Made by a program: the position numbers and the translations under genes. From Sneathiella sp. (GTDB taxonomy: Bacteria > Pseudomonadota > Alphaproteobacteria > Sneathiellales > Sneathiellaceae), in contig NZ_NZMB01000012.1 in NCBI RefSeq assembly GCF_002694385.1, forward strand, positions 40,778 through 104,777: a stretch of 64,000 nt of DNA, given 5' to 3'. Shown piece by piece: positions 1 to 64,000 of the stretch; position 1 is the stretch's first letter; each line of letters opens with the position of its first letter. Under the pieces are notes generated by a model that was not told the DNA's origin, searched no databases, and saw only the letters and a list, made by a program, of their open reading frames with translations.

Positions 1-456
1 TTCGTCAATCTCGGCGCCTATGTGGACAGCGGCACCATGGTCGATACCTGGGTGACTGTCGGTTCCTGCGCGCAGATCGGCAAGAATGTGCATCTTTCCG
101 GCGGCGTCGGCATCGGCGGCGTTCTGGAACCCCTGCAGGCCGATCCGGTCATCATCGAGGATAACTGTTTCATCGGCGCCCGCTCCGAAGTGGTGGAAGG
201 CGTGATTGTCGAGGAAGGCTCCGTCCTGTCCATGGGGGTTTTCATCAGCGCCTCCACCAAGATCATCAACCGTGAAACCGGCGACGTCCATATCGGCCGC
301 GTCCCCGCCTATTCGGTGGTGGTGCCGGGCTCCCTCCCCGGCAAGCCCCTCCCAGATGGAACGCCGGGGCCCAGCCTTTACTGCGCCGTCATCGTCAAGA
401 CCGTGGATGCGCAGACACGCTCCAAAACATCCATCAATGAATTGCTGCGCGATTGA
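1..456 (+). CDS. dapD: 2,3,4,5-tetrahydropyridine-2,6-dicarboxylate N-succinyltransferase, 5'-truncated by window edge
   Basis: Frame open from base 1; left-handed beta-helix hexapeptide repeats and DapD-like C-terminus ([33 protein letters not shown]); dapE lies nearby. Confidence 0.95.
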
Positions 457-476
457 TCGCCGATCTGTGTGAAGCG

Positions 477-510
477 TGAAAACGGCGGGGTCCTTCCCCG
501 CCGTTTTTTA
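477..510 (+). terminator. Rho-independent terminator after dapD
   Basis: AACGGCGGGG-TCCTT-CCCCGCCGTT followed by T tract and preceded by AAAA (possibly bidirectional). Confidence 0.85.
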
Positions 511-1389
511 TGCGCGCTTGCGGTTTTCGCGATAGATCATGTAAAGGCCGCTTCCGGCAATGATGACAACGCCAAGCCAGACATGCAGGCCCGGAAAATC
601 ACCGAAGATGAGATAGCCAAGCATCACCGCCCAGAAGATTCCGGTATATTCGAAGGGCGTGATCACCCCGACTTCCCCCAGCGCAAATGACTTCACCAGA
701 CAGATATTCCCGGCGAGCGACAGCAGGGCCATTAGCGCGACCAGCGCAACATCCTGAAGCGGTATAGGATGCCAGAAAAAGACGGCCAGACAGGCCGTGG
801 CAATCAATACTCCCAGATTGCTGTAAAAGATGATTGTAAATGTTGTCTCTGTCTTGCTCAGCACCCGTCCGGTCAGCATGACACCGCTATAGCAAAGGCT
901 GGCGCCGATGACCATCAGCGCATCCATCTTGAGCACGCCGCTGGTCGGTTGCATGACGATCAGCACCCCGATAAATCCCAGCATGATCGCACTCCAGCGA
1001 TGAATGCCCACCTTCTCGCCGAACAGGGGCACGGAAAGTGCCGTCATGACAAAGGGTGAGATAAAAAAGATCACCGTCGCGTCCGCAAGCGGCAACTCCT
1101 TCAACGACAGGAAGAAAAGCAACGGGGCGAGGACGCCGAAAACAACCCGGATGCCATGCGTTCCGATTTGTCGCGTACGCAGAATACCCGGCCCGCCACG
1201 CATCATCATCCACACGATCAGCAGCGGTATCAGGACCGCGCCGCGAATTGCCAGCATCTGTGGGACGGAATAATCCGCCTGCACCAGAAACTTGGCAACC
1301 GCATCCATGGAACTCATAAAGAATATCCCGGCGATCATGAACATGATCCCGCGAATATTCCCGGCACTGAACGAAGGGGCGAACGGCAT
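508..1389 (-). CDS. EamA/DMT-family transporter
   Basis: 293 aa, about ten hydrophobic segments, two EamA-like halves. Confidence 0.85.
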   Translation of the reverse strand: MPFAPSFSAGNIRGIMFMIAGIFFMSSMDAVAKFLVQADYSVPQMLAIRGAVLIPLLIVWMMMRGGPGILRTRQIGTHGIRVVFGVLAPLLFFLSLKELPLADATVIFFISPFVMTALSVPLFGEKVGIHRWSAIMLGFIGVLIVMQPTSGVLKMDALMVIGASLCYSGVMLTGRVLSKTETTFTIIFYSNLGVLIATACLAVFFWHPIPLQDVALVALMALLSLAGNICLVKSFALGEVGVITPFEYTGIFWAVMLGYLIFGDFPGLHVWLGVVIIAGSGLYMIYRENRKRA

Positions 1390-1520
1390 GTGATTTCTTT
1401 CTAATCAAACCAGCGAGTATTATCCCGCCTTTCGCCAAAGGGCAATCATGAAGACAAATATGCGCGCGCACCCACCTTTCCCCATTGACCGCACAGCCCG
1501 GCGGGCGGTAAAGGTCATCT

Positions 1521-2699
1521 ATGGACAAGAATACAGAAATTTCCGATGTCGTCGCCCTGACGCAGGCCCTGATGCGCTGCGCAAGTGTCACCCCGGCTGA
1601 CGCAGGTGCCCTTGATGTGTTGCAGGCCGCTCTCGAAGAAATCGGTTTTACCTGCCATCGCCTGACCTTTTCCGAAGCGGGAACGGCGGATGTGGAAAAT
1701 CTCTATGCCCGGTTCGGCACATCCGCTCCCAATTTCTGTTTCGCAGGGCATACGGATGTGGTCCCGGCCGGAGATAAGGACGCCTGGAGCGTCGATCCCT
1801 TTAACGGTACGATCCGGGACGGCATGATTTTGGGCCGCGGCGCTGCGGACATGAAAGCCGCCGTTGCCGCATTTGCCGTTGCGGCAAAGCGTTTTGTCAC
1901 GGAAATCCGCGGAAATTTTAACGGCTCCATCAGTCTGCTGATTACCGGCGATGAGGAAGGCCCGGCCATTAACGGCACCCGTAAGGTGCTGGACTGGATG
2001 TCTGAAAAGGGTGAAGTGATCGATCATTGTATCGTCGGCGAGCCGACCAATCCGTCCGAACTGGGCGAGATGGTCAAAATCGGCCGCCGTGGCTCTTTCA
2101 CCGGATATCTGACAGTTACCGGGACGGAAGGGCATGTCGCCTATCCGCACCTGGCGGACAACCCCGTTCCCCATCTTGCGGCCATGGTGACGGCGCTTGA
2201 TTCTTATGTCCTTGATGAAGGGACCGAGCATTTCCAGCCAAGCAATCTGGAATTCACCACCATTGATGTCGGCAATGCGGCCACCAATGTGATCCCCAGA
2301 ACCGCACAGGCAACATTCAACATCCGTTTCAATACCGAACATACTCTCGACAGTCTGGAAGACACTGTGCGCGATATCCTCGATAAAGTCGCAATCGAAA
2401 GAAACTGCCATTATTCACTGGACTGCCGGAAAAACTCCGCACCCTTCCTGACGCCGGAAGGAGAATTCAGCGCCCTGATTTCGACGGCAATTGAAAAGCG
2501 CCTTGGCATCAAGCCAGTCCTGTCAACCACGGGCGGGACATCGGACGCCCGTTTCATAAAAGACTTCTGCCCCGTGGCCGAATTCGGGCTGATCAGCCAG
2601 ACCATGCATAAGATTGACGAACGGGCGAGCCTTGCCGATATTGAGGCGCTGGCGGATATCTATACAGATATCCTGAAAAGCTATTTCCAGAAACGCTGA
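1521..2699 (+). CDS. dapE: Succinyl-diaminopimelate desuccinylase
   Basis: M20 motifs: FAGHTDVVPAGD, GRGAADMKAAVAAF, ITGDEEGPAINGT. Confidence 0.96.
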   Translation: MDKNTEISDVVALTQALMRCASVTPADAGALDVLQAALEEIGFTCHRLTFSEAGTADVENLYARFGTSAPNFCFAGHTDVVPAGDKDAWSVDPFNGTIRDGMILGRGAADMKAAVAAFAVAAKRFVTEIRGNFNGSISLLITGDEEGPAINGTRKVLDWMSEKGEVIDHCIVGEPTNPSELGEMVKIGRRGSFTGYLTVTGTEGHVAYPHLADNPVPHLAAMVTALDSYVLDEGTEHFQPSNLEFTTIDVGNAATNVIPRTAQATFNIRFNTEHTLDSLEDTVRDILDKVAIERNCHYSLDCRKNSAPFLTPEGEFSALISTAIEKRLGIKPVLSTTGGTSDARFIKDFCPVAEFGLISQTMHKIDERASLADIEALADIYTDILKSYFQKR

Positions 2700-3280
2700 T
2701 GATCAGCCTTCAGGAAATCCGATCATCCCTCACTGGCGCGTTTCTTCTGGCAAAGCGCGCGCCGGATGCCCTTTCCGCCTTTAATCTTTCAACGGACGGG
2801 TTTTATCGCTCCTTTTACGCCATGCTGCTCGCGGCTCCGGTTTTCGCTGTTGAAAATGCGTTCGATTACCGGACATTTGATACCGCAACCCCCTTCGTTC
2901 CCTTCATATTGCTGTTGTGCCTTGCGCTTTGGGTGAGTTGGGGGACCTATCTTTTCGTCATGGGGCTACTGACGCGCTTCATGGGGCTCGGGGCACACTA
3001 TGGCACATTAGCCATTGTCTATAACTGGGTCCAGTTCGGGCTGATCCTGATCTGGCTGCCGGTTACGGTTATTGCCGCCGGTATCCTGCCGCCGGGATTT
3101 GGCAGCCTGCTCAACCTCATCTTTATCATCGCGACATATGCTTATCTCTGGTACATCCTGAAGGTCACGCTGAACACCACCGGGCTGATTGCCGCCGGAT
3201 TTGCCTTTCTTGAATTTCTCGTGGTTGTTCTGGTCCAGTCACTCTTTGCCGGCTGGCTGTTTACCGAACCGCTGCTCTAG
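2699..3280 (+). CDS. Integral membrane protein of unknown function
   Basis: 193 aa, multiple hydrophobic segments; start overlaps the dapE stop. Confidence 0.7.
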
Positions 3281-4017
3281 CTGTAATCCACCTGTGTGAG
3301 ATAGAGCCCGTAAGGCGGCGCGTTGGGCCCCGCCCGCTGCCGATCCCGCGCCTCCAATGCCGCCTGAAGATCACCCGCCGTCCACTGCCCTGTGCCGACC
3401 AGCGACAGGCTGCCGACCATGGCCCGCACCTGATTATGCAGAAAGGATTGCGCAGAAGTTCGCACTTCTATCAACTCCCCCGCCCGGGAAACCTCAAGTT
3501 TGTCGAGAGTACGTAAAGGCGAATTCGCCTGACAGGCGGCGGCCCGGAAGGTTGTAAAATCATGCTGCCCAACCAGTACGGACGCCGCCCGCGCCATGGC
3601 CGCGGTATCCAGATCCCGTTTCACATGCCAGGCGAGTCCGGCATCTACAGTCAGCGGAGCCCGGCGATTGATGATGCGATAAAGATAATGCCGGCGGGTC
3701 GCGGAAAAGCGGGCGCTGAAATCCTCATCCACCTCCACACAATCAAGAATGGCGACGGGCGCCGGTTTCAGATGAAAATTAAGGGCATTCATCACTACCT
3801 CCGGCTTGCGGTATGAGGCAAGGGCGAAATTCGCCACCTGCCCCAATGCATGCACGCCTGCATCGGTGCGCCCGGCGCCCTGAATGCGCACTTCTTCCCC
3901 GCAGAAGGCAAAGATTGCCTCTTCGATATGCTGCTGGACGGAGGGTCCATTTTTCTGCCGCTGCCAGCCGACAAGAGCGCGGCCATCATATTCAATGGTG
4001 ACACGGTAAAAGGGCAT
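3277..4017 (-). CDS. truA: tRNA pseudouridine(38-40) synthase
   Basis: [32 protein letters not shown]. Confidence 0.96.
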
Positions 4018-4940
4018 CAGGCCAGCCTGTCCCCTTTGCGGACGGGACGGCCGTTCAAAAAGGCGGCGGCGCTCATCGGCGCTTTCCCGGCAGGCTGCAA
4101 AGTAATCAGGCGGAGGGCCCCCGCCCCGCAGGCGATGGTGAGTTGATCATCCAGCGCTTCACCGGGTTGCCCGCGCCCTTCAACCGGTTTGGCGGCCAGC
4201 AGCTTGATCCGCTGCCCCTGATATTCAAAGAAAGCCCCAGGGGCCGGGTTAAGACCACGAATATGCCGATCCAGCTCAATCGCGCTGCGCGGCCAGTCGA
4301 TGGCCGCCTCTGCCTTGGTGATTTTCTCCGCATAGGTGACGCCCCGGTCTGACTGCGGCACCGCTTTTAAATCCGGATCACCCAGCCGTTCCAATGTCGA
4401 GAGGAGGAGCGGCACGGCCGCCGCCGCCAGTTCGTCATGCAAACTGCCCGCCGTTGTCTCCTCCGTTATGGGCAGGCGGGTTTCTGCCAGCACGGGCCCG
4501 GTGTCCAGCCCTGCCTCCATCTGCATGACGGCAATGCCGGTCTCAACATCTCCCGCCATGATCGCCCGCTGGATCGGAGCCGCCCCCCGCCAGCGTGGCA
4601 GAAGCGACGCATGCAGATTGAGGCAACCATATTCCGGCGCGTCCAACACCGCTTGCGGCAGGATCAGGCCATAGGCAACCACAATCGCCGCATCGAGGCC
4701 GAGATCCGCAAATTCCTGCTGAACATCGACGGGTTTAAGCGACAAGGGGGTGCGAACGGGAATACCCGCCTCCTCCGCCAGCTTGTGAACGGCAGACGGC
4801 ATCAGCTTCTTGCCCCGGCCCGCCGGGCGCGGCGGCTGGGAATAGACACAGATTACCTCATGCTGAGAGTCTATCAAGGCTTTCAGGATATGAGCCGAAA
4901 AGGCCGGCGTCCCCATAAAGGCAAGTCGCAATCCGGCCAT
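4017..4940 (-). CDS. fmt: Methionyl-tRNA formyltransferase
   Basis: [33 protein letters not shown]. Confidence 0.96.
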
Positions 4941-4949
4941 GACGCCCCC

Positions 4950-5471
4950 TCAGCTTGCCAGCTTTTTCTGCTTGAGCAGCTTTCGGAGGATCATGTTGCG
5001 TTTCAATGCTGAGAGATGATCAAGAAACAATATACCATCGAGATGGTCCATCTCATGCTGAACACAGGTTGCCAGCAGGCCATCGGCGCGAAGGGTTTGC
5101 ATATTCCCGTCCACATCCAGATAGCTTACCTCCACCTCGGCCGGGCGGACCACATCGGCATAATGTTCGGGAACGGACAGGCAGCCCTCCTCATAGGTCA
5201 CATCATGATCGGACACCCAGGTGATTTCCGGGTTGATCAGGGCCAGCGGCTGCGGCGCCTCATCCTCACGTCCCTTGCCGACGACATCCATGACCAGCAG
5301 GCGCTTCGGCACGCCCACCTGAATGGCGGCGAGGCCGATGCCCGGCGCGGCATACATGGTCTCGAACATATCCTCGACCAGTTTGCGGATCTCCGCATCC
5401 ACCGTTGCAACCGGTTTCGAGATGGTTTTCAGCAACGGGTCAGGCGCTGTATATATAGGCAAAAGGGCCAT
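4950..5471 (-). CDS. def: Peptide deformylase
   Basis: [29 protein letters not shown] motifs. Confidence 0.97.
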
Positions 5472-5555
5472 GGCATTCCATTGGTGATAAGGTTACGGTG
5501 TACATTTGGCGTACAAATGAGTAGGTATTATGCCTATTTGCATTCGTCAAGGCCA

Positions 5556-6737
5556 ATGGTCCCCGGGGAGGAGCCGGTTTTGCAAGAGTTTATCCAGAAA
5601 ATTCAGCCCGAAATGGCCTTGGCTGTTGTTATCGGGCTGCTCTTTATCGTTATTCTGGTTCTGATCTTCCGAATGTCGAAAGCGCAGACGCTTGCGGAAA
5701 GGGCCTCGGCAAACAGTGAAACCCTCAACCGACTCGCTGAAAACCTTCTCAGCCGTCAGGCGCAGCTTGAAGGCCAACTCCGACAGGTTTCCAATGACAC
5801 GGCCACCAGCCGGGCGGAGATCAACCGGACTTTGAGCGAACGGCTGGATTCAGTTTCCAAACGGCTGGGAGACAGCCTGAACCAGTCTGCCGAGAAAACC
5901 GGGCAGAGCCTTTCCGAATTGCAGGCTCGCCTCGCCGTGATCGACAAGGCACAAAACAACCTGACCGAACTGTCCACACAGGTGGTCGGATTGCAGGATA
6001 TTCTCGCCAACAAGCAGGCCCGCGGGGCGTTCGGGGAAATCCAGCTCTATGATCTGGTCAAATCGGCGCTGCCCCCCTCGGCTTACGAGTTTCAGGTGAC
6101 ACTGCCCAATAACAAACGGGCGGACTGCCTGATCAAACTGCCGAACCCGCCGGGACCCATCGTCGTTGATGCGAAATTCCCGCTGGAGAGCTTTCATATG
6201 ATGCGACAGGCGGAAAGCGAGGCTGAAAAAACACAGGCCGCCCGCGCCTTCAGTACGGCCATGATGAAGCATATCGCGGATATCAGCGAGAAATATATTC
6301 TGGAGGGAGAGACGGCGGAATCCGCACTTCTGTTTCTCCCCTCCGAAGCGGTTTATGCGGAGCTGCATGCCGGATTTCCGGCGATCCTTGAAAAATCCTA
6401 TAAATCGCGGGTCTGGATTGTTTCTCCGACAACCTTGATGGCGACGCTCAATACCGTCCGCGCGGTCCTGAAAGACAGCCAGATGCGCGCGCAGGCAGGC
6501 GTCATCCAGAAGGAAATCAGCATCCTGTTGAAAGACATCGAACGGCTGGATGCGCGCGTTGGCAACCTGTCAAAACATTTCGTTCAGGCGGGAAATGATA
6601 TCGAGCAGATTAAGGTTTCGAGCCGCAAAGTCAGCAGCCGCGCCGAGAGGATAGAAGAATTACAGCTTGGCGATGTGGAAGGTGATCTTCTCTCCGCTCC
6701 ACCGGAAGCCCCGCGTCAGATGGAACGGGAGTCCTAA
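5556..6737 (+). CDS. rmuC: DNA recombination protein RmuC
   Basis: N-terminal TM, coiled coil, RmuC domain ([27 protein letters not shown]). Listed ORF start at 5016 is antisense to def; ATG at 5556 fits better. Confidence 0.92.
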
Positions 6738-7330
6738 CTCATGGAGCGGCGTGATTTCAGCGCCGCCGACAGCGTACCGTCATCAAGATAGTCAAGCTCC
6801 CCGCCGACGGGCACCCCATGGGCAAGACGGGTAATCTGCACATTTAAATCGGCGAGCCGGTCCGACAGATAATGCGCGGTTGTCTGCCCCTCCACGGTTG
6901 CATTCAGCGCAAGGATAACCTCCGATATCCCGCCTTCCTTCACACGATGGACCAGGGATTCAATATTCAGTTCCTCTGGCCCGATCCCGTCAAGCGCCGA
7001 CAATGTGCCCCCCAGCACATGATAACATCCTTTGAATGCGGCGGAACGTTCCAGCGCCCAGAGGTCCGACACATCCTCGACAATGCAGAGCAACCCCCTC
7101 TCCCGCTCCTCATTCCGGCAAATGCCGCATGGGTCTGTCACGTCAAGATTGCCGCAGGTCTGGCAGATTCTCACCTTGTCGGCCGCCGCCTGCATCGCCG
7201 TTGCCAGCGGCGTCAGAAGGGTTTCCCGGCGGCTGATCAGATGCAGGGTTGCCCGCCGGGCCGAGCGGGGGCCAAGCCCCGGCAGACGGGAGAGAAGCTG
7301 GATCAGCAGATCAATTTCGGACTGGCTCAT
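6734..7330 (-). CDS. recR: Recombination protein RecR
   Basis: [20 protein letters not shown]-x2-C zinc motif, Toprim ([13 protein letters not shown]). Confidence 0.96.
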
Positions 7331-7355
7331 TGAAGGGCTATAACGTTCTGACGTT

Positions 7356-7679
7356 TCAGAAAGGCATCTGCATTCCGGGGGGAAGCTGCAATCCGCCGGT
7401 CATTTCCTTCATTTTTTCGGCTGTGTAGGAATCCACCTTGCTGCGCGCATCGGCATGGGCGGCGACAATCAGGTCTTCCATCACTTCCTTGTCTTCCGGA
7501 TCGACCAGCGACGTATCTACCTTCAATTTGCGCATTTCGCCCTTGCAGTTCAGTGTGACCTTGACCATTCCGGCACCAGAGACCCCCGTCACTTCATGAC
7601 TTTCCAGTTCGGCCTGCATTTCGGCCATCTTGGCCTGCATTTCTTTGGCTTGCTTCATCAGGTTGCCAAGGTTTTTCAT
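7356..7679 (-). CDS. YbaB/EbfC family nucleoid-associated protein
   Basis: 107 aa; [22 protein letters not shown]; located between dnaX and recR. Confidence 0.95.
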
Positions 7680-9550
7680 TCGAAAATATCTCCGTCATCA
7701 ATGTCATCTTCACCGGATATGTCATCGGGAAGCATACTGTCAAGAGAAGGGCCAAGATGCCGGACCTCCCGGATCATGGCTGCCGGAAAATGCGACTTGA
7801 TATTCCGCACGACCGGATGGGCCTCCAGCGCTGCAATTTCAGCCGCCCTGTCACTCTGGCGTTTTTCCGCAACCGTTTCCGCCCCTTCGGCATGGGCGGT
7901 CATGCGAACATCCCAGAGTTCCCCGGTAATCTCTCTGAGGCGCCGGCCAAGCCGACTGGCAAGGTCCGGCTGGGCTCCCGGCGCCGGGCTGAATTCAATC
8001 ACGCCCTGCTCAAAGGAAACAGGCCGGGCAAAATTCAGAACCTCGGCTTTCAGCTTGATATCCTGCCGGTCGATCAGCAAATTGACCACATCCTCCATGG
8101 ACTGCAGCGGCGCTTTGACGGCTTCCGGCTCGCTTTCGGCAACCTCGGTCTTCGACTCTCTATCAGCCTCCGCCTCTCGCCGGATGTCCGGCTGAGGATC
8201 GTTATTGGCGACAAGTGACAGATGTGCCCGCGCCTCTCTGCCCGACTCGGGCGCGGCCTCTGCCCGTGACAGGGCCACAGCAGTAGCGCGGGATGCCGTT
8301 GCGCCATAACCCGCCGTGCTGCCGCGAGCCCCGGAAGGCGTGCCGCCATTGACGGTCGGTTGAGCGGACGCCGATGCCGCCGGATTATCGGCAAGCTGAC
8401 GCGCCATGTCGCCGGGCGTCGGCAGGTCGCTGACATAGGCCATGCGGACAAGCAGCATTTCCGCCGCGGCAAGCGGCATAGGTGCATGGCTGACTTCCTC
8501 CAGCCCCTTCAGAAGCATCTGCCAGCTGCGGGCGAGCACGGGCATGGAGAGTTTCGCGGCCAGTTCCTCTCCGCGCCTGACCTCTCCCCCCGCCAAGGCG
8601 ATATTGGTCGCGGCTTCGGGCGTGACTTTCATCGAGGTCAGCCAATGCGTCAGTTCCAGCAGGTCCTGAATAATGACAATCGGATCGGCGCCGCTGTCAT
8701 ACTGCCCGCGCAATACCGCCAGCGCTTCCTTGATATTGCCTTCCATCAGGAGCGTGAAAAGATCAAGGATGCGGGTCCGGTCGGCAAGCCCGAGCATGTC
8801 GCGCACCTGAAGAGCCGTTACCGCACCATCCCCATGGGCAATAGCCTGATCGAGAAGGGACAGTCCGTCCCGCACTGAGCCGCCTGCCGCGCGGGCGATA
8901 AGCGCCAGCGCATCAGGCTCAACCTGTGCCTGTTCTTTCTCGGCGATTGTCGAGAAATAAGCAGCAAGTGTCTCCCCATCGACGCGCTTGAGATCAAACC
9001 GCTGGCAGCGGGAGAGAACGGTCACCGGAATCTTGCGGATTTCCGTTGTTGCGAAGATGAACTTCACATGCTCCGGCGGTTCTTCCAGTGTTTTCAAAAG
9101 GGCATTGAACGCATTGCGCGAGAGCATATGCACTTCGTCAATGATATATATCTTGAAACGCGCGCTGGTCGGAAGATAGCGCACCCCGTCTATCAGTTCC
9201 CGGATATCATCAACGCCTGTGCGGCTCGCCGCGTCCATCTCCAGCACATCCTGATGCCGGTCTTCGGATATCGCGATGCAATTGGCGCAAACACCGCAGG
9301 GAGACACCGTCGGGCCGCCATCCCCATCAGGACCGATACAGTTCAGACCGCGGGCAATAATGCGCGCCGTCGTTGTCTTGCCGATCCCCCGCGTTCCCGT
9401 CAGGATAAAGGCATGGGCCAGCCGCCCCGTTTCCAGCGCATTGGAAAGGGTTCGCACCATTGCCTCATGGCCGATCAGCTCATCGAAATTTTTAGGGCGG
9501 TACTTCCGGGCAAGAACCCGGTAGGGAGTATTGGCTTGATCCATCGACAT
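7676..9550 (-). CDS. dnaX: DNA polymerase III subunit gamma/tau
   Basis: YRVLARKYRPKNFDELIGHE, Walker A GTRGIGKTTTARI, Cys4 zinc module. Confidence 0.96.
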   Translation of the reverse strand: MSMDQANTPYRVLARKYRPKNFDELIGHEAMVRTLSNALETGRLAHAFILTGTRGIGKTTTARIIARGLNCIGPDGDGGPTVSPCGVCANCIAISEDRHQDVLEMDAASRTGVDDIRELIDGVRYLPTSARFKIYIIDEVHMLSRNAFNALLKTLEEPPEHVKFIFATTEIRKIPVTVLSRCQRFDLKRVDGETLAAYFSTIAEKEQAQVEPDALALIARAAGGSVRDGLSLLDQAIAHGDGAVTALQVRDMLGLADRTRILDLFTLLMEGNIKEALAVLRGQYDSGADPIVIIQDLLELTHWLTSMKVTPEAATNIALAGGEVRRGEELAAKLSMPVLARSWQMLLKGLEEVSHAPMPLAAAEMLLVRMAYVSDLPTPGDMARQLADNPAASASAQPTVNGGTPSGARGSTAGYGATASRATAVALSRAEAAPESGREARAHLSLVANNDPQPDIRREAEADRESKTEVAESEPEAVKAPLQSMEDVVNLLIDRQDIKLKAEVLNFARPVSFEQGVIEFSPAPGAQPDLASRLGRRLREITGELWDVRMTAHAEGAETVAEKRQSDRAAEIAALEAHPVVRNIKSHFPAAMIREVRHLGPSLDSMLPDDISGEDDIDDGDIFE

Positions 9551-9640
9551 GGCCGGATCATAGCAGAAAACTTTTATCCAGCGCCAGCCAAAGCGGCGCT
9601 AATTTCAGCGTTAAGCTCATATTTTGGGAAATAGGAAGAA

Positions 9641-9728
9641 GACTGGCAACAACCCGCACCGAAACTCGTTACGGCTGCTTCCTTCCGGATCTGACCGGGT
9701 TGGCGAGAGGCACGCCCATCGCCAGCCT
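9641..9728 (-). ncRNA. ffs: Signal recognition particle 4.5S RNA (small bacterial type)
   Basis: Minus strand contains GGTCAGATCCGGAAGGAAGCAGCC, the conserved SRP domain IV hairpin; ends GGCTGGC/GCCAGTC pair; next to dnaX. Confidence 0.92.
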
Positions 9729-9875
9729 TCCATCGCCTATATCATGCAGTTAGGCGAGAGAAGCAAGCCCTTTTCGTGATTTTTTTCATCCCGCGCCGCC
9801 CGCCTCGCAATTTTTTAACGGCTGGGCAATGTCTTGGAGATTGCGGGGCGCAAAAGTTTATGACAATCTGCATTC

Positions 9876-10808
9876 ATGAATAAGCCGATTGTCTTTGGCG
9901 GTGGAAATCTCGACCGCGCGTCACATGTCCGGAACGATCCGGACTGGATAGAACAAAAAATAAAAGATCCGAATAGCCGGTTTCTTCCGTTGCATCAGTT
10001 GAAAGCTCTTATCAACCTTCGGGGGATGGCGGCGATTGACTGGCGTCCGGAGGCGGACGTCCGCGAATTTATAGAGAATCGCGCGGAAATGGTTTTCCTT
10101 GGCATCGATGACGGCGACACCTGTCATTTCGCCATTGATGTCTCGGCAATGGAAAACCCGCGGCAGCCCCCCAACCCGGAATGGGGAAAGTTCATTGATG
10201 TGCGCTCAGTCGCGCCGCAGCTAAGCCCTGGGGAAGCGGGCGCGCTGGCCCAGGCCAGATCCATGATCGACTGGCATAACCGGCATGGCTTTTGCGCCGT
10301 ATGCGGCGCCTCCACCCGGTCGCAGGAAGCGGGCTATTCACGCATTTGCCAGGATCCCGACTGCAAGGCATCGCATTTCCCCCGCACGGATCCGGTCGCC
10401 ATCATGATGGTCACCCGCGGCGATAAATGCCTGATGGGCCGGGGAGCGAACTTCCCGCCCGGCTTTTTTTCCTGCCTTGCCGGTTTTATCGAGCCCGGAG
10501 AGACCATCGAACAGGCCGTTGCCCGCGAAGTTTTCGAAGAATCCGGCATTCGGGTTAAAAATGTCCGTTATCACCAGAGTCAGCCCTGGCCCTTCCCCTC
10601 CTCCCTCATGATCGGCTGTTTCGCCGAGGCAATGAATGAGGATATCGTGATTGACCGGACAGAACTCGCCGATGCCGATTGGTTCAGCAAGGACGATGTC
10701 AGGATGATGATGCAGCAAAGCGGCAAGCCGAGCGGCCTTCGCATGGGCGGCCCCATAGCCCTTGCCCATCAGCTTGCAAAATCCTGGGTGGAAGACGCCG
10801 CGGACTAA
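9876..10808 (+). CDS. nudC: NADH pyrophosphatase (NAD-capping hydrolase)
   Basis: Zn motif (CAVCGASTRSQEAGYSRIC) and Nudix box (GFIEPGETIEQAVAREVFEESGI). Confidence 0.94.
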   Translation: MNKPIVFGGGNLDRASHVRNDPDWIEQKIKDPNSRFLPLHQLKALINLRGMAAIDWRPEADVREFIENRAEMVFLGIDDGDTCHFAIDVSAMENPRQPPNPEWGKFIDVRSVAPQLSPGEAGALAQARSMIDWHNRHGFCAVCGASTRSQEAGYSRICQDPDCKASHFPRTDPVAIMMVTRGDKCLMGRGANFPPGFFSCLAGFIEPGETIEQAVAREVFEESGIRVKNVRYHQSQPWPFPSSLMIGCFAEAMNEDIVIDRTELADADWFSKDDVRMMMQQSGKPSGLRMGGPIALAHQLAKSWVEDAAD

Positions 10809-11662
10809 CCAGTCGCGAGCAGCACCATACCCATCAGGATAAGCCCCGCCCAGATCATCCTGTCGCGGAATCGCCCCTCTTTCAGGATCAAGGTGCCCAG
10901 CATAACGGTAAGCAGCACGCTGATCTCGCGCGCGGGCGCCGCATAAACCAGCGGTGTCAGCGTTACTGCAATCAGAAACAGGATATAGGCCAGCGAATTC
11001 AGAAGGGCGATCACTATCACGGATCCTTTATGATCCCGCCAGAGCCCGGTGACGCGGGTCTTGTGCAGGGCGGCATAGGGAGCCAGCGCAACACTGCGCA
11101 CAATGGCGGAGGCATAATCGACAATTACTGGTGAAATCATCAGGGCCGTGACCGCATAGGCATCCCATGCCGTATAGCTGCCGATCAGAACGCCCGTCGC
11201 CAGCCCGAACAGAAGCGATGCCCTGAGGTTCGTCGCGCCCCCCCTGAAACCGCCGGTTAGAAAAAACACACCGATGATGATGGCCAAGCCTCCCATCAGA
11301 ATCTGCGTGGTCATATGCTCGCCCAGGATCAGAACGGCGAATGTTATGGACAACAGCGGACCGGATGCGCGCGCCGTTGGATAGACAACCGACAGATCCC
11401 CATGTCTGTATCCCTGCTGCAACAGCAGGAAATAGGCGAGATGGAGAAATCCGCTGCCCCCAAGAAACAGGAACTCAATCCAGCCAAATTCCGGGCGCTC
11501 AATAACTATAACCGCGAGCACCAGCGGCAGATAAAGAAAGGACGTAACGAAGGAAAAGAGCCAGACCAGCTCCGGCCCGCCATTCAGTTTTTTAATCAGG
11601 AAGTTCCAGGTCGCATGGCAACCGGCGGCAGCAAGAATCAGAAAGATAGCGGCAAAATCCAT
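10805..11662 (-). CDS. EamA/DMT-family transporter
   Basis: 285 aa, multi-TM, EamA-like repeats. Confidence 0.83.
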   Translation of the reverse strand: MDFAAIFLILAAAGCHATWNFLIKKLNGGPELVWLFSFVTSFLYLPLVLAVIVIERPEFGWIEFLFLGGSGFLHLAYFLLLQQGYRHGDLSVVYPTARASGPLLSITFAVLILGEHMTTQILMGGLAIIIGVFFLTGGFRGGATNLRASLLFGLATGVLIGSYTAWDAYAVTALMISPVIVDYASAIVRSVALAPYAALHKTRVTGLWRDHKGSVIVIALLNSLAYILFLIAVTLTPLVYAAPAREISVLLTVMLGTLILKEGRFRDRMIWAGLILMGMVLLATG

Positions 11663-11881
11663 AGAGACACCTCAATCGACAAGGTTAAAGGCGCGCAAAA
11701 GCACACCCCTCTATCCCCCCTAGCCTTTTATTCTTTAAGGTGTCTGCCGCTCTCGGCTTTACATGACGCTCGGTCCGAACCCGCAGGCGGTGGAACCCTA
11801 GTCACACATAGATAGGTTCTTTTCTGATAGCATAAGACCGCGTCAGGGGAAAGACTGTTTCCTCCCGCCGCGTCCGATGTC

Positions 11882-12505
11882 CTAACGGGCCAGCGGCGCG
11901 AGCGTTAGCGGATCGGTAATGCGGATAAGACCGCGGAACGGCAGGATCAGAACCACCACCATGACCAGCTTGGTGGCATAATCTCCCATTGCCCAAGTCT
12001 GCCACGGCAGGCCCGTTCCGGCGAAGGCAAGCGAGAAGAAGATGACCGTATCCACAAATGATGCAATGACGGAGGAGATCACCGGCGCCTTCCACCAGCT
12101 TTGTCGGCGCAACCGATCAAAAATCGTCACATCAAGAAGCTGGGCAACCAGAAAAGCCGAACCGGAGGCAATGGCAATTCGGGAGTCAGCAATCAGCAGG
12201 GACATAATAACTGCGGCAATAAAGCCAACCACAACCACATAACGGGCGACCCGTACGCCCAGAGTGCGGTTGGTGATGTCCGTAACAAGAAAGGCAACCG
12301 GATAGGACAGCGCGCCCCAGGTCAGCCAGTCGTTGATGGGCATCTCGACCAGAATGTTTGACGCCGTTACCACAATCGCCATGGCGACGACCGCCGCCAG
12401 CAGAAACAGCTTCTGGGCGCCACTGAGGGAGGCCACTGCCTCAAGATAGTTTTTCAGCATTGCTTTCCCTTCCAATTCCGGCAATCCGCCCATCTGGAAA
12501 TGCAA
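11882..12505 (-). CDS. Queuosine precursor transporter (VUT/YhhQ family)
   Basis: TASNILVEMPINDWLTWGALSYPVAFLVTDITNRTLG; start possibly internal (MLKNYLEAV...). Confidence 0.85.
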   Translation of the reverse strand: MHFQMGGLPELEGKAMLKNYLEAVASLSGAQKLFLLAAVVAMAIVVTASNILVEMPINDWLTWGALSYPVAFLVTDITNRTLGVRVARYVVVVGFIAAVIMSLLIADSRIAIASGSAFLVAQLLDVTIFDRLRRQSWWKAPVISSVIASFVDTVIFFSLAFAGTGLPWQTWAMGDYATKLVMVVVLILPFRGLIRITDPLTLAPLAR

Positions 12506-12543
12506 GCGCTTATATTCAATCCTATCGACTTGATCAAGACTAA

Positions 12544-13410
12544 TCAGGCACCATACTGCCGCCGATAGGGGTTCATTGGATAAACACCGAGTATTTTGAG
12601 CTTGGCGGAAAAGAACTGGAGTTCCTCAATCGCACGGGCTACCCGGGCTTCCTCCGGATGCCCTTCGATATCAATATAGAATTGCGCGGCTTCAAAGCTC
12701 GCGTCCGTGATATAGCTTTCCAGCTTTGTCACGTTGATGCCGTTGGTGGCAAAACCGCCAAGCGCCTTGTAAAGGGCCGCGGGCTGGCTGCGGACCTGAA
12801 AAATGAAGCTGGTCATACAGCTTCCCGCTCTGGGGTCCGGGTCCTGACGCTGCCCCGACATGATGACAAAGCGCGTCGTATTGCCGATGCGATCCTCCAC
12901 CCGGTCCCGCAGGACCTGCAATCCATAGATTTCTCCCGCCAGGCTGGAAGCGATGGAGGCCTGTGTCTTGTCCCCGAGTTCGGCAATCATCTTCGCCGAT
13001 CCCGCGGTGTCCGCATGGATCATCGGCTCCAGCTTCAGATCATGGATCAGTCCCCGGCATTGCGACAGTGCCTGTTCATGGCTGTGTACATATTTGACAT
13101 CGGTAAGCGTCGCCCCCGGAACACCAAGCAGCTGATGCTTCACGGGCTGAAAATGCTCGCCAATGATATAAAGCCCGGATTCCGGCAGAAGATGGTGAAT
13201 GTCAGCGACCCGCCCGCCCAGGGAATTCTCGATCGGGATCATGGCAAGCGCCGCGTCCCCGTCGCGCACCATCGCCAGGGTATCCGCAAAAGTATCACAG
13301 GCAATCGCCTCCATCTCCGGATAAACCGTGGCGCAGGACAGGTGACCATATGCCCCGGGAACCCCCTGAAAGGCAATGCGATTGTCGGGATCAATATCTG
13401 ACATCTTCAA
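12544..13410 (-). CDS. pheA: Prephenate dehydratase with ACT domain
   Basis: IAFQGVPGAYGHLSC, IPIENSLGGRV, C-terminal LESYITDASFEAAQFYIDIEGH. Confidence 0.94.
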   Translation of the reverse strand: MKMSDIDPDNRIAFQGVPGAYGHLSCATVYPEMEAIACDTFADTLAMVRDGDAALAMIPIENSLGGRVADIHHLLPESGLYIIGEHFQPVKHQLLGVPGATLTDVKYVHSHEQALSQCRGLIHDLKLEPMIHADTAGSAKMIAELGDKTQASIASSLAGEIYGLQVLRDRVEDRIGNTTRFVIMSGQRQDPDPRAGSCMTSFIFQVRSQPAALYKALGGFATNGINVTKLESYITDASFEAAQFYIDIEGHPEEARVARAIEELQFFSAKLKILGVYPMNPYRRQYGA

Positions 13411-13422
13411 CTTCTCAAATTC

Positions 13423-14169
13423 TTAGGAAACAAACATGCGGCGGACACGCGCCAGATCTTCGGGAGTATCAACGCCAAGCGGCACCGTGTCAACGACGGC
13501 CGCGTCAATTCTCATCCCCGCTTCAAGCGCACGAAGCTGCTCAAGCCGCTCCCGCTGTTCAAGCGGCGCAGGCGGCAGGGACACAAACTTCGCGAGCGCC
13601 GCGCGGCGATAGGCATACAGTCCGATATGGTGATAATGCGCGCCCGCCCCGCCGGGCGCTTTCAACCGGCTGAACCACAGGGCCCGGCCAATCCCCTGCC
13701 CTTCTGTCAGCGACACCACGGCCTTGACGGCGTTTTCATCGGCAAGCTCATCCGGATCGGTAATCTCGGCGACGAGCGTGGCAATATCGACTGCGACATT
13801 TTGTAGCGGCTGGAACACGGCGGAAATAGCGGTGGGATCAAGTGCGGGAAGATCGCCCTGAAGATTGACGATGGCATCAAACGCCCCGTCGGGATCAAAA
13901 ATCTCCGCCGCCTCAAACACGCGGTCGGAACCGGAGGGATGATCCGGCCGCGTCAGGATCGCCGTTCCCCCCGCCGCCGCCACGATATCGGCGATTTCCT
14001 TTTCAGCACAAGCGACTATGGCCGGTCCGATATTCGCTTCCTCGGCCCGGCGGAGCACCTGAACAATCATCGGCAGGCCGCCAATCTCAGCCAGCGGCTT
14101 TCCCGGCAGTCGGCTCGACGCCATGCGGGCAGGAATGACAATCAGCGGTTTTTGCGGTGCATATCCCAT
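13423..14169 (-). CDS. kdsB: 3-deoxy-manno-octulosonate cytidylyltransferase
   Basis: VIPARMASSRLPGKPLAEIGGLPMI, NLQGDLP; start chosen at MGYAPQK inside ORF to 14199. Confidence 0.93.
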   Translation of the reverse strand: MGYAPQKPLIVIPARMASSRLPGKPLAEIGGLPMIVQVLRRAEEANIGPAIVACAEKEIADIVAAAGGTAILTRPDHPSGSDRVFEAAEIFDPDGAFDAIVNLQGDLPALDPTAISAVFQPLQNVAVDIATLVAEITDPDELADENAVKAVVSLTEGQGIGRALWFSRLKAPGGAGAHYHHIGLYAYRRAALAKFVSLPPAPLEQRERLEQLRALEAGMRIDAAVVDTVPLGVDTPEDLARVRRMFVS

Positions 14170-14314
14170 GATTTTGATCCAAAAGACGAATTTTAACAAT
14201 AAAATGAGTATATACGTCTTGCGCCCCGCAGGAGAAAGCAGTTAATTTCCGCTCGCAATTTTTTATCGTCGCTGGTAAGAGGTACCGCAAGGATATAAAA
14301 AGCTGAGGGCAGCA

Positions 14315-14965
14315 ATGAATAGTTTCGAATTAAACAAAATTATTGGCGCCGTTCTGGCGGGCGTTCTGATTTTGCTGGTTGTCAATGAGGTCGCCAAGCT
14401 CGCGGTCCATCCGACATATCCAGAGTCTCCCGCTTATGCGATTGATACGAGCGCAATCACCTCCACGGACGTTGCCTCCGACGAGGAAGAGGATACGGGC
14501 CCGTCCCTCGCCGTCCTGCTGGCCTCTGCCGATGCTGAAAGCGGAAAGCAATCATTCAAAAAATGCGCCACCTGCCATACGGCTGAAGAAGGCGGCGCCA
14601 ACAAGATTGGTCCCAATCTCTATGGCGTTCTGGATCGCGTGAAGGGCGCGGTTGATGGCTTCAGCTATTCCAACGCGCTTCATGAAAAAGGCGGCGAATG
14701 GACATATGAAAATCTCAACCATTTCCTGACCAAGCCGAGCGATTATATCAAAGGCACCAAAATGGCGTTTCCCGGCATCAAAAAACCGGAAGAGCGCGCC
14801 GACCTGATTCTCTATCTCCGCAGCCTTGGCAAGAGCGATACTCCCCTGCCTGTTGTCGAGGAAGAAAAGCCCGCTGAAGCAAGCGAAGGCGCTGAAACTA
14901 ACACAGAAGGTGCGACGGAAGCCCCAGCAGCAACGGAAGAAAAACCGGCGGGCGACGCAAACTGA
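14315..14965 (+). CDS. Membrane-anchored class I c-type cytochrome with acidic Ala/Glu-rich tail
   Basis: N-terminal TM, CATCH heme motif, KMAFPG Met ligand region. Confidence 0.9.
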   Translation: MNSFELNKIIGAVLAGVLILLVVNEVAKLAVHPTYPESPAYAIDTSAITSTDVASDEEEDTGPSLAVLLASADAESGKQSFKKCATCHTAEEGGANKIGPNLYGVLDRVKGAVDGFSYSNALHEKGGEWTYENLNHFLTKPSDYIKGTKMAFPGIKKPEERADLILYLRSLGKSDTPLPVVEEEKPAEASEGAETNTEGATEAPAATEEKPAGDAN

Positions 14966-15012
14966 TATTCTGGCCGGTGACAAGACGCGCACCCGAGCCC
15001 ACAATCAATACC

Positions 15013-15045
15013 CACCGGATGGTAAAACATCCGGTGTTTTTTTTG
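15013..15045 (+). terminator. Rho-independent terminator
   Basis: CACCGGATG-GTAAAA-CATCCGGTG-TTTTTTTT. Confidence 0.93.
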
Positions 15046-15118
15046 CGTAAGATCACACGCTCAGACCTGCCTATTTTTTTGGCCAATCATTAAACTGGAC
15101 CAAGACAAATGTAGAGCT

Positions 15119-15142
15119 AGCCGCCAGTTCACGGCTTTTTTT
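15119..15142 (+). terminator. Weak terminator/attenuator-like hairpin upstream of the first yejA-like gene
   Basis: AGCCG-CCAGTTCA-CGGCT followed by T tract; only a 5-bp stem. Confidence 0.35.
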
Positions 15143-15201
15143 CTTGATGTCCCCTGGCAAACCGCCCATCTTGATCATTAAGGTTCAACAAGGGGTATCC
15201 A

Positions 15202-17064
15202 GTGAGGACATTTATGGGTTTTCTGAAAACAGCCGCAACTGCAATTCTGCTGCTGGGCCTCTCATTTCCCGCCACTGCCGAGGATGTCAAAACCATCAAA
15301 AGTCATGGGCTGTCCCTGGCAGGACCTCTAAAGTACGGCCCTGATTACACACATCTTGAATATGCCAATCCTGACGCCCCAAAGGGGGGAAGTGTCCGAC
15401 TGTCTGCTGAAGGGGGATTTGATAATCTCAACCCCTATATCGCCAGAGGTCAATCTGCCAGCGGCATCGGGCTTACATTTGAAACCCTGATGAGCCAGTC
15501 CTATGACGACCCCAGCGCGGAATATGGCCTCGTCGCCGAAAGCGTGGAAGTTGCCGAGGATCTATCTTTCGCGATTTTCAATCTTCGTCCCGAGGCCCGC
15601 TTCCATGATGGAACGCCAATAACGCCGGAAGACCTGATTTTCAGCCTTGATGCGGTCAAGGAAATGGGCGCACCGCTTTTCCGATATTACTATGCGAATG
15701 TGCAATCGGCCGAGAAAATTGGCGACCATCGCATCAAATTTATATTCTCCGGCCCGCCAAACCGGGAATTGCCGCAAATCGTCGGACAGCTTCTGCCGGT
15801 CCTTTCCAAAAAACATTTTGAGTCGCGTAAATTTGACGAAACGACCCTGACACCGATATTGGGGTCCGGCCCCTACCGCGTAAAGGATTTTGAGGCCAAC
15901 CGCTATATCACCTATGAACGCGTTCCCGATTACTGGGGGACCGATGTGCCCATCAACAAGGGGCGCTATAATTTCGATACGATCCGCTATGATTACTATC
16001 GTGATTCATCCGTCCGCCTCGAAGCTTTCGCCGCCGGGGAGTATGATTACCGTTCGGAAAATAGCGCCAAGAACTGGGCCACCGGATATAATTTCCCGGC
16101 CGTCCGGGAGGGGCTTGTTGTCCTTGAAGAAATTCCGAATGAACGGTCTGCCGGAATGCAGGGGTATGCCTTCAATCTCCGGCGGGAAAAATTTCAGGAT
16201 CCCGCCCTTCGTGAAGCCTTGGGATATGCCTATGATTTTGAATGGCTGAACAAGAACATCATGTTCGATCAATACAGCCGGACGAACAGTTACTTTGAAA
16301 ATTCCGTTATGGCCGCCGAAGGAAAGCCTTCCGAGGAAGAGCTTGCCATACTGGAACCCTATCGCGACCAGTTGCCACCGCGTGTTTTCGGGCCCGCCTA
16401 TAAGGCGCCTGTAACGGATGGTTCTGGTCGGGATCGCGAACCCCTGCAAACCGCCAAGAAAATCCTCGAAGACGCCGGATGGCATGTAAAGAATGGAAAG
16501 TTGATTAACCCGCACAGCGGGCAGCCGCTCACGATTGAGTTTCTCATGTATGATCCCAACGGGCTGCGCAGCACCGGCCCGTTCATCAAAAACCTGAAAA
16601 AACTTGGTATTGATGCCTCAGCCCGCGTTGTCGACAGTTCACAATATGCGGAACGGCTGCGCAGTTATGACTTCGATATAACGACCGTGGTTCTGGCGCA
16701 ATCCATCAGTCCCGGCAATGAGCAGCGGGAATTCTGGGGCAGTGCCGCGGGGAAACGGCCTGAGAGCCGCAATGTCATGGGCATCAACAGCCCCGTCATC
16801 GACGCCCTGATTGAAAATCTGATCGCCGCCCCGACCTATGAGAAGCTGATCCCTGCCGTTCGCGCGCTCGACCGGGTGCTGAGCTGGAATTTCTATGTCA
16901 TTCCCCAGTTCCACGCCGCCTATGACCGTATCGCCTACTGGAACAAATTTGGCCATACGGATGTCAATCCATCTCAGGGGCCGGATATCCTGAGCTGGTG
17001 GGTCGATCCGGAGAAAGAAGCAAGGTTGCGTGAAGGGCTGAAAAAGCTGGAAGAAAAAGAATAG
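15202..17064 (+). CDS. YejA-like oligopeptide ABC transporter substrate-binding protein (copy 1)
   Basis: Signal peptide, SBP family 5 (LKYGPDYTHLEYANPDAPKGGSVRL), followed by yejBEF-like genes. Confidence 0.92.
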   Translation: MRTFMGFLKTAATAILLLGLSFPATAEDVKTIKSHGLSLAGPLKYGPDYTHLEYANPDAPKGGSVRLSAEGGFDNLNPYIARGQSASGIGLTFETLMSQSYDDPSAEYGLVAESVEVAEDLSFAIFNLRPEARFHDGTPITPEDLIFSLDAVKEMGAPLFRYYYANVQSAEKIGDHRIKFIFSGPPNRELPQIVGQLLPVLSKKHFESRKFDETTLTPILGSGPYRVKDFEANRYITYERVPDYWGTDVPINKGRYNFDTIRYDYYRDSSVRLEAFAAGEYDYRSENSAKNWATGYNFPAVREGLVVLEEIPNERSAGMQGYAFNLRREKFQDPALREALGYAYDFEWLNKNIMFDQYSRTNSYFENSVMAAEGKPSEEELAILEPYRDQLPPRVFGPAYKAPVTDGSGRDREPLQTAKKILEDAGWHVKNGKLINPHSGQPLTIEFLMYDPNGLRSTGPFIKNLKKLGIDASARVVDSSQYAERLRSYDFDITTVVLAQSISPGNEQREFWGSAAGKRPESRNVMGINSPVIDALIENLIAAPTYEKLIPAVRALDRVLSWNFYVIPQFHAAYDRIAYWNKFGHTDVNPSQGPDILSWWVDPEKEARLREGLKKLEEKE

Positions 17065-17088
17065 CCTGATTGCCGACGGAGAGGTGAG

Positions 17089-18939
17089 ATGAAAAGAGCC
17101 CTGCCATCGCTGATCGCAGTCTTCCTGCTTATGACGACAGGCGTCAGCGCCGAACCGCAAACAAGTCATGGTTTTTCCGCATTCGGAGCGTTGAAATACG
17201 GCCCTGATTTCACCCATTTCGACTATGTAAATCCGAAGGCGCCAAAAGGCGGAACCATCAAGCTGCGTGATCTGGACAGCTTCGATACCGTCAACCCCTT
17301 CCTGCTGAAGGGCAATCCGGGCGTGATCAACGGCGACCGGGGCGGCGAGCTCTATTTCAATTTCACATCGCTGATGACCCCCTCTTTCGATGAACCGGAC
17401 GCCGTTTATGGCCTGCTTGCAAAAAGCATTACCCTGGATGACGCTGGCAATTGGGCGGAATTTACCCTGCGGCCCGATGCGCGTTTTCATGATGGCAGCC
17501 CGATCACAGCAGAAGATGTCGCCTTCACCTTCAATACTCTGAAAGAAAAGGGACATCCGCGATATGCCAATAATTTCCGGGATGTAATTGCCGCGCATGT
17601 TCTCGCGCCGGACAGTATCCGCTTCGATTTTCGTGCTGATGCCCTCACCCGCGATCTACCGGCACAGGTCGGCACCATGCCTATTCTCTCGAAAGCTTCC
17701 TTCGAGACACGGGAGTTTGCCGTAACCAGCATGGAACCGCTGCTGGGATCGGGCCCCTATCGGCTCGTCCGGGTAAGCCCCGGCCGCACACTCGTCTATG
17801 AGCGGGTGAAAAACCATTGGGCGGAAGATTTGCCCGTCAATAAGGGGCGTTTCAATTTCGATGTCATTCAGGTGGATTACTACCGGGACAGGACCATCGC
17901 GCTTGAGGCGTTTTTCGCCGGCGAATATGATTTTCGCGAAGAATTCACCGCCCGCTCCTGGGCGACGGAATATGACGACAAGCCCGCCGTTAAAAGCGGA
18001 TTTATCAAGCGGGACATATTGCCGGATGCCAGCCTGACTGGATTGCAGGCCTTCTTTCTCAATTCTCGCCGCGCGCCTTTCGATAATGCTGCGGCGCGGG
18101 AAGCCTTCGGCCTGCTGTTCGACTACGAATGGACGAACCAGAATCTTTTTCATGGCCTTTACAACCGCCTTGGTTCGGCTTTTGAAAATTCACGGCTGAA
18201 AGCGACCGGACTCCCTTCCCCGGCTGAGCTGGCATTGTTGAGCCCGTATCGGAATATTCTGCCTGAGGCTATCTTTACGAAAGAGTTCTCCCCGCCGAAG
18301 ACAGACGGCTCAGGCAACATGCGCACCCCGATCAGCCGGGCGCTGGAGCTTTTCCGTGCGGCTGGCTGGACGATTGAGGGCAACCGCCTTATCGATGCAC
18401 GCGGACAGCAGATGACCGTCGAATTTCTGCTCTATGAACAGACCATAACCCGCATTATCAACCCGTTCATCGCCAATCTGAAACGGGCGGGCATAAACGC
18501 CAGCGTGCGGATCATAGACGTCGCCAGTTGGCAAAATCGCGTCCGCGACTTCGATTTCGATATCGTCATCCGGCGCTTCCCGCAGCCGGAGATTCCCGGC
18601 GTCGAACAGCGCAACTGGTGGGGCTCGGCCTCGGCGGATGTTATGGGCGGCCTGAATATTGCGGGCGTCAAAAGCCCGGCGGTCGACGCCCTTATTGAAA
18701 AGATAATCGAGGCGAAAACAGAAGATGACCTTGTAACCGCCGCCCGCGCGCTCGACCGGGTGCTGATGTGGAATTACTATTTCATCCCGCAATGGTATAA
18801 GAACACGCATTTCATTGCCTATTGGGATAAATTTGGCCGACCTGACACAGAGAAACCGGGTTTTGACCGTGCGGTTCTGCAAAGCTGGTGGTATGATCCG
18901 GCAAAAGCCGAGGAGCTGACGGCCCGGCAGGGGAAATAG
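17089..18939 (+). CDS. YejA-like oligopeptide ABC transporter substrate-binding protein (copy 2)
   Basis: Paralogous to preceding gene (LKYGPDFTHFDYVNPKAPKGGTIKL). Confidence 0.92.
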   Translation: MKRALPSLIAVFLLMTTGVSAEPQTSHGFSAFGALKYGPDFTHFDYVNPKAPKGGTIKLRDLDSFDTVNPFLLKGNPGVINGDRGGELYFNFTSLMTPSFDEPDAVYGLLAKSITLDDAGNWAEFTLRPDARFHDGSPITAEDVAFTFNTLKEKGHPRYANNFRDVIAAHVLAPDSIRFDFRADALTRDLPAQVGTMPILSKASFETREFAVTSMEPLLGSGPYRLVRVSPGRTLVYERVKNHWAEDLPVNKGRFNFDVIQVDYYRDRTIALEAFFAGEYDFREEFTARSWATEYDDKPAVKSGFIKRDILPDASLTGLQAFFLNSRRAPFDNAAAREAFGLLFDYEWTNQNLFHGLYNRLGSAFENSRLKATGLPSPAELALLSPYRNILPEAIFTKEFSPPKTDGSGNMRTPISRALELFRAAGWTIEGNRLIDARGQQMTVEFLLYEQTITRIINPFIANLKRAGINASVRIIDVASWQNRVRDFDFDIVIRRFPQPEIPGVEQRNWWGSASADVMGGLNIAGVKSPAVDALIEKIIEAKTEDDLVTAARALDRVLMWNYYFIPQWYKNTHFIAYWDKFGRPDTEKPGFDRAVLQSWWYDPAKAEELTARQGK

Positions 18940-18968
18940 TTCAACATCTCGGACGGGGGAAGTAGTCG

Positions 18969-20069
18969 TTGTTTGCCTATATATTGAGACGCATCCTGCT
19001 CATGATACCGACGCTGTTCGGCATCATGGTTCTCAATTTTGTGGTTATCCAGTTCGCCCCCGGCGGGCCGATTGAACAGATCATCGCCGAAATTCAGGGA
19101 ACCGCCGTCGGCGCAACGGCTCGCATCGGCGGCAGCGGCAGCGGCGATATGGCAGGCGGCGGCGCTTCCTCGGTTGGCGGTGAAAGCTCTTATCGCGGCG
19201 CGCAAGGGCTCGACCCTGAATTTATCAAAAAGCTTGAAGTCCAGTTCGGATTTGACAAACCGGCCCATGAACGCTTCTTCCTGATGATGAAGAATTACCT
19301 GATGTTCGATTTCGGCAGCAGCTATTTCCGCGATGAAACCGTCGTCAATCTGGTGATCGAAAAGCTACCCGTCTCCATCTCCATCGGGCTATGGACGACG
19401 CTGCTGGTCTATCTGATTTCCATCCCGCTCGGTATCGCCAAGGCGGTGCGGGACGGATCGAAATTCGACATCTGGACCAGCAGTCTTGTCATCATCGGCA
19501 ATGCGATCCCGAGTTTTCTGTTCGCCGTCGCGTTGATCGTTCTTTTTGCGGGCGGTTCCTATTTCAACTGGTTTCCGCTTCGCGGCCTCACCTCCGATAA
19601 CTGGGAACAGCTCAGCCTGATTGGCAAAATCGGTGATTATTTCTGGCATCTTGCCCTGCCGATCACGGCCCTTGTCATTGGCGGTTTTGCCGCCCTTACC
19701 CAGCTGACCAAGAACTCCTTTCTCGACCAGATCAGCCAGCAGTATGTCCTGACCGCCCGCGCCAAGGGCTTAAGCGAACGGCGCGTGCTGTATGGCCATG
19801 TCTTCCGCAACGCCATGCTGATCGTCATTGCCGGTTTCCCGAGCGCCTTTATCGGTATCCTGTTTACCGGCTCCCTGCTGATCGAGGTCATCTTCAGCCT
19901 CGACGGGCTTGGCCTGCTGGGATTTGAAGCCGCCATTAACCGCGACTATCCGGTTATTTTCGCCACCGTTTATGTCTTTGCGTTGCTCGGGCTGATCATG
20001 AATCTGGTCGGGGATCTGACCTACACACTGGTCGATCCGCGCATCGATTTTGAAGCGCGGGAGGTATAA
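18969..20069 (+). CDS. yejB: Peptide ABC transporter permease, YejB-like
   Basis: TTG start; ILRRILLMIPTLFGIMVLNFVVIQFAPGGPIEQ; EAA-like loop. Confidence 0.92.
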   Translation: MFAYILRRILLMIPTLFGIMVLNFVVIQFAPGGPIEQIIAEIQGTAVGATARIGGSGSGDMAGGGASSVGGESSYRGAQGLDPEFIKKLEVQFGFDKPAHERFFLMMKNYLMFDFGSSYFRDETVVNLVIEKLPVSISIGLWTTLLVYLISIPLGIAKAVRDGSKFDIWTSSLVIIGNAIPSFLFAVALIVLFAGGSYFNWFPLRGLTSDNWEQLSLIGKIGDYFWHLALPITALVIGGFAALTQLTKNSFLDQISQQYVLTARAKGLSERRVLYGHVFRNAMLIVIAGFPSAFIGILFTGSLLIEVIFSLDGLGLLGFEAAINRDYPVIFATVYVFALLGLIMNLVGDLTYTLVDPRIDFEAREV

Positions 20070-20071
20070 AC

Positions 20072-21097
20072 ATGGCCCTTTCCGCCATCAATCGACGCAG
20101 GCTTAATAACTTCAAGGCCAACCGGCGCGGCTACTGGTCGATGATCTTTTTCGTGACCCTGTTCATCATTTCGCTGTTCGCAGAGCTGATCGCCAATGAC
20201 AAACCCCTCGTCGTTTCCTTTGATGATCAGCTTTATTTCCCGTTCCTCATCGCCTATCCCGAGACGGCCTTCGGCGGCGATTTCGAGACCGAGGCGGATT
20301 ATCGCGACCCGTTTGTTGCCGATCTGATTAACGAGAAGGGCTGGCAGGTCTGGCCGTTGATCCGTTACAGCTATACCACGATCAATTACAACCTGACGTC
20401 CCCCGCCCCCTCCCCGCCGGATGCGGAAAACTGGCTCGGCACCGATGATCAGGGGCGAGATGTGCTTGCCCGCGTTATCTATGGCTATCGTATTTCCGTT
20501 GCTTTCGGTCTGATTCTGACGATCCTGAGCTCGATCATCGGCGTTGCCGCCGGCGCGGTGCAGGGGTATTTCGGCGGCTGGGTGGATTTGATCTTCCAGC
20601 GCTTGCTGGAGATTTGGGGCGGCATGCCAAGCCTGTATATCCTGATCATCCTTGCCGCCCTGATCGAACCGAGTTTCCTGATCCTGCTCTTCCTGCTGCT
20701 GCTGTTCAGCTGGCCCAGCCTTGTCGGCGTTGTGCGGGCGGAATTCCTGCGGTCCCGCAATTTCGATTATGTCCGGGCGGCACGCGCGCTTGGCGTGCGC
20801 GATAGCGTCATCATGTTCAAGCATCTGCTGCCGAACTCCATGGTCTCCGCCCTGACATTTCTCCCCTTTATTCTGACCGGGTCGATTGTCAGCCTGACCT
20901 CGCTTGATTTTCTGGGGCTCGGCCTGCCGCCCGGTTCTCCGTCGCTTGGCGAGTTGCTGGCGCAGGGCAAGGCCAATCTGCAGGCGCCCTGGCTTGGCAT
21001 TACCGCCTTCCTGACCCTGTCCATCATGCTGACGCTGGCCTTCTTCATGCAGGAAGGGATCCGCGACGCCTTCGATCCAAGAAAGACTTTTCAGTAA
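20072..21097 (+). CDS. yejE: Peptide ABC transporter permease, YejE-like
   Basis: LGTDDQGRDVLARVIYGYRISV; adjacent to yejB/yejF. Confidence 0.92.
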   Translation: MALSAINRRRLNNFKANRRGYWSMIFFVTLFIISLFAELIANDKPLVVSFDDQLYFPFLIAYPETAFGGDFETEADYRDPFVADLINEKGWQVWPLIRYSYTTINYNLTSPAPSPPDAENWLGTDDQGRDVLARVIYGYRISVAFGLILTILSSIIGVAAGAVQGYFGGWVDLIFQRLLEIWGGMPSLYILIILAALIEPSFLILLFLLLLFSWPSLVGVVRAEFLRSRNFDYVRAARALGVRDSVIMFKHLLPNSMVSALTFLPFILTGSIVSLTSLDFLGLGLPPGSPSLGELLAQGKANLQAPWLGITAFLTLSIMLTLAFFMQEGIRDAFDPRKTFQ

Positions 21098-22719
21098 TGG
21101 CGCTTGTCGAAGTCAATGACCTCTGGGTGACCTTCAAATCGGACGGAAAGGACGTTCCGGCCGTTAAAGGCGCCTCCTTCAATATCGAAAAGGGAGAAAC
21201 CCTCGCGCTCGTCGGCGAAAGCGGCTCGGGCAAGTCCGTGACAGCGCTCAGCATTCTGCAACTGCTGCCCTACCCGCTTGCACGCCACCCGGAAGGTTCT
21301 ATCAAAATTGATGGCACGGAGGTTGTTGGCCGCCCACAGAAGGAAATGCGGAAATTCCGCGGCAACAGCGTCTCCATGATCTTTCAGGAGCCGATGACCT
21401 CTCTCAATCCGCTGCATACAATCGAGAAACAGATCAATGAGACACTTCTTGTCCACAAGGGGATGAGCAAAAAGGCTGCGAGTGCGCGGGTGCGGGAACT
21501 GCTGGAACTGGTCGGGCTGGACGCCATTGACGAACGGCTGAATGCCTATCCACATCAGCTTTCCGGCGGGCAACGGCAGCGGGTCATGATCGCCATGGCG
21601 CTCGCCAATGAACCGGAGTTGCTGATCGCGGACGAGCCGACAACCGCTCTCGACGTGACCATTCAGGCGCAAATTCTGGAACTTCTGGCGGACTTGCAAA
21701 AGCGTCTCGGCATGGCGATCCTGCTGATCACCCATGATCTTGGCATCGTCCGTAAAATGGCGAAGAATGTCTGCGTGATGACGGACGGGGAGATCGTCGA
21801 AGCCAATACGGCCGAGGAGATATTCCTCCGCCCCCGCCATGAATATACCCGTATGCTGCTCGATGCGGAGCCGAAGGGGCTCCCCATTCGCAAGAATGCA
21901 GCCGTTCCCGACATCACGTCTTGCCGAAATCTGAAGGTTTATTTCCCGATAAAAAAAGGGCTGCTCCGGCGCACTGTCGATCATGTCCGGGCCGTCGATG
22001 ACATTACGCTCCACGTTAAACAGGGGCATACGGTCGGCATTGTCGGAGAAAGCGGCTCGGGGAAGTCCACGCTGGGTTTTGCGCTGCTGCGCCTGATCTC
22101 CTCCGAGGGGGAGATTATGTTTGATGGCAAGGCGATCCAAGACAAACGCTGGTCGGAACTCCGATCGCTTCGCAGCCAGATGCAGATTGTCTTTCAGGAC
22201 CCCTATTCCAGCCTCAGCCCGCGCCTTTCGGTCGGTCAGATCATTGAAGAGGGGTTGATCGTCCATGAGGGGCGGGGCAGCCGTCTGGAACGGCGGGACA
22301 GAATTTCCGATGTCCTGAAGGAAGTCGGCATTCCGCCGGAAGCGCAGGATCGCTACCCGCATGAGTTTTCCGGCGGACAGCGGCAGCGCATCGCCATTGC
22401 CCGCGCCCTGATCCTGAAGCCGAAATTCATCGTGCTGGACGAGCCGACCTCGGCCCTCGACATGTCGGTTCAGGCGCAAATCGTCAATCTTCTCCGTGAC
22501 TTGCAGAACCGCCATAATCTGACCTATCTTTTTATAAGTCATGACCTCAAGGTTGTGCGCGCCATGGCCGACAGTGTTATTGTCATGCAGCGTGGGAAGA
22601 TTGTCGAACAAGGCCCGGCCACGGAAATCTTTGACAATCCGGCCACAGACTATACAAAAGCCCTGATGAAGGCGGCATTCGATCTGGAAGCCGCCACCCC
22701 CGGCGTTGTAAGCAGCTAA
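21097..22719 (+). CDS. yejF: Peptide ABC transporter ATP-binding protein with two ATPase domains, YejF-like
   Basis: Two Walker A (GESGSGKS), two LSGGQ-like signatures, two Walker B. Confidence 0.94.
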
Positions 22720-22749
22720 ACTATCGCCAATTGAGAAGCGGAGACAAAA

Positions 22750-23679
22750 ATGGCCCTGATGTTCAAAAGCAATATTGATCGACCGGACTGGTGGCGGCGG
22801 GAGTTAAACAAATATGTCCCCGATCTTGAAGTCCGCATCTGGCCGGATATTGGCGACCCTGATGAAATCGAGTATGCGCTTTGCTGGAAAATGCCGCATG
22901 GAGAGCTCGCGAAATTCAGGAACTTGCGGGCCATTTATTCCCTCGGCGCGGGGGTCGACCATCTGCTCGCCGATCCGGATTTCCCCCGGCACCTGCCCTT
23001 CTCGCGCGTGGTCGATCCCAACCTGACCGGCCGCATGACCGAATATGTCGTGCAGCATGTCCTGAACCATCACCGTTTCTGCCACGCCTATGACGCGCAG
23101 CAGCGGGAACATGTCTGGAAGGAACATTTCGCTCCTTTTGCAACCGAACGGAAAGTTGGCATTCTCGGCATGGGAGAATTGGGGAGCGGTGCGGCAAGGG
23201 CTTTGCAGTTTCTCGGCTTCGATGTCGCCGGGTGGAGCAAGTCACTAAAGAATATCGACGGGGTCACAAGCTTTTTCGGCGATGACCAGTTGAAGGCGTT
23301 TCTGGCGCGTACGGAAATTCTTGTCTGCCTGCTCCCCCTCACCCCCGAAACGGAAAACATCCTGAACAGGGATCTTTTCGCCAAGCTGCCGGAAGGGGCA
23401 GGCATTATCAATGCCGGGCGGGGCCCGCATCTGGTGGATGAAGACCTGATCCCCGCCCTTGATAGCGGACAGCTTTCCGCTGCGACGCTGGATGTCTTCA
23501 GGACAGAGCCCCTGCCTGCCGATCATCCATTCTGGAGCCATCCGAAAATACGGATTACGCCGCATGTCGCCAGCATTTCCGATCCCGCAAGCGTCGCCCG
23601 GCTGGTCGCGGAAAATATCATCCGCACCAAGAATGGCGAGCCGCTGCTGAATGCGGTGGATGTCAACAAGGGATACTGA
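22750..23679 (+). CDS. D-2-hydroxyacid dehydrogenase, glyoxylate/hydroxypyruvate reductase A-like
   Basis: GILGMGELGSGAARAL NAD-binding motif; NAGRGPHLVDEDLI; TPHVASIS. Confidence 0.88.
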   Translation: MALMFKSNIDRPDWWRRELNKYVPDLEVRIWPDIGDPDEIEYALCWKMPHGELAKFRNLRAIYSLGAGVDHLLADPDFPRHLPFSRVVDPNLTGRMTEYVVQHVLNHHRFCHAYDAQQREHVWKEHFAPFATERKVGILGMGELGSGAARALQFLGFDVAGWSKSLKNIDGVTSFFGDDQLKAFLARTEILVCLLPLTPETENILNRDLFAKLPEGAGIINAGRGPHLVDEDLIPALDSGQLSAATLDVFRTEPLPADHPFWSHPKIRITPHVASISDPASVARLVAENIIRTKNGEPLLNAVDVNKGY

Positions 23680-23700
23680 AGAGGTCGTTTAACTCTCCGG

Positions 23701-25080
23701 TCAGCGACCGTAACGATCCCGGATCAGGGCGAACAGGGCGCGCAGGGCAAACGCCTCTCCGCCAACCGGTCGGCCCGCCCGGGCCCGGTTGTTATAGGCC
23801 ATGATATCGAAATGCACCCAGCTTTTCGCTGTATCGACAAATTCTTTAAGGAAAAGCCCCGCCGTAATCGCCCCGGCGAAGCCGCCCGATCCCGCATTGT
23901 TGATGTCGGCGAATTTGCTGTCGAGGATATGACGATAGTCCTGCCATAACGGCAAGCGCCACACAGGGTCATTTTCCGCCGCTGCATGGGCGGCAATCTC
24001 GGCGTAAAGGGCGTCATCATCAGTGAAGGTCGCGGCGATTTCCGTGCCCACCGCAACGCGCGCCGCGCCCGTCAGCGTGGCCATGTCGATCAGCAGCTCC
24101 GGCGCCTCTTCATCGGCAGCGGCCAAGGCATCGGCAAGGATCAGACGCCCCTCCGCATCCGTATTGCCGATCTCGACCGTCTTTCCTTTCCGGCTTGTCA
24201 GAATATCACCGGGGCGGAAGGCATTGCCGGAAACGGAATTTTCGACCGCCGGGATCAGTACCCGCAGCCGGACCGGCAGCCCGGCATCCATGATCATATA
24301 GGCAAGGCCCAGCACCGTTGCCGCGCCACCCATATCCTTTTTCATCATCAGCATGGCGGAAGAGGGTTTAAGATCAAGACCGCCCGTATCGAAGCACACC
24401 CCCTTGCCGACCAGTGTTACTTTGGGGGCGGATTTATCACCCCATGTGATGTCGATGAGCCGCGGCGCATCCGCCGCCGCCCGCCCCACCGCATGCACCA
24501 TCGGGAAGTGGTAGGTCAGCAGATCCTCGCCAATGATATTTGTCTGCTCCGCTTCAAATTCACCTGCCACCTGCGAGGCCGCTGCTTCCAGACCGGAGGG
24601 GCCCAGATCGCCAGCGGGCAGGTTGATCAGGTCCCGCACCAGAGTGATCGCCTTCACCGTCCGGCGGACCATATTTTCATCCGCCGCATCCGGCAGGATC
24701 AGCGTGGCGAACTCCTTCTTGCTTTTTTTGAAGCGATCAAAGACGTAAGTTGCGAGCGACCAGCCTGTCGCCACCTCCGTCGCTTCTTTCTCAGAAAAAT
24801 CAGCCGACACCGTATAAAACCCAGGCGGCAATTGCGCCGGAAGGTCAGCCAGCGACCAGATATTCCATGCCCCGTCTTTAATAAAAAGGACTGCGTCAAT
24901 ATCGCCCGCCGAACCGGGAAGTGAGAGGCTCTTGCCCCCTGTCGCTTCAAACCCTTGCGCCGCAATCCAGCCCTTGTGCATTTCCGGCTGCGCGGAAAGC
25001 CAGCTATCGAAATTTGCCTTCTCGACAACAACAATCGGTTTCGGGGGGGTATCGGCACGGGTCGCGACATATGGGATCAC
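23701..25080 (-). CDS. M17 leucyl aminopeptidase family protein
   Basis: NTDAEGRL signature, VGKGVCFDTGG; GTG start at 25080 has AAAGGAG RBS (listed ORF extends to 25167). Confidence 0.92.
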   Translation of the reverse strand: MIPYVATRADTPPKPIVVVEKANFDSWLSAQPEMHKGWIAAQGFEATGGKSLSLPGSAGDIDAVLFIKDGAWNIWSLADLPAQLPPGFYTVSADFSEKEATEVATGWSLATYVFDRFKKSKKEFATLILPDAADENMVRRTVKAITLVRDLINLPAGDLGPSGLEAAASQVAGEFEAEQTNIIGEDLLTYHFPMVHAVGRAAADAPRLIDITWGDKSAPKVTLVGKGVCFDTGGLDLKPSSAMLMMKKDMGGAATVLGLAYMIMDAGLPVRLRVLIPAVENSVSGNAFRPGDILTSRKGKTVEIGNTDAEGRLILADALAAADEEAPELLIDMATLTGAARVAVGTEIAATFTDDDALYAEIAAHAAAENDPVWRLPLWQDYRHILDSKFADINNAGSGGFAGAITAGLFLKEFVDTAKSWVHFDIMAYNNRARAGRPVGGEAFALRALFALIRDRYGR

Positions 25081-25187
25081 GGTAAACTCCTTTGATTTTG
25101 CACGACCATAGCAAAGCCCCTGATAAGCGACAACTGCAATCCGGCAGGCAGGAACCGCCTCATTCACGAAGTGGTCCGCGGGCGTGT

Positions 25188-26210
25188 TTACTGTTCAAGA
25201 AGGCCGATTTGTTTGTAATATAATGCGGCACCGGGATGCAGCGGAACCGTGACGCCTTTCAGCGCCGTATCGAGATGGATCAGCAACCCTTTTGAATGGC
25301 CGCGATCAAGCAAATGGCGATTTCTCGGGTTCCACAATGCTTTGGTGAGTTCATAGACCAGCTCGTCCGACGCATGCTCACTGATTATCCACTGGGTACT
25401 GACGGCTAGTGTCGGGGTGGCGTCAATATTGCGATACGTGCCTGCCGGTATATGCGAAAGGCTGTAATATCCTGTCTTTTCAACCAGCTTCTCGACAACC
25501 TTTCCACCAATCGGAACCAGATCGACAATCTCCAGATCAGCGAGTTCCGAGACCGCCGCGGCAGGATATCCTGCGACAAAGAAGAATGCGTCGAGTTCGC
25601 CATTCAGCATCATGGTGACGGCTTTATTCGGGCCCGCCATAACCGCCTTGATATTCTTAAGCCGCAATCCATATGCGTTAAGAATTTCCAGGGCATTGAC
25701 ACGCGTTCCCGATCCTTCCGAATCAATTGATACTCGCTTGCCCTTGAGATCGGCTACTGTCCGGATACCCGCATCCGTCCGAACGACGAGATGAATATCC
25801 TCCGGATACAGATTGGCGATGACACGGATATTTCCAACCGGCTTTTTCTTGGCATAAATGCCGGTGCCATTATAGGCGGCGGCAATGATATCCGATTGCG
25901 CGAGCGCGGTCTCAAACAGGCCATGAGAAACCCCGTTGATGTTATCGACGGACCCATGGGTTGTCTGGGCCGTTGCGATCAGTCCCGGCACACCGCAGGA
26001 ACCGCCATCCTCACAGGCGCGGCTGCCCGGCGGGCTGGAAATCACGGATGCGATCAGTGTGCCGATGGGGTAATAAGTCCCCGCCGTCGATCCGGTGCCG
26101 ATCCGCAGGAACGAGATATTCTGCGCGCTGAGCACGCCCATCATAAAAATCAAGGCCACAAGCGAACAGAGTAACAGGCTTGCGTATTTCCTTGCATTTA
26201 TGAAAGACAC
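25188..26210 (-). CDS. TAXI-family TRAP transporter solute-binding protein (orphan)
   Basis: Signal peptide; IGTGSTAGTYYPIGTLIASVI; GTG start with upstream GGAGG; listed ORF to 26297. Confidence 0.87.
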   Translation of the reverse strand: MSFINARKYASLLLCSLVALIFMMGVLSAQNISFLRIGTGSTAGTYYPIGTLIASVISSPPGSRACEDGGSCGVPGLIATAQTTHGSVDNINGVSHGLFETALAQSDIIAAAYNGTGIYAKKKPVGNIRVIANLYPEDIHLVVRTDAGIRTVADLKGKRVSIDSEGSGTRVNALEILNAYGLRLKNIKAVMAGPNKAVTMMLNGELDAFFFVAGYPAAAVSELADLEIVDLVPIGGKVVEKLVEKTGYYSLSHIPAGTYRNIDATPTLAVSTQWIISEHASDELVYELTKALWNPRNRHLLDRGHSKGLLIHLDTALKGVTVPLHPGAALYYKQIGLLEQ

Positions 26211-26300
26211 AGACACTCCCTCCCCCCGTTTAGCCAAATCATAATTTAATATTAGTCTTTTAATATCAGGAACAAAGCAGGGAATGCAAAAAAACACGCC

Positions 26301-27296
26301 TCAGGCAAAGGAATGTTTCCCTTTCATGGCGGCGCGGGCGCCTGTCGGCCGGGGCGATAGGGTCCCCGCCTTATGAAGGCGGTTGGAAAGATCGCGTATA
26401 TCGAACACGAGACCCGATGAATGATGCAGCTCCTGACACCCCCGGTGGATCGCATAAGGAAGTTGCGAAACCAGATCCTGATCTTTACCGGTGAGCGCCC
26501 CTTTCTCCACATATAATCGGGTCAGCAGGCCATCCAGAGCATCACAAAGAGACAGGATATGCTCATACCCCGATCCTTTTACCGCCGCCATCAGGGCAAG
26601 ATTCCGCTCCCGCATGACGGCGAGAACCTCCTTGCGGTCGCCGGGTGATCCGGCCGTGCCGGATAAAAGTACAACCGCAGAAGCAAGGCGCAGGACATGT
26701 TCGGAATAAGCCGCAATTTTCCGTTCATTGACCGCCCGCATCGCCAGCTTGATTGTTTCGGGTGTTGCCGCCAGTTCCGGCATATTCTCGACCTTGGCAC
26801 GCAACGAATTCGGGACAATCAATGTGGGAAGGGATGACGGATTGCGTAATGCCGCCCGCCGGTCGGGTCCAATATAGTCCGCTGTCACAACGAAAGGTTT
26901 GCGGGCATTGATCAAATGCCGAAGGCGCGTAAATATCTGGGTTCGGGACATGGGGCGCAAGATCAGATCGTCCGCGCCTGCATTTATCACATCCCTGACC
27001 ACATCCGGCCCGGTATGCCAGATCGACAGCACAACATTGACAAAGGGGTCCTTACCGACCCTGCTGTGGCGGATATCGCGAATGATATGATGGGTATCGG
27101 ACTGCGCACTTGCCGTTTCGGCAATAACCAGATCGAACTTTTCCTGTTCGAGCTTGCGGGAAAAATCCGCTTCATCGCCAGAGGCAATGACCTCGCCAAA
27201 ACCGATGTTCAAAAGCGCGCTTCTGATACTTTGCCGCATGGAGGGTTCGGGGTCATACAACAGAACCGCCGCAGGCTGAAAGCGCGGATCAGACAT
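26301..27296 (-). CDS. Response-regulator-like protein with degenerate receiver domain
   Basis: N-terminal CheY-like fold pattern; usual phospho-Asp position reads FDLVIAET, conserved Lys position reads LRPM. Confidence 0.75.
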   Translation of the reverse strand: MSDPRFQPAAVLLYDPEPSMRQSIRSALLNIGFGEVIASGDEADFSRKLEQEKFDLVIAETASAQSDTHHIIRDIRHSRVGKDPFVNVVLSIWHTGPDVVRDVINAGADDLILRPMSRTQIFTRLRHLINARKPFVVTADYIGPDRRAALRNPSSLPTLIVPNSLRAKVENMPELAATPETIKLAMRAVNERKIAAYSEHVLRLASAVVLLSGTAGSPGDRKEVLAVMRERNLALMAAVKGSGYEHILSLCDALDGLLTRLYVEKGALTGKDQDLVSQLPYAIHRGCQELHHSSGLVFDIRDLSNRLHKAGTLSPRPTGARAAMKGKHSFA

Positions 27297-27697
27297 CAGG
27301 CCGGACGATTGTCAAAACCGGGGATGAGCTTCTGAAGCCTTGCAAGGATCTGTTTCGGATCTTCCGAAAATTGCAGACCAATCTTGTTGCCACGACGCCA
27401 GACCAGATCACAACGCAGAATGCCGAGCTGTGATGTCTGCAGCAGAAGGTTGTTCTTCTCAAAGAACAGCCCATCCACATCGATACGGGCACCATTCGCC
27501 GAAATATCCTTGATAATGCCGCAGACTTCCCGTTCTTCCTCGTGCAGACAGGCATTGCCCCGCTCCGCCCGGATAGTTGCCTGCCACTGGACATCTGCCC
27601 GGCGATATCGTCTGTCCGCTGCCGTACCGGTTGATCTGTGATCCTCCTCGAAGTCGAGTGCTCTCAACATTTTCTTGATATCATTTGCAATGATCAT
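27296..27697 (-). CDS. PilZ domain protein
   Basis: RRYRR (RxxxR) and DISANG (DxSxxG) motifs; internal ATG at 27697 preferred. Confidence 0.82.
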   Translation of the reverse strand: MIIANDIKKMLRALDFEEDHRSTGTAADRRYRRADVQWQATIRAERGNACLHEEEREVCGIIKDISANGARIDVDGLFFEKNNLLLQTSQLGILRCDLVWRRGNKIGLQFSEDPKQILARLQKLIPGFDNRPA

Positions 27698-27809
27698 TTC
27701 AGTTCTCTGTCCTAGATGGCCACTTCCCGGCCATTTACAATCGCAATTGCAAACCATTGATCAGTTAATCAACAAACTGTTAAAAATTCGCAAATTTATA
27801 GGGAGAATC

Positions 27810-28523
27810 TTACCAATCACTGCATTTGGCGTATGTCGCGGTGTAGGACTGCGTTGTATCAATGGCATCATTGGCCGCAAGGCGCGCTGCATTGAAGTCA
27901 TCCAATAATGGGTCTAGCTCAAATCGCAGCCGGTTGCCGATGGATTGCCCCGCCCGCTTCACATCACTCGTATAGAACGGCCGGATTGCCGCAGACCGCG
28001 CCGCCAGCTCTTTTTCAATCTTCGGAACATACTCGCGGACAATCCGCTCGTTAATGCGCACATGTTCCATTTCATGGTTCAGGATCGCATCATAGGCGCA
28101 GCTTCCCTGCCGGTATTTTCGCGCCACATAGACGTCGGTTGATCGGGCGCCGAAGCTGAATTTCACCCGCTCCAGCCGGATGCAGCGCTTGCCGTTCCGA
28201 GCCTCGCGGAATTTTGTTTCAACGGCAATATTCGGACCCGTAAAAGCATAGGTCAGGCCCAGCAAGCTGGCCTGATTGAGGGAACGCGCATAGCCGCTCT
28301 GCCGGGCAACCTCCGCGATCTGGTCAGAGGATTTGCTGTTATCGAATTGCGGCGGCGCTATCAGGCCTTCAACCTGGATTTCCGGCTTGACCCAGATGTC
28401 GAGACAATCGCCGTCGGTTTCTTGTGCAAGCGCGCGTTGTGGATTCCACAGGCTCACCATGACAGCAATCGCGACCGACCATAAAAAGCCATGCCGAGAT
28501 GAATATCTAGCCGAACAAGGCAC
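27810..28523 (-). CDS. Predicted secreted protein with HExxH (zincin-like) motif
   Basis: GTG start at 28523 gives signal peptide ...GFLWSVAIAVMVSLWNPQRALAQ; ILNHEMEHVRINERIV. Confidence 0.72.
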   Translation of the reverse strand: MPCSARYSSRHGFLWSVAIAVMVSLWNPQRALAQETDGDCLDIWVKPEIQVEGLIAPPQFDNSKSSDQIAEVARQSGYARSLNQASLLGLTYAFTGPNIAVETKFREARNGKRCIRLERVKFSFGARSTDVYVARKYRQGSCAYDAILNHEMEHVRINERIVREYVPKIEKELAARSAAIRPFYTSDVKRAGQSIGNRLRFELDPLLDDFNAARLAANDAIDTTQSYTATYAKCSDW

Positions 28524-29034
28524 TGATCGCCTCCTGATCAAGCGGTCCTTCCTTCCCGTCTTTTCGGACAAGAGCTGGAGAGGCCTTCGGAACATATCCA
28601 TTTATTATCCCGCCGGCCTTGTCGATCAGGCCGCGAATTGTCTGACAGCGCGCCACGACCGCCGCATCTTCGGAGTTCGCCTCATTTGCCGTTAATGTCT
28701 CACGGAAATGCTGTTGCAATCCCTGTATTTCATCATCAAGCTGCTGGGTGATCCTCTCCAGGGTCAACCTGTATTCCGGCGGCGAATAGGGATAGGCTTC
28801 AATGGCGAGTTCCCGATCCGCAATACCGCTCTGGCGAAAATGATCAAGATAGGAACAGGGCTGCCAGTCGCTAAAATCCTCCAACATCTCCGGCATATCC
28901 GCAACCATTTCAGCCAGCATCAGCGCTTCATTAAAATGATTGAGATAGTCCGTCGCCAGTAGCGTCAGATCATTTATGTTGGTATTTCTGGCGCGGAGCC
29001 GAAAGGTTTCCCGCACACTTGTCGCAACATTCAT
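28507..29034 (-). CDS. Conserved-looking protein of unknown function
   Basis: 175 aa, no overlapping alternative coding frame over most of its length, same strand as the downstream genes. Confidence 0.65.
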   Translation of the reverse strand: MNVATSVRETFRLRARNTNINDLTLLATDYLNHFNEALMLAEMVADMPEMLEDFSDWQPCSYLDHFRQSGIADRELAIEAYPYSPPEYRLTLERITQQLDDEIQGLQQHFRETLTANEANSEDAAVVARCQTIRGLIDKAGGIINGYVPKASPALVRKDGKEGPLDQEAISALFG

Positions 29035-29123
29035 CTTGACCGCATTCCGTTTGATACCGACCGGTTCGATCCGGCCAAATACAGAATGTTACGATTATTT
29101 GATTAAAGAAGTGTTTTTTCCGA

Positions 29124-29306
29124 TCAATCGAGAAGCGCGGCCGTTTCCGGTGGCGTCGTCCCTTTGTCGTCCTGATGGCGTTCCTGCACAAAAAAAGTAA
29201 CCGACAATAGCAATGTCAGCAGAAAAACCGAGGATGAAAGGATAAGCTTTGAATAACAGCCTTTCACTGAAAGCGTTTTGCCCATGTCACTGAACATCAT
29301 TCCCAT
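29124..29306 (-). CDS. Small single-TM protein
   Basis: 60 aa ORF with one hydrophobic segment (LILSSSVFLLTLLLSVTFFV). Confidence 0.4.
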   Translation of the reverse strand: MGMMFSDMGKTLSVKGCYSKLILSSSVFLLTLLLSVTFFVQERHQDDKGTTPPETAALLD

Positions 29307-29410
29307 CTTACCCCCTATCCCTGTAACAGATCCATTTCCGTTCCGAAATCAAGTATAGGAAACAGGTCTCATCGGAACTAGCGTTTTGGTTGTTCCGAGA
29401 AGTTTTTTTA

Positions 29411-29438
29411 CACTTTTAAACATACATCCTTAAAAGTG
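29411..29438. repeat. Perfect 9-bp inverted repeat in intergenic region
   Basis: CACTTTTAA-N10-TTAAAAGTG. Confidence 0.6.
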
Positions 29439-29644
29439 CGAATACGAAATAAAGAACAACCACAAGATATAGCCTCTCTTCCCTCATCCCTCACAAGTCG
29501 CAATCAGCTTTTTTTGAGTGAATGGAAGACAGTGTTGATCCGTTCAGCCGAATCGGGGGAATTCCGCTCATTATCAAGAGGACAGCTCGTCATCCGGCAA
29601 GCCGGAGCCGTTCTGACCGAAGGCCCAGATGCCCTGGTTGATGC

Positions 29645-30112
29645 TTAAATGATATCGTGGAATTTCTTCAACAGCTCAATCAAACGCGCATGATCCTCTG
29701 CCCCGAGACCAGCAATCACCTTTGCCTCGATCTCTTTCACCTTCTCTTCAAGGGCTTCGAGTTCCGCCTCTCCCTTTTCGGTGAGGCGCACCGCATAGGC
29801 GCGCTTGTCGCCAGCCACCGCCGCGCGCAGGATCAGACCGTCCTTTTCGAACTTGTTCAGGATCGGCACGAGGGAGGAACGGTCAAGACCGGCGGCCTCC
29901 GCAATGGCGCTCTGCGTCCGGCCGGGGTTCTCATGAATGATTGCCATGACGGAATACTGTCCGGTCATCAGCTTTTTTCCTGCGGCGGTTGCAAAGCTGC
30001 TCTGCGCCCTCAAGGTCGCCTTGCGCATATGAAACCCGACGATTCCGTCAAGGCTCGTCATTTCCATTTCGGACGCAGATTGCCGACCGTTCTTCAATTT
30101 TGCTCCCGACAT
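29645..30112 (-). CDS. MarR-family transcriptional regulator
   Basis: winged HTH (SAIAEAAGLDRSSLVPILNKFEKDGLILR...DKRAYAVRLTEKG). Confidence 0.92.
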   Translation of the reverse strand: MSGAKLKNGRQSASEMEMTSLDGIVGFHMRKATLRAQSSFATAAGKKLMTGQYSVMAIIHENPGRTQSAIAEAAGLDRSSLVPILNKFEKDGLILRAAVAGDKRAYAVRLTEKGEAELEALEEKVKEIEAKVIAGLGAEDHARLIELLKKFHDII

Positions 30113-30136
30113 CTTATATTGACCGCCCCTGTTACA

Positions 30137-30180
30137 GGCTATGACAGACAGGTTATCTATTTGATATGCCTGTTATAGCC
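30137..30180. promoter_or_regulatory. Candidate MarR operator (nested inverted repeats)
   Basis: GGCTATGACAG...CTGTTATAGCC (10/11), inner ACAGGTTATC...GATATGCCTGT; about 25 bp upstream of marR start. Confidence 0.5.
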
Positions 30181-30213
30181 ACAGAGATAGCGGAAAGACA
30201 AGAAAATGCGGGA

Positions 30214-32391
30214 TTATTGGGCCTTCGCCTCAATCCGTCGCGCATGCAGGATTGGCTCGGTGTAGCCACTTGGCTGCTCCCTCCCGCGGAAGACGAGGTC
30301 ACAAGCCGCCTTGAAGGCGACTGATGTTTGGAAGTTCCCGGCCATTGGCCTATACAGTGGATCACCGGCATTCTGTTCGTCAACAACAGCGGCCATACGC
30401 TCCATGGTTTCTGTGACCTGTGCTTCACTACAAATACCATGATGTAACCAGTTCGCGATATGCTGGCTGGAGATGCGCAAGGTCGCCCGGTCTTCCATGA
30501 GGCCGACATTATTGATGTCCGGCACCTTGGAGCATCCGACGCCCTGATCAACCCAGCGCACCACATAGCCCAGAATGCCCTGCGCATTATTATCAAGCTC
30601 AGCCTGCACCTGTTGCTCCGAGAGATTCTCCCCTTTCAGAAGAGGCGGCGTCAGGATGCTGTCCAGACTTGCCCGCCCGCGGGAGACGATTTCCTGCTGG
30701 CGCTCCTTCACAGAGACTTCATGATAATGCAGGGCATGCAGGGTCGCCGCCGTCGGGGAGGGAACCCAGGCGCAATTGGCGCCCGCTTTCGGATGACCGA
30801 CTTTCGCCGTCATCATCTTGGCCATTTCATCGGGCATGGCCCACATGCCCTTGCCGATCTGCGCATGGCCCGGCAGGCCCACTTCAAGGCCGATGTCAAC
30901 ATTCCAGTCTTCATAGGAAGCGATCCACGGCTCGCCCTTCGCATCGTCCTTGCGCATGAAGGGGCCTGCTTCCATGCTGGTGTGGATCTCATCGCCCGTC
31001 CGGTCAAGAAAGCCCGTATTGATGAAAAAGATCCGGTCTTTTACCGCCCGGATACATTCCTTCAGATTGACGGTCGTCCGGCGTTCCTCATCCATCACCC
31101 CGACCTTGAGGCTGTTGCGCGGCAGGCCGAAGCCATCCTCAACCGCCGCGAAAAGATCATTGGTGAAGGCGACTTCCTCCGGTCCATGCATTTTCGGCTT
31201 CACGATATACAGGCTGCCTGCCCGGCTGTTGCGAAACCGGCCAAGACCTTTAAGATCGTGCAACGCCGCAGCCGTCGTCATCACAGCATCCAGAATGCCT
31301 TCCGGAATTTCATGTCCATCGGCGTCCAGCACGGCCCCGGTCGTCATCAAATGCCCGACATTGCGCACCAGCAACAGGCTGCGCCCATGCAGCGTGAATT
31401 TTTTCCCTGCGGGATCAAGATAGCTTCTGTCCCCATTCAGGGTCCGGGTGACAACCTTACCGCCCTTCTCAAACCTGTCTTCAAGATCCCCCTTCATTAG
31501 CCCCAACCAGTTGCGATAGACCAGCGCCTTGTCCTCGGCATCGACGGCAGCAACCGAATCTTCGCAGTCCTGAATAGTGGAAAGGGCGGATTCCATCAGG
31601 ATATCCTTCACACCGGCCGGATGATCCCTGCCAACCGGATGGGACGCATCAATCTGGATATCCAGATGCAGGCCGTTTTTACGCAGCAGCACCGATGTCG
31701 GAGTCGCATCGCCAAGATATCCGGCAAATTGGGACGGATCGGCAAGCGTGCTCTCACTGCCATCGGCAAGTTTGGCAACAAGCTTCCGGCCACCCGGCCC
31801 ATCACTCAGTCGGTAGGCCGTCACCTCCTTATGGCTACCTTTCGCGAGCGGTGCCGCCCGGTCCAGTACACCAAAGCCATATTCGATGACTTTCTGGCCG
31901 CGTACAGGGTTATATCCCGTGCCTTTTTCCGCGCCGTCCGTCTCCGGCAGAATATCCGTGCCATAGAGCGCATCATACAGGCTGCCCCAGCGGGCATTCG
32001 CGGCGTTGAGAGCATAACGGGCATTCATCACCGGCACCACAAGCTGCGGCCCTGCCACATCGGCAATTTCAGGATCGACATTCACCGTCGTCACCTGAAA
32101 AGCAGGGCCCTCCGGCACCAGATAGCCTATTTCTTCGAGGAAGGATTTATAGGCCTTCGCGTCATGCGGCTTTCCTTTTGCCGCCAGATGCCATGCGTCA
32201 ATTTTTGCCTGCAATCTCTCACGCTTTTCCAGCAGGGCACGGTTTCGCGGCGCAAACTCCGTCACGATATCTGCGAGCAGCTTCCAGAGTTTCTCAACCG
32301 GAACATCCAGTCCCGGCAGGATTTCCTTTTCCACAAGATCGGCAATTTCCGGGGCAACTTGAAGCCCGGCTTTCATCACATGTTCAGCCAT
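30214..32391 (-). CDS. glcB: Malate synthase G
   Basis: 725 aa; [56 protein letters not shown]. Confidence 0.97.
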
Positions 32392-32492
32392 CTCAACTCT
32401 TTCATTATCCGGATCAGTTTTCTGCGGCGGCTCATGTCCGCCGGATTTGTTAAGCGAATATTGACATGCCCGCCGCCAGGAATAAACTAAAA

Positions 32493-32506
32493 TGGAAATA
32501 TTTTCA
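32493..32506. promoter_or_regulatory. Candidate IclR-type operator
   Basis: Near-palindrome TGGAAATATTTTCA between divergent glcB and iclR-like genes. Confidence 0.4.
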
Positions 32507-32548
32507 TATTATGGAATTTATAAATCTCGCAGAAGGATAAATTGCGTC

Positions 32549-33349
32549 ATGAAAGCAACGGCACGGGGCGAACCCGTCGCGCGGTCGGGTCAAGTACAAT
32601 CCCTGACGCGGGCGCTCTCCATCCTGAATATAATCGCCGACGCCCCGCCCGGCCTGTCGCTGACCGCCATTGCCAAGTCGCTGTCCCTGCCCCCGTCCAC
32701 AGCGCACCGGCTGCTCACAACGTTGCAGGAAGAACGATACGTTCAGTATGACAGGGACAGCAGTCGGTGGCAGATCGCCATGCGCGCCTTTGTGACCGGA
32801 AACGGATTCCTTGTCTCGCGCGATCTGTCAACCGTGGCGCGCCCCTATATGCGACGATTGATGGAACTGAGCGGGGAAACGGTCAATCTGGCCATTGCCG
32901 ATGGCGACAAGGCGATTTACCTCGCACAGGTGGAAAGCCGCGAGATGATGCGGGTCTTTTCCAAACCCGGGAATAGCGTCCCGCTGCATTGTTCCGGCGT
33001 TGGCAAGGCCATTCTGATGGCTATGCCGGAAAAAGATGTCGGTCGAATTATTGAAATGCGCGGCCTTGCAAAACTGACCGACAAGACAATTGTCGAGCCA
33101 GAACGGCTGCATCACGAACTGGCAGAGGCGAAGGAGCGCGGTTTTGCCCTCGATGACGAAGAACATGCCATCGGTCTTCGCTGCGTTGCGGCGCTGATCT
33201 ATGATGAACATGCGGAACCCCTGGCCGGGCTTTCCATATCCGGCCCGGCGGCCCGCATCTCACGGGAACGAATGATAGAACTCGGCAACATCACCAAAAT
33301 GATCGCCGACGAAGTGACGGCTGCTCTCGGCGGTCGCTTGCCTGCCTGA
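32549..33349 (+). CDS. IclR-family transcriptional regulator
   Basis: N-terminal HTH (SLTRALSILNIIADAPPGLSLTAIAKSLSLPPSTAHRLL) and IclR ligand-binding domain; ATG at 32549. Confidence 0.93.
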   Translation: MKATARGEPVARSGQVQSLTRALSILNIIADAPPGLSLTAIAKSLSLPPSTAHRLLTTLQEERYVQYDRDSSRWQIAMRAFVTGNGFLVSRDLSTVARPYMRRLMELSGETVNLAIADGDKAIYLAQVESREMMRVFSKPGNSVPLHCSGVGKAILMAMPEKDVGRIIEMRGLAKLTDKTIVEPERLHHELAEAKERGFALDDEEHAIGLRCVAALIYDEHAEPLAGLSISGPAARISRERMIELGNITKMIADEVTAALGGRLPA

Positions 33350-33359
33350 CTGCAGCCGT

Positions 33360-34697
33360 TTAAAATCCGGAGAAATTTCCCCCACCGATTTCTACATCTC
33401 TCTCATAAACCCTCTCCCCGGCCACATAGGTTGCCCGGACAGCGCGATCATCCCCCAGCATCATCAGAACGAACAGTAATTCCTCAAGACTTTCCGCATG
33501 CCCGGTGCGGTAAGAGAGAAGTGGCGTCGCTTTCAGATCCAACACGATCACATCCGCCTCGAACCCGACGCCAAGCGATCCGATTTTATCTTCCAGATAC
33601 AGAGCTTCGGCCGAGCCCCGTGTCGCCAGATAAAAGGCCTGATGGGCATTCAGCGCAAATCCATTGAGCTGGGCCGTCTTGTAGGCTTCATTCATACTGA
33701 CGAGCTGCGAGAAATTCGTGCCCCCGCCAAGGTCGGTCGCAAGGCCGGTCCGAACGGAGGGCGTCCCCGTCATGGCCCGCTCCAGTCGGAATAGCCCACT
33801 GCCCAAAAACAGATTTGACGTCGGGCAATGAGCAAGCGCCGTTCCTGTCTCAGCGAAGAGGCGGAAGTCGTCCTCTGTGAAATGAACGCCATGGCCATAA
33901 ATGGCGCGCGGGCCGAGCTGACCATAGTGATCATAAATATCGGCATAACTCTTGCGACCCGGAAACAGGGACATCGCCCAGTCAATTTCCGACAGATTCT
34001 CGGAAATATGCGATTGCAGATAGCTTCCCGGATATTCCCGCCACAGTGCCCCGGCAAGTTCCATCTGCGCCTCTGTACTCGTCGGGGCGAAACGGGGGGT
34101 CACCGCATAAAGCGCCCGACCCGCCCCGTGCCATTTCTCCATCAGCGCCTTGCTGTCATCATAGCCACTTTGCGCCGTATCCCGCAGGGCTTCAGGCGCC
34201 TGTCGGTCCATCAAAAGCTTTCCGGCGATAGTGCGCATATTGATCTTTGCCGTCGTCTCAAAGAAGGCATCAACGGACTGCGGATGAACCGTACAAAAAA
34301 CCCCTGCCGTCGTGGTTCCAGCGCGTAGCAATTCTTTCAAAAAGACTTCGGCGGTCGCCAGCGCATAGGCTTTATCCGCAAATTTCTGTTCGGTAACGAA
34401 GGTATATTTGTTGAGCCAGTCAATAAGTTGCTTGCCATAGGCGCCGATCATTTCGGTCTGCGGATAATGCACATGGCAGTCGATAAACCCGGGACAGATG
34501 AGGGCATCTTCATAACGGGTGATCGGCACCTCCGGCGAGAGCGTGGGGAGCATCTCATCTGCGGCACCGAAGCCTGTAATCTGCCCGGCTTCCATCACCA
34601 GCAGGGCATCCTCCTCATAATGCAGACAGTCCCTAACGGACCGGGTGAAGGGGTTGTCCCGATAAGTGAGGGCGCGGCCCCGGATCGCTTTCTGCAT
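33360..34697 (-). CDS. guaD: Guanine deaminase
   Basis: PGFIDCHVHYPQTEMIGAYGKQLIDWL; SHISEN; AHCPTSNLFLGSG. Confidence 0.94.
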   Translation of the reverse strand: MQKAIRGRALTYRDNPFTRSVRDCLHYEEDALLVMEAGQITGFGAADEMLPTLSPEVPITRYEDALICPGFIDCHVHYPQTEMIGAYGKQLIDWLNKYTFVTEQKFADKAYALATAEVFLKELLRAGTTTAGVFCTVHPQSVDAFFETTAKINMRTIAGKLLMDRQAPEALRDTAQSGYDDSKALMEKWHGAGRALYAVTPRFAPTSTEAQMELAGALWREYPGSYLQSHISENLSEIDWAMSLFPGRKSYADIYDHYGQLGPRAIYGHGVHFTEDDFRLFAETGTALAHCPTSNLFLGSGLFRLERAMTGTPSVRTGLATDLGGGTNFSQLVSMNEAYKTAQLNGFALNAHQAFYLATRGSAEALYLEDKIGSLGVGFEADVIVLDLKATPLLSYRTGHAESLEELLFVLMMLGDDRAVRATYVAGERVYERDVEIGGGNFSGF

Positions 34698-34702
34698 ACG
34701 CC

Positions 34703-35188
34703 CTATTTCCCATACGCCACGGACATGGGCAGGGTTACCTCGTCCTTCACAACCTCCATGACGACATAGGTATGGGTTTGCAGGACATGGGGCAGCCGGG
34801 AAATCGTATTGCCCAGCAGCTCCCGATAGGAGGTTATATCCCGGGTCCGGACCTTCAAAAGATAGTCGAAACCGCCTGCCATCATCATACAGGACTGTAT
34901 CTCCGGCACATCCTGAACGGCATCATTAAAGGCCTCAAGATCCGGCGCCGTGGTACGGGAAAGCTGCACCTGCACCATCACCACATGCCCGGCATCGACA
35001 GTTACCGGGTCCAGCGCCGCAAAATAACCCCGGATGGCGCCTGCTTTCTCCAGCCTTTTGACCCGCTCCGCGCAGGGCGTTTTGGTTAAATTGACACGCC
35101 GGGACAGCTCGACCATGGAAATACGCCCATTTTCCTGAATTTCGCGTAAAATGCGAAAGTCTGTCCTGTCCAGACCCTGATCCACCAT
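34703..35188 (-). CDS. Lrp/AsnC-family transcriptional regulator
   Basis: LDRTDFRILREIQENGRISMVELSRRVNLTKTPCAERVKRLEKAG. Confidence 0.94.
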   Translation of the reverse strand: MVDQGLDRTDFRILREIQENGRISMVELSRRVNLTKTPCAERVKRLEKAGAIRGYFAALDPVTVDAGHVVMVQVQLSRTTAPDLEAFNDAVQDVPEIQSCMMMAGGFDYLLKVRTRDITSYRELLGNTISRLPHVLQTHTYVVMEVVKDEVTLPMSVAYGK

Positions 35189-35194
35189 CTTAAT

Positions 35195-35274
35195 TTCCTG
35201 TATTGGGCTCTCATTTCACCATATTCGATTTAATCAAATAACGGCGATATTGCCCAGCAAATTCCTGTAATGGG
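35195..35274. promoter_or_regulatory. Divergent promoter region with direct repeats and palindromes (candidate AsnC/Lrp operators)
   Basis: TTCCTGTATTGGG at 35195-35207 and TTCCTGTAATGGG at 35262-35274; near-palindrome TTCGATTTAATCAAA at 35224-35238. Confidence 0.5.
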
Positions 35275-35401
35275 AATTTTGCCTCACATTTCAACCAGGT
35301 CTCGAAATTGTGTTACCATCATAAAAATTGGGGGAGGACGCCCCGGCCACTATTCGCTAGGATGAGCGAAACAGAATTTCCATCACACTATCCGAAAGAC
35401 C

Positions 35402-36646
35402 ATGACAGGCACCCGTTTCATATTCCGAACATTCCGGCGCTACTGCTGCCACTTTGCCATATTTGCCATACTGACGTATCCTCTGACGATCCATGCCAGC
35501 GAGGCGGAGTTCAAAAACTGGGATGAAGTGGTCGACGCGGCGAAGGGAGGCACGGTCAACTGGTTTCTGTGGGGCGGTGCCGATAACATAAACGCCTATG
35601 TTTCAGACTATGTCGGCGGAGAATTGAAAAAACGCTATGACATAACGCTTAACCGCATCGGCCTTAGCGATACGGCGGAAGCGGTCAATCTGGTCCTTGG
35701 TGAAAAGCAGGCCGGGAATGATGACAACGGGTCGGTTGACATGATCTGGATCAACGGCGGTAACTTTCGCACCATGAAGCAGGGGGATCTGCTGTACTGC
35801 GGATATACGGATCTGCTACCGAACAACCAACTGGTTGATTGGACAGATCCCTCCATCGCCAATGACTTCGGCCTGCCGGTGGACGGCTGCGAGGTGCCAT
35901 GGAACCGTGCGCAGTTCGCCTTCGCCTATGACATTGCGCGCACGGAAACCCCACCCGAAAGCATTGCCGCGCTGATTGATTGGGTGAAACAGAATCCGGG
36001 GAGCTTCACCTATCCGGCCGCCAGTGATTTCAACGGCAGCGTCTTTATCCGCCATGTCTTTTATCATGCGGCAGGCGGGGTCGAAAAGCTGCTGGGTCCC
36101 TTTGATCAGACGACATACGATGCGGTGGCGCCAAAAGCCTGGGCAATTCTGAATGACATGAAGCCTTATCTCTGGCGGGAAGGGACCACCTATCCAAATT
36201 CCATCGCCAGTCTCGCGCAACTTTTCGCCAACCAGGAGGTCTCCCTCTATTTCGACTATGATCCGGCTATTTTCGGGATTAATGTGGAGAATGGCATTTT
36301 TCCCGAGACGACACGCTCTTATGGCCTGGCTGACGGGACGATCGGCAATATCAACTATGTCGCCATTCCATACAATTCACCCAACAAGGCGGCGGCCATG
36401 GTGACAGCAAATTTTCTGCTGTCTTTTGAGGCGCAGTTCGAAAAGGCAAAGGCCGATGTCTGGGGGGCGGCGCCCGCCATTGATGTCGCGCGTCTGCGGC
36501 AGGAGGAACAGACGCATTTCGCCGCTCTGCCTCGTAATCCGGCCGTCATTGCGCCGGAGATACTGGCGCGTCATGCCCTGCCCGAGCTTCACCCCGACTG
36601 GATCAGCGCCATTGAAACGGGCTGGCAGGAATATGTTGCAAAATAG
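35402..36646 (+). CDS. ABC transporter substrate-binding protein, YnjB-like
   Basis: Signal peptide, SBP family 1-type (WFLWGGADNINAYVSDYVGGELKKRYDI), followed by two permeases and an ATPase. Confidence 0.82.
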   Translation: MTGTRFIFRTFRRYCCHFAIFAILTYPLTIHASEAEFKNWDEVVDAAKGGTVNWFLWGGADNINAYVSDYVGGELKKRYDITLNRIGLSDTAEAVNLVLGEKQAGNDDNGSVDMIWINGGNFRTMKQGDLLYCGYTDLLPNNQLVDWTDPSIANDFGLPVDGCEVPWNRAQFAFAYDIARTETPPESIAALIDWVKQNPGSFTYPAASDFNGSVFIRHVFYHAAGGVEKLLGPFDQTTYDAVAPKAWAILNDMKPYLWREGTTYPNSIASLAQLFANQEVSLYFDYDPAIFGINVENGIFPETTRSYGLADGTIGNINYVAIPYNSPNKAAAMVTANFLLSFEAQFEKAKADVWGAAPAIDVARLRQEEQTHFAALPRNPAVIAPEILARHALPELHPDWISAIETGWQEYVAK

Positions 36647-36709
36647 CGCAGTATCACCACCCTTGTCATAACGGCCGGGAACGGATTATCCCATTAGCAG
36701 GATCGGCTC

Positions 36710-37567
36710 ATGAATGAGCGATGGAAAATATCCCTGATGCTGGCCCCTGCGGTCCTGATAATAGCGGGGCTGTTTCTGGGCGGCCTCCTGCTCGGCATAA
36801 TGGGTAGTCTCGGTTATATGCCCTTTATCGGACGTCATGATTGGAGTTTTGATGCCTATCGCGAAATTGTCACGTCAGAGCGTTTTTATCACTCCTTCCT
36901 TCTTACTTTTCATATTGCGTTTACCTCGACGATTATCGCCTCTGTCATCGCCATGGGGGCCGCGCTTGTTCTCAGAAAAAGTTTCTTCGGACGCCGTGTC
37001 ATTCAGTTTCTGTTTCACCTTAATCTCACCGTTCCGCACCTCGTCGGGGCTATCGGCATTCTCTATCTCTTCTCCCAGTCCGGTTTTTTTGCGCGCCTTG
37101 CCCATGAATTTCATCTGATCGCACGTCCGGCGGATTTTCCGGCCCTCGTGTACGATCCCTTCGCCATCGGTATTATCCTGCAATATGTATGGAAGGAAGT
37201 GCCCTTTATCGGCCTGATCCTGCTCGCCAACATGCAAAGCCTCAGCCATGACTACGAAGCCGTTGCGCGCTCCCTCGGTGCAAGCCGCTGGCAGAGTTTT
37301 CGCCATGTCCTGTTGCCGCTCCTCAGTCCCGGCCTGCTGGCTGCCGCAATGATCGTTTTCGCTTTTACCTTCGGCGCCTATGAAATTCCCGCGCTGCTCG
37401 GGCAGAATTATCCTGCCGCGCTGCCCGTTCTCGCCTATCAGGCTTTCACCGATACCGATCTTAACGCCCGCCCGGCGGCCCTCGCCATGGCGATGGTCAT
37501 TGCCATCATGAGCGCGCTGATGATTTTCGCTTATGCCCGGCTGACCCGGCGCTATGTGCGGGCCTGA
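36710..37567 (+). CDS. ABC transporter permease
   Basis: BPD_transp_1-like; EAA loop EAVARSLGASRWQSFRHVLLPLL. Confidence 0.88.
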   Translation: MNERWKISLMLAPAVLIIAGLFLGGLLLGIMGSLGYMPFIGRHDWSFDAYREIVTSERFYHSFLLTFHIAFTSTIIASVIAMGAALVLRKSFFGRRVIQFLFHLNLTVPHLVGAIGILYLFSQSGFFARLAHEFHLIARPADFPALVYDPFAIGIILQYVWKEVPFIGLILLANMQSLSHDYEAVARSLGASRWQSFRHVLLPLLSPGLLAAAMIVFAFTFGAYEIPALLGQNYPAALPVLAYQAFTDTDLNARPAALAMAMVIAIMSALMIFAYARLTRRYVRA

Positions 37568-38411
37568 AATAATGCAGGAACGCACGCATATTGTCCGTTC
37601 GAAAAATGGCCTGTCCCCGCTTGTGTGGCTATCCCTTGCCCTGCTGGTGACCTGGCTTGTCCTGCCGCTAGTCCCGCTGGCTGTCTGGTCCGTGAGCCGA
37701 AGCTGGTTTTTCCCTGATATCGCCCCCTCCGCTTATAGCCTGCGGGCCTGGGAGTATGTTCTTTCTCCGACATCCGAAGTCCTGCCTGCACTTGGGACCA
37801 CCCTGATCATTGCCCTCGGCGTCACCATTTTATCCATCCTGATCGGGCTTCCGGCGGGGCGGGCGCTTGGGCTTTACCGCTTTCGGGGGAAAGCCCTGAT
37901 TGAGCTTCTTATTCTGGCGCCGACAATTGTGCCGGGCATCGCCGTTGCCCTTGGCCTGCATGTGGTATTTCTGAAGGCGGGGCTGGCCGGAACGATGAGC
38001 GGCGTACTGATCGTGCATCTGATCCCGACGCTGCCCTATATGGTGCTGGTCATGGCGGGCGTTTTTGCAAACTATAATCCGGATGCGGAAGCGCAGGCCC
38101 GCAGCCTTGGAGCAAACCGCCTTCAGGCATTCCGATATGTCACCCTGCCGGCCATCCTGCCCGGTCTGCTGATCGGTTCCCTCTTCGCCTTTCTGGTTTC
38201 CTGGAGCCAGTATATTCTTACTCTGCTGATCGGCGGCGGACGGGTTGTGACCTTACCGTTGCTGCTGTTCAATTTCGCAAGCGCCGGGCGTAACGACATC
38301 ACCGGCGCGATCGGCATGATCTATATCCTCCCCGGCATGATTCTGCTGGTTTTTGCCGCCCGCTATATGTCTGGCCGAAATCAAGCCTATACCGCTACGG
38401 GGCAGATATGA
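37554..38411 (+). CDS. ABC transporter permease
   Basis: EAA loop EAQARSLGANRLQAFRYVTLPAILPG. Confidence 0.88.
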   Translation: MCGPEIMQERTHIVRSKNGLSPLVWLSLALLVTWLVLPLVPLAVWSVSRSWFFPDIAPSAYSLRAWEYVLSPTSEVLPALGTTLIIALGVTILSILIGLPAGRALGLYRFRGKALIELLILAPTIVPGIAVALGLHVVFLKAGLAGTMSGVLIVHLIPTLPYMVLVMAGVFANYNPDAEAQARSLGANRLQAFRYVTLPAILPGLLIGSLFAFLVSWSQYILTLLIGGGRVVTLPLLLFNFASAGRNDITGAIGMIYILPGMILLVFAARYMSGRNQAYTATGQI

Positions 38412-39448
38412 CAGAAGTTGCCTTGCGAAATCTTTGCAAAACTTATCCGGGCGCGGACAAAGCCGTCGTTGATGATATCTCTCTGCATATCAAAAGCGGT
38501 TCTTTGACCGCCCTGCTCGGCCCGTCTGGCTCCGGCAAATCGACAATCCTCAAGATGATTGCGGGTCTACTTTTCCCCACATCCGGTGATATCCTTGTCG
38601 GCGGACACTCCGTCCTGTCACTGCCGCCTGAGAAACGGGACATCGTCTTGATCTTTCAGGACAATCTTCTTTTTCCCTATCTTAGCGTTGCGGAAAATAT
38701 CGGCTTTGGCCTCAGGATGCGGCGGCGGCCAAAAGCGGAAATAGCAGATGCCGTGCATGCGATTATGAATCTTATGCAGATCCGCGGGCTGGAGAAGCGG
38801 AAACCTTTCGAACTTTCCGGCGGTCAACAACAGAGAGTGGCCCTTGCCCGGGCGTTGGTGCTCCGCCCCCGGCTTCTGCTGCTGGATGAGCCTTTTTCAA
38901 ATCTTGATGCCTCTCTGCGCCTCGAAATGCAGTCCCTGCTGAAGGAACTGCACCGCGAAACCGGCACGACCATGCTGTTCGTGACCCATGACCAATCAGA
39001 AGCCGTCCGGCTTGCCGACCGGATTGCCCTGATCTTTCACGGGCAGCTTCGTCAGTATGACGCGCCGGATGCGTTCTACAACCGGCCCCATGACCGCAGC
39101 GTCGCTGAATTTTTCGGCGGCCGAAATTTTATCGACGGCACCTTAAAGGAAGACCATTTTGAATGCGCCCTCGGCCATCTGAAAATGCCCGCAGATACGC
39201 CATCACATGGGAGTATTCTGACCTTTCGGCCAGAAAATATTATTATCGGGGAGACTTCCTCTGCAACAAACAGGATCACCGCAATACTGGAAGGCCGGCA
39301 ATTTCTGGGTGAGAGGACAATACTCCACCTACGATGCGGGCCCGCAATGTTCGAAGCCTATAGCTCCCCCCTTGCGGCGGCCTCATACGTGATCGGCCAG
39401 CCTTTATCCGTCTGTCTTCCGCCAGATTCCCTCTGGCTCCTGCCCTGA
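38408..39448 (+). CDS. ABC transporter ATP-binding protein
   Basis: GPSGSGKSTIL, LSGGQQQRVALARAL, LLLLDEPFSNLDA; C-terminal TOBE-like region. Confidence 0.93.
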   Translation: MTEVALRNLCKTYPGADKAVVDDISLHIKSGSLTALLGPSGSGKSTILKMIAGLLFPTSGDILVGGHSVLSLPPEKRDIVLIFQDNLLFPYLSVAENIGFGLRMRRRPKAEIADAVHAIMNLMQIRGLEKRKPFELSGGQQQRVALARALVLRPRLLLLDEPFSNLDASLRLEMQSLLKELHRETGTTMLFVTHDQSEAVRLADRIALIFHGQLRQYDAPDAFYNRPHDRSVAEFFGGRNFIDGTLKEDHFECALGHLKMPADTPSHGSILTFRPENIIIGETSSATNRITAILEGRQFLGERTILHLRCGPAMFEAYSSPLAAASYVIGQPLSVCLPPDSLWLLP

Positions 39449-39468
39449 TGCGAATAGGACATGATAAA

Positions 39469-39496
39469 GGCCCCGGAAGCCGAAGCTGCCGGGGCC
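39469..39496. terminator. Hairpin between convergent ABC ATPase and livK-like genes, possible terminator
   Basis: GGCCCCGG-AAGCCGAAGCTG-CCGGGGCC; weak T tract. Confidence 0.5.
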
Positions 39497-39521
39497 CGAT
39501 ATCAGTCCGCAAGAGACTTAA

Positions 39522-40631
39522 TTATTTATAGTCGTACTTGCCATCTTTCCATTCATACCAGACATAACCCGGCAGGGTAACATCACCCTTGTCATCAAAG
39601 GACAGCTCACCCAGAACGGTGTTGAACTTGCCTGAGTTCAGGGCTTCAATGACCTTGCCTTCTTCAACAGACTTGGCGGCTGTTGCGGCCTGTGCCCATG
39701 CCTGAACCGCGGCATAGGTGTAAAGGACGTAACCTTCCGGCTCGATGCCCTTTTCGCGGAATTTGGCGACCAGTTCATCAACGCCCGGATTTTTCCGGGG
39801 GTCCGGCGAGAAGGTCATCAGCGTACCTTCACCGGCATCACCCGTGATGGACCAGTATTCATCTGTCACAAGCGCGTCACCGGAAACAAGCTGGGTATCC
39901 ATACCCTGATCGCGCATCTGACGGACGATCAGACCAGCTTCGGTGTGATAACCGCCCACATAGGCAATGTTGATGCCTTCCTGCTTCATTTTAGAAACAA
40001 GAGCCGTATAGTCCTTTTCACCGGCGGTATAGGCTTCATACATGGTTGCCTCTGCGCCATCGGCTTCCATTGCCGCCTTGGTTTCATCGGCAAGTCCCTT
40101 ACCATAGGCCGTCTTGTCATGCAGGATGGCAATTTTCTTGCCGCCCTTTGCTTGTTCCGCAAGATAGGCGCCAGCAACAACACCCTGCTGATCATCCCGG
40201 CCGCAAACACGATAGACATTTGGTCCGCCTTCATCCGTCAGCTTCGGATTTGTCGATGCGGGAGAGATCTGGATAATCCCTTCCTCGGTATAAACAGCAG
40301 AGGCCGGAATGGAAGAGCCGGAACAGAAATGGCCTGCCATAAAGACAACGCCCTTGGAAGCCATCTGGTTGGCGACGGCCACCGCCTGTTTCGGATCGCA
40401 GGCATCATCTCCGATTTCCAACGTCAGCATTTCGCCATTCACGCCGCCAGCGGCGTTAATATCCGCCACCGCCTGTTCGGCGCCCGCTTTCATCTGCTGT
40501 CCAAAACTTGCATACTGGCCGGTCATCGGACCCGCGGTTGCAATGGCGATGTCCGCCCAAGCCGCTGTCGAGGTCATCATCATGCCCATCGACAGTGCCG
40601 ACATGGCAACTAAAATCTTTTTCATTTTCAC
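39522..40631 (-). CDS. Branched-chain amino acid ABC transporter substrate-binding protein
   Basis: Signal peptide, periplasmic binding fold (AGPMTGQYASFGQQMKAGAEQAVADINAAGG). Confidence 0.93.
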   Translation of the reverse strand: MKMKKILVAMSALSMGMMMTSTAAWADIAIATAGPMTGQYASFGQQMKAGAEQAVADINAAGGVNGEMLTLEIGDDACDPKQAVAVANQMASKGVVFMAGHFCSGSSIPASAVYTEEGIIQISPASTNPKLTDEGGPNVYRVCGRDDQQGVVAGAYLAEQAKGGKKIAILHDKTAYGKGLADETKAAMEADGAEATMYEAYTAGEKDYTALVSKMKQEGINIAYVGGYHTEAGLIVRQMRDQGMDTQLVSGDALVTDEYWSITGDAGEGTLMTFSPDPRKNPGVDELVAKFREKGIEPEGYVLYTYAAVQAWAQAATAAKSVEEGKVIEALNSGKFNTVLGELSFDDKGDVTLPGYVWYEWKDGKYDYK

Positions 40632-40727
40632 ACTCCCAGTTGATTGAAAAACAAATTCTACCGTACGCTGGTTTTCACAAATATATCAAATTTTTACTTA
40701 AAGTTGAATGCGAATATTCGGGAAACA

Positions 40728-41081
40728 CTATTCTCCGGCGGCCTTCTTTTCACGCCATGAGAAGGGTCCCGCACGCTCGTAAAGCCAGCGATATTGCGTC
40801 ACCATCTGACGCACCCGCGTCACCCGGTAACCCAATAGCGAAATACCGATCAGCACAAGGGCATCAACGGCATAATATTGCAAGGACAGCAACGTTCCCT
40901 CGAAAAGAGAGAAATGGAAAAACCTGACCGCGGCGGCAAGCAGCAGCATGTAAAAAATAAGCTGCGGGATCGGCCGCCAGCTTGAGGCGAGGGCCCGCCC
41001 GGCCAGATATCCAGCCCCTCCCCCAACGAGAACCGTCACGAACAGGAAGGTCAGAAAGCTGTTTTCCCACAAAATTCCCAT
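40728..41081 (-). CDS. DUF6867-like small membrane protein
   Basis: 117 aa, three hydrophobic segments, ends WLYERAGPFSWREKKA; within liv operon. Confidence 0.78.
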   Translation of the reverse strand: MGILWENSFLTFLFVTVLVGGGAGYLAGRALASSWRPIPQLIFYMLLLAAAVRFFHFSLFEGTLLSLQYYAVDALVLIGISLLGYRVTRVRQMVTQYRWLYERAGPFSWREKKAAGE

Positions 41082-41809
41082 CAGTGAGCCCCCCCTTCAA
41101 GATAGGCTGCCCGGACTTCCTCGCTCGCGAGAAGCTCCTTGCCCGTGCCGCTCATAGTAATGCGGCCGTTGACCATGACATACCCGCGATGCGCGAGCTT
41201 GAGCGCATGATAAGCATTTTGTTCGACCAGAAAAACAGTGAGGCCGTCTTTTTCGTTCAGTAGCTTGATCGCCTCAAAGATCTGCTTGACCACCAGCGGC
41301 GCCAGCCCGAGAGACGGTTCATCCAACAGCAAGAGCCGCGGCCGCGCCATCAATGCCCTGGCAATGGCGAGCATCTGCTGCTCTCCGCCCGAGAGGGTGC
41401 CCCCCCGCTGGTCGCGGCGCTCCTTCAGGCGGGGGAACAGTTCAAAGGCCCGCTCAAGATCTTCATCAAAATGAACCGCATCCGAGGTGGTCGCCCCCAT
41501 GATCAGATTTTCATAAACCGTCATGCGGGGGAAAATTCGGCGGCCTTCCGGTGACTGTGAAATTTTCAGTCGGGTGATTTCATGGGTCGGCAATTGTGTA
41601 ATATCCCTACCATCGAAGATGATTTGCCCGATCGCCGCCCGTGGATCGCCGCAAATTGTCATCATAAGGGTGGATTTTCCTGCGCCATTGGCCCCGATAA
41701 GGGTCACGATTTCGCCCGGATTGACATCAAGCGTCACTCCTTTGAGCGCCTGGATTTTACCATAATAGGTTTCGACATCTTTCACATGAAGAAGCGGGCC
41801 AGAACTCAT
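41081..41809 (-). CDS. livF: Branched-chain amino acid ABC transporter ATP-binding protein LivF
   Basis: GANGAGKSTLMMTICG, LSGGEQQMLAIARALM. Confidence 0.94.
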   Translation of the reverse strand: MSSGPLLHVKDVETYYGKIQALKGVTLDVNPGEIVTLIGANGAGKSTLMMTICGDPRAAIGQIIFDGRDITQLPTHEITRLKISQSPEGRRIFPRMTVYENLIMGATTSDAVHFDEDLERAFELFPRLKERRDQRGGTLSGGEQQMLAIARALMARPRLLLLDEPSLGLAPLVVKQIFEAIKLLNEKDGLTVFLVEQNAYHALKLAHRGYVMVNGRITMSGTGKELLASEEVRAAYLEGGAH

Positions 41810-42672
41810 GATGACGCCCCTTCTTCAATTTCATCGATTTCCTGCTCCACCTCTTCCACCTCTTCATCGGGAACGCCGAGATAGGCGGCAATGACGCTTG
41901 GATCATTGCGGATCTCTTCCGGCGTCCCGTCAGCGATTTTCTTGCCATAGTCCAACACAACGATATGATCGGAAATACCCATCACCACATTCATGTCATG
42001 CTCGATCAGCAAAACGCCGGTCGCCGCCTCATTGCGAATGAACAGGAGAAGCTTGTTCAATTCCTCCGATTCGCGTGGATTGAGGCCTGCCGCCGGTTCA
42101 TCAAGGCACAGCAATTTAGGCTTCGTACACATGGCGCGCGCAATTTCCAGCTTGCGCTGCTCCCCATAGGGAAGATCGCCTGCCGCATCATCGGCGCGAT
42201 GCATGAGCCCGGCCTGCGCCATCCAGTATTTGGCAAATTCAATCGCCTCTTTTTCCGCCCGCTTGTATCCGCCAAGCCCCAGAATGCCGCCAAAAGTATA
42301 ATTGGAGGCAATCATCAGCGGATTATGCTGGCCTACCATCAGATTCTCAAGAACCGTCATCCCGCCGAACAGCCGGATATTCTGGAAAGTCCGGGCAACC
42401 TTCGCAATTTTCGGGATCTTGAAATCATCCATACGTTCCAGAAGAAACTTTTCGCCATTCTCATGCAGGGCCGTGATACATCCTTCTGTCGGTTTGTAAA
42501 AGCCGGTGATGCAATTGAAGACAGTCGTTTTACCGGCGCCATTCGGCCCGATCAGAGCTGTAATATCCTGCCGCCCTGCCATAAAGGACAGGTCATCCAC
42601 GGCGAGAAGACCGCCAAACCGCATGCTGAGATGTTCGACAGTCAGGACCGGGTTATCAATGACATGCGCCAT
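41806..42672 (-). CDS. livG: Branched-chain amino acid ABC transporter ATP-binding protein LivG
   Basis: GPNGAGKTTVFNCITGFYKPTEG; LLCLDEPAAGLNPRE; acidic C-terminal tail. Confidence 0.94.
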   Translation of the reverse strand: MAHVIDNPVLTVEHLSMRFGGLLAVDDLSFMAGRQDITALIGPNGAGKTTVFNCITGFYKPTEGCITALHENGEKFLLERMDDFKIPKIAKVARTFQNIRLFGGMTVLENLMVGQHNPLMIASNYTFGGILGLGGYKRAEKEAIEFAKYWMAQAGLMHRADDAAGDLPYGEQRKLEIARAMCTKPKLLCLDEPAAGLNPRESEELNKLLLFIRNEAATGVLLIEHDMNVVMGISDHIVVLDYGKKIADGTPEEIRNDPSVIAAYLGVPDEEVEEVEQEIDEIEEGASS

Positions 42673-42673
42673 C

Positions 42674-44014
42674 TTAATGTCCCTCCCCTTGCGCGACCAT
42701 ATCTGCCGACACGGCTTTTCTTTCTTTCAGGAAGATGGACGGAATGCGGGTTGAAATCAAACCGCGTGGACGCCAGATCATGATCACCACCATGGCCAGC
42801 CCGAAGATCAACATGCGGTACTGCTCCGCCTCGCGGAACAGCTCAAACCCGCCGATCATGGCGATGGACGCAATAACCACGCCGACCTGCGATCCCATGC
42901 CGCCCAGCACGACAATCGCCAGGATCAGCGCCGATTCAATAAAAGTGAAACTTTCCGGCGATATGAACCCCTGCCGTGTTGCGAAAAAAGATCCGGCGAA
43001 ACCAGCGAACATGGCGCCAATCGCGAAGGCTGTCAGCTTGACCGATGTGGTGTTCAGCCCCAGTGAGCGACAGGCAATTTCATCTTCACGCAAAGCTTCC
43101 CACGCCCGTCCGATTGGCAGCCTCCGCAGGCGATTGGTCACAAAGTTGGTGATCAGCGCCAATACCAGAATCAGGAAATACATAAAAATAATTCTGTGGA
43201 TAGAGGAATAGTCCAGTCCGAACAGGTCTGCAAAACCGCCTTCGCTTCGATTGAAGGGGATGCCGAAGAAGCTCGGACGCGGAATGCCGGAAAGCCCATC
43301 GGGTCCGCCCGTGAACTGATACCAGTTGAGCAGGACAACACGGATGATCTCCCCGAAGGCAAGGGTCACAATTGCCAGATAATCCCCCCGCAACCGAAGG
43401 ACAGGGAAGCCGAGAATAATGCCCCAAAAGGCCGCCAGAATACCGGCCAGCGGCAGGCACATCCAGAAAGAAAAGCCAAAATACTGGGCCAGCAGCGCAT
43501 AGGAATAGGCGCCGATGGCATAAAAGGCGACATATCCCAAATCCAGCAGCCCCGCCAGCCCCACAACGATGTTCAGCCCCCACCCCAACATGATATATGT
43601 GAGGATCAGAATGCTGAGATCGAGCAGATAACGGTCCGTTGTCGGCAGAAAGGGAAAGACCAGGGCGAGCAGCAGCATGGCCGGTCCGAAAACCTTGCCG
43701 AACTTTGCTCCGAACGCTCGAAACCCCTGTTTGAGGCCGGTCGGTACGGATACTGCGGGTTGGCCGGGCGCCTTGCTCCAGAAGAAAATCCACAGCAGCA
43801 AGCGCCCAAATACGACAGCCGCGATCACATAGAATGCCTCTGCGAACCGGAGCTCCAATGACAGCCCGCCAGAGGCCGAAACTGTCCGGAAGGCAATCGT
43901 CGAGCCGAAAATCGCCGTCGCAATCAATGCCGTGACAACAAGATCTTTGGCAATTTTTGGAATGTCAAAATGACGTCCCGCTCGTGAGGGGCTGTTTACC
44001 GTATCGGTCATCAA
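42674..44014 (-). CDS. livM: Branched-chain amino acid ABC transporter permease LivM
   Basis: GWGLNIVVGLAGLLDLGYVAFYAIGAY; RLRGDYLAIVTLAFGEI. Confidence 0.94.
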   Translation of the reverse strand: MMTDTVNSPSRAGRHFDIPKIAKDLVVTALIATAIFGSTIAFRTVSASGGLSLELRFAEAFYVIAAVVFGRLLLWIFFWSKAPGQPAVSVPTGLKQGFRAFGAKFGKVFGPAMLLLALVFPFLPTTDRYLLDLSILILTYIMLGWGLNIVVGLAGLLDLGYVAFYAIGAYSYALLAQYFGFSFWMCLPLAGILAAFWGIILGFPVLRLRGDYLAIVTLAFGEIIRVVLLNWYQFTGGPDGLSGIPRPSFFGIPFNRSEGGFADLFGLDYSSIHRIIFMYFLILVLALITNFVTNRLRRLPIGRAWEALREDEIACRSLGLNTTSVKLTAFAIGAMFAGFAGSFFATRQGFISPESFTFIESALILAIVVLGGMGSQVGVVIASIAMIGGFELFREAEQYRMLIFGLAMVVIMIWRPRGLISTRIPSIFLKERKAVSADMVAQGEGH

Positions 44015-44946
44015 ACTTTCTCCACCTCAGGCTTACCAAGCAAGCCTTGCGGCAGAAAAATCAGAACGATTGCCAGCATGGAAAACGCCGCCACATCCTT
44101 ATATTCGACAGAAAAATAAGCCGACCAGAAGGTTTCGATCAATCCGATCACCAGCCCGCCCAGCATCGCGCCCGGCAACGATCCGATACCGCCGAGAACG
44201 GCGGCGGTAAAAGCTTTAACGCCCGCGATAAAGCCAATGAAAAAATCGATCACCCCATAATAGAGAAGAAACATCAGCCCGGCCACGGCCGCCAGCGCCG
44301 CCCCCATGACAAATGTCGTGGAAATGGTCCGGTCCACATTAATGCCGAGAAGCGAGGCCATCTTGCGATCCTGCTCACAGGCGCGTTGCGCCCGCCCCAA
44401 GGATGTCTTGGCTATGATCAGCGAGAAGATGGTCATCAACACAATCGTCACCACAATGATCAGGATTTGCATATTGGAGATCTGTACCGCAAACTCGCCA
44501 TTTGCATCGACGCGCGTCATCAGGGTGTATCCGTCAGCGATCAAGGGTTGCAGTGGCTTCACCCGGGCGCCCTGTGTGATCTGGATATAGTTTTGCAGGA
44601 CAATGGAAATACCAATCGCCGTGATCAGCGGCGCAAGACGGAATGAGCCGCGCAAGGGACGATAGGCCAGCCGCTCTGTCGTCCAGCCGAAAACCGAAGC
44701 AATCACCATGGCCGAGACCAGAACCAGTATCAGCGCCAGAAATGTCATGCCAAGGCCGGTCGAAACGGTGACCCCCAACGCTGTAATGACAATCAGCGCA
44801 ATGAAGGAGCTCACCATAAAGATGTCGCCATGAGCAAAATTGATCATCCCGATGATGCCATAGACCATCGTATAGCCAATGGCGATCAGGCCATAAATCG
44901 ACCCCAGCGTGATCCCATTAATCAACTGCTGTAAAAAATATTCCAT
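44011..44946 (-). CDS. livH: Branched-chain amino acid ABC transporter permease LivH
   Basis: LQQLINGITLGSIYGLIAIGYTMVYGIIGMINFAHGD. Confidence 0.95.
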   Translation of the reverse strand: MEYFLQQLINGITLGSIYGLIAIGYTMVYGIIGMINFAHGDIFMVSSFIALIVITALGVTVSTGLGMTFLALILVLVSAMVIASVFGWTTERLAYRPLRGSFRLAPLITAIGISIVLQNYIQITQGARVKPLQPLIADGYTLMTRVDANGEFAVQISNMQILIIVVTIVLMTIFSLIIAKTSLGRAQRACEQDRKMASLLGINVDRTISTTFVMGAALAAVAGLMFLLYYGVIDFFIGFIAGVKAFTAAVLGGIGSLPGAMLGGLVIGLIETFWSAYFSVEYKDVAAFSMLAIVLIFLPQGLLGKPEVEKV

Positions 44947-45186
44947 TAAGCTCCCCCCGGACAGAAATCCTGCTGTAAGTACAGAAATCAGGCATCATTT
45001 CTATATCTTCGCATAAGATATCATCGCGCATTCCAACCAACTCCCTTCCAAAAAGCTGATCAGATATCTCGCTATATTACCGTATGTCAGAGATTTATTC
45101 GACGCAAGAGGGATTAGACGTAAATTGAATTATTGCGCTCTCATAAAGGGTTAGAGTTGCGATATTTGGTTATTCGGCAAGCGGCT

Positions 45187-45294
45187 TCACGGCATCAAAA
45201 TCAACCGAATTATGAACGCTACAGTACCCACTGCCGCAACGCCCAGAATCCACAGCGCGACAAACCAGAGAAGCTGCCGCAGACGTGGGGACAT
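45187..45294 (-). CDS. 35-aa single-TM protein, DUF2474-like, downstream of cydB
   Basis: MSPRLRQLLWFVALWILGVAAVGTVAFIIRLILMP; not in supplied ORF list; ATG overlaps cydB stop (TGATG). Confidence 0.82.
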   Translation of the reverse strand: MSPRLRQLLWFVALWILGVAAVGTVAFIIRLILMP

Positions 45295-46304
45295 CAGTGA
45301 TATCCTCCGTCCTTGTCAACCTTGCCGCGGAAAACCCAGTAACTATGAATTGTATAGGCCAGAATAATGGGCACCAGCACAACCGTTCCCACGATCATAA
45401 ACCGCAGACTGGTCTCCGGGGCGGCCGCATCCCAAATGGTGAGATGCGGCGGTACCATACGGGGGTAAAAGCTGATCCCAATGCCGATATAACAAAGCAG
45501 AAAAATCCCCTGCGCCGCAAAGAAGGGACGAATTTCATGCCCTTTTTTGAGACCCAGGAACAGAACCGCCGCGCAGATCGCCAGCAGGAACGGCACCAAA
45601 ATGCTGAAAATAAGATTGGGCCCCTCAAACCAGCGATGGTGATATTCCGTATCCAAAAACGGCGTGACAAGGCTGACAACGCCGATGAGAATAAGCGTCC
45701 CTGCACCGGAAATCATCGCAAAACGTCTGGCACGCGCCTGCAAATCGCCTTCCGTTTTCATGACAAGCCATGTGGCCCCCAGCAGGGCATAGCCGACAAC
45801 GAGACAGCCGCCGGTCAGCACCGAAAAGGGAGACAGCCAGTCAAACCGCCCGCCCGCATAGCTGCGGCCGACCACATCAATCCCTTCGATCAGGGCACCC
45901 AGGCAGATCCCTTGCGCAAAAGTTGCAACCAGCGATCCGAAAGCAAAGGAACGATCCCACCAGATCCGGTTCTTTTCACTGACACGCCAACGGAATTCGA
46001 AGGCCACACCGCGGAAAATAAGCCCGAGCAGCATGACGATAATCGGCATGTAGAGCGCAGGCAGCACGATCGAATAAGCGAGTGGAAATACAGCCAGCAA
46101 TCCCCCGCCACCCATCACCAGCCAGGTTTCGTTACCATCCCAGATCGGCGCGACCGAATTCATCATATCATCGCGATGCCCCGTTCGCGGCGAAACCAAG
46201 GGAAACAAAATGCCAATGCCAAGATCAAACCCGTCAAGCGCGACATAGACAAGGATGGCGAAGGCAATGATTGCTGCCCAGATGAGAGGTAAATCGAGTT
46301 CCAT
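45294..46304 (-). CDS. cydB: Cytochrome bd-type (cyanide-insensitive) oxidase subunit II
   Basis: DLPLIWAAIIAFAILVYVALDGFDLGIGILFP; ATG at 46304 avoids overlap with cydA. Confidence 0.94.
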   Translation of the reverse strand: MELDLPLIWAAIIAFAILVYVALDGFDLGIGILFPLVSPRTGHRDDMMNSVAPIWDGNETWLVMGGGGLLAVFPLAYSIVLPALYMPIIVMLLGLIFRGVAFEFRWRVSEKNRIWWDRSFAFGSLVATFAQGICLGALIEGIDVVGRSYAGGRFDWLSPFSVLTGGCLVVGYALLGATWLVMKTEGDLQARARRFAMISGAGTLILIGVVSLVTPFLDTEYHHRWFEGPNLIFSILVPFLLAICAAVLFLGLKKGHEIRPFFAAQGIFLLCYIGIGISFYPRMVPPHLTIWDAAAPETSLRFMIVGTVVLVPIILAYTIHSYWVFRGKVDKDGGYH

Positions 46305-46320
46305 GATATTTTCCCCCCGC

Positions 46321-47718
46321 TCAACTATCCGCCGCATCAAGAGTGGCTGACGCCGCCGTAATGCCCAGCGCCCGCTTCAAGTCCGTCGCATCATCGTCCA
46401 TATCGACTGATGGCGGCTTCTTCATCAGCCTGAGCATGTAATATACCCCCGCCCCGAACAGAACGAAGTAAACGACGATGAAGGCAAGCAGCGTTGTTCC
46501 GACTTCCGAAGCATTGAGCGGAGACGCACTCTCGGATGTTCGCATCACCCCATAGATAGTCCAGGGCTGGCGGCCGACCTCGGTCGTGATCCATCCGCAC
46601 AAGACCGCGACAAATCCGAGCGGCCCGGATGCGACCGCCGCGCGAGCCAGCCACCTGTCTTCATACAGCCGGCCCCGATAGCGGCAGAGCAGGCTCCACC
46701 CTCCAATGGCCAGCATGATCAGGCCGATACCAACCATGATGCGAAAAGACCAGAAGACGATAAAGGCATTCGGCCAGTCCTCTTTCGGGAAGGATTTCAG
46801 CCCCTGAATCTCTCCGTCCCAGCTATGGGTCAAAATCAACGATCCCAGGCGCGGCACTTCAATGGAATAGAGTGTCTCTTCGCGTTCATTGTCAGGAATA
46901 CCGAACAGGATGAGCGGCGCTCCTTTCGCATTCTCGTAATGTCCTTCCATGGCCGCCACCTTCGCCGGTTGATGTTCAAGCGTATTGAGACCATGCAGGT
47001 CTCCGGCAAATATCTGGACCGGGGTCACAAGCGCCGCCATCCACATGGCCATGGAAAACATCAGCCGGGCATTCCGGTCCGCCGTATTATGCAGAAGGTG
47101 ATACGCCCCGACCGCCCCGACGACAAAGGCCGTTGTGAGATACGCGGCCAGCACCATATGCACCAGGCGATAGGGAAATGACGGATTGAAAATCACGGCC
47201 AGCCAGTCATCGGGAACGAATTGTCCGGCCTCGCTTATGATGTAGCCGGTCGGGGTCTGCATCCAGGAGTTGACCGACAAAATCCAGAAGGCGGAAAACA
47301 GCGTACCAACCGCCACCATCAGCGTCGCAAAGAAATGCAGCTTCGGGCCGACACGTTTCTCGCCAAATAGCATGATGCCGAGAAACCCCGCCTCCAGGAA
47401 AAAGGCGGACAGCACCTCATACCCCATCAGCGGCCCGATGACCGGCCCGGCCCTGTCGGAAAAGACCGACCAGTTGGTGCCGAACTGATAGGCCATGACA
47501 ATGCCCGACACGACGCCCATGGCAAACCCGATGGCGAAAATCACCTTCCAGTAGTTGAAAAGTTCGAGATACCGGGCGTCTTTCTTCCACAGCCACATCC
47601 CCTCCAGCACGGCCAGATAGCTGGCAAGGCCGATGGAAAACGCCGGAAAGATGATATGAAATGATACCGTAAATGCGAATTGCAATCTTGCAAGATCTAT
47701 GGCGCTGATATCAAACAT
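46321..47718 (-). CDS. cydA: Cytochrome bd-type (CioA-like) oxidase subunit I
   Basis: LARLQFAFTVSFHIIFPAFSIGLA; short Q-loop; GRQPWTIYGVMRT. Confidence 0.95.
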   Translation of the reverse strand: MFDISAIDLARLQFAFTVSFHIIFPAFSIGLASYLAVLEGMWLWKKDARYLELFNYWKVIFAIGFAMGVVSGIVMAYQFGTNWSVFSDRAGPVIGPLMGYEVLSAFFLEAGFLGIMLFGEKRVGPKLHFFATLMVAVGTLFSAFWILSVNSWMQTPTGYIISEAGQFVPDDWLAVIFNPSFPYRLVHMVLAAYLTTAFVVGAVGAYHLLHNTADRNARLMFSMAMWMAALVTPVQIFAGDLHGLNTLEHQPAKVAAMEGHYENAKGAPLILFGIPDNEREETLYSIEVPRLGSLILTHSWDGEIQGLKSFPKEDWPNAFIVFWSFRIMVGIGLIMLAIGGWSLLCRYRGRLYEDRWLARAAVASGPLGFVAVLCGWITTEVGRQPWTIYGVMRTSESASPLNASEVGTTLLAFIVVYFVLFGAGVYYMLRLMKKPPSVDMDDDATDLKRALGITAASATLDAADS

Positions 47719-47943
47719 ACGGTATAACCTTCATAAATATTCGAAGACTGCATGAGAATATCATAAGTATAGCATATTATTGCGTGACAAAGCAGCGCAT
47801 GCGACAATTTGTGCGGCGCTGTCCATTCCGGACGCTAAAGCAAAGCGTTTGAAAACAGGCAATTGCCACATTAATTATGTCGGCATCGGTCCCGCGCCCA
47901 TTCAGGGGGAGCCGGATGCCTCTAATTGAAGCGGGAGGGACTG

Positions 47944-48033
47944 TGGCGGTCGGTGAGAGATTCGAACTCTCGAAGGGCTTGCACCCTTACCGGTTTTCGA
48001 GACCGGCGCATTCAACCACTCTGCCAACCGACC
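47944..48033 (-). tRNA. tRNA-Ser (anticodon CGA)
   Basis: Minus strand GGTCGGTTGGCAGAGTGGTTGAATGCGCCGGTCTCGAAAACCGGTAAGGGTGCAAGCCCTTCGAGAGTTCGAATCTCTCACCGACCGCCA; acceptor GGTCGGT/ACCGACC, anticodon loop CTCGAAA, encoded CCA, long variable arm. Confidence 0.97.
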
Positions 48034-48173
48034 GCATGCAGGTTCAGGCTTTCGCCCCCTCGCGAGAGGGCTGGATAACCTGAATTATCTTCGGAAATCG
48101 GCTTGTAGCGCATGGGATATAACGGTGCAAGGAGAGAATGGCTTAAAAACTTCGAAACGACGCCGGAATCATG

Positions 48174-48201
48174 TTGACTTCGCCCGGACCATGGATATAT
48201 T
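48174..48201 (+). promoter_or_regulatory. Candidate sigma70-type promoter for rplU-rpmA
   Basis: TTGACT-N16-TATATT upstream of rplU. Confidence 0.5.
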
Positions 48202-48273
48202 GCGCCCTTCAATTACGGTGCGCTGGAAAATCGGTTCTGGCGGGCCATTCAACATGTTCGAAACGGATCAGCC

Positions 48274-48729
48274 ATGTTTGCAGTGATCAAAACCGGCGGC
48301 AAGCAATATAAAGTCGCCAAAGACGATGTTATCAAGGTGGAACGCCTCGCAGGCGAAGCCGGAGATAGCGTACAGCTGGACCAGGTTCTGGCCATTTCCG
48401 GCGATAATGGCGCCCTGACAGTTGGCGCACCGCTTGTGGATGGCGCCGTTGTTTCCGCCACCCTGCTGGAGCAGGCCCGCGCCGACAAGATCGTCGTCTT
48501 CAAGAAAAAACGTCGTCAGAACTATCGCCGCAAGGCAGGTCATCGTCAGGATTTGACTGTTCTGAGAATCACGGACATTGCCGCAAAGGGCGCCAAGAAG
48601 TCTGCCGCAAAATCTGCGGAAGCGAAAACCGACGCCGTGAAGGAAGAAAAGGCCGAAACCGCTGCGGAAAAAGCCCCCGCCAAGAAAGCGGCGCCGAAGA
48701 AGGCCGCGGCCAAGAAAACCGAGGAGTAA
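48274..48729 (+). CDS. rplU: 50S ribosomal protein L21 with Lys/Ala-rich C-terminal extension
   Basis: [48 protein letters not shown]. Confidence 0.97.
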
Positions 48730-48734
48730 TCTAA

Positions 48735-48992
48735 ATGGCACATAAAAAAGCTGGCGGTTCATCCCGTAACGGTCGCGATTCAGCCGGTCGCCGCCTTGGC
48801 ATCAAGAAATACGGCGGCGAGAAAGTCATCCCGGGCAACATCATTCTGCGCCAGCGCGGCACCAAATGGTACCCGGGCGAGAATGTTGGCATAGGCAAGG
48901 ATCACACCATCTTCGCCGTTACCGAGGGTAATGTTAAATTTACCAAGAAAAGTGGCGGAAAGATCTATGTATCCGTAGAGCAGCAGGCCTGA
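48735..48992 (+). CDS. rpmA: 50S ribosomal protein L27
   Basis: [28 protein letters not shown]. Confidence 0.98.
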
Positions 48993-49024
48993 CGCCCGCC
49001 GCACACGGTTAAAGGATTTTGAAG

Positions 49025-49056
49025 AAGGGGAATGGTCCGGCCATTCCCCTTTTTTA
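49025..49056 (+). terminator. Rho-independent terminator after rpmA
   Basis: AAGGGGAATGG-TCCGG-CCATTCCCCTTTTTT. Confidence 0.9.
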
Positions 49057-49112
49057 TTGACCGGAACATATCATATTACACTGGTCACACGACAAGACAG
49101 CAGGCGGCATCC

Positions 49113-50177
49113 ATGAAGTTTCTCGATCAGGCAAAAGTATATCTTCGTTCCGGCAACGGCGGTCCCGGCGCGCTGAGCTTCCGGCGTGAAAAATTCATTG
49201 AGTTCGGTGGCCCGAACGGCGGCGACGGCGGCCGCGGCGGCAGCGTTATTATTGAATGTGTGGAAGGCCTCAACACCCTCATCGACTATCGTTATCAGCA
49301 GCATTTCAAGGCCAAGAATGGCGGCCATGGCATGGGGCAGGACAGAACCGGGGCGGCCGCGGCCGATATCATTCTGAAAGTCCCTGTCGGGACACAGGTT
49401 CTGGAAGAAGACAATGAAACCCTGATCGCCGATTTTACAGAAGTCGGTCAGCGCATGGTTCTGTGCAAGGGTGGGGATGGCGGACGCGGCAACGCCGCCT
49501 TCAAGACATCGACAAACCGCGCCCCACGTAAATTCGAACCCGGCTGGCCGGGAGAAGAAAGGTGGATATGGCTGCGGCTGAAGCTGATCGCCGATGTCGG
49601 GCTGGTTGGGCTTCCAAATGCCGGAAAGTCCACCTTCCTTAGCGTCACCAGCCGGGCGAAACCGAAAATTGCCGATTATCCCTTCACCACCCTGGTGCCG
49701 CAGCTCGGGGTTGTCGCCGTTGGCGAGCGGGAGTTTGTGCTTGCCGATATTCCGGGCCTTATCGAAGGGGCATCGGAAGGCGTTGGTCTCGGACATCGGT
49801 TCCTTGGGCATGTGGAACGCTGCCGTGTTCTACTTCATTTGATAGACGCCACCGAAGAAGATGTCGCGGCCTCCTACAGGACAATCCGCAGCGAACTGGC
49901 GGCCTATGACGAGGGGCTGGCGGCGAAACCGGAAGTCGTTGCCCTTAACAAGATGGACTCCGTCAGCGAGGAAGACCTTGCCAAAAAGGTTCGGGACATC
50001 GAGAAAATCACGGGAAAGCCCGTACATGTCATCTCTGCCGTCATTGGCGAAAATGTGGAACCGCTCCTGTTCGACCTGCTCAAAGTCGTGGATGCGGGCA
50101 AGGCTGAAGAGCGCGCCGAGCAAGAGGCGGAGCAAAGAAAACAGGCCGGAGAAGAAGCGGAAACATGGCGCCCCTGA
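49113..50177 (+). CDS. obgE: GTPase Obg
   Basis: [51 protein letters not shown]. Confidence 0.97.
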
Positions 50178-51289
50178 TCAACAGATTCACACGTGCGAAA
50201 CGTATCGTTATCAAAATCGGTTCCGCCCTGCTGGTCGATAGCAGTACCGGCAAGCTGCGCCGTGAATGGCTGGGCGCCCTGTCCGAGGATATTTCCGGAA
50301 TGCGTTCACAGGGACAGGAAGTATTGATTGTCTCCAGCGGTTCCATTGCCATGGGCAGGCATGTTCTCGGCCTCAGGAACGGTCCCTTACGACTGGAGGA
50401 AAGTCAGGCGGCGGCAGCTATCGGCCAAATCCAGCTCGCTCACGCCTATCAGGAAATCCTTGCCCTGCAGGACATTCAGGTGGCGCAAATTCTTCTCACT
50501 CCCGGCGACACGGAGGAACGCAGGCGGTACCTCAATGCCCGCAGCACCATCAGCACCCTGCTCGCCCTTGGCGCCCTGCCCGTCGTCAATGAAAACGATA
50601 CTGTTGCCACCAGTGAAATCCGATATGGCGATAATGACCGCCTCGCCGCGCGCGTCGCGCAGATGATCTCGGCCGATTGTCTGGTCCTGCTCAGCGATAT
50701 CGACGGCCTCTATACGGCGGACCCCAAAGCCAACCCCGATGCCCGCTTTATCCGCGAGGTAACGGACCTGAATGATGATATTCTCGCCATGGCCAGTAAG
50801 ACCAAAACCGATGTGGGCCGGGGCGGAATGGAAACAAAGCTGAAGGCAGCCCAGATTGCCATGGCCGCCGGGTGCAATATGTTTATTACCAGCGGCACGA
50901 TCGCTCATCCGCTGAAATCCATGCAGGAAGGGGCAAACTTCACCTGTTTTATCGCCCGCGACACGCCCCGCTCGGCACGCAAGAAGTGGATTGCCGCAGG
51001 GCTTTCCTCCAGTGGTCGCCTGACCATCGATGCCGGTGCGGAAAAAGCCTTGAAATCGGGGAAAAGTCTGCTGCCTGCCGGTGTGACACAGGTGGAGGGT
51101 GAATTTCAGCGCGGCGATCTTGTGACGGTCGTAAATACGGCGGATATTGAACTTGGCCGGGGTCTGGTCGCCTATTCCTCTGACGATGCGGCGCGGATCA
51201 TCGGCCATAAAAGTGGTGAGATTACAGAAATTCTGGGCTATTCTGGCCGGGATGAAATGATTCACCGTGATGAACTTGCCTTGAACTAG
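50165..51289 (+). CDS. proB: Glutamate 5-kinase with PUA domain
   Basis: [37 protein letters not shown]-terminal PUA-like region. Confidence 0.97.
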
Positions 51290-51310
51290 ACAATATAAAC
51301 GGACAGCAAG

Positions 51311-52597
51311 ATGACAGCACAGCCTCAACTCAACCGGGATGGCGATATCGCCGCAATGATGGAAGAACTGGGCCGCCGCGCACGCAAAGCGGCGAAGATC
51401 CTGTCGCTTGCTCCGACGGAGGCAAAGAACCAAGCCCTGATCGAGGCCGCGAAGGCTCTTCGCGCCCGCAAGGCTGACATTCTCGCGGCGAATGAGAAGG
51501 ATCTCATCGCCGGACGCGCCAAAGGGCTGACGGCGGCCCTTCTCGACCGGCTGGAGCTGAATGATAACCGTATCGAGGCCATGGCGGCGGGACTTGACGC
51601 CATCGCAGAGTTGCCCGATCCCGTAGGTGATATCATGACGGAGTGGGAGCGTCCGAACGGCCTGCAAATCTCCCGCGTGCGCGTCCCCCTCGGCGTGATT
51701 GGCATCATTTACGAATCCCGCCCCAATGTCACGGCCGATGCCGGTGCGCTCTGTCTCAAGGCGGGAAATGCCTGTATCTTGCGTGGCGGCTCCGAAAGCT
51801 ATCACTCCAGCCGTGCCATCTGGTCTTGCCTACAGGACGGATTGTCTGCCGCCGCCCTCCCCGTTGATGCCATCCAGATGATCGAGACAACGGACAGGGC
51901 CGCCGTCGGCGCGCTGCTTACTCTTTCCGATTATGTGGATGTAATTGTACCGCGCGGTGGGCGCAGCCTGATCGAGCGAGTGCAGAAGGAAAGCCGCATC
52001 CCGGTTTTCTCCCATCTCGACGGGCTGGTTCATATATATATCGACGCCAAGGCCGATCCGGCCAAGGCCCGCCAAATCGTGCTCAATTCAAAAATGCGGC
52101 GGGTCAGCATCTGCGGCGCGCTGGAAACGCTGCTTGTCAGTCGATCGGTGGCCGAGACCCTGCTTCCTGAGATCCTCAATGACCTGATTGAAGCCGGATG
52201 TGAAATACGGGGGGATGAAGCGGTCCGCAAGCTCGATACGCGCGTCGGAGAGGCAACCGAAGAAGACTGGCGAACGGAATATCTGGAACCCATTCTCTCG
52301 GTCCGTATTGTCGAGGATCTTGCGGCCGCGATCGAACATATCGAAACCTATGGCTCCCATCATACCGACTGTATTATTACAGAAGATGCTGCCGCCGCCC
52401 GTCGCTTCATGCAAGAGGTGGACAGCGCCATCGTCCTGCAAAACGCCTCCACCCAGTTTGCCGATGGCGGCGAGTTTGGCATGGGCGCGGAAATCGGCAT
52501 TTCCACTGGCAAGATGCACGCCCGCGGCCCGGTCGGCGTCGAACAGCTTACCAGCTTCAAATATATCGTCCGGGGCGACGGTCAGACGCGGCCCTGA
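51311..52597 (+). CDS. proA: Glutamate-5-semialdehyde dehydrogenase
   Basis: [35 protein letters not shown]. Confidence 0.97.
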
Positions 52598-52605
52598 TAC
52601 GCTTG

Positions 52606-53211
52606 ATGAAAGGTCTGAAAATAGGGCTGCTGGGTGGATCCTTCAATCCGGCCCATGACGGGCACCGCCAGATAAGCCTGGCGGCGCTGCGGCTTCTTGA
52701 TCTGGATGAAATCTGGTGGCTTGTCTCGCCCCAGAACCCTCTCAAACCGGCGGAAGGTATGGCCGGGTTCCGGGAACGCTTCGACTATGCCAAAGGTATT
52801 GCCAGGCATCCGCGCATCAAGATTTCCGATTTCGAAGGGCGGATCGGGGAGCAGCGAACGGTTCGCACCCTCACCGCCCTGAAAGCGACATTTCCGCAAC
52901 ATCGCTTTGTCTGGCTGATGGGGGCGGACAATCTTGTCCAGCTTCCCAAGTGGCAGCAATGGGAAAAGATCATGTCTCTGGTTCCCATGGCGGTGTTCAA
53001 CCGTCCGGGCTTCACCTATAAGGCATTGAATGGCAAGGCCGCTGTCAAGTTTCGCAAATACAGGCATTTTGACAATTGCTTCGGCAATGACCGCCGCCAC
53101 CTTGCCCGCATGCGTCCGCCCGCCTGGGCCTTTCTGCCCGAGACCACGATAAATCTGAGCAGTACGCAAATAAGAAATTCTCGTGACATGACAGGAAATA
53201 CTTGCCCTTGA
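52606..53211 (+). CDS. nadD: Nicotinate-nucleotide adenylyltransferase
   Basis: KIGLLGGSFNPAHDGHRQISLAAL; WLMGADNL; ISSTQIR-like LSSTQIRNS. Confidence 0.94.
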   Translation: MKGLKIGLLGGSFNPAHDGHRQISLAALRLLDLDEIWWLVSPQNPLKPAEGMAGFRERFDYAKGIARHPRIKISDFEGRIGEQRTVRTLTALKATFPQHRFVWLMGADNLVQLPKWQQWEKIMSLVPMAVFNRPGFTYKALNGKAAVKFRKYRHFDNCFGNDRRHLARMRPPAWAFLPETTINLSSTQIRNSRDMTGNTCP

Positions 53212-53285
53212 GGTGAAAACTTCCCAAATTAAAGATGTGAGGACGACCCTTGATCATTTTTACTGGAGATTAATTGATCCCTATT

Positions 53286-53645
53286 ATGAAAGCTAGTAAA
53301 GCTGAAGTAGCTAAGCTCCGCGACCTCGTTGAAAAAACTCTGAACGACGATAAAGCGGAAGACCTTGTGTCAATCGACCTTGCCGGAAAAACTTCCTTCG
53401 CTGACTATATGATTATTGCCAATGGCCGGTCTTCCCGCCAGGTGACGGCTATGGCAGATCACTTGAAAGAACGCATCAAGGAAGCAGGGTTCGGCACGGT
53501 TCGCATGGAAGGACAAACCGGCGGTGACTGGATTCTGGTTGATGCCGGGGATGTTGTGATCCATCTGTTCAGACCAGAAGTCCGGAATTTTTACAACCTG
53601 GAGAAAATCTGGGCGCCAAATATTCCAATGGAGATGATGGGCTGA
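53286..53645 (+). CDS. rsfS: Ribosome silencing factor
   Basis: DLAGKTSFADYMIIANGRSSRQV; GDWILVDAGDVVIHLFRPEVRNFYNLEKIW. Confidence 0.95.
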   Translation: MKASKAEVAKLRDLVEKTLNDDKAEDLVSIDLAGKTSFADYMIIANGRSSRQVTAMADHLKERIKEAGFGTVRMEGQTGGDWILVDAGDVVIHLFRPEVRNFYNLEKIWAPNIPMEMMG

Positions 53646-53681
53646 CCTTAAAACGGTTGGCGCTGATCAAAGGATAAGCGG

Positions 53682-54140
53682 ATGCGTCTTGTTATTGCCA
53701 GTGTCGGCAGATTTCGGGGCGGTCCGCTGCAAGAACTCTATTCAGAGTATGCAGGCCGATTGCCATGGCCGATCGACCTTAAGGAAGTTGAGGAGAAACG
53801 CCCTCTCAAAGGCAAGGCGCGGATGACCCGGGAAGCGGAACTGCTCAGGGGCGCCATACCGGAAGGCGCGACAGTGATCGCCCTCGATGAAAAAGGCAAG
53901 AGCATGAACAGCCAGGATTTTGCGCAGATGCTCGGCCGGTTTGCCGATGATGGGGTGCAGACCATTGCCTTTCTGATCGGTGGTGCCGATGGGCATACGC
54001 AGGAGACGCTTGGCAAAGCGGACAGATTGCTTTCCCTTGGCCCGATGACATGGCCTCACCTCATGGTGCGTGGCCTGCTGGCGGAGCAGCTTTACCGGGC
54101 GTCGTCAATTTTGTCGAATCACCCCTATCACCGCGCATGA
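53682..54140 (+). CDS. rlmH: 23S rRNA (pseudouridine1915-N3)-methyltransferase
   Basis: IALDEKGKSMNSQDFA; FLIGGADGH; LLAEQLYRASSILSNHPYHR. Confidence 0.96.
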   Translation: MRLVIASVGRFRGGPLQELYSEYAGRLPWPIDLKEVEEKRPLKGKARMTREAELLRGAIPEGATVIALDEKGKSMNSQDFAQMLGRFADDGVQTIAFLIGGADGHTQETLGKADRLLSLGPMTWPHLMVRGLLAEQLYRASSILSNHPYHRA

Positions 54141-54182
54141 TTATAATGGAATCTTAAGTTTATCGGGACTATAAAAGCGATT

Positions 54183-55769
54183 ATGAAAAGCAATCCCAGA
54201 CAGACATCCGCCCCTCGCCCCGTCCTGCTGTGCATTCTGGACGGCTGGGGCCATAGCAATACCCCCGTGGATAACGCCATTGCCGTTGGCAAGACGCCGA
54301 ATTGGGACAATATGCTGGCCACCCGGCCGCACAGCCTGCTCGGCACTTCCGGTGCCGATGTTGGTCTACCGGATGGGCAAATGGGCAATTCCGAGGTGGG
54401 TCATATGACTATCGGCAGCGGGCGCGTCATTCTTCAGGATCTACCCCGGATCAACAGGGAAATCGAAACGGGGGAGCTGGCTAAAAACCCCGAACTCCTC
54501 GATCTTATCAAGAAGCTGAAGACATCGGGCGGGGCCTGCCACATTGCCGGTCTGCTGTCGCCCGGCGGTGTGCATTCGCATCAGGATCATATGGCCGCCC
54601 TTGCGCGCATTATGGATGATGCCGGTATATCAGTGCATCTGCATGGCTTTATGGATGGCCGCGATACGCCGCCAACCAGCGGCGCGGGCTATACGAAGAG
54701 CCTGCTGACGCAGATTGCGCCGCTTAAGAATTGCGCACTTTCGACGCTTGTCGGCCGCTATTTCGCCATGGACCGGGACACTAACTGGGACCGCGTCGAA
54801 AAGGCGTACAATGCCCTCTTCTCCGCTGAAGGAACGACTTTCACCGATCCGGCAGCGGAGCTTGAGACCGCCTATGCCGCAAAAGAGACGGACGAATTCA
54901 TCAAGCCCCGAATTGCCGCAGGGTATAAGGGCATCCAGGATGGCGACGCCTTCATCATGGCGAATTTCCGCGCTGATCGGGCGCGTGAATTGTTGACGGC
55001 CATTACCGATGACGCCTTTACAGGCTTCACCAGGAAAGCACGCCCGGCCCTTGTTGCGGTCAAGGGAATGGTTGAATATTCAACGACGCTTGCCGCTGCT
55101 GTGCCTGCTCTCTTTCCACCGGTCGAGGTGAAGGAAACCTTGGGCGAGGTGGTTGCCAAAGCGGGCAAGACCCAACTTCGCATCGCGGAAACGGAAAAAT
55201 ATGCGCATGTCACTTTCTTCCTGAATGGCGGGGAGGAGCGCGTTTATAACGGTGAAGAACGTATTCTGGTACCGAGCCCTAAAGTGGCAACATATGATCT
55301 CAAGCCGGAAATGTCCGCCTATGAGGTGTTGGAGAACCTGCTCAAAGCCATAAAATCTGAAAAATTCGATCTTATCGTCGTTAATTTCGCCAATCCGGAC
55401 ATGGTCGGCCATACCGGCATCATGGAAGCCGCCGTCAAGGCGGTTGAGGTCATTGATGACTGCATCGGACAGCTTTCCAGCGCCATTGCAGACACCGGTG
55501 GGGCCATGCTAATCACCGCCGATCATGGCAACATTGAGCTGATGCGCGATCCGGAAACCGATGCGCCCTATACGTCGCATACGACCAATCTCGTTCCTTT
55601 GGTACTGGCTGTCGGCGGCGCGCAGGACGCGAGACTTGAAAAAGGAACTCTTGCCGATCTCGCGCCAACTGTTCTCAACCTGATGGGTCTTGCCATTCCG
55701 TCCGAAATGAGCGGTACAAACCTTATTCACGAGAAGGAGGGGTTTGAGAACAACCGTGTTGCGTCCTGA
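54183..55769 (+). CDS. gpmI: 2,3-bisphosphoglycerate-independent phosphoglycerate mutase
   Basis: VLLCILDGWGHS; GLPDGQMGNSEVGHMTIGSGR; TADHGNIELM. Confidence 0.96.
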   Translation: MKSNPRQTSAPRPVLLCILDGWGHSNTPVDNAIAVGKTPNWDNMLATRPHSLLGTSGADVGLPDGQMGNSEVGHMTIGSGRVILQDLPRINREIETGELAKNPELLDLIKKLKTSGGACHIAGLLSPGGVHSHQDHMAALARIMDDAGISVHLHGFMDGRDTPPTSGAGYTKSLLTQIAPLKNCALSTLVGRYFAMDRDTNWDRVEKAYNALFSAEGTTFTDPAAELETAYAAKETDEFIKPRIAAGYKGIQDGDAFIMANFRADRARELLTAITDDAFTGFTRKARPALVAVKGMVEYSTTLAAAVPALFPPVEVKETLGEVVAKAGKTQLRIAETEKYAHVTFFLNGGEERVYNGEERILVPSPKVATYDLKPEMSAYEVLENLLKAIKSEKFDLIVVNFANPDMVGHTGIMEAAVKAVEVIDDCIGQLSSAIADTGGAMLITADHGNIELMRDPETDAPYTSHTTNLVPLVLAVGGAQDARLEKGTLADLAPTVLNLMGLAIPSEMSGTNLIHEKEGFENNRVAS

Positions 55770-57084
55770 GTTCAGTTTGTCATGCCTGCGTCAGAATATA
55801 CGCCCGTTCGCCATTGGCATCTTCGGGCTGTCCCTGATCCTGCCGGGCATTGGCGCGGCGGCATCGCCGGATGAAGAACTAAAGGCCCTGCAACAGGCCT
55901 TGGCCACATCGGAAAACCGGCAGCAGAATTTCACAGCCCAGCTTGAAAAACTCGACAGTGAAATAAAAACGCTGAAACGCAAACTTGTGGTTGCGGCGAG
56001 CAATCTCACCCAGCTTGATGAAAAGCTGGTCCAGGTCGAACAGCGATTGGATGAGATCCGACAGGTGGAAAATGATACACTCGCCGATCTGGAAAGCCGC
56101 AAAGATGACCTTTCCGTTACGATTTCCGCCCTGATCCATCTCAGCCGGCAACCGGAAGGTACCTTGATTGGTAATCCCAGCGGGCTTGTCGATAGTCTCC
56201 GCGCCTCCTCTTTATTGCAGTCTATCTTGCCAAAGCTCAAAGCAGATGCGGATCATCTTGCCGGGCAGCTCAACACCCTGGCGGAATTGCGCACACAATA
56301 TGCGAAAGAGAGGGAAGACTTCAGCGCCCTGCGTGACGAACGCATCGCCGAGCAGGAAACGCTTGATCAACTGCTGGAGGAAAAGCGCAACGCCCAAAGC
56401 AAAATTGCAAAACAAAGCGAGCAAGAGCAGAAGCGGCTAGAAAAACTCACTTCAGATGTGACCGATACGACCGCCCTCATCACCCGTCTTGCCGAAGACA
56501 GGGAACGCCAACGCGCCGAAGAGCAAGCTCGGCTTGAACGCGAAATCGCGGCAAAGAAAAAAGCCGATGCCGAGAAAGCCGCCGCAGCCGCAAAGGTGGA
56601 GATCCCAAAACCGGAACAACAACCTCAAAACAAAACAGTCGCGCCGCAAGTGCTGGCAAATCTCAGTGCGACGCGCCATATAACAGAAGCAAAAGGATTG
56701 CTCCCCTTACCCGTTGGCGGACGCATCGTTACCCATTATGATGAGAATGATGATGTCGGCCTCAAAAAGGGAATTGTAATTGAAACCCGGCCAGAGGCCA
56801 CCGTCATCTCGCCTTTCGATGGCCAGATCGCATTCGCCGGACCGTTCCGGCATTATGGATTGCTGCTGATCATCGATCATGGCGACGGGTATCACTCGCT
56901 CCTGGCGGGAATGGGCTCCATAGATGCCGCCGTTGGGCAGCTTCTTCTTGCAGGAGAGCCTGTCGGACGAATGAAAACGAGTAGTAAAGGAAATCCTAAG
57001 CTCTATATGGAGCTTAGGAACAACGGTTCGCCCATTGACCCCGCTCCGTGGTTACTGGCCGAGAATAGAAAGGTTAGCGGATAA
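55744..57084 (+). CDS. EnvC-like murein hydrolase activator (coiled coil + M23/LytM domain)
   Basis: Signal-like N-terminus, long coiled coil, degenerate LytM end (VISPFDGQIAFAGPFRHYGLLLIIDHGDGYHSLLAGM); overlaps gpmI 3' end. Confidence 0.86.
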   Translation: MRTTVLRPEFSLSCLRQNIRPFAIGIFGLSLILPGIGAAASPDEELKALQQALATSENRQQNFTAQLEKLDSEIKTLKRKLVVAASNLTQLDEKLVQVEQRLDEIRQVENDTLADLESRKDDLSVTISALIHLSRQPEGTLIGNPSGLVDSLRASSLLQSILPKLKADADHLAGQLNTLAELRTQYAKEREDFSALRDERIAEQETLDQLLEEKRNAQSKIAKQSEQEQKRLEKLTSDVTDTTALITRLAEDRERQRAEEQARLEREIAAKKKADAEKAAAAAKVEIPKPEQQPQNKTVAPQVLANLSATRHITEAKGLLPLPVGGRIVTHYDENDDVGLKKGIVIETRPEATVISPFDGQIAFAGPFRHYGLLLIIDHGDGYHSLLAGMGSIDAAVGQLLLAGEPVGRMKTSSKGNPKLYMELRNNGSPIDPAPWLLAENRKVSG

Positions 57085-58376
57085 TGAGACATGTTGTAAC
57101 AGGTGTGTTGGCCGCAGCAGTTGTTCTGCTGTCGATTGCCATTGTGACGACACCGGACAACCGGGTGGAGGCGAGTTCCGAGACCTATCGCCAGCTAAAT
57201 CTCTTTGGCGATGTGTTTGCGAAAATCCGCGAAGACTATGTCGAGGAAGTCGACGATGAAAAGCTTATCGAAGCCGCAATCAACGGCATGCTGAGTTCAC
57301 TCGACCCTCATTCGAGCTATCTGAACCCGGAAAGCTATGACGGCATGAAGGTGCAGACGCGCGGCAAGTTCGGTGGCCTCGGGATTGAAGTGACCATGGA
57401 AAACGGCTTCGTCAAGGTGGTGGCGCCCATTGATGACACCCCGGCCGCCAAGGCCGGCATTCAGGCGGGCGACCTGATCACTCATCTTGATGGCGAACCG
57501 GTTCTCGGCCTGACCCTGGCCGAAGCCGTCGACAAGATGCGCGGGCTGGTGGATACGGACCTGACCTTGACCATCCGCCGCAACGGGGAGCAGGAACCAC
57601 TTGAACTGACCCTGACCCGCGCCATCATTACCGTGCAGTCCGTTCGAGGCAGACTTGAAGATGACGGTATTCTTTATGTCCGGATTTCCAGCTTTACGGA
57701 ACAGACGGACAGCGGTCTTCGCAAGACAATCGATACGTTGAAAGCGGAGGCGGGCGATAATTTCCAGGGCCTTGTTCTTGACCTGCGGAATAATCCGGGC
57801 GGGCTTCTTGATCAGGCAATCGCTGTGGCGGACGACTTCCTTGAGAAAGGTGAAATTGTTTCGACCCGCGGCCGGAAACAGGGCGATGCACAGCGCTACA
57901 ACGCCAAACCGGACGACATTATCAACGGCATGCCGATCGTCGTTCTAATCAACGGCGGTTCGGCCAGCGCCTCCGAGATTGTTGCAGGCGCCCTGCAGGA
58001 TCATGGCCGCGCCGTGGTTCTCGGCACCAAGAGCTTCGGCAAAGGGTCCGTTCAGACCATTGTTCCCTTGCAAGGTAATGGCGCCATGCGGATGACAACG
58101 GCCCGTTATTACACGCCATCCGGCACGTCCATCCAGGCTAAGGGTATCGTCCCCGATATCGAGGTGGAACAGGCCAAACTGGAAGTTTTGGAACAGGCGC
58201 GCGGCCGTTCCGAAGCGGATCTTAGAAACCATCTGGAAAATGGCAGCGAGCCGGAAACCCCTGTCGCCGATGGTGAAGGTCAGGCTGCTGAAGAAGAAGT
58301 CCTCGACTATCAGCTTCTTCGTGCAAAGGATCTGTTGAAGGGTGTCTCACTTTTTGCAAAAAAGGATGCTAAATAG
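57084..58376 (+). CDS. Carboxyl-terminal processing peptidase, S41 family with PDZ
   Basis: PDZ region; NGGSASASEIVAGALQDHGRAVVLGTKSFGKGSVQ. Confidence 0.95.
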   Translation: MRHVVTGVLAAAVVLLSIAIVTTPDNRVEASSETYRQLNLFGDVFAKIREDYVEEVDDEKLIEAAINGMLSSLDPHSSYLNPESYDGMKVQTRGKFGGLGIEVTMENGFVKVVAPIDDTPAAKAGIQAGDLITHLDGEPVLGLTLAEAVDKMRGLVDTDLTLTIRRNGEQEPLELTLTRAIITVQSVRGRLEDDGILYVRISSFTEQTDSGLRKTIDTLKAEAGDNFQGLVLDLRNNPGGLLDQAIAVADDFLEKGEIVSTRGRKQGDAQRYNAKPDDIINGMPIVVLINGGSASASEIVAGALQDHGRAVVLGTKSFGKGSVQTIVPLQGNGAMRMTTARYYTPSGTSIQAKGIVPDIEVEQAKLEVLEQARGRSEADLRNHLENGSEPETPVADGEGQAAEEEVLDYQLLRAKDLLKGVSLFAKKDAK

Positions 58377-58459
58377 ACTGAATGTCATGTGTCCTTCGGG
58401 CGGCGTAGGTGAAATGAGTCATCTCCGTCACCAAAGGAAATTAGTATCGGCGGATTACT

Positions 58460-60253
58460 GTGGGAAATTTGGATAAAGACGAGCTGACAAAACCGATGCC
58501 CGCAAACAGGGTGTCGGTTTTGTTCGTTTTGTCTCTGATGGTTATTCTGGCTGTCATTGCGCTGGCCGGATGGGGGTATTTCAGTCAGAAAGGGCAACGT
58601 CCGGCAACCACGGTTTCGGCCAGTACCAGCATCAACGCCCCCATAGAACTGCCCGCGGCCACGCCGGAGAGTACCGCTCTACAGAAGGACGCAGCCCAGC
58701 AAGCGACCGACTCCTCAACGGACAAGATACCTGACGAGACCACCGCCGAAACGGACGACACCTCCAAATCAGAAGACAATGAGCCGCCCGCCGTAACCGG
58801 AGGGGAGACCGCAGGTCGGCCCCTTTCCCCGTCAGTGCCGGAGCAGAGTTCTGACGCCAGCTCCGAACAGGAAAACACAGCGACCGCAAATAAGCGCCCG
58901 CAAGACAGCACCGCAACCACGGCAATTCCCGACTCTTCGCCCCCCGGAACACGGATTATGTCATCGGGAAAAACACCGGAGGAAACAACGGCGACGGAGA
59001 CCATGCTCCCGCCCCCCGGCGACGCTAATACTGACGAAAAAAGCGTAGCGGGTGAAGAGGAGCGGAATATGGACGGAACCTCTTCCTCCATATCCAATTC
59101 AGAGGCAGCGCAAGACAGCGCATTTGACGATACAGCAGCCCCTCCTCCGATTGCAGAGAGGGATGCGGACAGCGAACAAAGTTCTGCTCCGGATGGGGAA
59201 CAGATACCTGTGGGCGAGACCTCCCCACCCTCAATATCAGATAGTGAGGAAGCCCGCCCCATAACCGCAGCAGATGAGTCACATGCAAATCAGACGGCGG
59301 ATGCGATGGCAGATGCGACGACGAATGAGAGTCTCTCTGTGCCCGAATCCGCGGCCAGCGCAGAAACATCGTCGGCCACCGATGGCCGGGTCGGGATGAC
59401 TTTTCCGGCTGCGCCCTCCGCTTCTGCGACGCAGGAAAGTGATGACATCACAGAACCAGACGAAGACGCCCCTCTACAAGCTGTTGACGATGGAGCGTCA
59501 GAAAAACCAGCGGCTACGGAAACAATATCCTCCCCTCCCGTGACAGAGCCAATGCAGGCCGCCGGTCCGGACACGCCCCGGATTGCCATCATTATCAGCG
59601 AACTGGGCATGAGCAATGCGCGAGCGCGGCAAGCCATCGAACGGCTGCCCGCCGCAATTACCTTCAGCTTCAACCCCTACGGACATAATTTGCAGCAGAT
59701 TGCGGATGAAGCCCGCGCGGCGGGGCATGAAATCCTCCTTCAGGTGCCGATGGAGCCAATGGGTTATCCCCGTCTTGATCCCGGCATCCACGGCCTTAGA
59801 ACAGACCTTTCAACCGATGAGAACCTGGCGCGGCTTGACTGGATATTGGATCGCTTTACAGGCTATATTGGCATTACCAATCAGATGGGTTCCAGATTTA
59901 CGACCGACGCCGACGCCATTACCCCCATCCTTGCCGCGATCGGTAAGAAAAATCTCCTTTACCTCGACAGCCGTACAGCAGGCAACAGCATCGCCGCCCA
60001 TATTGCGCAGGAGCTTGCCGTGCCGGTTGCTATTAACAACCGTTTCCTGGACCACCGGGAAGAACGCGCCACGATTGATGCGCATTTTGCGGCCCTCGAA
60101 TCCCTTGCCCAACGCACCGGAGTCGCAATTGGCATTGCCTATCCCTATGAAGAAACCTTCGATTATCTGACCGACTGGATCAAGGGATTAGAAGGAAAGG
60201 GACTTCTTCTTTCCCCAATCTCCGCACTCGTCAACAAACAGGAAACAAGATGA
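58460..60253 (+). CDS. Divergent polysaccharide deacetylase family protein with TM anchor and long low-complexity linker
   Basis: GTG start; N-terminal TM, about 300 residues rich in S/T/E/A/P, then [36 protein letters not shown]...[21 protein letters not shown]. Confidence 0.88.
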
Positions 60254-60732
60254 CCAAGACTGCGTTACGTGAAAGCCTGCCCTATCGCCCCTGCGCCGGA
60301 ATGATGGTTCTCAACGGAGAGGGGCGCGTGTTCGTCGGCCGCCGCATCGATATGGTCAGTGAACACTGGCAAATGCCGCAAGGCGGCATTGACGAGAATG
60401 AAGATCCGATCGAAGCTGCGTTGCGCGAACTTGATGAAGAAATCGGCACTCGTAATGTCGAGCTTGTCCACGTGCTCAATGAATGGCTGACCTATGAACT
60501 GCCGGATGATCTGCTCGGGAAGATATGGAAGGGAAAGTATCGTGGCCAGAAACAGAAATGGTTTCTGTTTCGCTTCCTCGGGGAGGATCAGGATATCAAC
60601 ATTCTCACGAAGCATCCGGAATTTTCTGAATGGAAATGGGCAGAATATGCGGAACTGCCGGAACTGATCGTCCCTTTCAAACGTGCTCTTTATGAAACAG
60701 TTCTGGAAAAATTCTCTCCATACGTGCGCTGA
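60250..60732 (+). CDS. rppH: RNA pyrophosphohydrolase
   Basis: [21 protein letters not shown]; Nudix box [22 protein letters not shown]. Confidence 0.95.
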
Positions 60733-61041
60733 GATATCATTCATTCGGGCACACGCCCCACAAATTATAGTTAAGAATAAATGAAAAATCTTTGATTTTT
60801 ATCTATATCTAGTATTCCTGCGATTTTCATAAAATTTATCTCATCTCCTGTTGTCTTTTCTTTTCCGATACGATTATAATCCTAACGAGTTGTTAATTAC
60901 GAATAATTGCTCATAGTTAATAAACAAGGTTAATTTTGTGGCTTCATTGGAAACTGCATTGTTATTCTTGTAATATTGATCCGTTAGTATCCAGACTGCC
61001 GCCGCCGTGCTGCACATTATTTTTGTCATTTAGAGCCGTAA

Positions 61042-62520
61042 TTGTATTGTGAGCGTAACATGAAACATTATGAGGAGCTTTCCGGGGGAGAAGGTCGGCG
61101 TGTTTTTTATCGCGCAGAACGCTTCAATGCCAAAACCTTGATGAGTAGTATATCGCCGATTGTCGAGATGGATGACCGATCTTTCGATATCTACGACATC
61201 AGCATGAGCGGAATAAGTTTTGTCAGCCCACAGAATTTTTCCTGGCTCGAAGACATGAATAAGGATGTTCCGCTGCAACTCAAGATCGGAACAACGGAAG
61301 TTTTCTCGGGAAATGGTAAAATCCGCCGGATTGAACCGCACGAAAATCAGCATAAGGTCGCTGTCGAGCTAACCCGCGGTTTTCTTGATATCAAGAAAAT
61401 TCTGGCGCAGCATGATGATCTCGCGTTGCAGCAGGCCGTGACTATCGGCCTCTCCGATCACTCTCGGCTTGTACCGGCTGCCTATAAGGAAGCAATCGGT
61501 GATGCAGTCTATATGTTCCGCTCCATACACAAGGTTCTCGACAAGGTTGAGGCCGATCTCGGGCGCGATGATTCCCGGCGCAGCGAACGCATAAAGGATA
61601 TTATCCTCGCCTGTGAAACGAAGGCATTGACCCGCTGGAGGGAAATTTCAAAAAAATGCCTGAAAATCACGGAAGAGCTGGGAGACGATAGCCTCGCCAT
61701 TGCCGCCGTCAAGCAGTATACGGAAATGGTGCTGACACCGGAAATTCTACCCGGAGCAAGCTGGGACCGCGCCTACAGCAAACCGCTCGGCTATCCGGGC
61801 GATTATCAGGTCATGAACTATGCCTATAATCTGACGCTGGAAGGCGACACGGCCTATGCAAAATTCTGCCACCGCCTCGGCACCTCAACAGGTGAGTTCA
61901 TCGCCACTCGCATGACAATGACCAAGCAGGCGATCGCTCGCCTCTGTACAGAAGCCGCCGCCCGTGGACGGAGCGATTTCAAGGCCGCGAGCCTTGGCTG
62001 TGGCCCCGCACAGGAAGTCGCCAATTATCTGAAAACGCCGAATATCCCGCTTCCGGTTGAGTTCACTCTCATAGATCAGGATCATGACGCACTCTCCTAT
62101 GCCTATAACAGCACCTATCCCGAGGTAGTCCGGCTCGATGGCATGGCCTGGGTTCGTTGCCTGCATGCCACATTCCTGGAGTTTCTGGCGACAGGCAAGC
62201 TGTTCAGCAAACTCGAAAAGCAGGATCTGATCTATGCTGTGGGTCTTGCCGATTATCTTGGCAAAAAGCGATCCACCAAACTGGTCAATGACCTGTACAG
62301 CAATCTGCGGCCAGGCGGGACGCTGATCATCGGCTGTATGCGTACATCGGAGACAAGCCTCAAATGGCAGGTCGAATATGTGGTGGACTGGACATTGGTC
62401 CATCGCACAGAACAGGAAATGTTCGAGCTTGCAGAAAATCTTGATCCGGCGGCGAAACGTGAAGTTATTGCAGATCCGACGGGTCATTGCCATCTTCTCT
62501 TCGTGACAAAGCCAGAATGA
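61042..62520 (+). CDS. PilZ domain fused to a class I SAM-dependent methyltransferase (PhcB-like / 3-hydroxypalmitic acid methyl ester biosynthesis-like)
   Basis: RVFYR (RxxxR) + DISMSG (DxSxxG) PilZ motifs; SAM motif I ASLGCGPAQEV, acidic loop FTLIDQDHDAL, LRPGGTLIIGC; KPLGYPGDYQVMNYAYN. Confidence 0.8.
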   Translation: MYCERNMKHYEELSGGEGRRVFYRAERFNAKTLMSSISPIVEMDDRSFDIYDISMSGISFVSPQNFSWLEDMNKDVPLQLKIGTTEVFSGNGKIRRIEPHENQHKVAVELTRGFLDIKKILAQHDDLALQQAVTIGLSDHSRLVPAAYKEAIGDAVYMFRSIHKVLDKVEADLGRDDSRRSERIKDIILACETKALTRWREISKKCLKITEELGDDSLAIAAVKQYTEMVLTPEILPGASWDRAYSKPLGYPGDYQVMNYAYNLTLEGDTAYAKFCHRLGTSTGEFIATRMTMTKQAIARLCTEAAARGRSDFKAASLGCGPAQEVANYLKTPNIPLPVEFTLIDQDHDALSYAYNSTYPEVVRLDGMAWVRCLHATFLEFLATGKLFSKLEKQDLIYAVGLADYLGKKRSTKLVNDLYSNLRPGGTLIIGCMRTSETSLKWQVEYVVDWTLVHRTEQEMFELAENLDPAAKREVIADPTGHCHLLFVTKPE

Positions 62521-62573
62521 CGGAGGAAGCATTCAAGAGGGGGATCCGCTGTCCATAGCGGCGGAATGGATCA

Positions 62574-63971
62574 TTATCCTCTAGCGGCTTTTGCCCGACC
62601 ACTGTCCCCGTCGATCTGGCGATCCACCAGACGCTCTTTCGGGAATTCAACAATGGCGACCGTTCCCTCACCAAGGCGGCTGTCGAGTGTGATCGTCCCG
62701 CTATGCAGCTCCATGATATTTTTGGTAAGGGGCAGCCCTAGTCCTGTTCCATCATAGTTGCGAGCCATGGAGCTTTCTATCTGAACAAACGGATCGAAGA
62801 CCTTTTCGATATTTTCAGGATCAATACCAATACCCGTATCACGGATGCGGATCTGGAGGTTTCCGTTCTCAAGCGACTGGAAACCAATAGAAACCGATCC
62901 GCCTTTATGGGTAAACTTCACCGCATTGGAAAACAGATTAAGGAAGACCTGCGCCAGAAGCCGCGGATCGCCAATCATCCGATGATCCCGCGACGGAACA
63001 TCAAATATGAGGCGCACGCCCCGCTCCGCCGCATTATCGCGAATGACCCGCAAGGTTGAATTGACGGTATCAACGATGGAGACTTCCTCTTCCTGCAACA
63101 CCAGTTTGCCCGCTTCCGCCTTCGACAGATCGAGAATATCATTGATAATGCTGAGCAGATGCTGGCCACTGACATTGATGTCGTGGGAATACTCCTGATA
63201 TTGCTCCTTGCCGAGCGGGCCGAACATTTCTTTTTCCAGAATTTCCGAAAACCCGATGATAGCGTTAAGCGGTGTCCGCAGCTCATGCGACATGATTGCC
63301 AGAAATTCGGATTTCGAATGATTGGCCGCCTGGGCCTTTTCTGCCAGGATATCGCTTTTGACCCGTTCTTCATCCAGCATCTTCATATTGATAAAGTCGC
63401 GGCGCTGCGCCAGTTCCTGAAAATAAGCGGCGAAAACGCCCATCCCTGCCGCCGTCAGCAGGAAAAAGTCGTTGGCCATCAAAATCAGCAGCGGGATCGG
63501 ATTATACCAGATCGCCGCGATATGATAGGCCGCGATCAGGAACACCGTGACAAAGGACGCATACAGAAACCGTGTCGGCGGCAGGCAGCAACAGAAGATA
63601 ATCAACGGTGTCAGACCGGCGTAATAAAGATAATTTCCCGGCTCATCGGCAATGGCCGTCATCACAATAATACTGACGCCCGAGGCAAGCATGCAAAATG
63701 CCGCACCTGGCTGCGCGAAAATTGCGTAGTATTTCGTATAGGTCAATCCGAAAACGATCAGAAAAATCGGGATTGCAAAACAGAAGCGTATAATCGCCGC
63801 TTCCTTGAAAACCTCAGGAATGGCATAAAAGTCGAGGATTGAAAAAGCGGCATAAATAATAATGGCGGACAGAAGCGACAACCGCATGACACCAATTGAA
63901 CGGGCGATTGCGGTATCGTTATAAGCGCTTTCGACTTCATGATCGACAAAACGCAACGAAAATCGGTTCAA
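62574..63971 (-). CDS. Integral-membrane sensor histidine kinase
   Basis: About six N-terminal TM segments; H box SHELRTPLNAIIGFSEIL; N box NLFSNAVKFTH; DTGIGI; GTGLGLPL. Confidence 0.93.
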   Translation of the reverse strand: MNRFSLRFVDHEVESAYNDTAIARSIGVMRLSLLSAIIIYAAFSILDFYAIPEVFKEAAIIRFCFAIPIFLIVFGLTYTKYYAIFAQPGAAFCMLASGVSIIVMTAIADEPGNYLYYAGLTPLIIFCCCLPPTRFLYASFVTVFLIAAYHIAAIWYNPIPLLILMANDFFLLTAAGMGVFAAYFQELAQRRDFINMKMLDEERVKSDILAEKAQAANHSKSEFLAIMSHELRTPLNAIIGFSEILEKEMFGPLGKEQYQEYSHDINVSGQHLLSIINDILDLSKAEAGKLVLQEEEVSIVDTVNSTLRVIRDNAAERGVRLIFDVPSRDHRMIGDPRLLAQVFLNLFSNAVKFTHKGGSVSIGFQSLENGNLQIRIRDTGIGIDPENIEKVFDPFVQIESSMARNYDGTGLGLPLTKNIMELHSGTITLDSRLGEGTVAIVEFPKERLVDRQIDGDSGRAKAARG

Positions 63972-64000
63972 TTTCGTTCCGTTAAAGATAGATTCAATTG

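Follow-up and report, generated by a model that had tools for sequence, protein, structure and literature searches.

The window, by which we mean the whole 64,000-nucleotide stretch of DNA from the marine bacterium Sneathiella analysed here, ends in a convergent pair of genes that almost certainly belong together functionally and are related to PhcB and PhcS, the synthase and the sensor of a fatty-acid-ester signal in the plant pathogen Ralstonia: a PilZ domain fused in one polypeptide to a PhcB-type methyltransferase, and a membrane histidine kinase with a PhcS-type sensor. To the complete statement, i.e. that the pair is a PhcBS-like lipid-signal synthase/sensor module with the synthase gated by c-di-GMP, we assign even odds (a probability of roughly 0.5). 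The initial annotation, made from the sequence alone, had read the locus as a quorum-signal synthase/sensor pair whose synthase responds to c-di-GMP; this reading is now partly supported.

Layout of the locus and gene boundaries

The locus comprises the following features, with coordinates given as positions in the window:

61060..62520, + strand: PilZ-methyltransferase coding sequence, 486 aa, stop codon included
61060..61389, + strand: N-terminal PilZ domain (aa 1-110)
61099..61113, + strand: RxxxR motif, R14-VFY-R18
61195..61212, + strand: [DN]xSxxG motif, D46-ISMS-G51
61390..61755, + strand: helical linker or cap (aa 111-232)
61756..62517, + strand: class I SAM methyltransferase part (aa 233-486), with the KPLGYPGD motif at 61780-61803
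62521..62573, no strand: 53-nt gap between the convergent stop codons, with the inverted repeat GATCCGCT...AGCGGcggaatGGATC
62574..64000, - strand: membrane histidine kinase coding sequence, 5' end beyond the window
62634..62972, - strand: HATPase_c domain
63108..63317, - strand: HisKA domain (SHELRTP)
63357..63971, - strand: multi-TM sensor region, PhcS-type

The open reading frame originally given as 61042-62520 (+ strand) is indeed open and ends at 62520, but its start has to be moved. The N-terminus MKHYEEL or MKHYEDL, beginning at the ATG at 61060, is common to all 15 aligned Sneathiellales members, which makes the TTG at 61042 an unlikely start; protein length is likewise conserved in Sneathiellales. 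The multi-TM histidine kinase, described as convergent and about 50 bp away, lies 53 nt from the methyltransferase gene, and the inverted repeat between the two stop codons could, judging by its sequence, act as a two-way terminator. As a start of the kinase gene we rejected the TTG at 63971: close relatives have CTC, CTT, TTA or ATC at this position, whereas the frame upstream of it is conserved, and therefore the kinase, which continues in locus L006, probably starts past the end of the window. No dedicated response regulator had been seen before the window ends, and the DNA beyond 64 kb bears this out, with none present over roughly the next 10 kb past the kinase: the gene for an FAD-dependent oxidoreductase is followed by atpC/D/G/A/H and then by priA. 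The oxidoreductase family found upstream of the kinase in Sneathiella (L006:9959-11287) recurs in two distant MAGs (L115:2587-4131; L121:4071-5525), where it lies upstream of the methyltransferase. In the draft genome of Sneathiella glossodoripedis (L073:6001-8986) both the methyltransferase and the kinase genes seem frame-shifted, which may be due to sequencing error or decay.

Relation to PhcB and PhcS and conservation of the pair

The full-length AlphaFold2 model of the window protein (mean pLDDT 90.6) has a class I methyltransferase fold in its C-terminal part, as also identified by Foldseek. In an hhalign comparison the window family matches the PhcB-type alignment with a probability of 100% (E 7.9e-39) over 393 columns, the helical linker included (columns 71-473), which places the window protein in a PhcB-type family, even if PhcB-type proteins are only about 20% identical to it. 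The initial annotation had likened a segment of the protein to PhcB-like proteins annotated as ‘3-hydroxypalmitic acid methyl ester biosynthesis’; the likeness holds, and the C-terminus is not placed in an unrelated methyltransferase family. The motif KP-GYPGD is invariant across the 54 family sequences. When used to search the window's own genome (Sneathiella, 3.6 Mb in 30 contigs), the PhcB-type profile recovers the window gene at E 3.2e-27, the next match being at 0.097.

A comparison set came from two further searches. The phylum-wide search yielded L138-L143, with a methyltransferase gene followed by a multi-TM kinase gene on the same strand, and the plasmid search yielded Paraburkholderia graminis L168, in which genes for a methyltransferase, a kinase and two regulators follow one another (MT-HK-RR-RR). 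Residue 22 of the L168 methyltransferase is Arg, the same as in Ralstonia PhcB, where the R22C mutation lowers signal output (PMC6989110), and the phospho-accepting His of the L168 kinase is residue 233, as compared to H230 in PhcS (PMC11960443). Because of these two residue positions, taken together with the operon order, we infer that the set is phc-like. The plasmid search additionally returned two Enterobacter ludwigii plasmids (NZ_CP134637.1 and NZ_CP134634.1), on which a stretch of a gene carrying the annotation ‘type I polyketide synthase’ resembles the methyltransferase part.

The HisKA and HATPase_c domains of the window kinase score far above the Pfam cut-off (E 1e-21 and 2.3e-28, respectively), and its sensor matches PhcS-type sensors in hhalign with a probability of 96.8% (E 2.7e-10), as compared to at most 28.8% (E 6e-4) for reversed, block-shuffled and unrelated membrane-protein controls. 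The two sensor types are bridged by the sensor of L126, a deltaproteobacterial MAG, which is matched by both the Sneathiella-type profile (1.3e-14) and the PhcS-type profile (4.6e-13) and belongs to a hybrid kinase (kinase-receiver-kinase; L126:1758-4400) encoded convergently to a PilZ-methyltransferase. The sensor is thus homologous to PhcS-type sensors; the initial annotation had compared the kinase with PhcS by its position next to the synthase. The window kinase was not recovered in a direct search with an HMM built from six close PhcS-type sequences. Around the phospho-accepting His it has SHELRTP and not the HEVNNP of the PhcS-type core, which is found in L138, L141 and L168 (HELNNP in L143); its core thus represents another subtype, and we claim only the sensor to be PhcS-like. 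The same-strand order of phcBSRQ (synthase, kinase, two regulators) is also absent from the window, where the pair is convergent and has no adjacent regulator.

Linkage to the kinase is conserved in relatives. Of 80 named loci one (L065) ends inside the gene, and among the 79 assessable ones the kinase is convergent to the methyltransferase in 76, the exceptions being L101, L107 and L134. In two Parvibaculum MAGs (L101:6001-7452 and L107:6001-7452) the PilZ-methyltransferase is kept and another gene occupies the kinase position. Within the class, 35 of 385 genomes encode the methyltransferase and all 35 also encode the sensor (Fisher p 1e-37, computed with relatives that are not independent); the two genes share a contig in 32 of the 35 and are convergent in every one of these (32/32).

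Such pairing could in principle arise with no functional tie, the genes being kept together by shared 3' ends (a terminator or an overlap) or by plain synteny. The very short or overlapping 3' ends seen in many loci would fit this explanation, as would the conservation of the flanks within Sneathiella. Against it, the pairing persists between lineages that differ in their gene flanks, the pair is inverted as a unit in Minwuia L075, where its rppH and atp flanks are those found in Sneathiella, the presence and absence of both genes coincide, and the PhcB-type relatives keep both partners, in same-strand order instead. The pair is also found, with a 4-nt overlap, on the cyanobacterial plasmid pPSE7367.01 of Pseudanabaena sp. 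PCC 7367 (L167:3253-6539). Given the L075 inversion and the matching presence and absence in the class genomes we rejected plain synteny as the cause, and we consider the lack of any functional tie highly improbable. Close to the plasmid pair lie a regulator gene, a Tn3 transposase and a recombinase, which suggests horizontal transfer.

The PilZ domain and a putative c-di-GMP-gated lipid signal

Taken on its own, the window protein scores 18.2 bits against Pfam PilZ, under the cut-off of 22.5; at the family level, PilZ is matched by 40 of the 54 members at E<=0.01 (best 1.3e-5). The AlphaFold2 model of residues 1-125 (mean pLDDT 88.8) has the PilZ beta-barrel fold, and its top Foldseek matches in the PDB are the PilZ structures YcgR, VCA0042, Alg44, BcsA and PlzA, many of them c-di-GMP-bound; MapZ bound to CheR1 (5y4r, 5xly) is also on the list. 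PDB sequence searches gave nothing useful. Family-level Pfam matches, models and Foldseek together bear out the combination of PilZ and class I methyltransferase, and the claim that both c-di-GMP motifs are intact is upheld as well: every motif residue is kept in R14VFYR18 and D46ISMSG51. The genome encodes diguanylate cyclases (nine GGDEF matches) and has four PilZ matches besides the window protein.

Does the PilZ domain respond to c-di-GMP? The pair could signal as in Ralstonia with no c-di-GMP control, the PilZ part being merely structural or partner-binding. This would be in keeping with the loss of the first Arg of RxxxR in 25 of the 54 relatives (K in 13, lost altogether in 12, so that the full RxxxR is found in only 29), with PhcB-type proteins working with an N-terminal region that has neither motif, and with the failure of some PilZ proteins to bind c-di-GMP. 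However, R18, [DN]46, S48 and G51 are constant in all 54 sequences, the motif is complete in the window protein as in all of its Sneathiella relatives, and the PilZ model matches c-di-GMP-bound structures; we therefore regard a signal module free of c-di-GMP control as improbable. The PhcB-type N-terminus, for its part, matches the PilZ profile alone at 31.7% (E 5e-4), with shuffles reaching 22%. As this match is not significant by itself, the resemblance is suggestive and a degenerate PilZ domain in PhcB is only a lead.

Under the c-di-GMP-gated signalling reading, the methyltransferase part would, as in PhcB, methylate the carboxyl group of a fatty-acid-derived substrate, yielding as signal a hydrophobic ester, perhaps a 3-hydroxy fatty acid methyl ester like the 3-OH PAME or 3-OH MAME made by PhcB. 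This ester, or the lipid, would be detected by the multi-TM PhcS-type sensor of the convergent kinase, which would pass its phosphate on to a response regulator whose gene lies at another locus. Binding of c-di-GMP to the PilZ domain would alter the activity or the location of the methyltransferase, in whichever direction, and signal output would thus depend on the cellular c-di-GMP level.

We clustered the genes adjoining the pair into families and then named these. In 13 loci from several lineages the kinase has as its neighbour a FadL/OmpP1/TodX transporter, FadL being the outer-membrane channel for long-chain fatty acids. The FadL gene lies upstream on the kinase strand in some loci and is divergent in others, its presence as a neighbour changes seven times on the tree (with relatives that are not independent), and in five genomes the kinase-adjacent copy is the only FadL match found. 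In the Sneathiella genome itself we found no FadL. In 34 loci (most Parvibaculales and some others) the methyltransferase gene is preceded by an MMPL transporter gene. As evidence for export machinery these neighbours count for little, since such genes are numerous: the genomes concerned have 8-26 MMPL/RND matches each, and the window's own genome has four.

The same neighbours fit ordinary fatty-acid traffic equally well, and an intracellular role has to be weighed, in which c-di-GMP controls the modification of a fatty acid or membrane lipid by the methyltransferase, the kinase responds to the state of the membrane or its lipids, and no cell-to-cell signalling is involved. It would suit a membrane-embedded sensor, an orphan kinase with no phc-type regulators beside it and a product whose export we only infer. 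Set against this is the match of both partners to PhcB- and PhcS-type proteins, the sole such pair whose role, namely signalling, is known. We consider the intracellular explanation possible, though unlikely. More tentatively still than the gated module itself, one may picture a common alphaproteobacterial system in which c-di-GMP directly sets the output of the synthase and the ester reaches the PhcS-type kinase through a FadL-type channel, Ralstonia PhcB being derived by loss of the c-di-GMP site; we would sooner bet against this wider scenario than for it.

The fatty-acid-ester quorum sensing of Ralstonia has so far been assigned to the Ralstonia/Cupriavidus/Paraburkholderia group. A distant version that is spread far more widely, among marine and soil Alphaproteobacteria, would extend ester signalling past that group. 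If the c-di-GMP-gated reading is true, the main intracellular lifestyle messenger acts directly on an intercellular signal, and one module ties the internal state of the cell to cell-to-cell signalling.

Comparison with known systems

Our searches, which covered mainly the open literature, found no account of such a PilZ-methyltransferase fusion, or of PhcB in connection with c-di-GMP. With Ralstonia PhcB/PhcS the Sneathiella pair shares a methyltransferase with a helical linker and the KPLGY-GD motif, as well as an adjoining histidine kinase with a homologous multi-TM sensor. It differs in that the Sneathiella enzyme, at about 20% identity, has intact PilZ motifs, the genes are convergent and not in operon order, PhcR and PhcQ are not adjacent, and the core motif of the kinase is another. 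The pair of Pseudanabaena sp. PCC 7367 is closer, with a methyltransferase that is 41% identical and a convergent kinase whose sensor is the same (E 3e-38), although there the PilZ part is missing, a recombinase gene lies alongside and a response regulator is attached.

Among PilZ proteins, MapZ of Pseudomonas aeruginosa is known to act on a methyltransferase, CheR1, in trans. While MapZ-CheR1 likewise combines a PilZ domain with a class I methyltransferase, MapZ and CheR1 are separate proteins acting on chemoreceptors, whereas in Sneathiella the two parts form one polypeptide and the methyltransferase is PhcB-type. Finally, BcsA and Alg44, in which the PilZ domain controls the protein that carries it, resemble the Sneathiella protein in having PilZ fused in cis, but as an exopolysaccharide enzyme or export protein they differ from it in both the fusion partner and the product.
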